From positions 30,945,764 to 31,009,763 of the forward strand of contig OV121092.1 of the NCBI GenBank assembly GCA_921293015.1: 64,000 nt of DNA, in the 5' to 3' direction. Source of the DNA: Phorcus lineatus (Eukaryota; Mollusca; Gastropoda; Trochida; Trochidae). This document shows, in pieces, positions 1 through 64,000 of the stretch (positions are counted from its first letter, which is position 1; each line of letters starts with the position of its first letter). A program made the position numbers and the translations under genes. The notes beneath the pieces were generated by a model, which was given only the letters and a program-made list of their open reading frames with translations, did not search any database and had not been told where the DNA came from.

Positions 1-252
1 AGTAGCACGTGTTATTGATCGTATTGTTGTATGTTCAATTGTTATTCCCATTTCACCCTTGTTACTTCCGCATTGGTATGAGATGTATTATACACTTTCT
101 AAAACATTCAATTCAATGACATTCTTTGAAACGAAAATAGTCGGATTTATGTAGACATTTCCATGTTGTCGACAATGTGGCCTTTGTAATAATATAGACT
201 TTCAGTAAAGTCAATCCATCCTGCTTCAACATCATTTTAACAATAAAGTTAG

Positions 253-785
253 TGTTCTAGTGTCCTTTAGTCTCTATCATAGGGGCCATTATCTCTCCAC
301 AGAGGTAGCTCCGTCATACATTCCTATACAACCTCTGTCATAATACGAAGGTTTCTCGGGCTTCAGGTAGTTCACCAAACCGGTGCAATATTGCAACTTA
401 AACTACCTGGCATTATTTCAGCCAATCAAAACACCGAATGCATGAATAACATATTTGTTGTCACATAGGCCTATGCAATGATACATTCGCAAAATGAGGC
501 GTATGTGTTCTGTAAAGACGGCTAAAAGTGCAAGGTGCATATTCGAGTAAAGTTTAATTTTTTGGAAAGCTTACGGGAATAACTTACGCGATTTGAATGA
601 TATATTTTGAAACGGCGTCGCTGATTGCACAACTGACTATGATTGCATCCAATCAGCGTTCAACATTTCGTGCCCGGGAAACCTTCGTATTAAGTCAGAG
701 GTTGTATAGGAATTTATGACGGAGCAACCTCTGTTGGGAGAGAATGGTTCCTACGATGGAAACTGAAGGACACTAGAACATTTAG
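253..785. repeat. outer inverted repeat around MITE B copy 1
   Basis: About 33 bp on each side of the MITE (starting GTTCTAGTGTCCTT on the left, and its complement on the right) are reverse complements with a few differences. The MITE therefore sits at the centre of a further palindrome. Confidence 0.75.
287..746 (+). mobile_element. hAT-type MITE, family B, copy 1
   Basis: A 460-bp non-autonomous element with long terminal inverted repeats of about 70 bp. The left end reads inward through AGAGGTAGCTCCGTCAT and CGAAGGTTTCTCGGGC, and the right end is its reverse complement. It shares internal sequence with the copies at 41.4 and 62.5 kb. The family is assigned to hAT because the 62.5 kb copy has an exact 8-bp target-site duplication. 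This copy has no clear 8-bp duplication; instead it is flanked by another inverted repeat (253-286 against 747-785). The antisense reading frame covering 714-1187 is not a gene. Confidence 0.85.
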
Positions 786-2842
786 ACTAATTGCCAGGAA
801 ACAACCTCCAATACAGGAAACGAGTGGACATTGTATAAGTATTGACAAATCTGTCACTTTCGTTCTATATGCCCTTGAGTGGAAATATGTGTCCATCAGC
901 AAGCCCATGCTGAGAAATTTGAATGTGAAATTTCTAAGAAAACCCTCTCTCCTGATTGGCTGTGAACGTGAAACGCTCGTATTGCAAGCTGATTTCCTCA
1001 TCGAAAGACTAAAGAGTACTGTAAACGGTCGTTGGCTGGTATGTCCTGTCAGTGAGACAGTTTCATTGGCTTTCAGAAGAGATTTTCCTGATAAAGTTGC
1101 CCAGGGGCGATTGTGAAAAGTTTCGGAAGAGAAAGCCCTGGTTGAGCTAGGTTGTTTAACCGTAGGATGATAATACTTTGAAGTCAAAAGGGAATATCCA
1201 TAAAATACTCATACAATCCCTTCATAATACAATTTGAAACTTTGAAATGGTTTATAACAACAATCGGTATCACCTAATGTTGCCTTATTTAAGAAGGTTT
1301 GGAACATGTACCATTACCGAATGGGAGGTAGATCTGTTGGTATAGTGAATACTCTACAGAAGATGGTCCCGTTGTGTCATATCAAACAGGAAAAGTACCT
1401 TAAAGGTATTTTTGAAAATATTATTCAGACTCAGAACCTTGTTACTGGTTCATGTATTAGGTATATAAGATACATTATACTAGGTATCAGATTACCAACT
1501 CGATCGACGCTCATTGGTTGACCATAGCTTCGAACTACAGGGGATTGCGTTTCGACGTCACAATGACGTTACCTCATAGACAATAAATGATTATTTTCTC
1601 TGAAGAGAAAATCGAAGAAAGTAGCAGAAATCGTTCTCTGCTGTTGTTCTTTCTCGACGCATTTTTATTTTGTACGATGTTCTCAGTATCGTATCAAAGT
1701 TTTATACGTGAGTGGTTTAAATTTTGCCTAAATTTCAGACATTATAATCCTATTTGAAGAAGTGTCTTTGACATAAAAACAAGATCTACCTACATGTACA
1801 TCAACCATCTGTTGTAATTTTAATGATTAAAGGGTTCCGTCACTCATCTGCCAATCCACCATAAGGGCAAAGTCACTTATGACGGTAATGTGACTTCCAG
1901 ACTTTCACCTGGGGAATGTTTCACACTATTCACACGGGGGCGACTTTGTATTTAAATCTTGACTAACATTGCTCGTTTAGTCTTGGCATATCGTTTAATT
2001 TGTTGCGTTGGTAATCCTTCTAATCAACAATATAATGAACAAAATAATACGTTCGTAATTTCAAAACATGTACCTAATCATCATATTTTAAGATAATAAA
2101 CGAATTTTTATTGTTTTTTTTACTTGATGAATAGCAGTTTATAATGAGTATAGTGATTTCTTTAAAGACCACTGAATGAGTTGTTTAAAGTCGTGTTTCA
2201 AAAGTGAATGCACATTAAATTGAAAATAATGACAGTCGATACCGTTATGCAATATCTAACTAAAACAAAAGTGATTTCACATTGACAATTTTCTCTTAAG
2301 GGACCTGTAATTTTAACAATATTTGATTTGCTGTCTAAATTCTATGTACTTGTGGCTTGTAAACATTAGTGTATAGCGTGTTCGTTTGGATGACCACATG
2401 GGCAGGCAGGGCTGTCAACGATTTCATAGTGCTTTGTCGTCATATCAAACATAATCCCAAAAGAAGTTTTGAACAATATCCCATTGAATTTACTATCAAA
2501 TTTATGAATGTTTCTTAGCAGTACTAGTGTAAAAGTCAAACACTTTTTGGGATGACTGTTGTGCAATGAAAAGACTTAAGATGTCAAGTTACTAACGATG
2601 CCTATCTTCTAAATGGTATTCACAAATGCTCAGAACCATTTCTTTTCATGGAAGTACATTATTAACGGGTAAACATCGTCAAGTCTAAAGCATAATTTAT
2701 ATTTACAGTATTTAAATATAGCAAGCTTAAAAGGATCTTTATTGTTTACACGAAGATAACAAAAGATGCATTAGAAATACAAACCATTTAGATAGTGAAC
2801 AAATGTAACAATGTTATATTTTGATAACACTATTTGCGTGTT
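786..2842. other. gene-free interval
   Basis: No supported gene. The only reading frames (for example 889-1116 and 1306-1521) are short, have no recognisable motif and are not conserved elsewhere in the window. The stretch 880-1130 is somewhat richer in GC and may be an unrecognised repeat. Confidence 0.5.
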
Positions 2843-2886
2843 GCAGGATTCGAACTCGCACCGCCATTTCTAACCATACTAAAGTC
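2843..2886 (-). repeat. possible tRNA-like B-box relic
   Basis: On the minus strand the sequence GAGTTCGAATCCTGC matches a pol III B box (GGTTCGANTCC type). No convincing A box at the right spacing was found. It is probably a SINE or tRNA relic next to the LINE tail, not a tRNA gene. Confidence 0.3.
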
Positions 2887-3145
2887 AAAATCAAAGAAGT
2901 TTATTGTACTTAAGGTGTCCTGCACATGGTACAAGTTTACAATAGGTACATAGATAATTACAAATATTTCATAGCAGATTTAACAATTCAAATATTAAGT
3001 TGTCTCTTAAGATATCAGCATAGTAGGGACAAACGAAAGCCAAGTGGACGTTATTCTCAAGATCAGATTTACATAATGGACATTTCTTTCTTTTGAAAAT
3101 CTCCTGCCTGTATTAACAGCTAAGCTTAAGTCCAATCAATATAAT
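2887..3145 (-). pseudogene. non-LTR retrotransposon ORF2 C-terminus with 3' UTR (frameshifted)
   Basis: Minus-strand translation ending at a stop at 2969-2971 contains CPLCKSDLENNVHLAF followed by VCPYYADILRD. This is the Cys-Cys-His-Cys zinc knuckle found near the C-terminus of many LINE reverse-transcriptase ORFs. Just upstream the motif NTGRRFSKER, normal in the same proteins, lies in a different frame, so one base has been lost at about 3090. The 3' UTR is about 80 bp and ends near AAACTTCTTTGATTTTGAC. The rest of the element is missing, as expected for a 5'-truncated insertion. Clade not determined. Confidence 0.75.
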
Positions 3146-4080
3146 AATTATGAATAAGCGTCTAATATTTCTTGATGGCAATATGCTAAAATATACTTCT
3201 GGTTGGATTAAACGCTTGTGGTATGTGTACAATGGATGCTATTGTCTATCTTGGAATGCCACTCTTGATAAAACATACATATTAATTTACTAAGATTAAT
3301 TACTAAAAACGTGTACTACTGCCGATACTATACATCTAAATCAAACTATAACAACGTTATATATACGTCATATATATCATACATTAATGTATTTAACTTT
3401 GGATTCTATGAAGACTATGCAGAAATTATTTATTCATAATTCCCTTTTTATCATTAATGCAAAACAGCCGTTCCTTACACAAGCGTCCCTTACAGAAAGT
3501 GTCTCAGAAAACAAACTATACAGACTAAAACACATTGTGGAAGGAAATTTAAGTAATTGACTGGAAATATGGCCAACTTATTTCCTTCAAAGAGGAGACG
3601 CAGACAGGCACGCAACAACACTACGGGTCTTCATCAAGTGTAAGCAGCATATTCGGGAAATCAAGCAATGTTTATTTACCAAGCAATTGTCTGCATGCCT
3701 TGTAAGGGTTAGCATTAGCAACTTTTAGAAAAATTATTTCGTCAAATTATCCTGAATATACACTATGCCAATTTTATAATCTTCAGATGGTCAAACATCT
3801 TTTACCTCGGTCATCTGTAGTCTGATAAGAATTTTTTCAGTATCAAGCAATAAACACCGTATGCCATTTTTGTGTGAACACCTTTTAATCATTTGAGGTC
3901 GGGGATAAGGATTTTTATAGATTCAATGAACATGGTACGTTCGTTTTTTAGGAATAACATTTTCTTGCGATATGTCAGATTTATTTTTGATTTTATGAGA
4001 TTACTTTATGTATCTTTAAAAACGTGCCCGTGCCCCTGCCCCTTCAACTAATCTGTTCCAGTACTTCTTAATGATCAGTT
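3146..4080. other. gene-free interval
   Basis: AT-rich sequence with no supported coding. It may include more of the 5'-decayed LINE next to 3145, but no motif could be read. Confidence 0.45.
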
Positions 4081-4398
4081 GAGGTGAGATGAGGAGATTT
4101 TGGGTCGGACTTTTTTTTTACGCCGCTTTCAATAGTATTTCACTAATATTACGGGTGCCAGTACGTTTAAATGGAGAAAGACCGCAATTACATTTTGGCT
4201 TTGCATTGCGGTGAAATCTGCGAGCATCGTTTGGAACTAGCAAACCATGAATGGTACTGCGGTGAAATTTGGTGTAGTATTGCACAAAAACCTTACTGCA
4301 TGCAGAACAGTATATAACTGGAGACAAAGTTGGTGGACCCGCGGCATGATCTGAACTCTTGAGCTCCAAACGAGCTAACCATTAACTATCGAAACCCC
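4081..4398 (-). mobile_element. tRNA-derived SINE S1, diverged copy
   Basis: Reverse complement of the S1 consensus seen intact at 22.8 kb. The tail with TGAGG repeats and the domain TTTACGCCGCTTTCAA lie at the low-coordinate end, and a decayed tRNA-like head (…TTAATGGTTAGCTCG…) at the high end. Clearly diverged and without an obvious target-site duplication, so old. The 83-residue frame inside it is a shadow. Confidence 0.85.
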
Positions 4399-6219
4399 TG
4401 ATGACGAATTGACTTTTGACTTATGGCATATTTATCCCTAGTCACCTAGCCATTCAGACGGTGTTATGTTTCCTGTACGCATGTTAGATATATTTGAAAT
4501 TATATTTAGTTAAACGTTTTTTTGCAGAGGGTATGTGATATAACATCGTGCATGTCTGTATGTATGGCGTCTCTATTCCTTACACTTCAAATCCATTGAA
4601 GACAAACAGATCTTTAGCCAAATGGCGTGACTGCCCATCCCTTTGTGACCATTCGATTTCTCAGAAGACCGAATCCTTAATGCAATGAAAATGTTACTTA
4701 CTGTTACTGTAGATATTTTATTCTTAAAATGTTTTGATTTTCACGGAGTTATTTCTTTACAATGACAATAAATCGTTACAGAATAATAAACATATGAGTC
4801 CCAACGATAATAATTCTTCACACACATCTTAAAAAAATTTAAAACATTATTTAGCGTTGATTAACAGGTTGCACTAATATATTACATCTATAACACTTGA
4901 CCTCTGTTAAATTGGACCAAAGCGTCTTCACAACAATAGAATCTAACATAAAATCTTCCAATGCAGGTTATTTTCAATGTTTTCATGACATTGTTTTCAT
5001 TGCGAATAAATTCAGAAAGAAATGGGAAAAAAACTCTTTGAAACTACAATTGATAAAAATGTATTCAGTTTAAGGTTTCTATCGCTGACAATTAAAAAAT
5101 AGAATAGATTTATTTCAAAACGTTATATTTACTGCATATTCAATCGATTATACTGTAAGGCTATCAATAACACAACAATCTTCCAATCATGAAGTTGTTA
5201 ATGTACAACGCTAATGGCTAAAATATTGCCCTGGTAGCAGTAATCGATAACTCACCCACTCGTGTACTGTAATCAAGAGTCTTTTCACTTAAAACTTAGT
5301 ATCTTCACAACAGTAGAGAGTTCCTGCCACTGGTTATGTAGCAATCCCCAATGTATCAGCCATGCCAATTTTGTCAGCAGTAGTTTAATTGATTTGTAAA
5401 TCCTACCAATCTGTATCATCTTGTTTTTAGGGTCTTCATTAAAGGGGCACAGAGTATGTTGTTGGAAACGAATATTCCAAACTTCATAAATAATGTTATA
5501 TCATCGACAGGTAGTAGTTGTTCTGATAAGTAATATCTCAATGGTTATAAGTTTGAATAATTGCAATAAACAGGACAAAATTCGAGTTTTATTATCGAAA
5601 ACCAGACAATGGCGCACATCAATGACTCAAACGTAATTTTGGAAACGTATTTATAACAGCCACAATGTTGAATATAGGTTGGTATTGCTAAGTAGGGTAT
5701 ATAGCTAATTTACACGTGAATGGAACGCAGAATTTCGACATCTTAGCATTTATATGACTGTTTTAAATTAACAATCGAAAACAAGAATTGTGACATTTAG
5801 GGATACAGATGCAAGTTTAGATAGGCGATTTTAACGTAACGTAGGTCATTTAATTTTAATAAATATGAAACATACTCTGTGTCATTGTAGTTCTTCAATG
5901 GCAAAATTCTAGGGCAAGACACTGTTACGTTTCGACTGCCTGATACTTAAGTACGACCACATCACTAATACGCTGCCTACGATTGGAATGTCACGAAGGA
6001 AATGCAAAAAATAACAGTCACACATTTACCAAAGGACAGCCGAAAATGCAGGAGAAACAAGAATTGATGCAACCATAACAAAGATCATTGTTAAGCCTGA
6101 CATCATCAATTCAATCTGCTATACATGTTCATGGCTTTAAAAGCAGACCTTTGATAATGAACAGTATTCTACGAGTTACAAAGCCTTACAAATGCCCATG
6201 ACAAGTAAACAAATGGTCA
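4399..6219. other. gene-free interval
   Basis: AT-rich sequence without supported genes or clear repeats shared with the rest of the window. Confidence 0.5.
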
Positions 6220-6352
6220 CATAGCGTGAGAGTCTGAGTAGTGCATGTAGTGATCAAGTCAACTGACACATACTGGGTGACACGAGCAAAATCAGCACCT
6301 TGGGAATCTACATCTAGGAATCTCTTCACAGTCGTCAATCACTGACGTGGCA
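6220..6352. repeat. dispersed repeat H, copy 1
   Basis: About 130 bp alignable with 16945-17077, sharing GACACATACTGG, a CTTGGGA block, TCTTCACAGTC and CACTGAC/CATTGAC. A weaker relative may lie at 27585-27660. Identity of the family is unknown; it may be the body of a SINE. Confidence 0.6.
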
Positions 6353-7825
6353 TTTATTATCATTTGACACCCTAGACTTCTAATTCGGATAATAGGTACT
6401 ACTAGAGTGTTCTGGTATCATCAATGTTACACAAATAGAACTAAATAGAAATTTGTATGTACAAATAGAACTAAATAGAAATTGGTATATACATTTCTCT
6501 TACTTCCTTTCATCATTAAGGTTGAATCTTTGAATAACGGATAAGGATATACAACATCAATGCCACCATATTTGCAATAAATAAATGGTCTTTTCATTCA
6601 TCCAAGAAGGTACAGCATAAGTATAGGCGTATCGCTTTCAAAGTAATAAGGCATTCTTGCCATCTCCCGGCATATAGTATACAGTTGTCACGGAGATACT
6701 AATTAAACCTGTTTCCTAAATGAAAATCATAGGACACAGGGGTTTGTAATGATCAAAGGGTCTCTAAGATAACATATTAGATTTGATTCTTACTTGTATC
6801 AATTTGACTTTCTTGATAACTGAATTGGCATCGAAACATTACTCTAGCTACAGATTAATGACGACTAATTAAAGTGAATTTGACGACTGATACGTATATC
6901 AAGGGCAGCATGCATCAAGTTTGGTTATTAATTGCTTAGAACTCAGGTGACACGAGGGTTCAACCACTTAGAGAATAACATTAGTTTTATTTGATTTCAA
7001 AAGCCGCTAATTGACAATCGTATTGTCACAGTTTTAACTGTTGACATTTATTATGTTAGATATTGATTTGATACCTAATTAATGCTTACTAAGTGTCTGC
7101 AGTTAACGAAAACCAAGCATACCCTACCTACACCAATCAAAGCAGTAAATCGGGCAGTAATTGAACAGCTCCTCTTCTCCTAATTGGACATTATGCAACA
7201 GTTGAATTGACATCCTTTGAGTTTTTTTAAAAGAATTAGCCGTTCCAATACTCGTCCAAAATCATAAACCAAGCAAGTTCGCGGAGTTACATGCACTACT
7301 TGACACACTCCGAAACTTCTCAGGCCTTTGGACGCCATCAGTATAAAGTTCTTGTGAAAACTTCCAACAGAAAATATATAAGAAAAAGAAAACATTCATG
7401 TTTGTCATCATTTGTTACAGGCTTGTCACCCTACAGGAAAAAAACACAAATATAGTGTAATTCAAGCTGTTTTAATATTCCTAATCAGACCAATCCAGTT
7501 AAAAATAGCAGTAATTATTCGACATTACATCAACGAAATTACTGATTTAGGTCAATTTCAGCTGACCTCTGATGAACTTTGGTCCAACCAATAAAATGAG
7601 GACTGGAAGTAAGCTTTGAACCAATCATGAGCTTCTATTCATCTTGGTTACTGTCACATGGTATCGTTAACCCTACGTTTATCCTTAAAACGTGTTAGTT
7701 ATTGTCTTACCTAATTTGTTAATTTACCTGTGCAGAGATAAATAAATAAACAAAACACAAATAATATGCCAACAATATATGCACAGACACAGTTATTTCA
7801 ACCTAATACACTGCGATACATTTGA
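6353..7825. other. gene-free interval with a small tandem duplication
   Basis: Nothing coding is supported. At about 6431-6490 a 30-bp unit (ACAAATAGAACTAAATAGAA…) is present twice in tandem. Reading frames at 7180-7395 and 7412-7594 lack motifs. Confidence 0.5.
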
Positions 7826-8235
7826 TCTTGTAATCGAGGTGTTCAAGAGCGTCGAAACAATCGCAATGACCCGCGATTCGAAGTTCTCTCTCATGATTGG
7901 CTGATATTCCCGCATGCGCGACACGGAATAGGTTGTAATTCTCCAGATGTAAATAAGAGACTTCCAGACGTATTACAGCTAGTTTAACAAGATTGGGAAA
8001 GCTAATCCTTTTTGGAATATGTACTTTGCACGTCTTCTTTACATAGCACATTGGCCTTATTAAGCAACTGTATCATTTTATAGTCCCGTGTGAAATGAAT
8101 ATGGTATCTGCGTGCATGCGGTGTTTTCATTGGCTGACATTTTGCAAGGTAGTTTCTATTGCGGAACCTGAGGAACCTGCCGGAAGCTCGAGAAGAACTC
8201 GTAGTTGAACAGATTTTGTACAGAAGATTAATAAC
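7826..8235 (-). mobile_element. hAT-type MITE family B, diverged copy 2
   Basis: In reverse complement this stretch follows the same order of blocks as the 41.4 kb copy: TTCTTCTCGAGCTTC, AAACTACCTTGC, GCCAATGAAAAC, TGTAAAGAAGAC and AAAGTACATATTC. Terminal inverted repeats are decayed. The two antisense frames at 7803-8051 and 8002-8256 lie inside it and are not genes. Confidence 0.65.
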
Positions 8236-10564
8236 GGAAGTACCTATTTTGCACATTATTTACATTATTTTCGTAGGATATATAACTTGTGAATAGTATA
8301 AGAACATAAAGCCTAGCTGAACTATTATCCTAGCTCTGCTAATGGTAGACAATGGCACGACAACAATCGTTTAATGTCACTCTGCGTCTTCGTACACCGG
8401 AAATAGGTGTAAAATGTTTACGTAGTGATCTACATTTGGGAACAACATTACTATTTGACAATTATCACAGGTTTGTTTGGTGTTAATTTTTAAATGGTTC
8501 CTATAAATACAGTTAAATTTGTTAATTGTGTGATTTTGGAAAGAATATCATTGCATATCGTGATGCTTACTCATATGATCATGTGTTCATGATTTTTTTT
8601 AGGATGGTGATATCGGTGTGTAAGACATACATGTACATTGTATGGTAGAGTTTTCTATTATGTACACTTCGAGGATTGTTACCGTTTCTAGTAATTTTGC
8701 CAGAATTTAATGTACAGGTTTTAGAATATATAGACTTAAATGAATCATCTGTATTGTCTGTTCATTCATTTTTCAGGTGTCAAATGTATGACAAATCATA
8801 TAAATGCAGAAGCTGCTGAAAAGAGGAGAATTACTTCGATACAATTATCAACCAAGCAATTCATTATAAACACCCTCTCGGGAATCAGAAAAGATTGGAC
8901 AAATAAACCTATACTCTACAGTACAGATTTATACCAGAAATGTATGCTAAACATTTGAAAATATATCAACATAATATTTGCTCCTGAAGTGCCTGGTGAT
9001 TCTGGCACAGGGAATACGTTTGATGATGAAGAAGGATGATTAAAGAAACGTTCCCTTTTGTCATAGAAAAGTTAAAAGAACATACACAATTTGATGTACA
9101 TCAGTCATTTCATGAACAACAGTCACATCTGACCGACCACTGACAAAAAACATGGAATAAATTTGTCTAACCAGACAAAGTGCTTCATCATGTGATATTT
9201 CAACTCCACTGAATAAACCTGTTGAATTATGCAATGATTCTTTTTGTACCAATATACAATATAAAAAGAACTTGTTCCAATGTTCCAATGGCTATTACCG
9301 TAAAAATTCAAGATGAAGAAAAAGTGCTATACTCAAGTGTAAAATTGTTTAAAACTTAACAACGGCATTGTCTATAAAGGTTAAGATAAAGCTAGAGAAA
9401 TGTCCTTACCAGATTCTTTTGATCTACAGGTTAAATTCATGTTTAGCTCTAGGACAAGTTATTCTAGTTTGTAAAGATAAGATCGTTACACGGGATTGGT
9501 AAATCAATAACTTTGTTTTCCTTTTATGTTTCTGCTCGAAATGTGTTTGTCTTCTGAAAGGCAACACTTAAAAGGTAATTAGCCATGTCCCTTTGATCCT
9601 TAACAAACGTTCTTTCTTAAAGACCCTATACTCAAACGTTACATGTTTCTATTACCTGTCAATGGAAATCCTCAAAAATTTACGTGAACTTGAGAAAAAA
9701 TTCAGATTTGTCTCTCTTAAGTATATTTTCGTTTCACTTTAACGGTAGATAATGTAGAAATTATTATTCATAATGCATTTGCCTATGGCATATTTATTAA
9801 AACAACAATGATTCCATATATTTAAAGCAATCATTGTTAAAGTTTCTGACTACAATGATGAGATTTTGCGATAATATCGAAGCATTCATAGAGGTAAGAG
9901 ACACGAAGCATCCACTGGAGAGATCTGACAGAAGTAACAAGGTCCGACAATGAAATTTATAAATTTATGTTACCATGTTCAACAAAAAGGTAGTATACGG
10001 ATTCAGTAAGTGTAGTTAATGAAGATTTAACTTTAATTTAACCATTAGTAAAAAGAAAACAGCAAGAGACCTAGTGTTCTGAACAAAAAACGTCGAGATT
10101 GAGATAATGTTATATAAATGTCAGTCACAAACAAAAGATTCTAACGACCTGTCGTCGAAATACAGAGGGTGGTTGTTTAAAATTTGAGACACACATGATG
10201 GTTATCTCTTAGATGTATGAATACTGATATCCGCTGACATGAGTGACGTCAATGATGGGGCACACCCTAGTCAGTCGTGCCGTTACATCTAAATGAACCA
10301 AGGGACCTTGAGCAGGGTGTTCAGGGCTATTGGATTGTGAAACTGATATATACCTAATTTAGACATAAACACTAAGGTGGTGTCTGAGGAAGCCCACACC
10401 GTAGACTCACTATATTTTGACAGATTGGGTGCAACCGTTCATAAAATTTTGAGAAAAGTAGTCAAACTTCCACGGTATTCTGAAAGTTATGTCAAAGTTA
10501 CCATATCGGACTGACGTTTAGTAAGACACCCGCCAGAAATTTGAATAACTCCAGTATTGTCTGG
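8236..10564. other. gene-free interval
   Basis: No supported genes. Short frames at 8740-8958 and 9061-9311 have no recognisable domain and AT-driven composition. Confidence 0.5.
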
Positions 10565-10690
10565 ACTCCCTTTGCGCCTGCTGGAAAAACTACTACTTGA
10601 ATGATCCCGCTGACGTAACTCTAAGGGTCACGGAACCACGAACCTCCACACCACAAAGTCCTGTGCCCCACAGGACGGTGCTGATGCATA
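10565..10690 (-). repeat. SINE C fragment
   Basis: Partial match to family C as seen at 40.55-40.9 kb, including the block GGGTCACGGAACCACGAACC (GGGTCACGGAAGCACGCAAA in the better copy) and the preceding GCCTGCTGG stretch. Strongly diverged and truncated. Confidence 0.5.
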
Positions 10691-12125
10691 AATTCAGGTG
10701 ATGACCTTCTAAACTGATATACACTGGTTACAATAAGTAAAATCAGTACTTTGAGAGTCTTGTAAAGTGGTAATGTGACGCTCAGCAGTTATTTGCTTGG
10801 TATTGATAAGCAGCCAAAACGGGGATGCTAACAGTTTTAGTCCGGTTTCCACTTGATCGCCGCCGCCGCAAGTTGTGTTTTGCTATACCATTTTCCCCAC
10901 GAAGATTTTCAGAACTAATAAACATATATTCTTATAATTACTTATTCTCGAGAGGCATGACATTTTAATGTTTGTATAAACGCATTTTTGCCTGAGTGAG
11001 TAAGTTATTTTGGATTTTCATCAAATACGTGGTTGAAAAAAATCCAAAAGAGAGTTGAATTTACAATCATTCGCCAATTAAATTGATGAGGCCTTTTACT
11101 CATTCATGAATATCTGATCCCAACGAAGAAAAAAAAAACAGTTTAGAAATAACACTAAATGCATGTTGGTGATTACTTTTTAAAAAATGAAATTCGTTGA
11201 TGTATTGAAAGCAGTTTTTTTATACAAGGGAACCGTCCGAGTGTTTTTGGCGTTTAAGCTCACCTTGCTTATTCGTGCTTTATTTGTTAACATAATTCAT
11301 TTTCAAAATCTATTGTTTAAGCACATAGATTAATTGAATTTTCGGAAGCGAACGAAACCTTTCATAATGAAAATATTGATAATAATTTAATGTATTCAGA
11401 GTCAATGCGTTGTTGCTTTGAACTTTTCTACTGAATTTGCAAAAGCTTGCAAAAACTTTTAAACTTTTAAACTGTTTTTAAGTGACAATTTAGGACACCT
11501 TGACAATGAACACAGTTGGTGAGTAAGTACTACTACATGTTAGGTTCATCTGATGCAAACACTTAATGTAGTGGGGAGACTGAACATAAGTATGTTGTTT
11601 TGACTGTGTTAACGTTTCTATGTTAAATCATCACTTCGAATTGCTAACCTTTTCTTAACAAAAATCTTTATACTAGAAAACAATTGATCAATTTGTGAAG
11701 ATAATATTTTGACACTACATAAAAAAAGGACAGGTACATGGTATATCAGTAACCAGGTTGGCATTACCAGAAAGAGTATTGGGCCAAAATTAGAAAAAAG
11801 TAGTGAAAAGTTTCTATTTCATCGATGAAATTTTATAGAAACACATTACAGGAAATATGTAGTCAAAATAGACACCATTGGTAAACATTATTATACATAT
11901 TTTGCGTCTTAACAAAAATAAATTTGCGTTTTTTCATTGCCGACCCCAGTCCTACATAAATACCTGCCAGTTGTGTTCATGTGTAGTACTCCCGTCTGGT
12001 AGTATGCTACATATGATGATTGAGGTTCTACCTATTGATTATGCATATGCATAAAGTATACCAAATAGTGAGATTATGTGTCTAAAATAGGGTGATTGCA
12101 TCTTGTATGTTGTGATGCTATCAAG
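10691..12125. other. gene-free interval
   Basis: AT-rich, with no gene or clear repeat recognised. Confidence 0.5.
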
Positions 12126-12602
12126 TTAAAGAGCCACTCCGTGAGTTTCATAACATATTATTTACCTTAGATACGAACCTAAATGTCATATGTGGTGATG
12201 TAAAATCAAAACATCTTAACTTTTCATGTCCAAAAGACATGTATCTGACAAATACTGGTTTTCCATGAAAATCTAAAAACAGCCTTATAAATGCACAGAG
12301 GTGAAGATATTACGTCCAATATACATGGATACTAGTTATATAACCTAACAAACACTATCAACTCATAATTGCCCTCCTGCCTGTTTTAGATAAGTCTCCA
12401 AAATTACGTTTGACTATTTGACGCGCGCCACTGACCGGTTTTCGATCATTATTGCGACATTCTACCTTCATATAGTCACTGTAAAAAATCAATAAGCTTT
12501 AAAATGTGTCTTTTTGGTAAAAGTCGATACTTCGCGATCAAATGACACCTTTGATTAAGTTTGGCATATATGACTCCAACAACTCACGGAGTGCCTCTTT
12601 AA
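12126..12602 (+). mobile_element. TTAA-flanked MITE, family E, copy 1
   Basis: A 477-bp element bounded by TTAA at both ends, with terminal inverted repeats beginning AGAGCCACTCCGTGAGTT (one mismatch between ends). A second copy at 55312-55788 has exactly the same length and is co-linear throughout. A TTAA target site is characteristic of piggyBac and Kolobok superfamilies; which one applies cannot be told without the autonomous partner. It encodes nothing. Confidence 0.88.
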
Positions 12603-13020
12603 GAATTCAGATCAATTGTATCATCAGTTTGAAATATTGACTTACATCACTACTCTTTGATCTTAATATTCACACAATTGGGAAAGGATCGTGGTGTACA
12701 TTCCTTACACTTCAATGCTAGGATATACATTCTTAAAGTGAAAAAACTCAAAAGCATAAGATGAAAATGTATAGTGATTTCTATCTTTTTGTTAGAATTT
12801 TTAGAAAGAGTAATAACATATCAAACACTCTTTCTTATATTGATAGAATACTGTTTGCTCAATAGACTCCCTCAAAGATAAACAATCTATGAATGATTCA
12901 TGTGACGACTATACTGTAATAACGATGCACAGTGATACTAGTTTGTGGATAGATATTTATTTACTTGAATGTGCCGTTCGTCTTGTTAACCCAGCATAAA
13001 ACTAGTAGTCATATGCACAT
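12603..13020. other. gene-free interval
   Basis: AT-rich, nothing recognised. Confidence 0.45.
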
Positions 13021-13215
13021 GAAGAAGAAGAAGAAGAAGAAGAAGAAGAAATTTATTCAGTATTTGAGGCCTCATGGCCAAGAGTACACTCATTTGAAAT
13101 ACTACATATAGTTTGCGGATGGACAGGTTTCTGTATTAAGACATTCGGACATTGAACAGACTCACAATAATAATGCTTAGCGATGTTCAAGATCCATTGC
13201 CTGAATTCAATTACC
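13016..13215 (-). mobile_element. probable retroelement 3' end with (TTC)n tail
   Basis: On the minus strand an open frame of about 50 codons ends GHEASNTE-stop at 13053-13055, immediately followed by AATTTC and a (TTC)n run (the GAA repeat at about 13021-13050). A stop directly before a microsatellite tail is usual for several non-LTR retrotransposons. No zinc knuckle or RT motif is visible, so family and even class are uncertain. Confidence 0.35.
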
Positions 13216-14203
13216 TTAACTACAAATCTAACTCAGTAATATGTATCATTATTTTGTTTAGATTGAAATATGAATACAGTATGTCGTTATGTGTTAGTGG
13301 TCTCATGACTCTTAAGTGAAGAATATGTAACAGTTGTATTTGACATTTGAATATTGTATACATAATGAATAGAATTTCATCACAATTATGTGCCTGAAAC
13401 GACTACAGTACATTTTTATTTATCAAATGATAACTAAGAGAAAGCCAATGTTGTCTAATTTTATTTCAGAAATAACAGATCATTTGAATTGCTGTGTGAA
13501 TTTTTAAGCCTAGTTTCCTGTGAATAATTTTGTTTGATTACTGTGACTCTTTGATATTAAGCTGTTGTTCACTTTAACACAGACATGATTCTGAGTTTGT
13601 TTCTTGTCTAAGAAAAAACAACAGTTTATCAAATATATTATGATAAATTATGTTTTGCCAGAATACACATTTCATTAAGAATATAATAACTGACATTTAT
13701 GATAAATTTTGTCATGCAATGATTGAGATGGGCTATCTAATGAAGCGATCGGTCTAAGCGTTTACAAAACGATTGATTAATCCTTCAGATGATGGTGACA
13801 GTGCCAAACAACTATAAACCTTCTTATAAAAATTCAATTATAAAATCGAATAAAACAATCAAATGCTATCAAATTAAGTATTAAAGACACGAAAAAGCAT
13901 CATATTCAATTTGCAAGGAACAGCTGGATTTTATCCAATCAGTAGGGCGAAAGCACATGGCAGAACTTAAGATACATGTAGGTTGTTATTTGATGGTATA
14001 TTTGTAAATTAATCAAATTTTATTTTATCACGATTATTTTTCGGAACCTTTTTGATTTGTGTTGTAAGTCGATTATATACTTCTTGTATTAATAAGTCTT
14101 TCCCTTGGCACATTGAAGTTCGAAAAGATTCAACCAAAAAGACATTTAAATCTACGAAAGCATCTCGTAATTACGGGGACAATCTCTAGAATCAAGTCGT
14201 TAT
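13216..14203. other. gene-free interval
   Basis: AT-rich, nothing recognised. Confidence 0.45.
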
Positions 14204-14475
14204 GAAGTATAACTTCCTTAAGGGGCATTTTAGAAGCTGGATTGATGAAGACGAACGAGTTCTTATGGATAGTCAACTTCTTTATTGTATGGATTGCGAC
14301 GTATCGGTGTAGTTACTAACACCATATTATAAATATGTATCACTTGCTTGATAACGGTGTTAGTATCTACACCGAAACGTCGCAATCCATGCAATAAAGA
14401 AGTTGACTATCCATAAGAACTCGTTCGTCTTCATCAATCCAGCTTCTAAAATGCCCCTTAAGGAAGTTATACTTC
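14204..14475. mobile_element. fold-back element G, near-perfect 120-bp arms
   Basis: Left arm 14204-14323 and right arm 14356-14475 are reverse complements with only a few mismatches, separated by 32 bp. Arm landmarks are GAAGTATAACTTCCTTAAGG at the outside and a GGTGT…ACACC stem near the centre. A single, more decayed half-copy lies at about 36965-37105. No internal coding. It is a non-autonomous inverted-repeat element; superfamily unknown. Confidence 0.85.
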
Positions 14476-15140
14476 CTCTATAGATGACCGATTTGAGTAA
14501 GAGTAAGTTTGACCCCATAAAGACAATACATTTATCTCAAAAATTTTTCTTTGAAGAAATAATCATTTCGAGAAATGTGCAATTACCTCTTAAGGAATGC
14601 CAAGTTCAAAATAATAGTAACACAGGAACAAATGAGTTTTAGATCTGTAGTTCACGTAACATTTCAAAGTGTTACTCAGTGACTGCAAAATTGGAATCTC
14701 GTGATGCAGTCAATTAGACCACTGTCAACAAGTACATGTATGAGACATAATCTATTCGTTATCTCTTTATGCATGTCCAGTTGGAGCTGTTAGTATCACG
14801 GGAACAAATGACCTATAAATCGGTAGTTTTTAGCGATGTGGAGTACTCAGTGTTGTAAAATTATGTAGCGGCTATGACTGTAAAATACGTATCAATGCAC
14901 ATAAAATGCATATTTTGTTTTTAAGTATATTTTGGATAAGACAATCCCTAGGGTCACTATCGAACCATTCATAAGACATAAACAAACACTGACATTTTAA
15001 ATTATTTTAGATTCAGCTTTGATGCATGAATGAATGTCATATATAGGATTTGAATTGAATATATCTCACATTTCCATCTCTAAACGGTCACTTTATGAAA
15101 ATCGAATGAAATTACCAATCCGCATAAGCTTAAAACACAG
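14476..15140. other. gene-free interval
   Basis: AT-rich, nothing recognised. Confidence 0.45.
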
Positions 15141-15400
15141 GCCCAATGGGTACCACTAACCAATGAAACACTATCAACTACTTATTTCCTATCTGTAAGT
15201 TTTCAAGCATATCATTGACGTGATCAATGTGCACCAAAAGCTGTAGATTGCAACTTTAAGCCATAACCTTATTACTGTTCTAAACCAATTATCCCTGAAT
15301 TAAACATTTTTCAGAACAACTCAGATTTTCAAAGACACCTTTGATAACATGTGGCATATGTCACTCTACCAATTCAACGAGTTTTTCTATTGTTCTATTT
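15141..15400 (+). repeat. old MITE E relative
   Basis: The right-hand part (GACACCTTTGATAACATGTGGCA-like block and …CAACGAGT…) is alignable with the 3' end of MITE E at 12.5 kb. The left end cannot be placed securely. Confidence 0.45.
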
Positions 15401-16329
15401 GTTGCCTGAATGCTATTGTTCTAATGTTATTATGTGTCCTCCCTACATGCAATCATTATTGAGACTATTATTTTTCTTAGATGTTTTTAAATCCCCATGT
15501 TAAATGTCAAATCGTAACCGTGTGATGATTTGTTAACCAAATTTTACTTGAATACGGCTGTTGATTTGATTTAGTTGCAATGTCTTTTTATGCAATATTC
15601 ATCACAATTACCTAGAGCAGGCAACGTGAATACAGATTCACGAGAAATATATTTTTGCTTCGGGAACGTTCATTAGGTTAAAAATCTTAATGAATCGTTC
15701 AGGTCTATTAATAACCATTATTTACATATTAGCAATCGTTATGGCTGTCATGATATGAAGATATACTGTGTTCCCGTTCGCAAATGTGTGGACACTTTTT
15801 CTTCAGAAAATTCTTATGAGATCAGCTGTGGAGTTGTGTTATCTTCAAAAATCATCAGCCCAATCGCATCAATCCTCAATATCAAACACCAGGCTAGTAT
15901 CGTTGTCTATATTACTGGAAAAAATTCTTTCAATGAAGACAGGGATTACCCTTGGGCCTGAATGTGACTTTATCTAAATTGAGCAAACATAAATTGGAGG
16001 TCATGTAGGTAATCTGACCCCTACTAAGAAATCCGGACAAATACTGTTTTACTGAAGTGAATAATGATTATTATTAGGTTAAAAATTATATCCCAACTGT
16101 ACTTGTCATGTCAAACCGTAATCTGCTTTTATGCTGACTGGATTACATTTATTTGGAAATTTTGAAATAATTACATGAAGAAACAAATTAAAACTTGTTT
16201 TGAAATGTACGATGAATTAGAAGGACAGACGTCTCTATTCATCGCAAGTTGACCTTCAAATCCCATTATCGTGAGTAATTCATTCACTCCAGACACACAA
16301 TACTGATTTCACGCCTGCCATTAAAAGCA
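15401..16329. other. gene-free interval
   Basis: Nothing recognised. Overlapping frames at 15755-15977 have no family resemblance. Confidence 0.45.
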
Positions 16330-16610
16330 AGGTGAGGGGAGGTGATTTGGGGTTTAACGCCGCTTTCAAGAGTATTTCACTTATATCATGACTGCTAGTA
16401 TTATTCCAGGGGGAAAGCCCGTAACACCATCGTGGCTATGCATTGCGGTGAAACCTGCGAGCATCGGCTGGAACTAGTCAACCGTGAAATTCAGTGTAGC
16501 ATTGCACCCGAACCGTACTATGCCTAGAACATATCTCTACTGTAGACAAAGTCGCAGAGCCCCTGGCTCAAAATCGCCAGATGAATGTACTATTAATGGT
16601 CCCTTACAAT
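16330..16610 (-). mobile_element. SINE S1, diverged copy
   Basis: Reverse complement of the S1 consensus: GGTTTAACGCCGCTTTCAAG near the low end, then the GCATTGCGGTGAAACCTGCG block, then a decayed head. The A and B boxes are no longer recognisable, so the copy is transcriptionally dead. Confidence 0.82.
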
Positions 16611-16944
16611 ACTGTACAAATATTTATGGCACAATGACTTCCCCACCTTAAATATTGAAGACGAGTCAATACAAATATATGGATTGTAAATTAATGATGA
16701 TCATGAAATAAAAACACCCAAGAAAGTATGAGAGTGATTAGAAAAATTCTAAAATTAAAAAAAAAACTGTAAAGAATTTTCAAAAAAACAAATATGCTGA
16801 AATGGTGTATCGGGGAGACATCTGTTTTTACGAGTAAAAACACTTTCTAGTTCATCTTAGCAATATAAATTTATTTTGCTAATACAATGAAGGTAAAATG
16901 CGATAAAGGATAGTACTTAGCTTCACCCAAAGAAGACAGATAGC
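16611..16944. other. gene-free interval
   Basis: Nothing recognised. Confidence 0.4.
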
Positions 16945-17077
16945 CATATGGCGTGCACGGCTAAGTGGTGCATGTGGTGACGAACTTCATTGACACATAC
17001 TGGCTGACCGAAGTAATTCAGCGTCTTGGGATTCCACCTCCGGGAATATCTTCACAGTCATCAGTCATTGACTTGGC
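16945..17077. repeat. dispersed repeat H, copy 2
   Basis: Alignable with 6220-6352 in the same orientation, with shared GTGCATGTGGTGA-type and TCTTCACAGTCATCA-type blocks. Confidence 0.6.
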
Positions 17078-20000
17078 TTTGGTATCTTATTTGGCTCATC
17101 GGACAATGCTCTCATAAATATTGATCCTTTTAACACATTTCATGTCAAGTAAATTTATCATTGCATATAAATCAACATGATATGTAGCTTTAATTTTTTT
17201 TTAAAATTATAAATGTTTTTACATTACCATTTATTGTCAATTTTCGACATAACATGTAAACTTAGGATATTCAAGACGGAAAAACTAAATTGACGATTTA
17301 AAAAATATTACAACACATGGTTCATTTCAGTTGTTAAATTTTGATTTGATATCTTATGATTGACACACAATGATTTAAGATGAAAATCCTCTCGTTGATA
17401 GGGTGAGCAAAATGTATTATGTTCCGTTTTGATTGAATGTTTTCAGCTGATAGAAACATCCGATGCTATTTGTTTAAAAGAATAACATAATCTATCAAAT
17501 GCAGAAATACATTTAACAGAAACTATTAAGATGGTTGACGCCAGAGAATAATACACGATAACATATCAATTACAGAACTAGTATTTTGTTTCAAGTATTT
17601 CTTTCCATTTGGTTTCATTTATCTTTGAATGTCTCTGAATGATATTGGATTGAAACATTAATGCTGATATGTTAATTTAATATAAAACATGTTTTATTAT
17701 TGAACAATTTACGTCACAGGGTATCAGATTGAAGAAATCATTAATTTACCAAACTGTCAGTTTCTATTAGATAATGGTGAATGAATATTCCACATTTCTT
17801 CTGAAAACAACTTCTCCTTAGCTGCAAGTAAAATATTCTAGTAAACCAAGCTTCTTTCAATTATGTTTTTTTCAGGTACAGAAAAAATTGATTGAAATCA
17901 CCAATAAACTTTTTCTATGTCACTCTCATTTTAATATTGTTGATGACAGTTGACAGGAGTGTTGCCAATTAACGGAATGAAGGAAAGGGGTCAAAATCAG
18001 TTCAAGAAATGTCATTCATGAAGGAGCTTTTCTTGAAATAAACCAGTAGAATATGAACTTTAATATTCTTTAACATACCTAATCAAAGTAACTGATGTCA
18101 GAATTGAAATTCATTCTAAAATAGTTAATTCTTGATAAGTGCGGTGTAATTTATTTCAGCCGAATAAGAAGATTCTTTGGACACTTCAATGTAGCTTATA
18201 AATCAGGAAACATCCTTGAAGAATTTATTTAGTATGTTTCGAACTGCCAGAACATCATTATCAAAGTTTGGTGACTTTCTATCTTATAGTATTGATTTCC
18301 ACTCTGCATTGAAAAGGACCTGGTTTCAAAATGAAAGCAATAACCATCGATGTGGCCTTTACAGGTTTATTCTATCTGTGTCAATGTTAAGATGTCATAT
18401 GTCATATAATATGTCATTTTAATGTCTCTTGCAAATGAATTCTCAACAAAACAAACTAAGACAAACGATGCTTACAATTTGCCCTTTGGTATGATTTTTT
18501 TTTAATTATAGACGCCAAATTGAAATATCTATAAAATGAAAAATATACTTTACTACAAATCTTAACGTCACGCACGACTTTCAAATGCAATTTCAGTGGC
18601 ATTAAATGACTTTTAGTCATACTTTCACTTTTCTTCTTTACTGAGATGTATAATAACAACTACTTTTGTATTATACAATTGATTATTTGATTTCTGTCAC
18701 GTTGATATAGATTAAGAATGTTTGAGTTTGCGACAAACGTTACTTGAAACTTTACATCATTATATTTGTTACAACCATAGATATACTAGAAGAATGCTTG
18801 AACTCAGTTTCAGATTTTAACATTTTAATGTGTATGAAATGAGTTTTGATTCATAAGGATACGGAACAGATATTTCGTTAGATCCATCACATTACCTTAC
18901 AGATTACAATTGCTCGTCGTTCGGTTATTCAATATTCATTATCATGGGAAGGAATGATTTATCACCTTGTCACTGAAAGCAAAATTAATAAGAAAACATT
19001 AATACTCATATCTCATTTACATATATCACAAATTAATTTGTGGTATGTCAAAAGTTCTATAAACATAGATTTTTCATTGTTGTTGATGAGACCGCCAAAT
19101 CACATCTCATCCTTAGAAGTTGGCCATTTTTCAAATAACCTCTTATTAACATTAATCAATTTAATATCCAATATATATCACGAACATAAATGATGACGTT
19201 CATAAGGTATATTTCAAGTAATGAGCATGTTGTTACATACTATGTGAAATGCTTAACAAATGTTTACTTAAAAGCAGAAAAGTAACTGACAATTGCTTAA
19301 GTCATTACCAAATGAGTACAATAGAAATGAGAAATGATTTAGATGGCAAATACTGAAATAACAATCTAAAGTCAGAGAAAACAGACATGCTCATATCGGT
19401 AAGGCATCGAAGTATCATTTTTATGAATTTGTCAGTCAACTAAGCAATTCATTTTAAGTATAAAGTCTCATTTTAATTATGATAACTGTTATCAATTAAT
19501 TTATATAATGTTAACGAATGGTCGAAAATGGTGTACATCAACATTTCATGAAGATACAAACGTGTGGTGTATTTATTTTTCGTTTGTCAGTGTAACAATT
19601 CATAAGTAAAACTAAAACTTCTCTAATTTTTGTTAATTTTACATGATGCAATGTTTTGTTAAACTATATATTTTCAGAATACCTGCTGTTTTCCTTTGAG
19701 GATACAATTTCCTCACACAAACCTGTACTTGCATTTTACGCCTCCATAAATCATGTAAATAACTCAGAACTGTTGAATGTCAGGAAAGCTATGTGAGTCA
19801 AGAGGAAGCTTCATAAAAAGCCAATATGTAGATATGTTAAAAAAATAGGACTTACGAATTAAAAAATAATGGGCAATGTATAATAATCTGACAATTGAAA
19901 ATGTTCGATCCATAGAGATACGGACGTTTGTAAATGTATGACCGTGTGATTTTTAAATTGTTTCTTAATTTATATGTTTTATTGTACCTTTGCTTGTTCA

Positions 20001-22780
20001 CCTGAAAGCTACTATATTATGCATTTTTGTAATTCTGTTAGTACCATCTACTCTCCAGTCTACCAAGAATACAGGAACAAAGAAAAATCCATTATTCCTG
20101 GCTATATACTATCAGGAATATTACGTCTTAAAGGTTGAACTGTTTTATAAATTTGTAAGTCTGGGGAAATAATGATGACTAATTACTTAGTGATTGCTCG
20201 TGTACAAGTACAATTTTATCCTCATTTAAGTGAAAAGAAGATGATGATGGTTTGTTTCCATGACACCATCTTAAATGTTTTTAAATCTCTTAGCATTGAT
20301 GTATTTCAGTGCAATAAATATTTCCTAACATTAACAAAAACATTTGATTTAATCTTCTAGCTGAAAATGTCAGAGTCATGGAAGACCTTTGTCGTGTCAA
20401 AGTGACTATTATCAAACAAACAATTACAAATAACGTCAAATGAAATACTTAGGAGACAAGTGAAGATCATCCAGATCCATATAGATGGACATCTCAAGTG
20501 GAAAAAGAAAGTCACATGCCAGAAATGAGATATTATATTACATTGTATTTCATAAAACTCTTTTCTAACCAGTGTCTTATTTCATAAAACTCTTTTCTAA
20601 CCAATCTGAGTTAGTAAAAAGTTGTTTAACGTTTTATGGTTTCATTTGATTAATAATGATTTCTAGAAAGCAACTGATCATGTTGTTTTCAGAAATGGAC
20701 TTTCAACAACTTTCATGGAATTTCAACATAAATTTGTTTTGCAATTTTGACACAACCGGTAATTCTATGTGTATAAACATTCATAATTCTTTGCTTTTAT
20801 AGTTTTCATGTTTTCATTCATCAAAGTTTCTTTTATTCATTATGTTATCATACAACGTCATTCTGCATTCATTTTGCGAAAAAATCCTGACAACATTACT
20901 CAAGAAGATGATTTTGTTTCTAATGTGCACATTGATACATGCAAATTAACAGCGTAATGATTTTCGCGGTAGAGTGACATAACATAAATCCTCCTTGTGC
21001 TTCAAGTTAACCTATATAGTGAAAATAACTAATATCGGTGGCAGATTCAAATTTACATACTTTTGTCTTAGCTTTCTCGCGTGCTCATGAGCCTATCTCA
21101 CTTGGATACGGGAATTGCTTCCATTTATAATGCAAATAGCAGCATGCGTAAATAAAGCAGGATTGATAAAAATTACTGAACTTTAATCTGTATATATTCG
21201 TATCCGAAATAATCAAGCAACATGTAAGAAACAGCGAAGATGAATATCAAGTAATTGAACATCCGATTCAATCTGTCTTGGGTTCCCTTGAGTAAAATAT
21301 GAAATCACTCAGTTCTTTTCAGTAAAGTATGTTTTTCGGTAGATTTCACCACGGAAGTGAGTTGTTTGGCACTGTTTGATCATGAATGTCACGAAATAGC
21401 TGCACAAGTGCGACTGTCATCGCTTCAACTTATTGTTTATGTTTGTATCAGCATACGTTTGTATTTTGCTGAATCTATGCGTTTGTGCAGGCTTTCGAAA
21501 TAATAAAGCATGTGACGTCACTGTAACATTTTAAAGAAGAAGAAGTTCCAACACTTGACCTTTGTGATTTGCATTGGTATCCTCCACATTGACCTTGTTT
21601 ATGATATATAGCTACATGTACATATACTTAAATTATATTGTGAATTCAGAGTCTTGCGCCTGTGGTATCCTCATATGACCCCATTGGATGTCGAAAATAT
21701 CCATTGACTTTATAATGCCAAGAACACGACCCATTGTATGATAAAGTTAAATATTAACAAGTCCTGAAAAAACGATTATGCTATTGCACTATTTAAGACG
21801 TACGTTTTCCACAAACAAAATAACTGATGTAGGATATATCAAGGATTGCTTTACATGTTTTGTGCCACTGTGGATGTAAAACAGCAACAAACTGTATAAA
21901 ACCGTTTTAATCAGCCCTGACGCTCATGCAATCGAACTTTGTCTCAACTTCAGCCCGCTTTTTGTATATTAACCTTCATTAGCATATCAAGAAACATTCA
22001 AAATGGTTCCCGCATTCATACCCATCGTCCTATCAAACTTCAGGACTTAAAATTAAGAGTTATGGGGGAAGGTATTAACTAATCATTTCTATTTGGAATG
22101 TTATCAAGTTATCAACGCTCTTTTTTAAATGATAAAATATGTATATTTCTTATTTTGAAACAGAACCAAAGTTATGCGCCGTTGTCTTAATCGAACTGGC
22201 CGTATATAGGTGTAACAAAATCATTTTAGATTATGTTTTTGAATCAACTTCAGTTGAAAGGAATGAGTCATTGGCTCCTATTATATACAAAGGCAAAACA
22301 GCCCATTATTTCAGAAGTTTCCTAAAAAGGAGTAATGAAGCAAAAAACTCTGTTAAATCCATTTTCTCCAACTTTAACAACTATCATCTCTTGTTCCATT
22401 TAGACAATTTACATCTATCAAAACCTTTGTGTTATTGACCTACGAGCACGGCTAATTAAGACCTTTTTGGTGGTGAAAAAAGGTGTTCTGTGAGGAAGAA
22501 AATTATCATTCTCAAGGGAGTTGTATCAAAACTAATATCAAAAATACTTTTATATAAACAAAAACATCATTGGTCTTGACAAGCTGATTGCATTAACGTC
22601 ACGAGTATAGATATGAAGAATGACGAGTTACATACTAATCGCACTAAATACTCCCAACAAAGTTCCATCAACCAACCACTGCAAAATAGTCTCAGACTAA
22701 AATATCAACCATTTATATGCTAAAATTTATATAAATCGATTGCTTGTCGTCAGTACAGCTTTGCAAAGAGAGGTCGGGGA
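17078..22780. other. gene-free interval
   Basis: AT-rich sequence with no supported gene. A 32-bp unit (ATTTCATAAAACTCTTTTCT…) occurs twice in tandem at about 20545-20610. The 99-residue frame at 22139-22438 has no recognisable family and no shared copy in the window, so it is not called as a gene. Confidence 0.5.
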
Positions 22781-22793
22781 TCCTTTGAAGACA

Positions 22794-23099
22794 GGGCGGG
22801 ATAGCGCAGTGGTTAGCGCGTTCGGCTTCGGATCAGGAGGTCCGTGGTTCGAATCCCGCCAGGGGCTCGGCAACTTTGTCTGCAGTAGAGAACTGTTCTA
22901 CACGCAGTCAGGTTTGGGTGCAATGCTACACTGAAATTCAGCGCAGTACCACCCATGGTTCGCTAGTTCCAGCCGATGCTCGCAGGTTTCGCCGCAATGC
23001 ATAGCCACAATGGTGTTGCGGGCTTTCTCCCTGCACTAATACTAGCAGCCGCGATATAAGTGAAATAATCTTGAAAGCGGCGTTAAACACCAACTCACC
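22794..23099 (+). mobile_element. full-length tRNA-derived SINE S1
   Basis: The best copy of the family, 306 bp. The tRNA-like head has an A box (TAGCGCAGTGGTTAGCGCG) and a B box (GGTTCGAATCCC), the pol III internal promoter. The central body is followed by the 3' domain GAAAGCGGCGTTAAAC and a short tail. An exact 13-bp target-site duplication TCCTTTGAAGACA flanks it at 22781-22793 and 23100-23112, which fixes both ends. The head is not a functional tRNA: there is no 3' acceptor stem partner and it continues into the SINE body. Pol III promoter boxes look intact, so this copy could be transcribed. Confidence 0.95.
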
Positions 23100-23249
23100 T
23101 CCTTTGAAGACATGAAGTTTTTAAAAACATGACAGCTCTCGATGAGGTCAATATCAAATGTTATACACGTCTAGGGAAGTCACGATATTTTAGGGTGTTA
23201 TTTACTGTCTAAACCCCTACAAGAAGTACCCTGGCCATTTTGGTTTCAC

Positions 23250-23306
23250 CGATGTTCCAGCCGATGCTCGCAGGTTTCACCGCAATGCACGCGGCGTTAA
23301 ACCTAA
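23250..23306 (+). mobile_element. SINE S1 fragment with internal deletion
   Basis: The block CAGCCGATGCTCGCAGGTTT is directly joined to GCGGCGTTAAACC, so about 90 bp of the normal body is missing. It lies only 150 bp downstream of the full-length copy. Confidence 0.75.
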
Positions 23307-26300
23307 AATCAGTTTAGTTCTATAATGCACTTGTCGCAAACACAGACTTTCACAATTGTATGATTTTAACTGAATGGTGCTCGACCAATTTATTTATGTA
23401 AATTTTCCGGTATTGAGTACAGATGACATAAGGTAAAGATATTCATCTTATTTACTCAAATATTGTGATGATTCGTGCGACTCTGACTTCAGACATGTTG
23501 TTGCAGGCAACGTATTGTAGATTAAAAACCCAAAGAGAGAATTTAAGGTTTTCTTCAAATAATCGTATTGGAGGAAACGTGTGTAATGACATGGTGCAGC
23601 CCACTTTTATCTTAGACCTTTCTAAAGTAGACTAAGTGTTTTGTAAAAGGTTTTCAGTTTCAAAAGTTTCATTTATATAGGGACAAAGATTCAATGTACA
23701 TGTTAAAAGCCACCACCCATCATCATTGCAGGAAGCGTGTCGGCGTGGTGTCATTGTTTGCGTAGTCGTTATTGAAGTCTAACTAATCTGTACCTATTAA
23801 ATGTGTCAATGTTTAGGGTCAATGACTAGCGTTTGGTGTAGTACTTTTGTTCTAATAAACCATCTGTAACGTTCCACTTAAATACTTAATAAGAACTAAA
23901 TATCAGATGTGTTTTGTATGAAATGGCTTCTGGTACTCCGTGACAAAGTCGTCAAAATATTAGAATTTAATGTGCGAGCTTTTAGAGCTAATTGTCAACC
24001 ATTTATAATGTGCGGGAACACATGTCGTGTGATGTACATGATGTTTAGCAATTCCCTGTTGACCACAATCAGTAAATTCAGCATCATGCGGCGTGTTTCA
24101 CTGGATGGATGGGTAGCCCGGTCCATTTGTGGGAAATTGAATTTGAAGGTTTGATTCCCTGCCGAACACTGAACTGTTGTGGTGTCATAGTGATTAAGTG
24201 ACTACGTTCGAAGCATGTTTCTGTGCCAACAGCGGCAACTGAGTACCTCGTATGAAACGATGGTAGTTTTAATGTGAATCCATTTGGATGGCAGAGCTCT
24301 TTTTAATCTCCTCAAGGCAATAGGCTAGTAAAACTAGCTATATCAAATGACTAACATCCAGCAATAGCCTTGATGATGAATTCGTTGAGATCGATGTATT
24401 AGCTTCAATCTCTTTGCAGAAGGACATTTCATAGGCTTAAAATAACATGCTAACTATAGACATGAAGAACTAGCTGTCAGAGGGACGTGACTATATTTTC
24501 TTGCAATTTCATCTCACACTCTTATGTTGACAATTAATCGGGTTGGCAAGATTTTCTTTGGAATTCAATTCCAATTTTTAAAAACTAAGCGTTTCCAACT
24601 CCCTTTTCCATTTCCTCATTTCCTCATTCTCTGATAGTATTTTATAGCATGACTCTAGGGCGGCTAATTATGGTACAAAAATACAATTAGAACGTATGTA
24701 AACATATTCTTCTGGTAACCCGGCCCTTCATGAAGAAAAGATTCACGGCCTTACACAGTTACATAAAAATATGTTGTAAGTAAAATTTCTCGGATCAAAT
24801 ATATAAACATCTTATCCTTATAGATTTCTTGCATTGTATCTCAAAACATTTCCACTTACTTATCGAATGTTTTACTTTTTGAAGACTAACATTGTCAATC
24901 AGTCCTTCTGTAAAATTATATGTAAGTGCTGACTTCAATCAGATGAAATAACATCATTTGATTTATGATTTGAAATATTGCAAGCCTGACTTGCATATAT
25001 GAAGTATAGTACAAGTGTAGTGCAATTATTAATACAACTAATGTGCAAATGTGACGAGATTATTGTCCCTTAACATTAATGTAAATAATAAGTTATTAAA
25101 TGTGTGTGTGATCATGTTGATAATGATTAAGCTGTAGTTATATGATCGAGAAATCCGAAACGAAAGATAAGTTTCAAACTATCTTTACTGTTTAAATTTA
25201 AAGTACATGTTATGTATTTGGCATATTTTCATACGTGAAAAACATTTAAGTAGATATATTTTTAAAAGAAATTATCTAAAACATTTCAAAATGTTTAAGG
25301 TGATTTGTATCCTTATCGTTTTTTTTACGAAATGAGTGTTCAGAGACTAATTTATAACGACAATGAAACAAAAACGTATTGCTTTCTTTAATGAAAGAAT
25401 AAGATGTTGGGATAAATTACCACAAGCATATTTTGGTACAGCTGTAATGAGAATATATGCTTTCCGTTCTCTTAGCATTTATACATTAGAAATAAACACT
25501 TTATACTCATTCTAATTAGATGTCAATTAAACACTCTGTTTATTGCGGGTCTAAGTTTGACATTAAAATTCACTGTGATATTAAAGTTTGAGTACAACTG
25601 CGACTTGACAATCTGAACAGATGTTAGTATGTTCTGAAAATCACCCATTTGTGACGGTTATCCAAAAACCTTTTAAAAAAATGCGTTTCTTTATAGTTGA
25701 ACCTTAATAAATGAACCTTAACGGATAAATGAGATTGTTTTGATGTTGGTTGCTATGACAGGGATAATATGGTGATATGTGTGCTGAATTTAGGTTTAGT
25801 AGTTATAGTGGCGCTTTCTATGGGGAAGAAGATACCAGGTATCATGAGAATTTAATATCAGCAGGTGGTAATCGTGGGTGTGTGTCTCATACTCTCTCGA
25901 TGTCACTTACTGCATCATTTGGGCACAGTTGCTAAACATATATGAAGATAGTATTACTTGAAGGACGGCTTGGGTTATTTCTAGGAAGCTTTTTCGAGGT
26001 TTGGATTAACGATGATGTTGAAAAGGCCTTTGAAATAGTCTAGTGCTTGTTAAAGAAGCAATAACACTTTTCTCTAGATCCATAAAGTGATCTCACTAAA
26101 ACTTCCAATAGCAAGAACATTTCTTTTAGTCAAGAGAAGCAGTTAAAAAACTAACGTTCCATGATAAGCTCAGCTATGCGAATCCCTACCTTAAATGATT
26201 ACAAGGAGTTTAAACAATATCGCCGTCAGTCTTTTTTGCTGTGTATTTGATTATTTTGTCTACATCAAGGAATGATTGGGTTGAGTAATGAGACAGGTAA

Positions 26301-29300
26301 CTCTCTGAAGTTAATACATTTAGTATATACTGATGTTTTTGTGAATATTTGAAGAAATAAATCCTTTTAAAAAAGCCACTGCGCCACTTATTACTTTCCT
26401 TTCTCTGTGTTTCAAAACATTCTTTAAATCTATCAGTGATCTACAATCTGTAAGATGTTCAATAAGAAAACCCTTCAATGCAAAAACAGTAATAACTTTA
26501 ATGTCAACATGTTATTTTTTTTCTGTTTCTTACTTTGAAGTGATTGACACTGATTATGTAAGACATTTCTAGAGAGACAATGAAAGGTGACAGAGATGTC
26601 CCTTTGAAGTGGAAAATGCATCACGAATCCTTAGATAAAATCCTGTTATTCTGATAGATCAATAAGCAATTAATGTTCTATGGATGTATTTTTAAAAGAA
26701 TCGGAGAAGTACCGCGAAAACAGTTTGTAAAAAAAAAATCAAAACGTTGTTTCTTTTTCTTATGACTCAAATAAAACTACAAGTTGATTGGATTGAATTG
26801 CTTCCAAACGTAGGAATTGACTATGCAGTCATTAGAAGCAAATTGTGAAGGAAACACAATAACTTGATCAAGTTTGCTACTTAACTATCATACACAAGAA
26901 GAAACTGAACACATAGCTTGAGAGGGCAATTAAGGTAAGATGGCTAGTGTCCATATTTGAAAAGAATATAATAAAATGTTTTAGGTTAACTAAGCTATAT
27001 GTTAATGGTAATATTTATTGTTTGGCATCCATGCATGTTTAGAATGAGTGTGTGTCATCAAAACCCGAATCAATGGTTCATGTAAACTTTGAATGTTCAT
27101 TGATTTTTTCTGGTTATATTCAATTATAGCAAAAATTAATTCTATTTGGTATTAAGGATACTCTTATTTTCTGCTGTTGAATATATCATTTTAACTGGAA
27201 AACGACAAATTACATTATATGTACAGTCATATAAGAAAAGAACCCCTGTCAATCATTTATTCTTTATTTCAAATACATTTTTCAAGTTAAGATATACATA
27301 GCCAGAATTAATATTCAATCAAGTATATCTATTAGAATGAAAATTCAATGAAGTATATCTATTAGAATGAAAATTCTATCAAGCGATTTAAAAAAAAAAT
27401 GCTGCACTTACCTTACGCATTTGCTTGACATAATTTCAATAACTGCAGCTACATGTATATTGCACCAGACTTTACTATACATGAAAATTTTCATTCTAAT
27501 GGATTATTTGAAATATGTCACATGAATGCACTAGCTCATGTGAAAAAAATATTTGAATAAAAGTCGATTGACACACACAATCAGACCCGGGTTTAATCAA
27601 CACCTTGGAATCTACTACAGGGATTACTTCCCTAATTATCAGCCATTATCTACTAACACGCTGGGTATCTGTTTTGTTTTGTACACAAGGACATGCAAGT
27701 TCGGGGAATTTAATGTTTTTACCAAATTGGCAATATTATCGACAATTTCATATAAGTGATGTTCCTCTCTAGTTTACTCCTCACGCTTTGTAAAATGAAT
27801 ACGTTAGCTATTGACAACATTTAGAACAGAGATGATATATACAGTAAGTGTATTTTTTCTGATAGTGTAAAGGGGTATTAGAGGCGTGATAGCACCCACA
27901 ACAAATACCATTTTGAAAACATTTCTGTCGTCTTTCAACTTTACTACTCATCGTAAAAGTCTGACCATAGATTGATAAATAGAGATTAAAAAGGATGTTA
28001 AAAGGTTTATTCAAAGAAGTACAGACGTTTTTTAAATTTAAAGTATATCTATTTAGACTTTAGAAACTTTAGAAAGCATTGAATATGTCATCTATCGATG
28101 ATGACGTCACTCTATAGTGTAGATTATTTTTAGAGCCCTCTGCTCGCTGACTGTCCCCATCATTTATGCAATTTTTGTTTATTTGTTTATCTACTGAAAC
28201 GCATCCACGATGATAAATCTAAAACGCCTGAAAAAAGAAATTTTGATAAAACATAATTTAAAACGCCAGCACGCAAACGTCCGATTGTCAGATAAGTTTT
28301 TAACCACTTGAGTACGAAGGGCTGATGAATGTATAGTTAGTAAGTTAGTTTTTCAAGAATCAATAATCTGGTGTTCTACATTTGAGGGGCAGAACTTGGA
28401 ACTATCTGAGCATGTGAAATGGTGAACAATGGTTGTCAATCAAGTCATAGTGCGTGAAACCATGGAAATGCATACGCATTTCAAGCTTTCGTGCATCACA
28501 TACGATGAGTGAGCACCGAAAAATAAACCTGAACATAGATTCAGAATTATTGGAGAATTGATCGAAGTCGTGGATTCTTAAAAATTAACTACATGTACCA
28601 AAGGGGCTCGTTGATTATTATTTTTCAAATTCACTCCTAAGAACTGGATAATTTGCAATATCGATGTTCATACTTTCTGAATAGATCGCAAGACGTGCAT
28701 TATTCCAGTTTGGGTTAAAATTTGATGCAGTGTAATTGATGAATGTATTGAGATTGATTTAATTGCAGAGCATCGTAAGTTTGAGACAAATTGGAGAATT
28801 TGCAACTATGCAATCTGCAAAATTGTTTTGAACAGGAGCGATTTAGATAGTTCGCGCCCAGGGAGAAAACGTAATTATGATTCTTTATAGAACTAGAATT
28901 GTTTTGCTATAAATCTTTATGTTTTTACTTGATTAGACGTAAATAATTTTATTAATAATATCCAGATGAAAATATAATAGTCCCTCGGAAATCATAGATC
29001 TTTCATGTATATGGTAACAACAATGATACGCAAAAAGAAAAAAAATTCAATAAAATTGTGTTTGCTAACAAAGGCAAAAAGGTTTAGATTAAAGTTGTCG
29101 CTGAGGATTTTATTCTCAAGGAACCGGAGCTTTTCTTGGGTCACATCGACTCTCAGACATAAAAACTATGATCGAGTGAAGAGTGTGAATAAAATTTTGC
29201 TCTCTGAGCGTAACTTGCATGGTTATGGTGTCAGTCGATATTCACTTTTATATGGCTAGCACAACGAGCCTCTCCAGCAATACATAAAGATTGTTGTATC

Positions 29301-31741
29301 AAGATAACAATCATGTTGTTATAAGCTTTATGCTTTTGGGAGAAACTCCTGATTATTATGTGTATTCATATAACGAATGACACACACAAATTTGAGTGAA
29401 TTATGATTTTTAAAAATGATTCTAAACACATTTATTGAAGCTTATTGAATTTCAATAATGTGACAAAACAAATCTTATGCACTTAACAAAACATTGTTTT
29501 TTACCAAATGTAAAGCATATAACATTACCATCTGGAATGATTGAAGAAACAGTTTAATAATGACTTGTACACTGATTTTAAATGGTGTGTTGGTTTCGAT
29601 AGGAATTGTTTTACTCTTAAAATGTTTAAAGAGCAGGAGGAATCTAGTCATGTAGAAGATGAAGATAAAAGTCACTTCACGAAGAAGTCTGTCATTGTAT
29701 ACCATAAACTGACTTCACAATGACGAAGCCGTTAGTAAATAAGTAACAAACAGCTGTGGTATCTACAGCGAATGCCACAAATATAATATCCTTATTGTGC
29801 GAATTGATTCACAAACTGTCAAAATAAAATGTCACATTTTAGACAACAATTTTCAATTAATATTCAGGTACCTCATATCATATTTACCATCTGACAAGTA
29901 GGTCATACGAAAGGCAGACATTTATTAGATAACATTTTATTTGTTCTATCACATCCTCTGTATAGAAAATACCGGTCATTTAATCTATACAGCAATGCCT
30001 GTTTCCGTGAATTGATGTATTCAGCATAAACAGGTTGGCCCAAAGAATGTTGATTAGGAAAGGATATTTTTTCGGACTGGTCTATTTGTATTCAGCAAAC
30101 CAATGACTGAACATTTAAAAATCTTTTGATTCTGGAGATTACAGAAACATTTAACTCTTATTGAAATGTTTAAAAAAGTAAAACTGACAAGGAATTGGTA
30201 AATGACTTAAATTTTACATATTATTCTCATACATTTGATATTAAGATTTTGCCTATGTAAATTTAGATTAAGTAGGATATAAGTTTTTTTATTTGAAAAT
30301 ATCTGAACAATGTGCAAGAACTCTCATTAAAACATATAGTTTGTCTTCATAGAGGGCAAAATGATGCAGATTGTAAAATATTGGGTTTCGGGCAATTTGA
30401 CAATCACTTTTTAACCAATGTATATTACGACATACATGTGTATATATATATAGAATATAGATTGCTATGTTTCAATCATAATCAGTTGTGGCCATGTAAT
30501 ATTGCTTTTCTCAAAGGTGTCGTTTTTCTTAGGTGTGCGAATTTGAATTTTCAGTTACTAATCTCTGCATTTAGAAAGTAGAATTCGTAGATATTACTGT
30601 CAAATAATTAAGGGCAAATGTATTGTAAAACTTGTTCTAATTTCAAAAGCGATGCATCATAAGAAAGACAAAAAGGGGAAAAAAATTCTCAAGTTTGTAT
30701 TCCAATTACTCACACGCTAGAATTCAAGATGTGGTGTTATTTGATGATATATATTTTAATACGTTGAAGTTCGATTTTGCTCCTATAGTTTTAGTGTCTT
30801 TGAAATGACATACGGAGAAAAAAACGTGAAAAAAACCGTCACAAAATATTGTAAAAGATGTTTATATATCACAAAAAGAATTTCGATCTGTCGAATAAGA
30901 TCTGGGTTTTATTTATTGTTGCATTTAGTATTATAAGACAAACAATGTTTCACGAACTTTGAATACATTTTTATATTTTAAATAAAAGCTAACAAATGCA
31001 ACAAGGAAATAAATCTAAAATGAATTAGCTCAGTCGTAACCTTTTGTATACTTGGTACTATAACTACTTCAGCTCGCATTTCAGTGTAATTCTACAAAGA
31101 GCTTTTAGGAAAGTCACATTTAAGAAGGTGTCCAAGTCAAAGGGACAAGAATATCTTGCTTCAAATAATATCATCAAAGGAAATATGTTTGAAAAAAGTA
31201 GAAGCATTTTGTTTCTAACATATTGACACCGTAAATATATAATTTGTTAAAAGTTTCTATTTTCAAATGTTTCCTTTGATCGATAAACAGATTTAAGGTT
31301 AGGTTAATGGTCAGAAGGCGATATCACGAAAAGTGTTGGTTTGATAGCTTCATAGACATAGCGTTTTTACACAAAACATCCCATAACACGAGCCATATGT
31401 AATATCCCATTTTTTTATCAATGAAGCACATTTACTATCGTACTTTCCTACTTAGGTTTTGATTCTAATCAACCTTCCCCTCCGTCTGTAACTAAGTGCT
31501 TCAAACAAAAATTACCACTTTAATCATAAAGAACCATTTTTCTATACTTCAAAAATTCTCGTTTTTTAAAATTTCAATATTTCATTCAAATATTGGTTGT
31601 CCGTGCAACTATCATGTTCTTCGCACCAATCTTAACAATAAGATATTTTTCATATCATTGCAGTCTTGATAACATTTGTTATTCTGGTTACAGTCACATT
31701 ACTTGAAATCACTAAAAACTGGCAGAATTTAAGACATGCAT
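23307..31741. other. gene-free interval
   Basis: More than 8 kb of AT-rich sequence without supported genes. At 24105-24165 there is a weak tRNA-like A/B-box pair (GGTAGCCCGGTCC…GGTTTGATTCCC) that may be a SINE relic. A 30-bp unit (…GTATATCTATTAGAATGAAA) repeats twice at about 27310-27370. Frames at 29005-29259, 29475-29723, 30312-30581 and 31044-31226 have no recognised motif. Confidence 0.5.
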
Positions 31742-33467
31742 ATAGAATGGTGTACAACATGTATGTACAGTTAGCGCCTGAGGAACAGCAGTGATTGAGA
31801 GTATTTTTAAGATAGAGACAAAGATGCATTCTCTATGCTGTACATAGAATGGTGTACAACATGTATGTACAGTTAGTGCCTGGGGAACAGCAGTGATTGA
31901 GAGTATTTTTAAGACAGAGACAAAGATGCATTCTCTATGCTTTACATAGAATGGTGTACAACATGTATGTACAGTTAGCGCCTGAGGAACAGCAGTGATT
32001 GAGAGTATTTTTAAGATAGAGACAAAGATGCATTCTCTATGCTGTACATAGAATGGTGTACAGCATGTATGTACAGTTAGCGCCTGGGGAACAGCAGTGA
32101 TTGAGAGTATTTTTAAGACAGAGACAAAGATGCATTCTCTATGCTTTACATAGAATGGTGTACAACATGTATGTACAGTTAGCGCCTGAGGAACAGCAGT
32201 GATTGAGAGTATTTTTAAGATAGAGACAAAGATGCATTCTCTATGCTGTACATAGAATGGTGTACAGCATGTATGTACAGTTAGCGCCTGGGGAACAGCA
32301 GTGATTGAGAGTATTTTTAAGACAGAGACAAAGATGCATTCTCTATGCTGTACATAGAATGGTGTACAGCATGTATGTACAGTTAGCGCCTGGGGAACAG
32401 CAGTGATTGAGAGTATTTTTAAGATAGAGACAAAGATGCATTCTCTATGCTGTACATAGAATGGTGTACAGCATGTATGTACAGTTAGCGCCTGGGGAAC
32501 AGCAGTGATTGAGAGTATTTTTAAGACAGAGACAAAGATGCATTCTCTATGCTGTACATAGAATGGTGTACAGCATGTATGTACAGTTAGCGCCTGGGGA
32601 ACAGCAGTGATTGAGAGTATTTTTAAGACAGAGACAAAGATGCATTCTCTATGCTTTACATAGAATGGTGTACAACATGTATGTACAGTTAGCGCCTGAG
32701 GAACAGCAGTGATTGAGAGTATTTTTAAGATAGAGACAAAGATGCATTCTCTATGCTGTACATAGAATGGTGTACAGCATGTATGTACAGTTAGCGCCTG
32801 GGGAACAGCAGTGATTGAGAGTATTTTTAAGACAGAGACAAAGATGCATTCTCTATGCTGCACATAGAATGGTGTACAGCATGTATGTACAGTTAGCGCC
32901 TGGGGAACAGCAGTGATTGAGAGTATTTTTAAGATAGAGACAAAGATGCATTCTCTATGCTGTACATAGAATGGTGTACAGCATGTATGTACAGTTAGCG
33001 CCTGGGGAACAGCAGTGATTGAGAGTATTTTTAAGACAGAGACAAAGATGCATTCTCTATGCTGTACATAGAATGGTGTACAGCATGTATGTACAGTTAG
33101 CGCCTGGGGAACAGCAGTGATTGAGAGTATTTTTAAGACAGAGACAAAGATGCATTCTCTATGCTGTACATAGAATGGTGTACAGCATGTATGTACAGTT
33201 AGCGCCTGGGGAACAGCAGTGATTGAGAGTATTTTTAAGACAGAGACAAAGATGCATTCTCTATGCTGTACATAGAATGGTGTACAGCATGTATGTACAG
33301 TTAGCGCCTGGGGAACAGCAGTGATTGAGAGTATTTTTAAGACAGAGACAAAGATGCATTCTCTATGCTGTGCATAGAATGGTGTACAGCATGTATGTAC
33401 AGTTAGCGCCTGGGGAACAGCAGTGATTGAGAGTATTTTTAAGACAGAGACAAAGATGCATTCTCTG
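31742..33467. repeat. 102-bp tandem repeat array, 17 units
   Basis: Units start every 102 bp (31742, 31844, 31946 … 33374); the last is truncated. Two linked variants occur. Type A has GTACAACATG, CCTGAGG and AAGATAGAG; type B has GTACAGCATG, CCTGGGG and AAGACAGAG. A and B alternate at the low-coordinate end (units 1-5), and the five highest units are all B. Type B junctions carry a perfect 8-bp inverted repeat GCTGTACA/TGTACAGC. Because 102 is a multiple of three and one antisense frame has no stop, a 383-residue repetitive frame arises; it is judged non-coding. Confidence 0.97.
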
Positions 33468-34561
33468 TCACATTCTCAGGTTACAGCCTGGAATTGTAAT
33501 CATCGCAGGGAACTATAACCGTGGTATCAGCAGACATGGTGTCCAGTGTTGAAAGGAAATCTTCTCAACCTCCTTCTTGAACAATGTAACGTGGTATAGC
33601 GTGTCTGCTACAACAATATACTGCGAGCTATGTCAACTGCATAGAATGACGGAAATTAAAATACATTGCGTATGTAGAGGTTAAAGGTAAATATTGTTAC
33701 AACAGTTTTAATTTCGAATAACAGCGATCTCAAATCAAGTAATGTGTTGTACAGAAACTGTACAATATCATTATAATAAAGGCGTGAAACGAATTAACCA
33801 TTTGAAGTTATGACGTCTCTCAGTGTAGTGATAAAGCAATTTTTGTGATATTCTATATCCATTGAAGTCGTCAGTTGTTCTAAGTTTTTAATTTAAATTT
33901 TGAAATTTGAGAAGCAAATCATAGCGTGTATATATTGACTTATTCCCATTTTCTAATTATCGACATCGTGCTAAAACTTTTCAGGTATTTGAGAGAGCCA
34001 ATAAACGGTTTCTTTCATCACTCCCTTGGTGGTTGAGACAGCCCCATGACCCTCATACAGAAAACCTGAAAAATATTTTCTGATTTCTTTACTCTGATTT
34101 ACTCTGACATGCAAGCTTGTTATAATACCCAAGCTACTACGACGTAAAGGAATTCTAAATACGGATAAAAACTAAACACCAAAAGACAAAACACTTTCTT
34201 AACTTTGTATAATTTACTTACCATTTTTTCTTTGGTCGAAAATAGGAGGATTAAAAATATGTCTTTTCAGAATCTATGTAACGTTTTTGAAGATGATAAG
34301 ATTTAAATACAAGACCACAGTGTTGTCAAAACTTAATATAACGCTTGGAGTAACGGTTTTGTCATATTACTGACTTACAATGGCCTGTAGTCACATCTTA
34401 CAAACAACTTCTTGTTCCATAGAAATGACTGTGACTCTCTAAATAACATGTACATCTAAATATACTAATGTAAAAATTGAAATTTGCTATATTGTAAAAA
34501 TATATTATTTTGAACTTTTAACATGAGTCATCATGTCCGAATTACATATTCTAAACAACAT
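33468..34561. other. gene-free interval
   Basis: Nothing recognised beyond the unique flank of the tandem array. Confidence 0.45.
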
Positions 34562-34572
34562 TCCTTTATTGT

Positions 34573-34878
34573 TGATTAGGTGAGGTGAGTTGGGTTGGTG
34601 AGGTGAGGTGAGTTGGTTTGAAGATTATTTCACTTATCGCGGCTGCTAGTATTATTGCAGGGAGAAAGCCCGCAACACCATTGTGGCTATGCATTGTGGG
34701 GAATACTGCGAGCATTGGCTGAAGCTAGCTAACCATGGGTGGTACTGCGCTGAGATTCAGTGTAGCATAGCACCTAAACATGACTGCCTGTACAACAGTT
34801 CTCAACTGCAGACAAAGTTTCGAAACATAGACCTCTTGATCCGAAGCCCAACGCGCTAACCACTGCGCTATCCCGCCC
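34573..34878 (-). mobile_element. SINE S1, full length
   Basis: 306 bp in reverse orientation, ending with the GGCGGGATAGCGCAGTGG head at the high end and an expanded GGTGAGGTGAG tail at the low end. An 11-bp target-site duplication TCCTTTATTGT is present at 34562-34572 and 34879-34889. Confidence 0.93.
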
Positions 34879-34889
34879 TCCTTTATTGT

Positions 34890-35421
34890 GATCTAGATGA
34901 TCTAGAGCAAATGGTCTGGAGTAATTTCTCAAGTTCACTTCTGGACGTTAGTGTGGCCATACCCAAAATGCTATCAAAACATAATGAACTTTAGGCATTG
35001 TTCCGAGTAATCATTAGATCAAATTTGATTGGATCAGTCACGCACTTGAAACGTGATAGCTACTCCTTGTTGACGTTATTACTGAGTCATTGTTACAAGA
35101 ATTCCCAAAACCTTTCGATATGTCAAGTTTGATTTCACTGTAAGGATTTTTAAATGTAAGCAATATTCACAGAACAAGATATAATACCTCACTTTCAGCC
35201 TGATAAAACATGCCAATAACCTAATTTCTTGTATATTAATCTAAGATAGAGAATGCAAAGAAATATGTGCGACTTACTAATATGTTATATTTCTCAAAAT
35301 TTGAAAACAGTATCAAACATTCGTACACATTTATAAAAGTTTGTAACATGGATAATCATTAACCTCGACTATAATGCCTCTGTGTGGATTTTTATCATAA
35401 AGTTTCAAGTTTATTATTTTA
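34890..35421. other. gene-free interval
   Basis: Nothing recognised. Confidence 0.4.
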
Positions 35422-35600
35422 CATCCCGCTCCATCAGCGTATTTGAATTTACAGAGCCCCTCCTAATGCCCCGATCTCCTTCAGACCAAAGCCTCATAAA
35501 GCTGCCAGCTGCTTTTAATAGCTATCGTTAGGGCATAATTTTGTCAGCCGATGAAATGTCATTTTGCAAATAGATTGAAGCTAATATCTTATGTCAACGA
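35422..35600 (+). mobile_element. MITE family A, decayed single-arm copy
   Basis: Begins CATCCCGCTCCATCAGCG and proceeds through CCCCGATCTCCTTCAGACC and AAGCCTCATAAAGCTG, matching the left arm of MITE A at 51.26 kb with many substitutions. No right arm was found. Confidence 0.6.
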
Positions 35601-37322
35601 GTCTGTCATTAGGGGTTTGCCGCTTTGGTTAGATGCGAATTGTTTTATACGTTTTCCTGTTGATGTGCGTAATATTTGCTCTTGATTTACACTATTGATG
35701 TTCGATAATCCAAGAGGATTTCAAAAACTTAATTGGGATATTCTTCTCTTGTTGTAATATAATGTTGAATCCTCAGAACAGATCCGTTTGTTTCCTTAGG
35801 GTCGCCAAAATAATTAAAATGGAAACTTTATGGGAAATGGCTTATTTAGATGATGGTGGATTTTAAAGTAGGATATCGTTGCAAAGTTATCATTATAAGA
35901 TTATATCTTTCTAGAGGAAACGTTTTATAGTAAAGGTTGTATATTGAAGATAGAGACACTCCCATTCCTTTTTTTGCTGGGAAAAAAGTTGTAGTATCAG
36001 TACTTGTTTTCCATTCGTCATCAGAACACTCACTGAAATCAAAAATTATTTTTACAATAATAAGTAAAATTTTAATGACCAAAATGTGATTTTAAAAGTC
36101 CGCATCAAAACACGGGAATAAATGAATGACAAATTTATGATTAGAATAACACTTGGATGTAATATCAGATGACTTAATAACTTTTTTGGAAGATGCTATT
36201 TAATATGACACTACTACACCAATACTCTTTAACGGAAATTCATGACTTCATGACTACTATGTTAATTGACAATTGATTAATGATAATGACATAATTCTCA
36301 GTTTTCCTGGTATTTCTTTGCAAAGATACCTTGTATGGTGTAAAGAAATACAAAGATCAGAGTTGGAATTACAAATTGTATGTGAAATATGAAATTCATA
36401 TATCTTTACAAGGAAACATAAAGAGTTTCATGCACAATGTTTTTGACCATTGACAAGATATCTATACATCAATTCTATTTTTTTTTTAAATTTGGTTTAT
36501 AACATGCTTGTGCCCTCCTAGCACTCTTGCTAATTAAGGTATTGTAGACCTGCAAAAAAACTAACAATAATTATTTCATTTCACTTTTGGAATTATCATG
36601 TTTTGCTGACTTCACTAAACCAGTCGATCTGATATATTGTTTCACCAAATCGTTAACATAATTTATAATCATACTAATTTTTTAAGTCTTTCAGGTTCTA
36701 TTAAAAAAACTAGTATCATTATTGTGGATGCGGGCATGATCTTTAGCGTAAAAGTCTTAATTCCACTAAGAACGCAAGTGACAGAGTCCTGAAAAAATAT
36801 AGAAAGACAATGACTGTTGATGAGATAACGAATACGTCACCCTTATGGTCATTTGTTGTGGATAGAATGGAAGTTGGGGATACCGGATTTGATATATAAT
36901 ATATAAAATGAAAATGAGAACAAAATATCCTTCTAGTTGAAAAACACATGAAAACGTTAAGTACTCGTCAACATTTCTTTGAGAGGCATTTAGAAGTTGT
37001 TGAGATAAATAGAGAACAAGTTCTATGGATTCACAACTTCTTTAAGGCAGGATTGCGACGTTTCGGTGTTGATATTAACATCATTATCAAACAAGTGATC
37101 AACAGCGCAAAATGGAATCATTTTTAATTAATTAACCTTTTCGTCTACTCTAAAAAAAAAGGTTATGAATGCAAATATTTCCTTCAGCGTGGTCAGTGCA
37201 AAAATTAGCATACTTCTATTTTTCAAAGGTAATTTTAAATCAGTGGTAAAATAACTTTAGCATACAATTTAGATATCCTGGTGAGCAGCTTCCACTGAAA
37301 AACATACGACGCATACAACACG
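35601..37322. other. gene-free interval, with a fold-back G half-copy
   Basis: No gene. At about 36965-37105 the blocks AGAACAAGTTCTATGGAT, GGATTGCGACGTTTCGGTGT and ATTATCAAACAAGTGAT match the left arm and centre of fold-back element G (14.2 kb), without the second arm. Confidence 0.5.
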
Positions 37323-37331
37323 CTATAATGA

Positions 37332-37646
37332 GGTGAGGTCATATGGGGTTTAACGCTGCTTTCAAGATTATTTCACTTGTATCGCGGCTGCTAGTATTAT
37401 GGCAGGGAGAAAGCCCGCAACACCATTGAGGCTATGCATTGCGGCGAAACCTGCGAGCATCGGTTGGAACTAGCGAACCATTGGTTGTACTTCGCTGAAT
37501 TTCAGTGTAGCATTGCACCCAAACCTCACTGCTTATAGAACAGTTCTCTACTGCAGAAAAAGTTGCCGAGCCCTTGGCAGAATTCAAATCACGGACCTCA
37601 TGATCCGAAGCCGAACGCGCTAACCACTGCGCTATCCCGCCCCACC
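37332..37646 (-). mobile_element. SINE S1, full length
   Basis: Reverse-orientation copy with recognisable A box (TAGCGCAGTGGTTAGCGCG) and a B box changed to a weaker form (TGATTTGAATTC on the minus strand). The 9-bp target-site duplication CTATAATGA is at 37323-37331 and 37647-37655. The 76-residue frame inside is a shadow of the element. Confidence 0.93.
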
Positions 37647-37655
37647 CTATAATGA

Positions 37656-38439
37656 ATTTCAATATTTTTCAGAAGTGGTCTGAATATCAGATTTACCCCC
37701 CAGGTAGATAACCATGACAATAAATAATTGTAAATAATAAAAGGAATTCAATTTGAATATTAATTTCGGACATTAATTTTAAAAAAATGGTCTAATCTTC
37801 CTCCCACAAGTGTCCCTAAGTGAATTCCAAGCTTTTCTTAACCAAAACAAACGATTTTTATAAAGGATTGTAAATGTTATCCAGATAGATATGTTAGAGA
37901 TAATAACAAGTAAAATGTCATCCTTCTTAATGGAACAGCTGAAGATTGTTTCCGGCAAGACGTTTTAAAAAATGTAGTTCTATCATGTTACAATGTGAAT
38001 TTATGTACTCTTTTTCGAGAACAAATAATTTTTTTCAGTGATACCGACACAGGTTCTATTGCTTCAGTTAAAGCTAAACGTTCCTTGAATTATACCTTCG
38101 ATAAAAAGTATAAAAAGAGATTTACTAAATTGTAAATCCCGCCCCCCATCAGACACTAAATCCATTTCAGAGACTGAACAGCTTTCAGAATGAAGTTATA
38201 GCTAAGAGTTCAAAGAAATCAAAGTTTGATTATGTGCATCTCTAACATCATGTAATAAAGTTCAACTTTAGTTCAATCATATATATCTAAATACAAACGA
38301 GGGATCTACTTTCCACTAAGACATATCATTAGCTCGATTAAGTTTGGTTGTTGGGGAGGGAAGAGACGTTTGAGTAACATTTATTTGATTGGCAATATCT
38401 CAGGAAAACCTTACTGACGTGTTGAACTTACGTATTACA
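37656..38439. other. gene-free interval
   Basis: Nothing recognised. Confidence 0.4.
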
Positions 38440-39597
38440 ACTGTAAACACTATTTTAATTAGTTATTCAATATTGATGTATTTCCTAAAATATATGCGTT
38501 TTATAATTCACAAGGTTGATCGATTCACGTTAATAGTTGCAGAAGGGATGAGCGAGAGATATAAAATTTCTGTGTGGGTTTAAAATAGATTGATTCTGTT
38601 GCAAATACATGGTGCAATTACCAATTTATTGCTTTAGAGTAATGTTAGGGAAGAAAAACCAAATCTGTCACTTGCAAAAATGTTTTTGACAGAAACTGTT
38701 TAACAAACTTATGCCTGAGGTAACACAAAAGTTCTGTCGTTCTCTGCTGATTAGTGATCATTTTTATCCAGGAATGTTCACTGATATTTGCTTTGGTTCG
38801 GAATATAAATGTTAACAAAGGTAATGCTTTCATATCAGTCATATAATCTCTTACGGAAGTTGTATGTGTAAAATGTTAAGACAAGTCAAATAATGATTAA
38901 TTATTGATTACTACGGACAAATCTTGTTCAGAGAGGTGATTACTGATTATTTACAAATTCAATATAAATATTATCTCTGACAAAACGTTAATTATTTTCA
39001 GTTGATAAATATGTGTGATTATGATTTTTTAAATGCAAAATTATGACACTCAATGCATTTACTCAAAATGATTTTGGATTTCACCTAGGACTCGGAAGGA
39101 GCATAAGATTTTGAATAAATAAAGCATTTTATAGGGTTTGACTTCTCAATGGAAAGTATATCTGAGTACTTCTCGTGTCAACCTGATTCTATAAACGATA
39201 ACAAACGACAAGTGTCAAACAAAATATTTAAGACAAAAATGATTATATTTAATAAATCTAAAATGGAGCAGTTAATATTTGATAACAAAAGGACCATGCT
39301 TCCAAACTTCAGTTTAAACTTTATTTTTGTAAAGATGAATACAGATTGCCTACTCTAGTTTTGAAATTTGTTTAAACATTTTGATACTGATTGGGTGAGC
39401 ATTTGAAAGATATTTCAAGCAGAAGTGGTCACTCTTATAATGCAATTATTACAAAAAAAACATGTTCACGATCAATACTGATTTTTTCTTATTTCAAGTA
39501 TTCAATAAATTATTAATGTGAACAAAGTTATTAACCCTTGTATTTTAATAGAAAAGTAATTAAAATAGGTTACACCAATATCACTAGCCAGGATTTA
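38440..39597. repeat. diverged segmental duplication, block X1
   Basis: The stretch 38440-38830 aligns with 45005-45340 (for example AAATTTCTGTGTGGGTTTAA and AATCTGTCACTTGCA in both). The stretch 38845-39590 aligns with 56030-56715 plus 57380-57570 (for example GTTAACCCTTGTATTT against ATTAACCCTTGTATTT, and ATAGGTTACACCA in both). Identity is moderate, so the duplication is old. No reading frame is conserved between copies, which argues against a duplicated gene. Confidence 0.75.
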
Positions 39598-39599
39598 TG

Positions 39600-39895
39600 C
39601 ATCCTGCTAACTAAGCCTATATGAATCCGCCCTCGCTTCTTCCTATACCCTGATCTATTTCAAGCCAAAAGCCTCGTACGGCTGGATCAGCGTGACTTAG
39701 TAAACCTGTAATTATTTCAGCCAATGGAATCACATTATGCAAGGAGCGTGAAGCTGCTGTCTTGAAACTTAACGGATTTTCCATCCGGGTGGTGTCGCTG
39801 TTGCTGAACGCGAGTCGTCTCATTGGCTGGTTCGAAAGCTAGCGATTCGAGGCTTTTGGCTTGATGGAGATCAGGGTATATGGAAGGAGTTAGAG
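39600..39895 (+). mobile_element. MITE family A copy
   Basis: Left inverted repeat starts CATCCTGCTAACTAAG and runs into ATACCCTGATC. The right side returns through CGAGGCTTTTGGC and GATCAGGGTATATGGAAGGAG, then loses the terminal portion. It sits at the edge of the X1 duplicated block. Confidence 0.8.
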
Positions 39896-40547
39896 TTACA
39901 TTTTCCATAATTAGTTACCAAACAGGTCAATGCGCTAAAGGTCAAGTTTATATGATCATCAATATAAGTGGACTAGTGCAAAAAGAAAATAATTAATCAT
40001 TGAACATTGGTCCGTGTAGTTCCTCCTGGATTGGCAATATAAGTCTATAGTTAGAGGCACAAATGTCAGTATCATTCAAATATATTGTTCATGGGAGCAG
40101 AGAATATTGACTTGTAAGTCAGAATATTGTTTGTCCTCACTTTGAATGACGACTGATTGCTGAAGCCTCGTAAGTCCTTGTATCAATTTAATTCCAAGTA
40201 CAGGTTGGTCTACCTGAAAGTGTCCCGTAGGTGTTACAGGGTTGAGATCCGGACTCATAGTTTGCCATGGAATCGTATTTTGCGCCAGCAATTTGTAAAC
40301 ATATACAGACTGTCATTGTCATCACTACATATGCGTCTCGTAGCAAGAGGATGGTTATCAAAATGTAGAACAGCTCTGAGGTTCATCATACAAGCTATGG
40401 AATGTACACCAATACAAATATTGACCCTCCCCCCATAAGGAACCATTTCCTGAATAGTGTAGGGAGTCTTTGCCGACAGCACTATGTAAAAGTGCCAACC
40501 GTATGAAACAAAAGCCGACGCTCATCAGAATAGTGAACCTTCCTCCG
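39896..40547. other. gene-free interval
   Basis: No supported gene. The frame at 40157-40438 and its antisense partners have no recognised domain. Confidence 0.4.
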
Positions 40548-40895
40548 GTGAGTGAGTGAGTGAGTTGGGGTTTAACGTGCTTTGAACAATATTTCAGTTA
40601 TTAAACACGTGGATGACAAGCATCCAAAAGAGAGTGGACAGAAAGGGATCGAAAGGACGAGGGAAAAGACGGAAAGAAAGGCATAGTGAGAGATAGACAA
40701 CAGGTTTTAGAAGGACTCAAATTTAGTCAGGCTTCTACCCGTCGACCTGTCCAGCTTGGGTGTCCCTACCAGGAGCATAAAAGCTCCAGCTGGCATAGCT
40801 CTTGGGGTCACGGAAGCACGCAAACCACCACACCACGTTAAGGTATCGAGTCCAGTGGTGGCCTTCCTCCGGGATGCATTGGTTAAATTAACATG
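40548..40895 (-). mobile_element. SINE family C, best copy
   Basis: Read on the minus strand it ends with TTGTTCAAAGCACGTTAAAC and an (ACTC)n tail (the GTGAGTGAGTGAG run at the low-coordinate end). This is the same type of 3' domain as S1 on an unrelated body that includes AAGCTGGACAGGTCGACGGG. The 5' end near 40895 is approximate. Other copies lie at 45.5, 52.6-53.0, 53.05 and 53.9-54.3 kb. Both overlapping frames (40707-40931 and 40756-40941) are shadows. Confidence 0.75.
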
Positions 40896-41399
40896 TTTAA
40901 CAAACAAGTCTAGTCGTGCTACTAAAAACAATCACTTCTAGCAGTTATAGCTTTGGTAGAATCCAAACATCTCCGACTTTTGAGGAACATTGACAAAATA
41001 TTTTGTTAGAAGAAATATTCTCTAAGCGACATCTTTCGCTTTGTCAAATAAATATTTATGGTTATAAGCATGATTTAAATATCAGAGTTAAAACAGAAGG
41101 ATGTTTGTATGCTCAGGCATTCCACCTCATGTTCTTATTTAGATGGATTAAAACATCCTATTCGTACAGAGAGATAAAGAATGTCTGAGTGTTTCGAGAA
41201 AGCAAAGGAATAAACAACCTGATCTTTCTTGATTATCCACAAATTATATGTGTTATTGACAATGCACATTGCATAAAACTTGTAAAAGTAGTATGTAGAC
41301 GTTGCTGTGTAAAAGAGTTATCAGTTTACTATGCTTTTAGATCAATTGACAGACAAAAGCTAAACATTACATAGTCATTTGCATCTGTGACAAAATCTT
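40896..41399. other. gene-free interval
   Basis: Two abutting frames (41003-41188, 41189-41374) without motifs; not called. Confidence 0.4.
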
Positions 41400-41407
41400 C
41401 GTGTATG

Positions 41408-41854
41408 CTTTTTCTCCCATTAGATGTAGCTCCGTCATTAATTCCTATGCAACCTTTGTCATAAGAGCTCTTCTCGAGCTTCTGTCATTTTTCCTTTTGC
41501 CCTTAGCGGCACATTATAGCGACATAAACTACCTTGCTAAATTTTAACCAATGAAAACGTCGAATGCATGAATAACCTATTTGTTGTCACACAGGCCTGT
41601 TCTATGATAAAGTCGCCAATGGCTTATGTGTTCTGTAAAGAAGACTCAAAGTGAAAAGTACATTCGAATAAAGTTGGGCTTTCCGACAGGTATCTTGGGC
41701 GATTTTGAATAATAACTTTTGAAACGGTGGCACTGATTGCACAAATGACATTGATCCAACCAGACTTCTTCATTTCTAGACCGAGAAACCTTCGTATTAC
41801 TACAGAGGTTGTATTGGAATTTATGACGGAGCTACCTCTGTTGGTAGAGAATGG
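41408..41854 (+). mobile_element. hAT-type MITE family B, copy 3
   Basis: Same terminal repeats as the 62.5 kb copy (GATGTAGCTCCGTCATTAAT on the left, TTTATGACGGAGCTACCTCT on the right). An 8-bp duplication with one mismatch, CGTGTATG/CGTGTATA, flanks it at 41400-41407 and 41855-41862, as expected for hAT elements. Confidence 0.88.
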
Positions 41855-41862
41855 CGTGTATA

Positions 41863-42777
41863 GGATTCATGCCAACTCTAGTGAGAATTGTTACTGTAGT
41901 TGTGCACATAAGTGTAATTTTACAGAAACAATAATTGTTTTGTTTGATATTTGCATATTATTTCAATAGATATTGACAATTATTAGCGTACATATACATG
42001 TATGAATATAAGAGATATTAATTGTGATGCCTGATCTGACTAGTTTCCTATATTGTCTGAAACATTTCTGGTTACGGAGGACAAGATGTCATGACCATAA
42101 TCTTTCTACAATTTTCTGTAATGCACATACATGAAATATTCTGTCCTTGAGTATAACGAATGTAATTGTTAATTACGAGTCTGTTTCTTGAGTATCAGTC
42201 ATTTGTATTACCTTAAGTGAACTGATGAAATATTAAGATTGAGAAATCGTCTACACAGTTTGATTTACTTCGATCATGGGGGATTTTCGCCAACTTTAAC
42301 TGGTGTATTCCGAACACAATTTTGTACTAATGTAGGTGGTGTGATCCCAAATATAAGAAATTTGGATTTGGATTACAATTGTGTTTTGCTCGAACGATGT
42401 CGGTTAAAGAGCCATGTTATATTGATCAACACATTAAGTACCTTTGTACCTACATTTTGTCTTGGACATTAATTCTAGGAACACCAATGAAAGTGGAAAG
42501 TAGAAGTTCGATTATCTGTATCTCTATGATGAATTAGATGGTATTGTTTTTAGCAAATTCACAAGAATCACAAAATATGGATAATTTTTGAAGACTTCAG
42601 TAGCCACCCCAAGAGAATGATATGTATCACTAGTTTAACGTCTTAAAAGAAAAATGTAAATGAAATGTGACTCATTTGCATTAGAGCTCATCCAAAACAA
42701 AGAACCATAAGGTTTTACTTTTGGAAAAGAGGGCTTTACAAGACAATACGATAAAGAATTTGCATATGTTATCTATA
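41863..42777. other. gene-free interval
   Basis: Nothing recognised. A (TA)n run at about 42780-42804 follows. Confidence 0.4.
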
Positions 42778-42779
42778 AC

Positions 42780-42804
42780 ATATATATATATATATATATA
42801 TATA
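42780..42804. repeat. (TA)n microsatellite at left edge of Penelope-like element
   Basis: About 12 TA units directly next to the element's terminal AT-rich sequence. Confidence 0.9.
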
Positions 42805-42860
42805 GATTAAATATATATAGATTAAATATAACATACTTCACATAGTCGTTTGAAGAATCA

Positions 42861-42913
42861 TTTTAATCCGATACTAGTATTTCGTCAATAGTATTGACTC
42901 ATCAGGGATGAAA
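42861..42913 (-). ncRNA. hammerhead ribozyme, inverted copy
   Basis: Exact reverse-complement counterpart of the plus-strand motif: the core CTGATGA reads on the minus strand from 42905 to 42899, all three stems are unchanged, and predicted cleavage lies between 42870 and 42869. It belongs to the minus-strand Penelope-like copy. Confidence 0.92.
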
Positions 42914-43162
42914 CGATATGATCGTTAACATCGCATTACAAGCGTTTTTATAACAAAATATACGCACAATGTACAAGGATATATTGTAAATTATGCTAAT
43001 TAGGTGACATCATGGTTCTTCCTTGTAGGTCTTCTGATTGACACAATCACTCTCTTATGAGTTTACCCCTTGAGCAATATGTTAATGTGACATAATCCCT
43101 TTTGTTTTTAAATAGCTCAATTGTAGTTAGAGATATATGTCAGTGATTTAAGGGTAATCATC

Positions 43163-43607
43163 TCATTGTTTATTTAGTGAGGGTCTATAGGTGTCAATGA
43201 AGGACTCTTCAAGTCGTAAAAGTGCATTTGAGACACTGTCCATGTTAGATTTATGAAATAATTTATAGAAAGGAAATATTTTGAAATCACCATTTGCACA
43301 GGTAGAAAGATGTTTATTTACAAATAAACAGCGGTATCTGCTATCGTTATTGTGTTGTCTGTGTAAGGTTACCCTATTTCTTAGGCATTCAGTTTTACCA
43401 ATATAGGATTTTTTACACTTAGGGCACATTATTGCATAAATGACATTTTTTGAATTGCAATCAAAGTTAGATTTTATTTCAAATGTTTTGCCATTGTCAA
43501 ATTTGAAAGACGAGACTTCTAATAAATGGGGACATGTGCCACATCTTTTATTTGAACATTTGGAAACTGAAGGTCTTTCTGTTGGGTTTTGAATACCATC
43601 ATATTTA
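43163..43607 (-). pseudogene. Penelope-like GIY-YIG endonuclease domain, inverted truncated copy
   Basis: Minus-strand copy that starts abruptly at KYDGIQNPTERP, just after the arm boundary, and ends at the same RPSLNKQ stop as the plus copy. Only a few residue differences exist (for example SSFKFDNG here, SSFTFDNG in the plus copy). The Met-Ala-Arg-Arg-Ser lead-in is junction sequence, not part of the family. All GIY-YIG motif residues are retained. Truncation removes the linker and reverse transcriptase. Confidence 0.92.
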
Positions 43608-44405
43608 GACCGTCTAGCCATAATTAGTAATGAAAACCTCAGGTCTCTAAGATTAGAGGAACTAAAATCTTCACTATTGCAGCGAGGCTATCCAGAACCT
43701 CTTATCAAAGATGGAATAAATAAAGCACAGGCACTCACTCTTGAAGAGTTACGTACTCCTAAAGATAAAATAAATGAGGACCAAAACACAATCGCTTTTG
43801 TGACAACACATAATAAAAACAATGCGGAATTATTCCCTGTTATACATCGGAACTTACCGATGCTTAGTCAAGACAAGAGGTTAGGCCAAATGTTGAAAAG
43901 AAATAAAATCATTAAAAGCAAAAGACAGCCAAAAAATCTTAAACACATCATAACAAGGGCTAAATATGATGGTATTCAAAACCCAACAGAAAGACCTTCA
44001 GTTTCCAAATGTTCAAATAAAAGATGTGGCACATGTCCCCATTTATTAGAAGGCTCGTCTTTCACATTTGACAATGGCAAAACATTTGAAATAAAATCTA
44101 ACTTTGATTGCAATTCAAAAAATGTCATTTATGCAATAATGTGCCCTAAGTGTAAAAAATCCTATATTGGTAAAACTGAATGCCTAAGAAATAGGGTAAC
44201 CTTACACAGACAACACAATAACGATAGCAGATACCGCTGTTTATTTGTAAATAAACATCTTTCTACTTGTGCAAATGGTGATTTCAAAATATTTCCTTTC
44301 TATAAATTATTTCATAAATCTAACATGGGCAGTGTCTCAAATGCACTTTTACGACTTGAAGAGTCCTTCATTGACACCTATAGACCCTCACTAAATAAAC
44401 AATGA
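43608..44405 (+). pseudogene. Penelope-like ORF C-terminus: linker plus GIY-YIG endonuclease (5'-truncated)
   Basis: The frame is open from before 43620; the first residues in element sequence run NENLRSLRLEELK…LQRGYPEPLI, the linker that follows the reverse transcriptase in Penelope-like proteins. Next come a Cys-rich motif (CSNKRCGTC), then the GIY-YIG fold: VIYAIMCPKCKKSYIGKTE carries the two motif tyrosine segments, LRNRVTLHRQH the conserved Arg, and RLEESFIDTYRPSLNKQ the conserved metal-binding Glu, ending at 44405. All expected catalytic positions are present, but without the reverse transcriptase the element cannot move by itself. In the full protein the endonuclease nicks the target and primes reverse transcription. 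Confidence 0.93.
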
Positions 44406-44654
44406 GATGATTACCCTTAAATCACTGACATATATCTCTAACTACAATTGAGCTATTTAAAAACAAAAGGGATTATGTCACATTAACATATTGCTCAAGG
44501 GGTAAACTCATAAGAGAGTGATTGTGTCAATCAGAAGACCTACAAGGAAGAACCATGATGTCACCTAATTAGCATAATTTACAATATATCCTTGTACATT
44601 GTGCGTATATTTTGTTATAAAAACGCTTGTAATGCGATGTTAACGATCATATCG

Positions 44655-44707
44655 TTTCATCCCTGATGAGTCAATACTATTGACGAAATACTAGTATCGG
44701 ATTAAAA
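44655..44707 (+). ncRNA. hammerhead ribozyme, type I, short stem III
   Basis: Core CTGATGA at 44663-44669. Stem II is GTCAAT/ATTGAC with a three-base loop ACT (44670-44684). The conserved GAAA is at 44685-44688. Stem III is very short: ATAC/GTAT with a two-base loop, closing into the UH cleavage motif with C at 44698. Stem I pairs ATCC before the core with GGAT after the cut (44699-44702), then a mismatch and three more A-T pairs. Predicted cleavage lies between 44698 and 44699. Hammerheads with minimal stem III are established components of Penelope-like terminal repeats. Confidence 0.92.
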
Positions 44708-44783
44708 TGATTCTTCAAACGACTATGTGAAGTATGTTATATTTAATCTATATGTGACCTTGCGTTTGAACCAATTCAACTTT

Positions 44784-44785
<2 letters not shown>

Positions 44786-44833
<48 letters not shown>
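44786..44833. repeat. (TA)n microsatellite near right edge of Penelope-like element
   Basis: About 24 TA units, separated by some 30 bp from the element end. Confidence 0.9.
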
Positions 44834-44835
<2 letters not shown>

Positions 44836-45004
44836 TGCCTCCCCTCATTCATCTGGCATAGTACAGAAAGGCGTGTTTTAATCAACATCACATACAATTT
44901 TAACAAATCTTTATCTCATTGCCATTCCACAATTGTCTTTGTTTGATAAAGAAGTCATATATTAGGGGAAATAAAACTCTGGATTTAAGAAATTATAGAC
45001 ATTA

Positions 45005-45340
45005 TTTTATTTAATTCTTCAACATTGATATTTCCTAGAAATAGATGCGATTTATAATTTACAAGATAGATCGATTCCCGTTAACTAATGCACTGGATTT
45101 GGAGATGGGAAAAGCGAGAAATATTAAATTTCTGTGTGGGTTTAAAATAAATTGATTCTGTTGAAAAAAAAGATGAGATTGCAGTTTATGGCCTTGGAGC
45201 ATTGTTACTGAGGGGAGAAAAACAGAATCTGTCACTTGCAGAGAGATATGTAAAAGAAACTGTTTTACAAACTTATGCCTAAGGTGAAAAATGTACTGTT
45301 CTGTCTGCCTTCAGATGTTTGTAATGGTTCGGAATATGAA
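45005..45340. repeat. diverged segmental duplication, block X2
   Basis: Aligns with the first third of block X1 (38440-38830) in the same orientation; shared strings include AAATTTCTGTGTGGGTTTAA and GGTTCGGAATAT. Confidence 0.75.
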
Positions 45341-45544
45341 TGTGATTGACGTTTAAAATTGAGTTAAAAATATTCCCTTTTTACGCGTTAGTAAAATTAT
45401 ATATTTTGCAGTTATATATATTATGTTATGTATTGCCATGTAACCTGTATGGCAAGGACGTGTCTACAGAAGTTTGCAATTAGGACGAGTCTAATGACAA
45501 CGACCTCTTTATTGGTGATGACGATTTTCTCATTCTCCCTGCAT

Positions 45545-45745
45545 CAGTGAGTGAGTGATATTGGGTTGAACGTGTTCTGAACAAAATTTCAGTAATTAAA
45601 TACGGGGATGACGAGCAGCCAAAAGAGAGGACAGAAAAGGGAGAAGGGGAGACACAGGATGAGGGATAAAACGGAAGGAAAGCATAGTGAAAGATAGACA
45701 GCAGGTTAAAGAACGACATAATTTGGTCTGGCTTATACCACTAGC
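45545..45745 (-). mobile_element. SINE family C copy
   Basis: Same 3' domain and tail as the 40.55 kb copy (GTGAGTGAGTGATATTGGG at the low end), followed by the AAGAGAGGACAGAAA and AAAGATAGACAGCAGG blocks. The 5' part is missing. The 79-residue antisense frame is a shadow. Confidence 0.72.
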
Positions 45746-45912
45746 AACGTGGAATTTAATGAAAATGAAATGATTGCAAAAGCAAAAAAAGTGATCCAGC
45801 GCTAAGGATGTAAAACATCCAGCAAAATATCTGAACGAGCTTTTAAGGGGTGAATCTAATCAAGATGGAGGGTCTGAGTCTACCGATCCTGTCACTGAAA
45901 CCAGAGGGTTAA

Positions 45913-46165
45913 GTTAGTGAGTTATTGTTTTACGCCGCTTGGGCAATATTTCAGCCACTAGTGGCTTGGAAACATAGGGTCAAGAGGACCCCATTATATT
46001 GGTGTGTGGTCAAATTGGAGGGTTAAATGATCCGATCGTTTACATGTTACGGAGGCCACGTACAAGTGCATCTTTAACGAGAAATTCCTTGAGGACACGC
46101 TTTCTTCAGACAATCCTAAGGGCTTTCCTGGACTCCTTGCCGAAGTGGGAACTTTAGAGTAGTAT
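45913..46165 (-). mobile_element. SINE family D (single copy here)
   Basis: At the low end, TTTTACGCCGCTTGGGCAAT followed by ATTTCAGC is, in reverse complement, the same 3' domain as S1 and C. The body is different from both. No A or B box is recognised, so the 5' end is uncertain. Confidence 0.55.
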
Positions 46166-46234
46166 ACCTCAACACTTTCCCTTTTTTTCAGTTACTGAAA
46201 CTCTTTTTGCCAAATCGAAACCAAGTTTCACGTA

Positions 46235-46478
46235 TGACCTATTGTTATTATCCGATTTCTTCAAGTTCTTCGTTATTATTATTATTTGTACTTTTTTATG
46301 AACGAGATACAGCCAAAACGGCTGCTTCAAATTCAACCAAATTTGGTAATTTGGATTCTTAAATTGCCAACTTCAAGTGCACATAACTCAAACACCTAGG
46401 CTTGGATTTTTATGAATTTAGCATGAGAGTTAGGATAAAAGAATAAAATCGCTTGCGAACAGTCACTTCCGGTCACAA
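46235..46478. repeat. repeat F, copy 1
   Basis: Shares CCTATTGTTATTATCCGATT, an ATT-rich stretch, the ACAGCCAAAACGGCTGCTTC block and, after a diverged part, GCGAACAGTCA with 56719-57000. It ends within about 10 bp of the stop codon of the DUF6589 gene. Confidence 0.75.
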
Positions 46479-46485
46479 GAAAGGG

Positions 46486-48924
46486 TCAAACTTTGCCTTT
46501 AGGAAAAGTATAGTCTGTCATCCAGACCCTATGGCAAAATATTAAAGGAGCCTTCTTAAGTCTAGAAAATGTTGGCAAGTCTAGTTGCCTCAGCCATAGA
46601 TCCACAAGACACAAAATGTCCTCTGAGAAATTTGCATTGGTATGCTTTCCGGCATTGTGACGGACATTGGCTAATTTATCAAAGTGCTTACATATTTTGT
46701 CTGTTGTGAGTGCACTTCGACTCACTCTTAGAATTGTTTTCTCAGTGTACTTTCCTCTATAGGTGTGCACTTCGTCCTTGAAAACTTTGTTGCAGTGTTC
46801 AATATCCAGATCATTTGGATGGTTAGTGTCTGGTTTTCCTTGATGATTAACTGTTCTGTTCCATATAAGACGTTCTGCCTGTCTCTCAGAGAGAAGAACC
46901 TGGGCCTGGGCTGTTGTTTCGAGCATACCAAAGGCATATTTTGGACATTTGCAGGCCTTGTAATAAATACAAAAATACTTGGCAATCCTCATCATTCGCT
47001 CTCCGTCACCCATTTTGATGGCATCATTGTGGTTCAGTCTCAAAAGTCCCAATGTCAGACACAGCTTTGTGTAGTTGTACACTGTTCCCTTCTCTTGAGA
47101 TTTGGAGGCCGAAGTTATCCCTTTGGAATTGTAAAGAGGGTCTGGGTGCTGATGTACACGAGCCTCATGTTTTCTGAGAGCTGATGGCCTTACATACTCT
47201 TTATGACAGTATCGACAGGCTATCGTGTTTGATTGAGGTCCAAAATCAGGAAGTTTAGGCACTAGTATCTCAACATGTTGTTCAACAAATGCCAAAGCAT
47301 TTCCCATGATGTAATCATACATTGACTTTTCATCTCCAATAGGTCCATCATACTCTGGTGTGGGCTTAGATTCCAGGTTTTCCATTTTGAAATGTTGTAA
47401 GCCTCCTGATACTATGTAAGCAGCCGTGACTTTGTCCATGAATTCAGCAGATGCATAGTAATCATTGTGAGAATCAGCAGGTACATTTTTTGCATTTATA
47501 CGGTTCTTTGCAGCAGCCAGGGTTCCTATGCACTTGAAAGATTCTGATTTGTACAATTGGCTCCAAATCAATTTGAGAAACTCCGCCTGATTGTGAAACT
47601 CTTCCATCTTTGGAATCAGGCCTTGCAAACTTTTTGATGGTGTTCTGCCATTTTCTCTGCATTGTTGGGCTCGCTTATGACGCTCAAAAGTGAGGTAGTC
47701 ACCACCACTGAGTGTCTTTAGTGGCACTTTGCTTGAATCTTCCAAGTCATGGTTTGGAACAAACTGGTGGATGAACTGACAAATGTCGATCATTTCTGCA
47801 TTGTATTGTTCATTTTTCTCAAGGACACCAAGATTTCTTCTGCTTGTTTTTGATTTCATCTCCTTCATGTATTTGTGACACATATAGTCTGGAAGAACAG
47901 CAGAAAAACTGGACAGACTTGGAATGAGTTCAGTCCACTTCCATGCAACCAAGAGGGCCAGCTCCTTCTTAATGACAGATTGTTCACTTTGAGATGGAAT
48001 GAATTCAGAAAATTTAACTTTGTCAGGATCATTCTTAGGGTTGAAATCGTCTAAATGATTGCCGCTAACACGATTCAAGTAAGCACATATTTGGAACATA
48101 TGTTGACTTTTGTTCTGGATTGTTAAAGTCATGTGACGGACTTTAGTATAAAAGTCCACATTGTCTCCAACAAAGTAAAATCCCGGATGCATATCAGTCT
48201 GGTGCTTCTGCAGTGTTCTTGCTGCATCATCTAACAAGAGAACGGTGTCTGGCGATGCTTCAATTTCAACTGTTTCTTTTAAAATTTGAACGTTGTTCCT
48301 TAGTGCCTTCTCTTGGAGATGGTCTTCTTCACACTGTGCCTTCCAATTAAGAATATCATGGTTCCAAGCCTTGGAAAAATTTTCAATGTCATTTGAAAAT
48401 CCATTATAAGCACAACAGTCTCCTGTCGCACTCAATCTTTGAAACAAGGATTTCTTTGCCCCTCCTCTTACAAGAAGAATGCTATTAAGATGTTGTATAG
48501 CATTTAAGTCCCTGTTGTACGCTGATATCAACTTTGAAGCAGCTGTTACTATTGAAGGCAATAGTGATTCAATATTTTTGCGCTTGTTTCTATGAAGCGA
48601 TGGATTTGATGTGAACACCTGAAGAATTGTCCAAAAGGTTGGCGCCTTTTGTTTTAATACAAGAGAGATTTCTTCAAATGAGAGATCTAGAAGACTTTGT
48701 GAATCAGTTTGTCTTAGAATGGTAGGGTTCTGTTTTGAGCATAAGTCAGATACTTCTCTTTGGATTTGATGGCAAAAATTTGCAATCAGATATTTCTGAA
48801 GGTCTTCACATTGGAAAATAACTCCTGATAGATACTTGTAATCTGATGTGGTCAGGGCATAGGCGATAGGTCCAAGGTTATCAAGTACATTCTGCTTGAC
48901 TCCATCTTGTAAACTAATTGTTAC
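46486..48924 (-). CDS. DUF6589-domain protein, exon 2 (main coding exon)
   Basis: 812 codons without interruption, to a stop at 46486-46488. Together with exon 1 it gives a predicted 968-residue protein, a usual size for the family. Recognisable DUF6589 signatures are GGDYLTFERHKRAQQ (about residue 562 of the spliced protein), a long helical stretch ending GGLQHF near 666, GDGERMMRIAKYF, then ERLIWNRTVN and NDLDIEHCNKVFKDEV near the C-terminus. A C2H2 zinc finger (CRYCHKEYVRPSALRKH…H) starts at about residue 726. The exon starts at 48924 after a TTCATTCCAG acceptor; upstream residues in the open frame are intron. Function of the family is unknown. The conserved acidic residues in GGD, GDG and DLDIEH would fit a nuclease or transposase fold, but that is inference. 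No frameshift or internal stop, so it is probably functional. Confidence 0.87.
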   Translation of the reverse strand, partial: VTISLQDGVKQNVLDNLGPIAYALTTSDYKYLSGVIFQCEDLQKYLIANFCHQIQREVSDLCSKQNPTILRQTDSQSLLDLSFEEISLVLKQKAPTFWTILQVFTSNPSLHRNKRKNIESLLPSIVTAASKLISAYNRDLNAIQHLNSILLVRGGAKKSLFQRLSATGDCCAYNGFSNDIENFSKAWNHDILNWKAQCEEDHLQEKALRNNVQILKETVEIEASPDTVLLLDDAARTLQKHQTDMHPGFYFVGDNVDFYTKVRHMTLTIQNKSQHMFQICAYLNRVSGNHLDDFNPKNDPDKVKFSEFIPSQSEQSVIKKELALLVAWKWTELIPSLSSFSAVLPDYMCHKYMKEMKSKTSRRNLGVLEKNEQYNAEMIDICQFIHQFVPNHDLEDSSKVPLKTLSGGDYLTFERHKRAQQCRENGRTPSKSLQGLIPKMEEFHNQAEFLKLIWSQLYKSESFKCIGTLAAAKNRINAKNVPADSHNDYYASAEFMDKVTAAYIVSGGLQHFKMENLESKPTPEYDGPIGDEKSMYDYIMGNALAFVEQHVEILVPKLPDFGPQSNTIACRYCHKEYVRPSALRKHEARVHQHPDPLYNSKGITSASKSQEKGTVYNYTKLCLTLGLLRLNHNDAIKMGDGERMMRIAKYFCIYYKACKCPKYAFGMLETTAQAQVLLSERQAERLIWNRTVNHQGKPDTNHPNDLDIEHCNKVFKDEVHTYRGKYTEKTILRVSRSALTTDKICKHFDKLANVRHNAGKHTNANFSEDILCLVDLWLRQLDLPTFSRLKKAPLIFCHRVWMTDYTFPKGKV

Positions 48925-49837
48925 CTGGAATGAATACATATGTTTTAGTTTCATGTTTGGTCCACAAAGTAATGTCAATAAAAAAATATCAGAAGTATTC
49001 AATTGTTACTGATGTTTAAATTGAATGTGTAAATCTGCACAATAAATCTGACACTTAGGAATTGTTACTACAGTTGCAATTCATTAGTTTTAAATTATTA
49101 TCATTATTTTTTTATTCTGCATTATACTTATCAAACATAGATTATGTAATAGAAAAAGGAGCATATCACCTATATGTTATAAATTGAAACATATCTTGAC
49201 AGTGTTTACTGCATCATTTAAGAAATTTTATTAGTTATGTAATTATTTCGCCCATTTATAAAACATCATTCTAAAATTGCATAATATCTCTAAGCTGTAA
49301 GTGGCATAGACTAAGTTGTTGAAGTCAAATATGTCAAACTTTATAAATGGTGTTATCTTATCGAGAATAAGAAGTTAAATCTTAGAAAATCAGAATTCTT
49401 ATGCTTATCAGTTCAGAAGAGTGACAATAAACGGGAAAAAGTCATGATTTCTGATCTAAAACCAGACAGTTACACACACCAATGAACGGAAATTTTTAAA
49501 CCTATTAACAGCAGACAAAAAGACATATGCGTTGATATTGGGAAATAGGTCATAAGAATTACATGTTTATCTGCCACAAAATTTCGTCTTTTTAACATTT
49601 ATAGGGCTATTTTCCAATTATCATTGCAAACAAGAACATATCATCATTTTGACATTTTAGAGATAAAAATGCAAGTTTCGTTACCTAAGGCAGTTTTAAC
49701 TTATCACAGGTCAAACAGTATTTTGGCTCTTACTAAAGCCACATGAAAAATCATGAAACATACTCTGTGTCGCTTTTGATTAGTTTAGCTTTAAATAATG
49801 TTGTGATCTAGTAAATATTGACATTTAATTCACTTAC
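48925..49837 (-). other. intron of the DUF6589 gene
   Basis: 913 bp with consensus GTAAGT donor and a CAG acceptor preceded by a modest pyrimidine stretch; phase 0. AT-rich, with no repeat recognised inside. Confidence 0.8.
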
Positions 49838-50305
49838 CCTAAATCCCTCAGGGTTTCTTTGACATGTCAATGTACTTGTTTGATGCAAAGGTGCACACAC
49901 TTCAGGGTCAGAATCTTTGAATAATGACTTTCGTCGTGATTCTTTAGATGAAGTCTCTGCATCTGGTCGCAGCCTCTTAGTCACATCCCTACCATGGGAT
50001 CCATACAATTGAGTTGCTGTTGCCTTGTAGGATGACAGCAATCTTGTTAAAAGGTTATCGGTTCTTGTTATATCTGTCACACATTTCCTGCACGCTGTAT
50101 GTGTAGTACACTCTCTTAGTATACAGATACTAAGAACTTTCTCAATGAGAAGACATACGTCTGTCTTCTTGCTTCCTAAAAACAACTTTCTCCTGTAAGT
50201 TGTATCAATATATAGTCCACAGATGATACAAACGCCAGTTTTAGAACTTGGAGATAAATCAAATGATTTAGATAATTTTGTAGCAGTTCGTGTTGGTTCT
50301 GCCAT
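49838..50305 (-). CDS. DUF6589-domain protein, exon 1 (N-terminal Cys-rich domain)
   Basis: 156 codons from Met-Ala-Glu-Pro at 50305 to the donor AGG|GTAAGTG at 49837. Phase is 0 and matches the exon 2 acceptor, so …GFR joins VTISLQD… without loss of frame. A second in-frame ATG 14 codons upstream (50347) is possible but its extension has no recognisable feature. Cysteines at residues 26, 29, 72 and 75 form a CxxC–x42–CxxC arrangement with further Cys and His between, like a treble-clef or ZAD-type zinc domain, often seen at the N-terminus of regulatory or transposon-derived proteins. A basic, Ser-rich region follows. The 5' UTR and promoter are not identified. Confidence 0.8.
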
Positions 50306-50776
50306 TAGTTTCCTTCTAATTTCATGACTAAATCTATGAAACTTCAAGCCTAAAAGACCCCCAATAAAAGTGGCAGACTGAGCGGTGAGATGGAATGTAA
50401 GGCTCCAGAATGTTTTGGTTGAGACCTGCAGAGGTCATAAATTGACCAGCTGAGGAGAGCTGACATGTAAACAGAGACTGGCTTTGACAACTAACAAGAT
50501 AAGAAAATTCCAACATTCTTGAGTCCTACAGATTGGGTTAGTCCCTGAAATTAAGAATTGTACAGGACTCCTTTTTTATATTATTTCATACCAAAAATTG
50601 AAAAATAAATTTTTATTGAAACCTTTTTTTCAGGGACTATATGTTAGTCTAGGAAAAGTAGTGATATGTACTTTAACATTGAAATATGAACTTTTATCTG
50701 AAGATCTGAAATGTCTTAATCTGCTTTGGCACAATGAACATTGTGACGTAATAAATCGCATATCTGGTTTCTACAG
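50306..50776. other. upstream region of the DUF6589 gene
   Basis: Presumed 5' UTR and promoter space between two divergent units. No TATA box could be assigned with confidence. Confidence 0.4.
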
Positions 50777-51200
50777 CTACTCCATCTTCTGTAGACAGAG
50801 TAACCAAGGTATTTAATAATGCTGCTCAACATCTTTGTAAGACAGAGATAAGCATTACATCAGATATGGAGGATCACATGCAAACTGTGTGATCGAGGCA
50901 GCTGCGCCGGAAGCAAGGTTCTGCTTTCATTGTGACAAGTGCGGTGTATGGTTTCCAACACAGACTTGGTACAAACGGCATACTTCTAATCGGGTATGCA
51001 GGGTTAGAATATGGTGTGATAACTTTAAAATTCAAACATATGAATCTCATCAGTGTGAGAAGATCCCCGAGAGTGTGCAGAAGGTTAATGAATCGCTAGA
51101 TGTCTCTCAGAGATGTTTCATACCCCAGAGCATTGAGAAGGATGAAGATAAACTTCATTTTGGTAATGTCTATTATGTTAGCTTGTGGGAACTGTACTGA
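50777..51200 (+). pseudogene. C2H2-type zinc-finger fragment with frameshift
   Basis: After a good acceptor (TGGTTTCTACAG, ending 50776) a frame reads TPSSVDRVTKVFNNAAQHLC…MEDHMQTV and then stops at the TGA in ACTGTGTGATCG (50884-50895). The next frame opens across the same point with IEAAAPEARFCFHCDKCGVW and contains one zinc-finger-like motif, CDKCGVWFPTQTWYKRH…C (Cys-x2-Cys-x12-His-x5-Cys). It then runs through a polar tail to a stop at 51198-51200. The two parts would be continuous without one extra TG in the GTGTG run. No partner exons were found. It is divergent to the DUF6589 gene; a common origin is possible but not shown. It could also be a true exon with a sequencing error. Confidence 0.5.
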
Positions 51201-51260
51201 GAATATATCCTAACATCTCTGTCCAGATTGCCCCTGGGGTTTTGAATTATCGTCCATTAG

Positions 51261-51597
51261 CATCTTGCTTCGTCAGTGTAATTGAATCCGCTGATCGAGC
51301 TCTTTCCATATACCCTGATCTCTTTCGAGCAAAATCCCTCGTACAGCTGGCGCTCCTTGATGTTCGAAGCTGTGCTCACCTGTTATTGTTTAAGCCAATG
51401 AAATTTCGTTATCCAAGGAGCTGAAAGTTACTCTTTAGAATATTCCATCCGGGTTGTGCCGCTGTTGCTGGATGCAAGTCGTCTGACAGGCTGGTGAGAT
51501 AGCTGGCGATACGAGGTTTTTGGCCTTAAGAATATCAGGGTATATGGAAGGAGCTCGACCAGCGGATTCAATTACTCTGATGGATGAAGCAGGATGT
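51261..51597 (+). mobile_element. MITE family A, hAT-type, complete
   Basis: 337 bp with inverted repeats of about 100 bp that begin CATCTTGCTTCGTC and pass through TTCCATATACCCTGAT. An exact 8-bp target-site duplication TCCATTAG lies at 51253-51260 and 51598-51605, which supports hAT. Non-coding; the several short frames here are shadows. Confidence 0.9.
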
Positions 51598-51719
51598 TCC
51601 ATTAGTGACTCCTCGGATTTCAAGTGTGAAATTGTGATCAGTGGATTCAATTACGCTGATGAAGCAGGATGTCCCATTAGTGACTCCTCGGATTTCAAGT
51701 GTGAAATCATGATTAAAAG
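51566..51719. repeat. tandem duplication spanning the right end of MITE A
   Basis: A unit of about 75-79 bp (ATTCAATTACTCTGATG … TTTCAAGTGTGAAAT) occurs twice, taking the MITE end plus its target-site duplication and flank. It must post-date the insertion. Confidence 0.88.
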
Positions 51720-51725
51720 TGCTGA

Positions 51726-52629
51726 AAAGCCAAAGTAGACGGGTCTCTTCTTTGCAAGCCTTCTAAGTGTCAACTCAAAATGAGAAGTCCATGAGAAGTT
51801 AGATACTCAGGATAAGGAAAGAGTGTCCCATAGGGATAAGAGGCATAATATATATAAAATGGATAATAATGGCCCAAGATACCATAATATCCAACCGCGT
51901 GGATAAATTTTATACTCTACACAGGATAAACCATCATGTACCAGGTATAATTTCTACCCAATCATAATACACATGCCCATAGTCACACACTGCAGTTCAG
52001 TAGTTTAATGGCAAGCAGTATCCCTAAGTCATTTTAACATTTTCGCGGCGTTTTTTTTATCGCATTATCTAAAACAGCGGCTTCAGAGTTAAGACTAAGA
52101 CGGCGGTTGATGTTGATTGAGGATATTGATCATAAGCAGAATTAGATAATGAAAAATAGAACTACATTATAAATCACACTTATTTTAGGGAAACCGTACA
52201 AAATGCTCATGGTACAGCAAAACAATACGATTACACTAATACAACAACCAATATCAGAAGAAAGGTTGTTGTGATCAATGCATTTTCAATCGTAGACTGG
52301 TGAAAGTGGTGTTGCAAGACCGATGTATCTACCTACGGTCAATCGCGATAGTATACAGAGACGAGTGACTGGTTCGAACATTGGTAATTACACCCCTTTG
52401 TACACTAACTTATTTTTATAAATGTAACACTTATACAGACTACCTTCTGTCTTGGTTCAAGAGCGGTCGTCTGTAAGCCCGTGTCCTGTATTAAAAATTA
52501 CACCCTCCAGTACACTTGCTAATTTGTATAAGGGATAGCTGGCAACTGCTGAAATTAACATGTCGCACATACAACCTTGACAATTAATTTAAGATTACCA
52601 TAGCGTAAAGAAAATCAGGGACGTCAAAC
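51726..52629. other. gene-free interval
   Basis: Nothing recognised. Confidence 0.4.
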
Positions 52630-53035
52630 TTGCACGTGTCAATGGATAACCTGGTAGCTGAGGAGCTAAATGCAAGCAGGCAGAAGCTCCTGTTCAGGGT
52701 TCGGCTTCGGATCAGGAGGTCCGTGGTTCGAATCCCGCCAGGGGCTCGGCAACTTTGTCTGCAGTAGAGAACTGTTCTACACGCAGTCAGGTTTGGGTGC
52801 AATGCTACACTGAAATTCAGCGCAGTACCACCCATGGTTCGCTAGTTCCAGCCGATGCTCACAGGTTTCACCGCAATGCATAGCCACAATGGTGTTGCGG
52901 GCTTTCTTCCTGCAATAATACTAGCAGCCGCGATATAAGTGAAATAATCTTGAAAGCGGCTTTAAACACCAACTCACCTCACCTGTTCAGGGCACCAAAG
53001 CTGGACAGGTCGACTGTTAGAACTCCAACCTACTC
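52630..53035 (+). mobile_element. SINE family C fragment interrupted by SINE S1
   Basis: The parts 52630-52699 and 52982-53035 match family C in the orientation opposite to the 40.55 kb copy, including AAGCTGGACAGGTCGACTG; an S1 element is inserted between them. Confidence 0.65.
52700..52981 (+). mobile_element. SINE S1, 5'-truncated, nested in SINE C
   Basis: Starts at TTCGGCTTCGG, inside the tRNA-like head, so the A box is lost while the B box GGTTCGAATCCC remains. An exact 11-bp duplication CCTGTTCAGGG at 52689-52699 and 52982-52992 shows that the truncation happened on insertion, as in incomplete target-primed reverse transcription. The 3' end has the usual domain and TCACC tail. Nearly identical to the 22.8 kb copy. 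Confidence 0.94.
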
Positions 53036-53042
53036 AAACTGT

Positions 53043-53345
53043 TTAGTGAGCGGGTTGGGGTTAAACGTGTTTTGAACAATATATATCAGTTATTAAACAC
53101 TTGGATGACGAGTATAAAACAGAAAGTGGTCAGATCAGGGAGAAAGGTATAGTTAGAAGACAGAAACAGGTTGTAGAAGGACTCAAATTTGCTCTGGCTT
53201 CTACTCGTCCACCTGTCCAGTTTTGGTGACCCTAACGAAAGCAATCAAGCTCCTGCTGACATGCTCCTGATGGCATAGCTCTCGGAGTCCCAGAAGCACG
53301 CAAACCACCACACCAGGAATAGGTATTGAGTCAAGTGGTGGTCAG
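53043..53345 (-). mobile_element. SINE family C copy
   Basis: Read on the minus strand it ends with the shared 3' domain; at the low end TTGGGGTTAAACGTGTTTTG corresponds to the 40.55 kb copy, and co-linear body blocks continue to about 53345. Confidence 0.75.
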
Positions 53346-53889
53346 AGTACTGGTAATAGACGTTGCATGTAATGTCATGGTTGACATATGTCTAAGATAC
53401 TGAAGTACATAGATATCTATAACGCCTAGAAAACACTTTTTTTCAGCGAAATGTATGTAAACTACTTGTATAGATTATTCCCCCCATTCTTACATCTAAA
53501 AAAACATTGAATCTGTAATCATTATGACGGTTAGCTCAGCCGAAAATCATTATTCCTGTAGTTTTTGCGAGACCAGTGAAGCCCGATATATTAAAAGAGT
53601 CGTGAAATAAGCTAATCAGAGTTGTCCCGAGCTATCATCGTACAAACAACATGCCGAATATCACTCCACACTTGTACGCGATGTCCAATAACACTCTCGA
53701 TTAACCAATTGTTCAACTCGTGAACGACAAGAGACTGGATGACCGTCCACGAGTCTTCGCACTTAACACGACAAAAGAATCAGATCACTGCCCAGTGTTT
53801 CTTTTGTCATTCCAAGTGACAATGTTACACTTATACGGGAGGATGATGTCACTGAATTTACTGAGTATTTGAGTCACTGGTTTGGATTT
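53346..53889. other. gene-free interval
   Basis: Nothing recognised. Confidence 0.4.
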
Positions 53890-54345
53890 ACCGTGTTTTC
53901 AACTGTAACGCCAGTTAATAATCGGGGTAGCATAGCGCATGGGTTAGCACTTTCGGCTTCGGATCAAGAGGTCCGTGGTTCGAATCTCGCCAGGCGCTCA
54001 GCAACTTTGTCTGTAGTAGAGAACTGTTCCACACGCACTCAGGTTTAGGTGCGTTGTTACAATGAATTTCAGTACACTACCATCTATTATTTGCTAGTTC
54101 CAGCCGAGGCTAGCAGGTTTCGCCGCAATGCATAGCCACAATTTTTTTCGGGCGTTTCTGTCCAATAATACTAGCAGCCGCGATATAAGTGAAATACTCT
54201 TGTAAGAAATCCAATATCACCTCACCTCAGTTATGAAACACATGTATGGAAATGATTCAAAAGTGTGTGGAAGAAGATTAGGATGAAAGGGATCGAAAGG
54301 ATGAGGGAACAGACTGAAAACTCTCTAACAAACCGTTTGAATGGA
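53890..54345 (-). mobile_element. SINE family C copy split by SINE S1
   Basis: The stretch 53890-53921 and the part from 54228 to about 54345 (GGGATCGAAAGGATGAGGGA and neighbours) align with the first 130 bp of the 40.55 kb copy. Confidence 0.6.
53922..54227 (+). mobile_element. SINE S1 nested in SINE C
   Basis: 306 bp with head (GGGTAGCATAGCGCATGGGTT), B box GGTTCGAATCTC and 3' domain decayed to TCTTGTAAGAAATCC. Flanked by imperfect CAGTTAATAA/CAGTTATGAA, probably the eroded target-site duplication. Older than the copies at 22.8 and 52.7 kb. Confidence 0.88.
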
Positions 54346-54365
54346 GCGACGATGCTTACATTTGG

Positions 54366-54721
54366 TCTATCAAAGTCAAAAGTCAAAATATATACATAAG
54401 AGTTACAGCATAGTAAACAGTAAACAATATTATATAGCAGCATTTGCCCTTGACAACGGTATATAAGGGCTTTTTGCTAATAAATGTCTATATAGAAAGA
54501 CTATTGTACAATAATGTCTTCATTATTTGTTTGTAACAAAAATATATAAAGGCATCTCTTGGTTGTATTTCTAGAAAATGGTGGAGTATATATTTCTGTC
54601 GTAAATCCACATAACTAGAGCTTACTACTGTAAAATGAATTTCTTTTTTGATACCTCGGTTACTTAAAGGACAATATTGACTTTCGATTTTGATAGAAGT
54701 TGTTCTTCCCTCGTTTATCAT
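54366..54721 (-). pseudogene. non-LTR retrotransposon ORF2 C-terminus with 3' UTR
   Basis: The minus-strand frame starting at 54721 contains YCPLSNRGIKKEIHF followed by SYVDLRQKYI, the hallmark of the C-terminal domain of CR1/Jockey-like LINE proteins (CPLC…DEIHFLL-C-Y–LR-KY). Two of the expected cysteines are lost (CPLS, and Ser in place of Cys after EIHF), so it is decayed. The frame stops at 54488; a 3' UTR of about 120 bp ends with ACTTTTGACTTTGA. Nothing 5' of the domain survives. The clade is not certain. Confidence 0.72.
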
Positions 54722-55311
54722 TAAGCCTTACAAACCCAAAGGATATTTTAAAATCATTCCTCTTAAATGATATGTAGTAATAATTGCTAGATATTTTTCC
54801 GGTTAGAGTAATGTTTTAAAGGACCTGTAATATTCATAGTATGAGCTTAACGCGAACAAAAGATCTATCAACGTGATCCTGTGATCAGGCTAAGGAGAAA
54901 GTTTTGAGCACAAACTGTAAAATGGAATTTTAAGATAAACAAATGATAATTATGTATATTATAGCTATATATCTATAACCTTTAAATAAGCAACTAACGA
55001 GAAAGCATTAACCAAAACACATTTGATTTGCCTTGTATCTTTCAATACTGTACAGATTAATGAACACATTATTCTGAAAGAAAATAAATGTCAAGTTTAA
55101 ACTGATGCATTTTGATAATTCAACAAAACACCTTTTATGCACAAACATATTTACAGAAAAATTTATAATAACAAAGTAATAAAATGAAGATATATGCTGA
55201 AATCCCTCTAAGGGGCACTTAGTACTTTTAAAAGATGGGTCTTATATGGTATCAAAAATCCAACTGTCTTATCTAAACGATACCTTAATAGAGTTCCAAA
55301 TGTGTATCTAC
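54722..55311. other. gene-free interval
   Basis: AT-rich, nothing recognised. Confidence 0.4.
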
Positions 55312-55788
55312 TTAAAGAGCCACTCCGTGATTTTCATAACATATTATTTACCTTTGATACGAACCTAAATGTCATATATGGAGATATAAAATCAAAACAT
55401 CTTTACTTTTCATGTCCAAAAGATATATGAATGACAAATACTGGTTTTCCATGAAAATCTAAAAACAACCTTATAAATGCACAGAGGTGTAGATATCACG
55501 TCCATTATACATGGATACTAGTTATATAACCTAACAAACGCTATCAACTTCTAACTGCCCTCCTGGCAGTTTTAGAAAAGTCTCCAAAATTAGGTTTGAC
55601 TATTTGACGCGCGCCATTGTCCGGTTTTCGATCATAATTGCGACGTTCTACCTTCATATTGTCAGTGTACAAAAACAATCAGCTTTTAAATGTGTATTTT
55701 TGGTAACAGTCGATACTTCGCGATCAAATGACACCATTGATTAAGTTTCGCATATATGACTCCAAAAACTCACGGAGTGGCTCTTTAA
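55312..55788 (+). mobile_element. TTAA-flanked MITE, family E, copy 2
   Basis: Same 477-bp length, ends and orientation as copy 1, with scattered substitutions. The terminal repeats AGAGCCACTCCGTGA/TCACGGAGTGGCTCT are perfectly complementary here. Confidence 0.9.
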
Positions 55789-56029
55789 TGTACGTATCGG
55801 CCTACCGTCATTTTTCATCGAAGCAAAAGAGAATCAGAAAATTAAATATAAACTTTGTCAAACACTTGAAGATGGATATCCTTGTTTTTAAAATCATTTC
55901 TATACCTTTTGAATGATTATTTGTCGATGTCAATTTCACAATGATTATTGTGCAAATGAAAATATTTTCGTATTGTACATTTACATATATAGTGATATCT
56001 TACAGAAGTAAATATAACAAATATAATAT
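55789..56029. other. gene-free interval
   Basis: Nothing recognised; the frame 55728-55916 starts inside the MITE and is rejected. Confidence 0.4.
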
Positions 56030-57570
56030 CAGTGATATATTCTCTTACGAATGTTGAAAATCTAAAATGTTAAGCCAAGTCATATAATGACCAGTTATTG
56101 TCTACTACAGACACATAATTTAGCGAAATGATTACTGGTGACTGACAAATTGAATATCAATACTCTTTTTGACAACATATTGATTTTTTGTATCTTGCGA
56201 TAGAAGTTTATGATTAATATGTACAATTATTACACTCAATTTAATTATTCTTAATGATGTTATATTTCATCAAGTACTTGAAGGAGCATTGGAATTCGAA
56301 TAGATCAAGCATTTGAAACATTTGCAAAAGCGTTTGACTTAATCTTCAAAAGTATATGAAAGCCTTTATTTTGTCAAATCGATTTTAAAAACGATTTAAA
56401 ACGCCAACTGACATTATGTAAAATATCTAAGAAGCAAATGATCATACCAAATAAAATAAAAAAGGAATAGATAAAAGTTGATAAGCCAGGACGGCAAAAA
56501 CAATGTCACATGCCAGTATTTACGATATGTTGTCGTTTTATTACGTTTTTTAATTCATCAACGTCCTACTAACCGTTTCCGCGAATATATTCCACACTTG
56601 TATTCTTTTGAGGAAGAATTCGTAGACTTCATAGAACCTACTCTTTATTTTTTATAATATGAGTTTTAATGTATCTTGATACTGATTCGGATTAGCTGTA
56701 CATAGACAAAGTCTGGAAGACCTATTGTTATTATCCGATTTCTTCAAGTTCTTCTTCTTATTATTATTCTTTATTATTATTTGTACTTTTTTGTGAATAG
56801 GATACAGCCAAAACGGCTGCTTCAAATTTGACCAAATTTGGTATACTGATAGCCCTTACTGGGCTTAATCGGATCATGCATTAAAGGCACAGACCCAAAA
56901 AGTTAGACTCACAATTGCACAAATTTTTCAGGCATGTAAAACCTGTATGTGGACTTTTTTTTAAACTGTTAAAACATTGATCGCGAACAGTCATTTTCCT
57001 TGACAATTAAGGATCAAAATCGGGGAAAATCTTTTGACAAAATTTAACATGGGGTAATTTTTCAAAATGCATCTGGAGACTTGAAACTTGTTTTGAATGA
57101 AGCGTCATCACAGTCCAAACAAAAAAGTCAATCATGACGAATTCGTAAGTAGCATACTTTTTTCGCATTATCAACTTCTTTGAAATAATATTAGTTTTCT
57201 TATGAGGTTTGGTCACATAAATAAGTTACTGTTTACCAATAAGACAAAAAAGCATGTGAAGGTCAAACACTGTGTGAAGGTCAAACACTATGTGAAGGTC
57301 AAAGAGGAAGTCTTGAAGACCTAAGTACTGCCTCGGCAGACCTAGTTATTATTATTATTATTATTATTATTATTTGCAAATTATTTCATGCAGAATGGCT
57401 CACTCACCGAGTTTCAATATAAATATTAACACACATGTTCATTAATTCATCAAAATTGTTTTTCTTTATATCTCAAGTTTAATTTAAATCATTTAGGTTA
57501 ACAAAGTCGTTAACCCTTGTATTTAATTTACAAAAGTGCTTTAAACAATTCAGATAGGTTACACCATGAT
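56030..57570. repeat. diverged segmental duplication, block X3, split by repeat F
   Basis: Co-linear with 38845-39590 of block X1. The homology is interrupted at about 56716-57380 by repeat F and resumes through GTTAACCCTTGTATTT and GATAGGTTACACCA. Confidence 0.72.
56719..57380. repeat. repeat F, copy 2, with (ATT)n
   Basis: Begins like copy 1 at 46235 and continues about 400 bp further. It contains an 18-bp unit (TGTGAAGGTCAAACACT) in three tandem copies at about 57255-57305 and ends in CCTAGTTATT and an (ATT)n run at about 57345-57375. A microsatellite tail suggests a retroelement, but no coding is present. Confidence 0.7.
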
Positions 57571-58140
57571 GACGCACACATTTTCTTTACGTTTATAAAA
57601 ACATTGCATTGTCCTATATTTTTACTAAATGGGACATAGCGACTTAAGGGCCATTTTAAATGACGATTAACACATGTGCAATGAGAAAAAAAATCATTGC
57701 AGTCTACTCAGAGTAACGTCTCCTCGGTTGACAACTGTAATCTGTAGTTAAATTAAGGGAGTTAACACTTATCAATGCCTACTGTAAAGATTAGTACAAT
57801 GTTAATAATGTATATGCCAGATACTTTATGCCTTTACCTCTGGTGAACAATTAAGTTTGCCAAATACCTCATAAACCGCACATGATCACTGGTTATAATC
57901 ATGATGTGATTTTATTTGTTTGATGATGTTTATCTTAAGGTTTTGTGAACATTCATACTATGACCAACACACGCGGACGGAGTGAACCTGTTAATTCTGG
58001 CCTAGTAAAACATAGTTTAATAAAACGTTTTCAAAAAATAGTGTAAACCACTTATGAATCATCCGATTTAGCTGGTAAGCGCTATCGGATTGTAAGTTTT
58101 GTTGAATTTAAACCAGAGGTGTTGACCGAATCATGTTTCG
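57571..58140. other. gene-free interval
   Basis: Nothing recognised. Confidence 0.4.
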
Positions 58141-58148
58141 TATTAAAA

Positions 58149-58446
58149 CATCCTCTTTCCATATACCCTGATATCCTTTAAGCAAAAAGCCTCGTATTGC
58201 TAGCTATCTAACCAGCCAATGAGACGACTCGCATCCAGCAACAGCGGCAACACCCGGTTTGAAAATTCAAAAGAGAAGCTAAAAGCTCCTTGGATAACGA
58301 CATTTTATTAGCTTAAACATTAACAGATGAGCACAGCCACGAACATCAAGCCGCGCCAGCCTTACGAGGGATATGGCTCGAAAGAGATCAGGGTATATGG
58401 AAGGAGCTCGGTCAGCGGATTTAAGTACGCCGATGTAGCAGGATGG
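58149..58446 (+). mobile_element. MITE family A, hAT-type
   Basis: Inverted repeats pass through TTTCCATATACCCTGAT on the left and ATCAGGGTATATGGAAGGAG on the right; the left arm has lost about 30 bp near its tip. An exact 8-bp duplication TATTAAAA is at 58141-58148 and 58447-58454. The internal orientation is opposite to the 39.6 kb copy. The 93-residue antisense frame is a shadow. Confidence 0.88.
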
Positions 58447-58454
58447 TATTAAAA

Positions 58455-61071
58455 TAGAAATAATGATAATAGTAACAAAAGTTATAATAAAACACGCTAC
58501 TAACAGTAAGGATTCAGCAATATGTCTTAATCCTTGATGAAGCATATTTTTTCCAAACATGACAGAAATTCTAAGTGCAGCTATTATATGTTTTATTAAA
58601 CGGCAAAGGAAATCCAGGAAGTAATAACACGATTAGAATTGTTCAGCGGTATGCCTTATGGGTTGTCAACATGAATTGGAAATTCAATTCAAAGTGGTAA
58701 CTTCAAAGAAACCTTTCGCTTTGTCTGAATTTAAGTTAGTCTTGTGAGGAAAACTGGCAAATACAAGCAAAGGAAAATACAAATTGATTCCTATTTACAT
58801 TCTGAAAAGCTCATCCAAGAGATATTCGAAAAACAGCTAAAGCTATCTGAGGTTATAATGATAAAATGATATATACCAGAGCCTTCGTGACTTTTATTCA
58901 TTAAACCGATCAAGGGAAGCGTTTTCAAAAGTGTTTAACCTATGAAGGGAAGTATTTTATCAGAAGGAACTCAATACCAACACCACTATGACACATGTGA
59001 CCAGCTTCTTCAATACACCTTTTCTCGATAACAACATCTTTAATGTGAAGTTTACCGTGTGGAAGGAGTATGCATATATTCCGAATTTTACAATAAAGAC
59101 GTTATCCAACAAATGTTGTCTTCCTTATGTATACTACCTCTAAATGCATGTGTAAGGCCTCGCTCTTCATTCAAACAATACAGACACTAAACATTTTCAA
59201 ATATAATTAAACATCCTATGTAACCAACTATCTCTCAGATACAGATTTTATCTCCAAATATTATAAGATCACTCTTTTGCTGATTAACACGCTTTATACA
59301 GATTCTAAGCATGTGTTCAAAAACATGAGATGATAATTCCTAAAGACATTAATCTAAACTACCAGATGCTTGCAAATGAGCTTGAGCACGATAACATTGA
59401 TAAAGTTCTTATTGCAGTCCTCATATAAGCCATGCAGGATCAGGGTGTATATTTTGCTATAATATTTCAATTTTGTTATAAAAAATAAAATAAAATAATG
59501 AATGTTATTTTCGAATCTTTAATATAAAAGTGTGCACACGTGGTTCAATGATACAATAATGGAAACGATATAATATGCTACAGGCATTTAGAGTCTTTGA
59601 AATATCAACAAGTTAAACTAAACTAATTACTAACTAAACTAACTGATTAATCAGAACAGATCTTCGTGATAAAGTCGTATAGTGATTAAACAGTAAACAG
59701 TGATTAAAGTAAACAGATACATTTTAACCGATGAGAAATATATAAATATACGCTGAGATTACAGTTTTAAAAACATATTTTTGTCCACCTATTGACATAA
59801 TTTTACAGAAGTGTTTTGATACTTGAAATTAGAGATATATCAATGTAAACAACCAATGCAGTTAAGTTCACAACATTCTTGATATGAATATGATTTCCTT
59901 GTGGTTGGTGGTGGGTATGTAAGAACCACAAAGAAGATCAACCATTCTGACAAATGGAAGTCGTCGTCGATCCTTTTTTCAATTATGCTTTTACTTCGCT
60001 TTTTGTATAACTTACTGTGGTGATTTGACACTGATTATGATAAATAAACCAAGAGGAATCTACAATGACAGAATACGCATGTATGAAATATGCGCCTTGA
60101 GTAAATTATCATTAGAGCAGATCCGTTTTTTTCTATGTGACCATGAAGATCAATATTTGTCGTATAAAATTGTCTTAGAATAACGGATGTCAGGTTATCC
60201 AGAAGCTTGTAAAAGTTAAGAACGCTAACTTTCATCGCAGGGTTTAAGATGATATATATAACGAGCTGTTATATTTAAAGTAAGAACCATATATTGAAAA
60301 TAGATTCTCTGTTTTTTCCACGAAAAATGATTGTTACAAAACAATTTCAAATGTCTAATGCCATAAAGTTAGATGCATATTGGCATGACACCAACTAAAT
60401 CTTAATCAAACAACTCAAGATTACATCTAGCAGGCAAAACAAGGGCAAAGGCACGTGAACAGATATAATGACATTTCAGATTCTTAGATAAAGAATTTGT
60501 TTCGGAATGTACATTTTTATGAAGAAATCTAAATGGTTATTTACTTTTAACGTTTTGTCGTTTAATCATAGTTGAAATGTATGAACTAAAAGGCAACGGA
60601 AATTGAAATGTTATCTACATATTCCTTAACAAATTGGGAGTTTGAATTGAAGATATGGTAACTCTACGGCTCCTAAAGAGGAACATCAACATCATGCCCC
60701 TTAAAATCAATGTTTGTCTCTATAGAAAGTACAACTATATGTGGCACTTTCTATGAATGATATTGGATCACGTTTAAAGTAATCTATTATTAAAGTTCCA
60801 AATGTTCTTTTTTTACCGATAACATCTCCTAAAAATGATTGTGATTCAAAAACACTTTCGCAAAAACAACTTAAAATGTTTCGATGTTATCACAACTAAT
60901 GAATGAACACTTTATCAAAAGTTTTTAATCTATATTGATGTTTTATAAAATCATTTCAATGTGGTCATATATTTAGTACGATCCTAAGTTTAACAATCCT
61001 TATAATACGTGCAGGGACAGAAAATCACAGTAACACAGTCTTTGTTTAACGTGTCTAAACTTTAAATAGAG
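58455..61071. other. gene-free interval
   Basis: AT-rich, with no supported gene. Short similarity of 60715-60815 to 55200-55310 (AAGTTCCAAATGT and flanks) hints at a further piece of the old duplication, but too weak to call. Confidence 0.45.
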
Positions 61072-61450
61072 ATTATTACCCGAGGCAGTGTGTCATATGA
61101 CTTTTACGAAACGAGTGTGAATTTTTGTATTACCCGAGCGAGAGCGAGAGTTATACACAAATTCGCACGAGTTTCATAAAAGTCATATGACACACTTCCA
61201 AGGGTAATCATTTCTTATTTATTATTACCGATTCTATTCAATTAACAATGCACTGAAATATTAAGAAGACGGCCTGCTTCCTTTGCGGCGGCCCGCTAGT
61301 GTGACGTCGCGAACAATGGTTTTATGACGTCACCGAAGATGTAATACGGTAACTCGCGCTGAAACAATCGTTGCTAGGCAAAAGTGATATGTGCACATGT
61401 GCTCATATTGAAAATATGTCACCGCTTATGAATAAACATATGGGTAATAA
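61072..61450. mobile_element. MITE J with strong subterminal hairpin
   Basis: Outer ends TTATTACCC and GGGTAATAA are inverted. The first 140 bp form a long hairpin: left arm 61074-61131 (ATTACCCGAGGCAGTGTGTC, ATATGACTTTTACGAAACG) against right arm 61152-61212. The rest is unusually GC-rich for the window (GACGTCGCGAACAATGG, GACGTCACCG). Non-coding; single copy here, so limits are provisional. Confidence 0.65.
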
Positions 61451-62518
61451 ATACTTATAACACATATATAGACATTCGATCCTTTTTCTCACGGTTGGTA
61501 ACAATTATGCATAAGATTTTAAAGCGTCTGTTTCCCTTGGTAAATACTGTTCAAGTATAAAGTTGAATTAGTCTAAACTGGAAATATTTACATAGAATTT
61601 GAAGTTTCTTGTCAACTTGAATTATTCAATTAGTCAAATGTCTGTAGTGATTGCTTGTAAATCAAATCTATCTTCCTTTTTGCATGTCTGGATTTTATCG
61701 GATCTGCGGACGGATAAGAAATAACATTTTCTTTGTGAAATATTCATAGTATTTACTTGCAGAAGGCGATGTGAACAAAGATATACATGAAAAATAGAGA
61801 ATGGTGTGTATATATCATAAAGAATATAGAATATATGTATATAAATATATATATCACTCTTTTGTATCTACACACGTCAATGCTTTCACTTACAATGGTA
61901 TATGTGATTTTACTGGTGAAAATTCTTATTGGAATTGAACAAATACGGGATTCGAATAGAAATATGTAATAAAGAAAATTGAGACCAGACCTTTCTCCAA
62001 AGAAAAATATATGACGCAACTCTTGAAGAAAACATCGTCGTTAAACTGTAAATTTCTTTGCAGATATACACCGACTGAAACGTCAATCAACTAGCGAGGA
62101 AATGAAACAGGCTTAACTTCTTCGTGTAATTTACGTTCAAAACAGGAAATCCTATATGCTTGAAGATTTGAAAAGCTTTAATTTCTCAAAAAAAACGATT
62201 TGGCAAAGAAAACAATTCGTTTCTCCTAATATTTTCTGGCAGTTTCTTTTTGCCATTATTATCCTTCTGCAGTGAATGGGAAAAATAAGTTTCGCAATAA
62301 AAATAGTCATAAAATATCACAAAGTTATTATTATGTAATCTAGTAATATATCATCTATGCTTGGGTTCACATTTCGATAAAAAAGATTAATTTACGTTAA
62401 CGATAAACGATTTGATAAAGAGTTAATTAGAAACTTGATTTTTCATATATACGATAGCATTCCTGACACATCGTCTTTGTGTAATACGATAAACACCTCT
62501 ATCAAAAATTTCATTTTG
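61451..62518. other. gene-free interval
   Basis: AT-rich; frames at 61753-62019 and its complement are low-complexity. Confidence 0.45.
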
Positions 62519-62526
62519 GATAGGAG

Positions 62527-62984
62527 CATTTTCTCCCAACAGAGGTAGCTCCGTCATCAATTCCTATGCAACCTCTGTCTTGATACGAAGGTTTCTTGGG
62601 CGTCAGGCAGTTTCCTTAACGGGACAATATTACAACGTTAACTACCTGGCAATAATTCAGACAATGAAAACACCGAAAGCATGAAAAGCTTATTTGTTGT
62701 CATATAAGCCTATGCAATGATGCAGTCCCAAGATGAGGCGCATGTGTTCTGTAAAGACGACTGTAAGTGCAAAGTGCATATTCGAATAAAGTTTACCTGT
62801 TTTAAAGCTTCCGGAAATAACTTAGGCGATTGGAATTTGAACTTTTGAAACGGCGTCGCTGATTGCACAACTAACTTTGATTGCATCCAAACAGCGGGCT
62901 ACATTTCGTCCACGAGAAACCTTCGGATTAAGACAGAGATTGTATAGGAATTTATGACGGAGCTATATCTGTGGGGTGAGAATG
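62527..62984 (+). mobile_element. hAT-type MITE family B, copy 4
   Basis: 458 bp, the reference copy for the family. Ends CATTTTCTCCCAACAGAGG and its complement; an exact 8-bp target-site duplication GATAGGAG lies at 62519-62526 and 62985-62992. Non-coding. Confidence 0.93.
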
Positions 62985-62992
62985 GATAGGAG

Positions 62993-64000
62993 TGGCTCCG
63001 TAGTAATATGTCACTATGCATTATATAACCGGAATTCGGTAGCTAGCTCCAATCTGTCCATATCTGTTCTGCTATTTTCATACATGTCTAAATTTGAGTT
63101 TTCAACGGATTTTGTGCTTACATCAAATCATGAAGCAAAAAACATAACAAATGCACGGACAGGACTGTCATTGAAAATGTTTCACAATGGAGACAAATTG
63201 TCGGGTAACCTTTTACAAATATATCATGATATTGTTACTGTAAGGTGTAAGTATTGAAATTGGACGGTTTAATGTCGAACTTTTGCCGTCAAACGTATTG
63301 TTTATCCTTTGTACAGATATTCCTACAACAAACGTTTCTGAACTTTTATCAGTCGAGTAAAGCAGTAAAAAAAGAGTTCTTGAGAAAACTAGAAATCAAT
63401 GATGGCGCGAAATAAGTGAGTGAGTGTGCAATTCATGTTAAATAATTCATTATCTTATTTGACAAATTCGATAACAAATTACAACAGTACATAATTGTTC
63501 ATAATTTGTGGAGTGATGTCTTTATGTGAAATCACATCAATTCATTGTTCCTACAGTTTTCAATATCAAAGACAGAAACATCTAAATCTTTGTTTTATGT
63601 GAAAATAGTACTTGAAAGTCCTTTTTAATGATCTTTTGATGAATACAAATGAACCTGCAGTGCTTTAAAATCAGTTCATTAAAATCGAATGTGTTCAAAT
63701 ATCTTTCCTCATCTTTTAATATTAGTTATTTTATTTTCTGGTGGAAGCTCCCTTTATAAAGTGAAGTATTTTGTATCCAATTAGGACAACAGGGGCAACA
63801 CTTTTTAGATTATTGAGGTCGTTTCCTCTCAACTTAACCTTACAAGTAGAAATTTTACATATATGTCCAAGACTCATTTGCAAGAGCTTTTTTATAACTA
63901 TGAATTCATGACTCTAATGATATTGTTTTAAAAAACGCGGGTTTCAGCCATAAAACCTCATTTTTATTCATCTTCTCCAAAAAACACAACGACAAATAAA
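62993..64000. other. gene-free interval
   Basis: No supported gene. The 93-residue frame from 62976 starts inside the MITE end and has no recognised domain. Confidence 0.45.

What the first reader, a model, noticed from the sequence alone, without database searches (positions are those of the whole stretch)
42815..44754. Penelope-like palindrome with two intact hammerhead ribozymes facing each other
Two near-identical 790-bp arms, head-to-head, each end in a complete hammerhead core about 1.8 kb apart on opposite strands. Read-through transcription from either side would give RNA with one ribozyme near its 3' part and the antisense of the other near its 5' part. The transcript would also be a huge hairpin that could block or time cleavage. 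Penelope-like elements carrying hammerheads are established; this symmetric, recent arrangement with intact GIY-YIG motifs on both strands is worth study.
Basis: partly seen in the sequence, partly recalled or inferred. Interest (0 to 1): 0.8.

Follow-up and report, generated by a model that had tools for sequence, protein, structure and literature searches.

The report
Head-to-head pair of truncated Penelope retrotransposons
This is a back-to-back pair of cut-short Penelope-type jumping-gene copies, each still carrying a small self-cutting RNA motif; the arrangement is usual for this family, but its two unequal ends may record how such elements insert.

Summary
In detail: a 797-nt inverted repeat with 5 mismatches carries a GIY-YIG endonuclease frame and a minimal type I hammerhead motif on each strand. 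It is best read as one insertion of two 5'-truncated Penelope-like element (PLE) copies, head to head; the 345-nt "spacer" is the longer 5' part of the right copy.

The right copy runs 32 nt further (44754-44785) than the left. The window's only two AT arrays of 8 or more units lie at the outer ends. Head-to-head copies, an optional 31-bp tail on one inverted end, and AT-rich targets are published PLE features (PMC3846280).

The ribozymes point outward. Stem III is a 10-nt palindrome, the dimer type said to need tandem copies (PMC6466107). Here a transcript holds one sense ribozyme plus its antisense, so efficient cis-cleavage is unlikely. No reverse transcriptase domain matched in either copy.

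The lead beyond the ordinary: the ends lie 55 and 87 nt past the predicted cut. An Anolis PLE starts reverse transcription 85-92 nt past its cut, uses two adjacent start sites and extends both DNA strands (PMC11167929), suggesting one initiation per DNA end here.

The parts
42780..42804 (.). Left AT array, probably part of the original target
   Evidence: One of only two AT arrays of 8 or more units in the window
42800..42814 (-). Extra 15-nt repeat of the last 15 nt of the left copy; unexplained, perhaps slippage at the start of reverse transcription
   Evidence: Read: 42800-42814 is identical to 42815-42829
42815..43611 (-). Left PLE copy, 5'-truncated, shorter, no tail
   Evidence: 797-nt arm, 5 mismatches to the right arm
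42862..42913 (-). Left minimal type I hammerhead; predicted cut after C42870
   Evidence: Descriptor scan; identical to the right one, no mismatch falls in it
43181..43447 (-). GIY-YIG domain of the left copy
   Evidence: Pfam PF01541, E 7.8e-8, residues 81-169 of frame 43166-43687
43606..43616 (.). Small imperfect palindrome centred on the head-to-head junction
   Evidence: 5-nt arms with 1-nt spacer, centre 43611; 2.9% of window positions have such a centre within 4 nt
43612..44785 (+). Right PLE copy, 5'-truncated, longer, with tail
   Evidence: Frame 43593-44402 runs through the 345-nt loop into GIY-YIG; arm; exact 5' start uncertain by a few nt
44121..44387 (+). GIY-YIG domain of the right copy
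   Evidence: Pfam PF01541, E 1.3e-7, residues 177-265; motifs VIY at 44124 and YIG at 44163
44655..44706 (+). Right minimal type I hammerhead; stem II 6 bp, stem III 3 bp within a 10-nt palindrome; predicted cut after C44698
   Evidence: RF00163 19.3 bits at 44659-44702
44754..44785 (+). 32-nt extension (tail) present on the right copy only
   Evidence: Alignment of the two copies, sequence
44786..44833 (.). Right AT array, 24 units, probably the other part of the original target

Best explanation
A single insertion of a Penelope-like retrotransposon into an (AT)n microsatellite. The element's enzyme cut the AT-rich target, and reverse transcription started inside the element RNA, downstream of the hammerhead, at both DNA ends: one end at the distal start (right copy, with tail), the other at the proximal start (left copy, without tail). 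Both cDNAs stopped early (5' truncation) and their 5' ends were joined head to head. The product has no recognisable reverse transcriptase, so it probably cannot move by itself. Its hammerheads are left over from the master element's terminal repeat. They would work best as tandem sense copies, which this locus lacks, so a read-through RNA should mostly fold into a long duplex and cleave little. Shown: the anatomy, motifs, unequal ends, AT flanks and palindromic stem III. Inferred: the PLE assignment (about 0.93), both-end priming (about 0.5), end joining, and low cleavage. The confidence given is for the whole account.
For: Inverted arms with nearly equal 3' ends and unequal 5' ends; GIY-YIG in both copies, no reverse transcriptase match; hammerhead in both; 32-nt tail on one copy only; the only two AT arrays of 8 or more units at the two outer ends. 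Literature: inverted head-to-head copies, 31-bp tail optional on one inverted end, AT-rich targets (PMC3846280); an Anolis PLE cuts and extends both strands, starts at two adjacent internal RNA sites whose interval is the tail, and starts mainly 111-118 bp into an ORF whose hammerhead cut is at 26 bp, i.e. 85-92 nt past the cut (PMC11167929); here the distal end is 87 nt past the cut. Dimer-type stem III: PMC6466107.
Against: A small palindrome sits on the junction, the feature PMC3846280 reads as self-priming. The Anolis start lies in an AC-rich stem loop; the tail here is only 16 of 32 A or C, and a stem of its size occurs in 451 of 3998 windows. The position of the second Anolis start is not given in the text I read, so the 55-nt end is compared only through tail length. 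The 15-nt repeat at the left end is not explained. No target-site duplication can be read. The predicted RNA homodimer shares a 10-bp stem III but does not form stem I of a double hammerhead in its minimum-energy fold. One locus only; no relatives found; host genome not held.
Confidence: 0.5

Rival explanations
1. Same PLE insertion, but the second arm arose by self-priming: a cDNA or antisense strand folded back and copied its own sequence.
For: Favoured by PMC3846280 for head-to-head copies with junction palindromes; an 11-nt imperfect palindrome is centred on 43611.
Against: Fold-back copying would be expected to carry the 32-nt tail into both arms, but the left arm lacks it. Palindromes like this are near 2.9% of window positions.
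Confidence: 0.25
2. Two separate insertions of the same family, or a later rearrangement of a tandem pair, placed the copies head to head.
For: PLE copies favour AT-rich targets and can lie beside each other (PMC11167929; PMC3846280); the arms differ at 5 of 797 positions.
Against: The copies abut with no target sequence between them, and AT arrays lie at the outer ends only.
Confidence: 0.1
3. Assembly or library artefact (fold-back read or chimaera).
For: Long inverted repeats are prone to misassembly (general knowledge); no reads were available.
Against: The flanks differ, the arms stop at element ends rather than running on into flanking DNA, the tail is on one side only, and the arms differ at 5 positions.
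Confidence: 0.05
4. One reading: a functional ribozyme pair in which the hairpin blocks or times cleavage.
For: Both cores are intact, and the predicted full hairpin leaves no base of 44649-44706 unpaired.
Against: The layout is a common form of PLE insertion. Of 4 coding differences between the arms 3 change an amino acid, so nothing suggests selection. No transcript or conservation data.
Confidence: 0.02

Closest known systems
Penelope elements of the rotifer Adineta vaga (PMC3846280; passages and Discussion seen)
   Same: Head-to-head inverted copies, optional 31-bp tail on one inverted repeat, 5' truncation, GIY-YIG endonuclease, AT-rich targets, palindrome at the junction
   Different: Inverted part there is typically a pLTR of about 180-220 bp; here it is 797 nt and includes the endonuclease coding region. 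Hammerhead is not mentioned in that paper (0 occurrences)
Poseidon PLE of Anolis carolinensis, PAc (PMC11167929; main text seen)
   Same: Hammerhead near the terminal repeat, main start of reverse transcription 85-92 nt past the hammerhead cut (87 nt here), tail of similar length, AT-rich target
   Different: PAc is organised in tandem; its start lies in an AC-rich stem loop, not clearly reproduced here
Minimal type I hammerheads of PLEs (PMC6155905, PMC7229834, PMC6466107; passages seen)
   Same: Very short stem III with palindromic loop, type I core
   Different: Double-hammerhead action is described for tandem copies; here the two copies are on opposite strands

Membership tests
Penelope-like element (endonuclease-containing) | GIY-YIG endonuclease domain | tested here: met
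   PF01541 in both copies, above the curated cut-off
Penelope-like element (endonuclease-containing) | Telomerase-like reverse transcriptase in the same ORF, upstream of the endonuclease | tested here: inconclusive
   No reverse transcriptase match in either copy; both copies are truncated before that region, and the part upstream of GIY-YIG matched no family with support (best E 0.12). Its likeness to PLE sequence is recalled only
Penelope-like element (endonuclease-containing) | Direct or inverted terminal copies, optional tail of about 30-40 bp | tested here: met
   Inverted copies; 32-nt extension on one
Penelope-like element (endonuclease-containing) | AT-rich target | tested here: met
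   AT arrays at both outer ends, the only two of 8 or more units in the window
Penelope-like element (endonuclease-containing) | Target-site duplication | tested here: inconclusive
   Longest word shared by the flanks is the AT repeat itself
Hammerhead ribozyme, type I | Conserved core with three helices and cleavage triplet | tested here: met
   Descriptor: 2 sites against 1 in 400 controls
Hammerhead ribozyme, type I | Rfam gathering score | tested here: not met
   RF00163 19.3 bits against 34. Literature says PLE versions are minimal, lacking helix III and tertiary contacts (PMC6155905), so I keep the name for the motif and not as a curated Rfam member
Hammerhead ribozyme, type I | Self-cleavage activity | not testable with these tools
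   Needs in vitro transcription

The most novel reading that the evidence does not exclude
The locus is a frozen footprint of two-ended target-primed reverse transcription by a PLE: each end of one DNA break primed its own cDNA, each using a different one of the two internal RNA start sites. This would explain both the head-to-head copies and why the tail is present on only one inverted end, without self-priming on an antisense template.
Probability: 0.35. Interest if true: 0.5.

Novelty: new member of a known kind. Interest (0 to 1): 0.27.

Why it matters
How PLEs insert is not settled (PMC11167929; PMC3846280). If unequal ends at two fixed RNA positions prove general among head-to-head PLE copies, genome sequence alone would separate two-ended priming from self-priming. 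The locus also shows that inverted PLE insertions leave dimer-type hammerheads without a sense partner.

Tried and rejected
Genome-wide search for the master element: no host genome is held. Relatives by protein in viral contigs (13 stretches matched a pattern, 0 confirmed) and genome contigs (49 matched, 0 confirmed); exact ribozyme core in viral contigs, 0 matches. Structure prediction from one sequence was useless (mean pLDDT 35.5), so no fold search was run. PDB sequence search gave 4 weak matches, best an Endonuclease II chain at E 0.013 (that this is a GIY-YIG enzyme is recalled). NCBIfam gave 0 families for 2 queries. Folding of the ribozyme alone gave no signal. The tail as an AC-rich stem loop was tested and not supported. 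No age in years is given: the host is unknown. Seven paper searches were run; bear on inverted copies and priming, and I saw no title or abstract there proposing two-ended priming for head-to-head PLE copies. Two papers I tried to open by id (PMC5785218 and PMC8557442, the latter and former cited) are not held, and most listed papers were not opened, so novelty of that reading is not established.

Full report
Observation. The inverted repeat is as described: 42815-43611 against 43957-44753, 797 nt, 99% complementary, 345 nt between the arms, with 5 mismatches in 797. A match of this length is far beyond chance. Both arms carry a GIY-YIG endonuclease frame and the same hammerhead motif. A descriptor asking for the core, three helices and the cleavage triplet finds only these 2 sites in the window, against 1 site in 400 simulated sequences of the same length and dinucleotide make-up; I wrote the descriptor knowing the site. 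The core motif alone is not informative (6 matches, 5.27 expected). Rfam gives no match at gathering score. On a 101-nt stretch, type I hammerhead RF00163 matches over its whole length, 19.3 bits against 34 needed, E 0.012; on 2.4 kb the only hammerhead family listed was type III, at E 5 in each arm.

Anatomy. The 345-nt loop is not a spacer. The plus-strand frame 43593-44402 runs through it into GIY-YIG, so it is the longer 5' part of the right copy. The left copy, on the minus strand, begins at about 43611 and abuts the right copy. Both copies are 5'-truncated and head to head, with their 3' ends and ribozymes outward. No reverse transcriptase domain matched in either frame. A search of the window with the right copy gave, beyond the two copies, only weak hits (best E 0.018 for DNA, 1.2 for protein).

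Ends. The arms share sequence up to 42815 and 44753. The right copy continues 32 nt (44754-44785) before an AT array of 24 units. The left copy has no such extension; it has an extra copy of its last 15 nt (42800-42814) and then an AT array. These are the only two AT arrays of 8 or more units in 64 kb, so the element most likely sits inside one former microsatellite. No target-site duplication can be read, because the longest word shared by the flanks is the AT repeat itself.

Comparison with known elements. [quoted passage not shown] PMC8969392 (passages) lists 5' truncation, inverted pLTRs and short 3' extensions for PLEs. This locus fits these. PMC11167929 (abstract and main text seen) shows for an Anolis PLE that the protein cuts and extends both strands of AT-rich DNA and starts reverse transcription at two adjacent internal RNA sites, whose interval is the tail. 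There the hammerhead cut is 26 bp after the start codon and the commonest start is 111-118 bp into the ORF, i.e. 85-92 nt past the cut (my subtraction). Here the two ends are 55 and 87 nt past C44698. The second Anolis position is not given in the text I read. The agreement in distance is my comparison, on one locus.

Mechanism. The account I favour is one insertion in which both DNA ends primed a cDNA, each from a different start site, both truncated and then joined. The main rival is self-priming, favoured by PMC3846280 because of junction palindromes. This junction does carry a small one, centred on 43611, but 2.9% of window positions have such a centre within 4 nt. Self-priming would be expected to copy the tail into both arms, and the left arm lacks it. 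I give two-ended priming about even odds. The Anolis AC-rich stem loop is not clearly reproduced: 16 of 32 tail bases are A or C, and a stem of the same size occurs in 451 of 3998 windows.

Ribozymes. Stem III and its loop form a perfect 10-nt palindrome, so a monomer has 3 bp with a 4-nt loop. The hammerhead fold of the 52-nt monomer scores -2.7 kcal/mol against -7.3 for its best fold. Two copies together reach -25.6 with a 10-bp shared stem III, though stem I of a double hammerhead is not formed in that minimum-energy structure. PLE hammerheads are described as minimal (PMC6155905, passages; PMC7229834, passages). Double-hammerhead action is said to need a palindromic stem III loop and, in eukaryotes, a tandem arrangement (PMC6466107, passages, citing a paper that is not held). 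The inverted layout cannot supply two sense ribozymes on one transcript, and the predicted full hairpin, -1436.8 kcal/mol, leaves no base of 44649-44706 unpaired. So the expected behaviour is little cis-cleavage; this is inference. The Anolis ribozyme showed no cleavage without protein in vitro, and its inactive mutants still inserted.

Age and constraint. Five differences in 797 suggest recent origin, with the caveat that gene conversion could make arms alike. All 5 lie in the inner 373 nt (by hand arithmetic about 0.02 if placed at random), and the innermost, at the junction, may not be a substitution. Of the other 4, all coding, 3 change an amino acid, which gives no sign of selection.

Limits. 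The host is unknown and no genome is held. The PLE assignment rests on GIY-YIG, hammerhead, tail, AT target and inverted layout together. The region upstream of GIY-YIG matched no family with support, and its likeness to PLE sequence is recalled only. Structure prediction failed.

Noticed in passing
31742-33466: Tandem array of about 17 copies of a 102-bp unit (97% matches). As 102 is 34 codons, a minus-strand frame of 587 aa stays open through it; probably a satellite rather than a gene.
   Followed up: partly
46489-49005: Open minus-strand frame of 839 aa matching Pfam DUF6589 (E 1.2e-36).
   Followed up: partly
4116-4335, 16333-16567, 22793-23101, 34599-34879, 37325-37643, 52699-52984, 53924-54234: Interspersed repeat of about 220-310 bp in at least 7 places, SINE-like in size; no tRNA gene was found in the window.
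   Followed up: no
279-747, 41407-41854, 62520-62985: Repeat family of about 450-470 bp, 73-84% alike, with inverted ends of roughly 50-110 nt; MITE-like.
   Followed up: no
14204-14475: A stretch of about 270 bp that is its own reverse complement at 92% identity.
   Followed up: no
42800-42829: Exact 15-nt tandem duplication at the left end of the left PLE copy, absent from the right end.
   Followed up: partly
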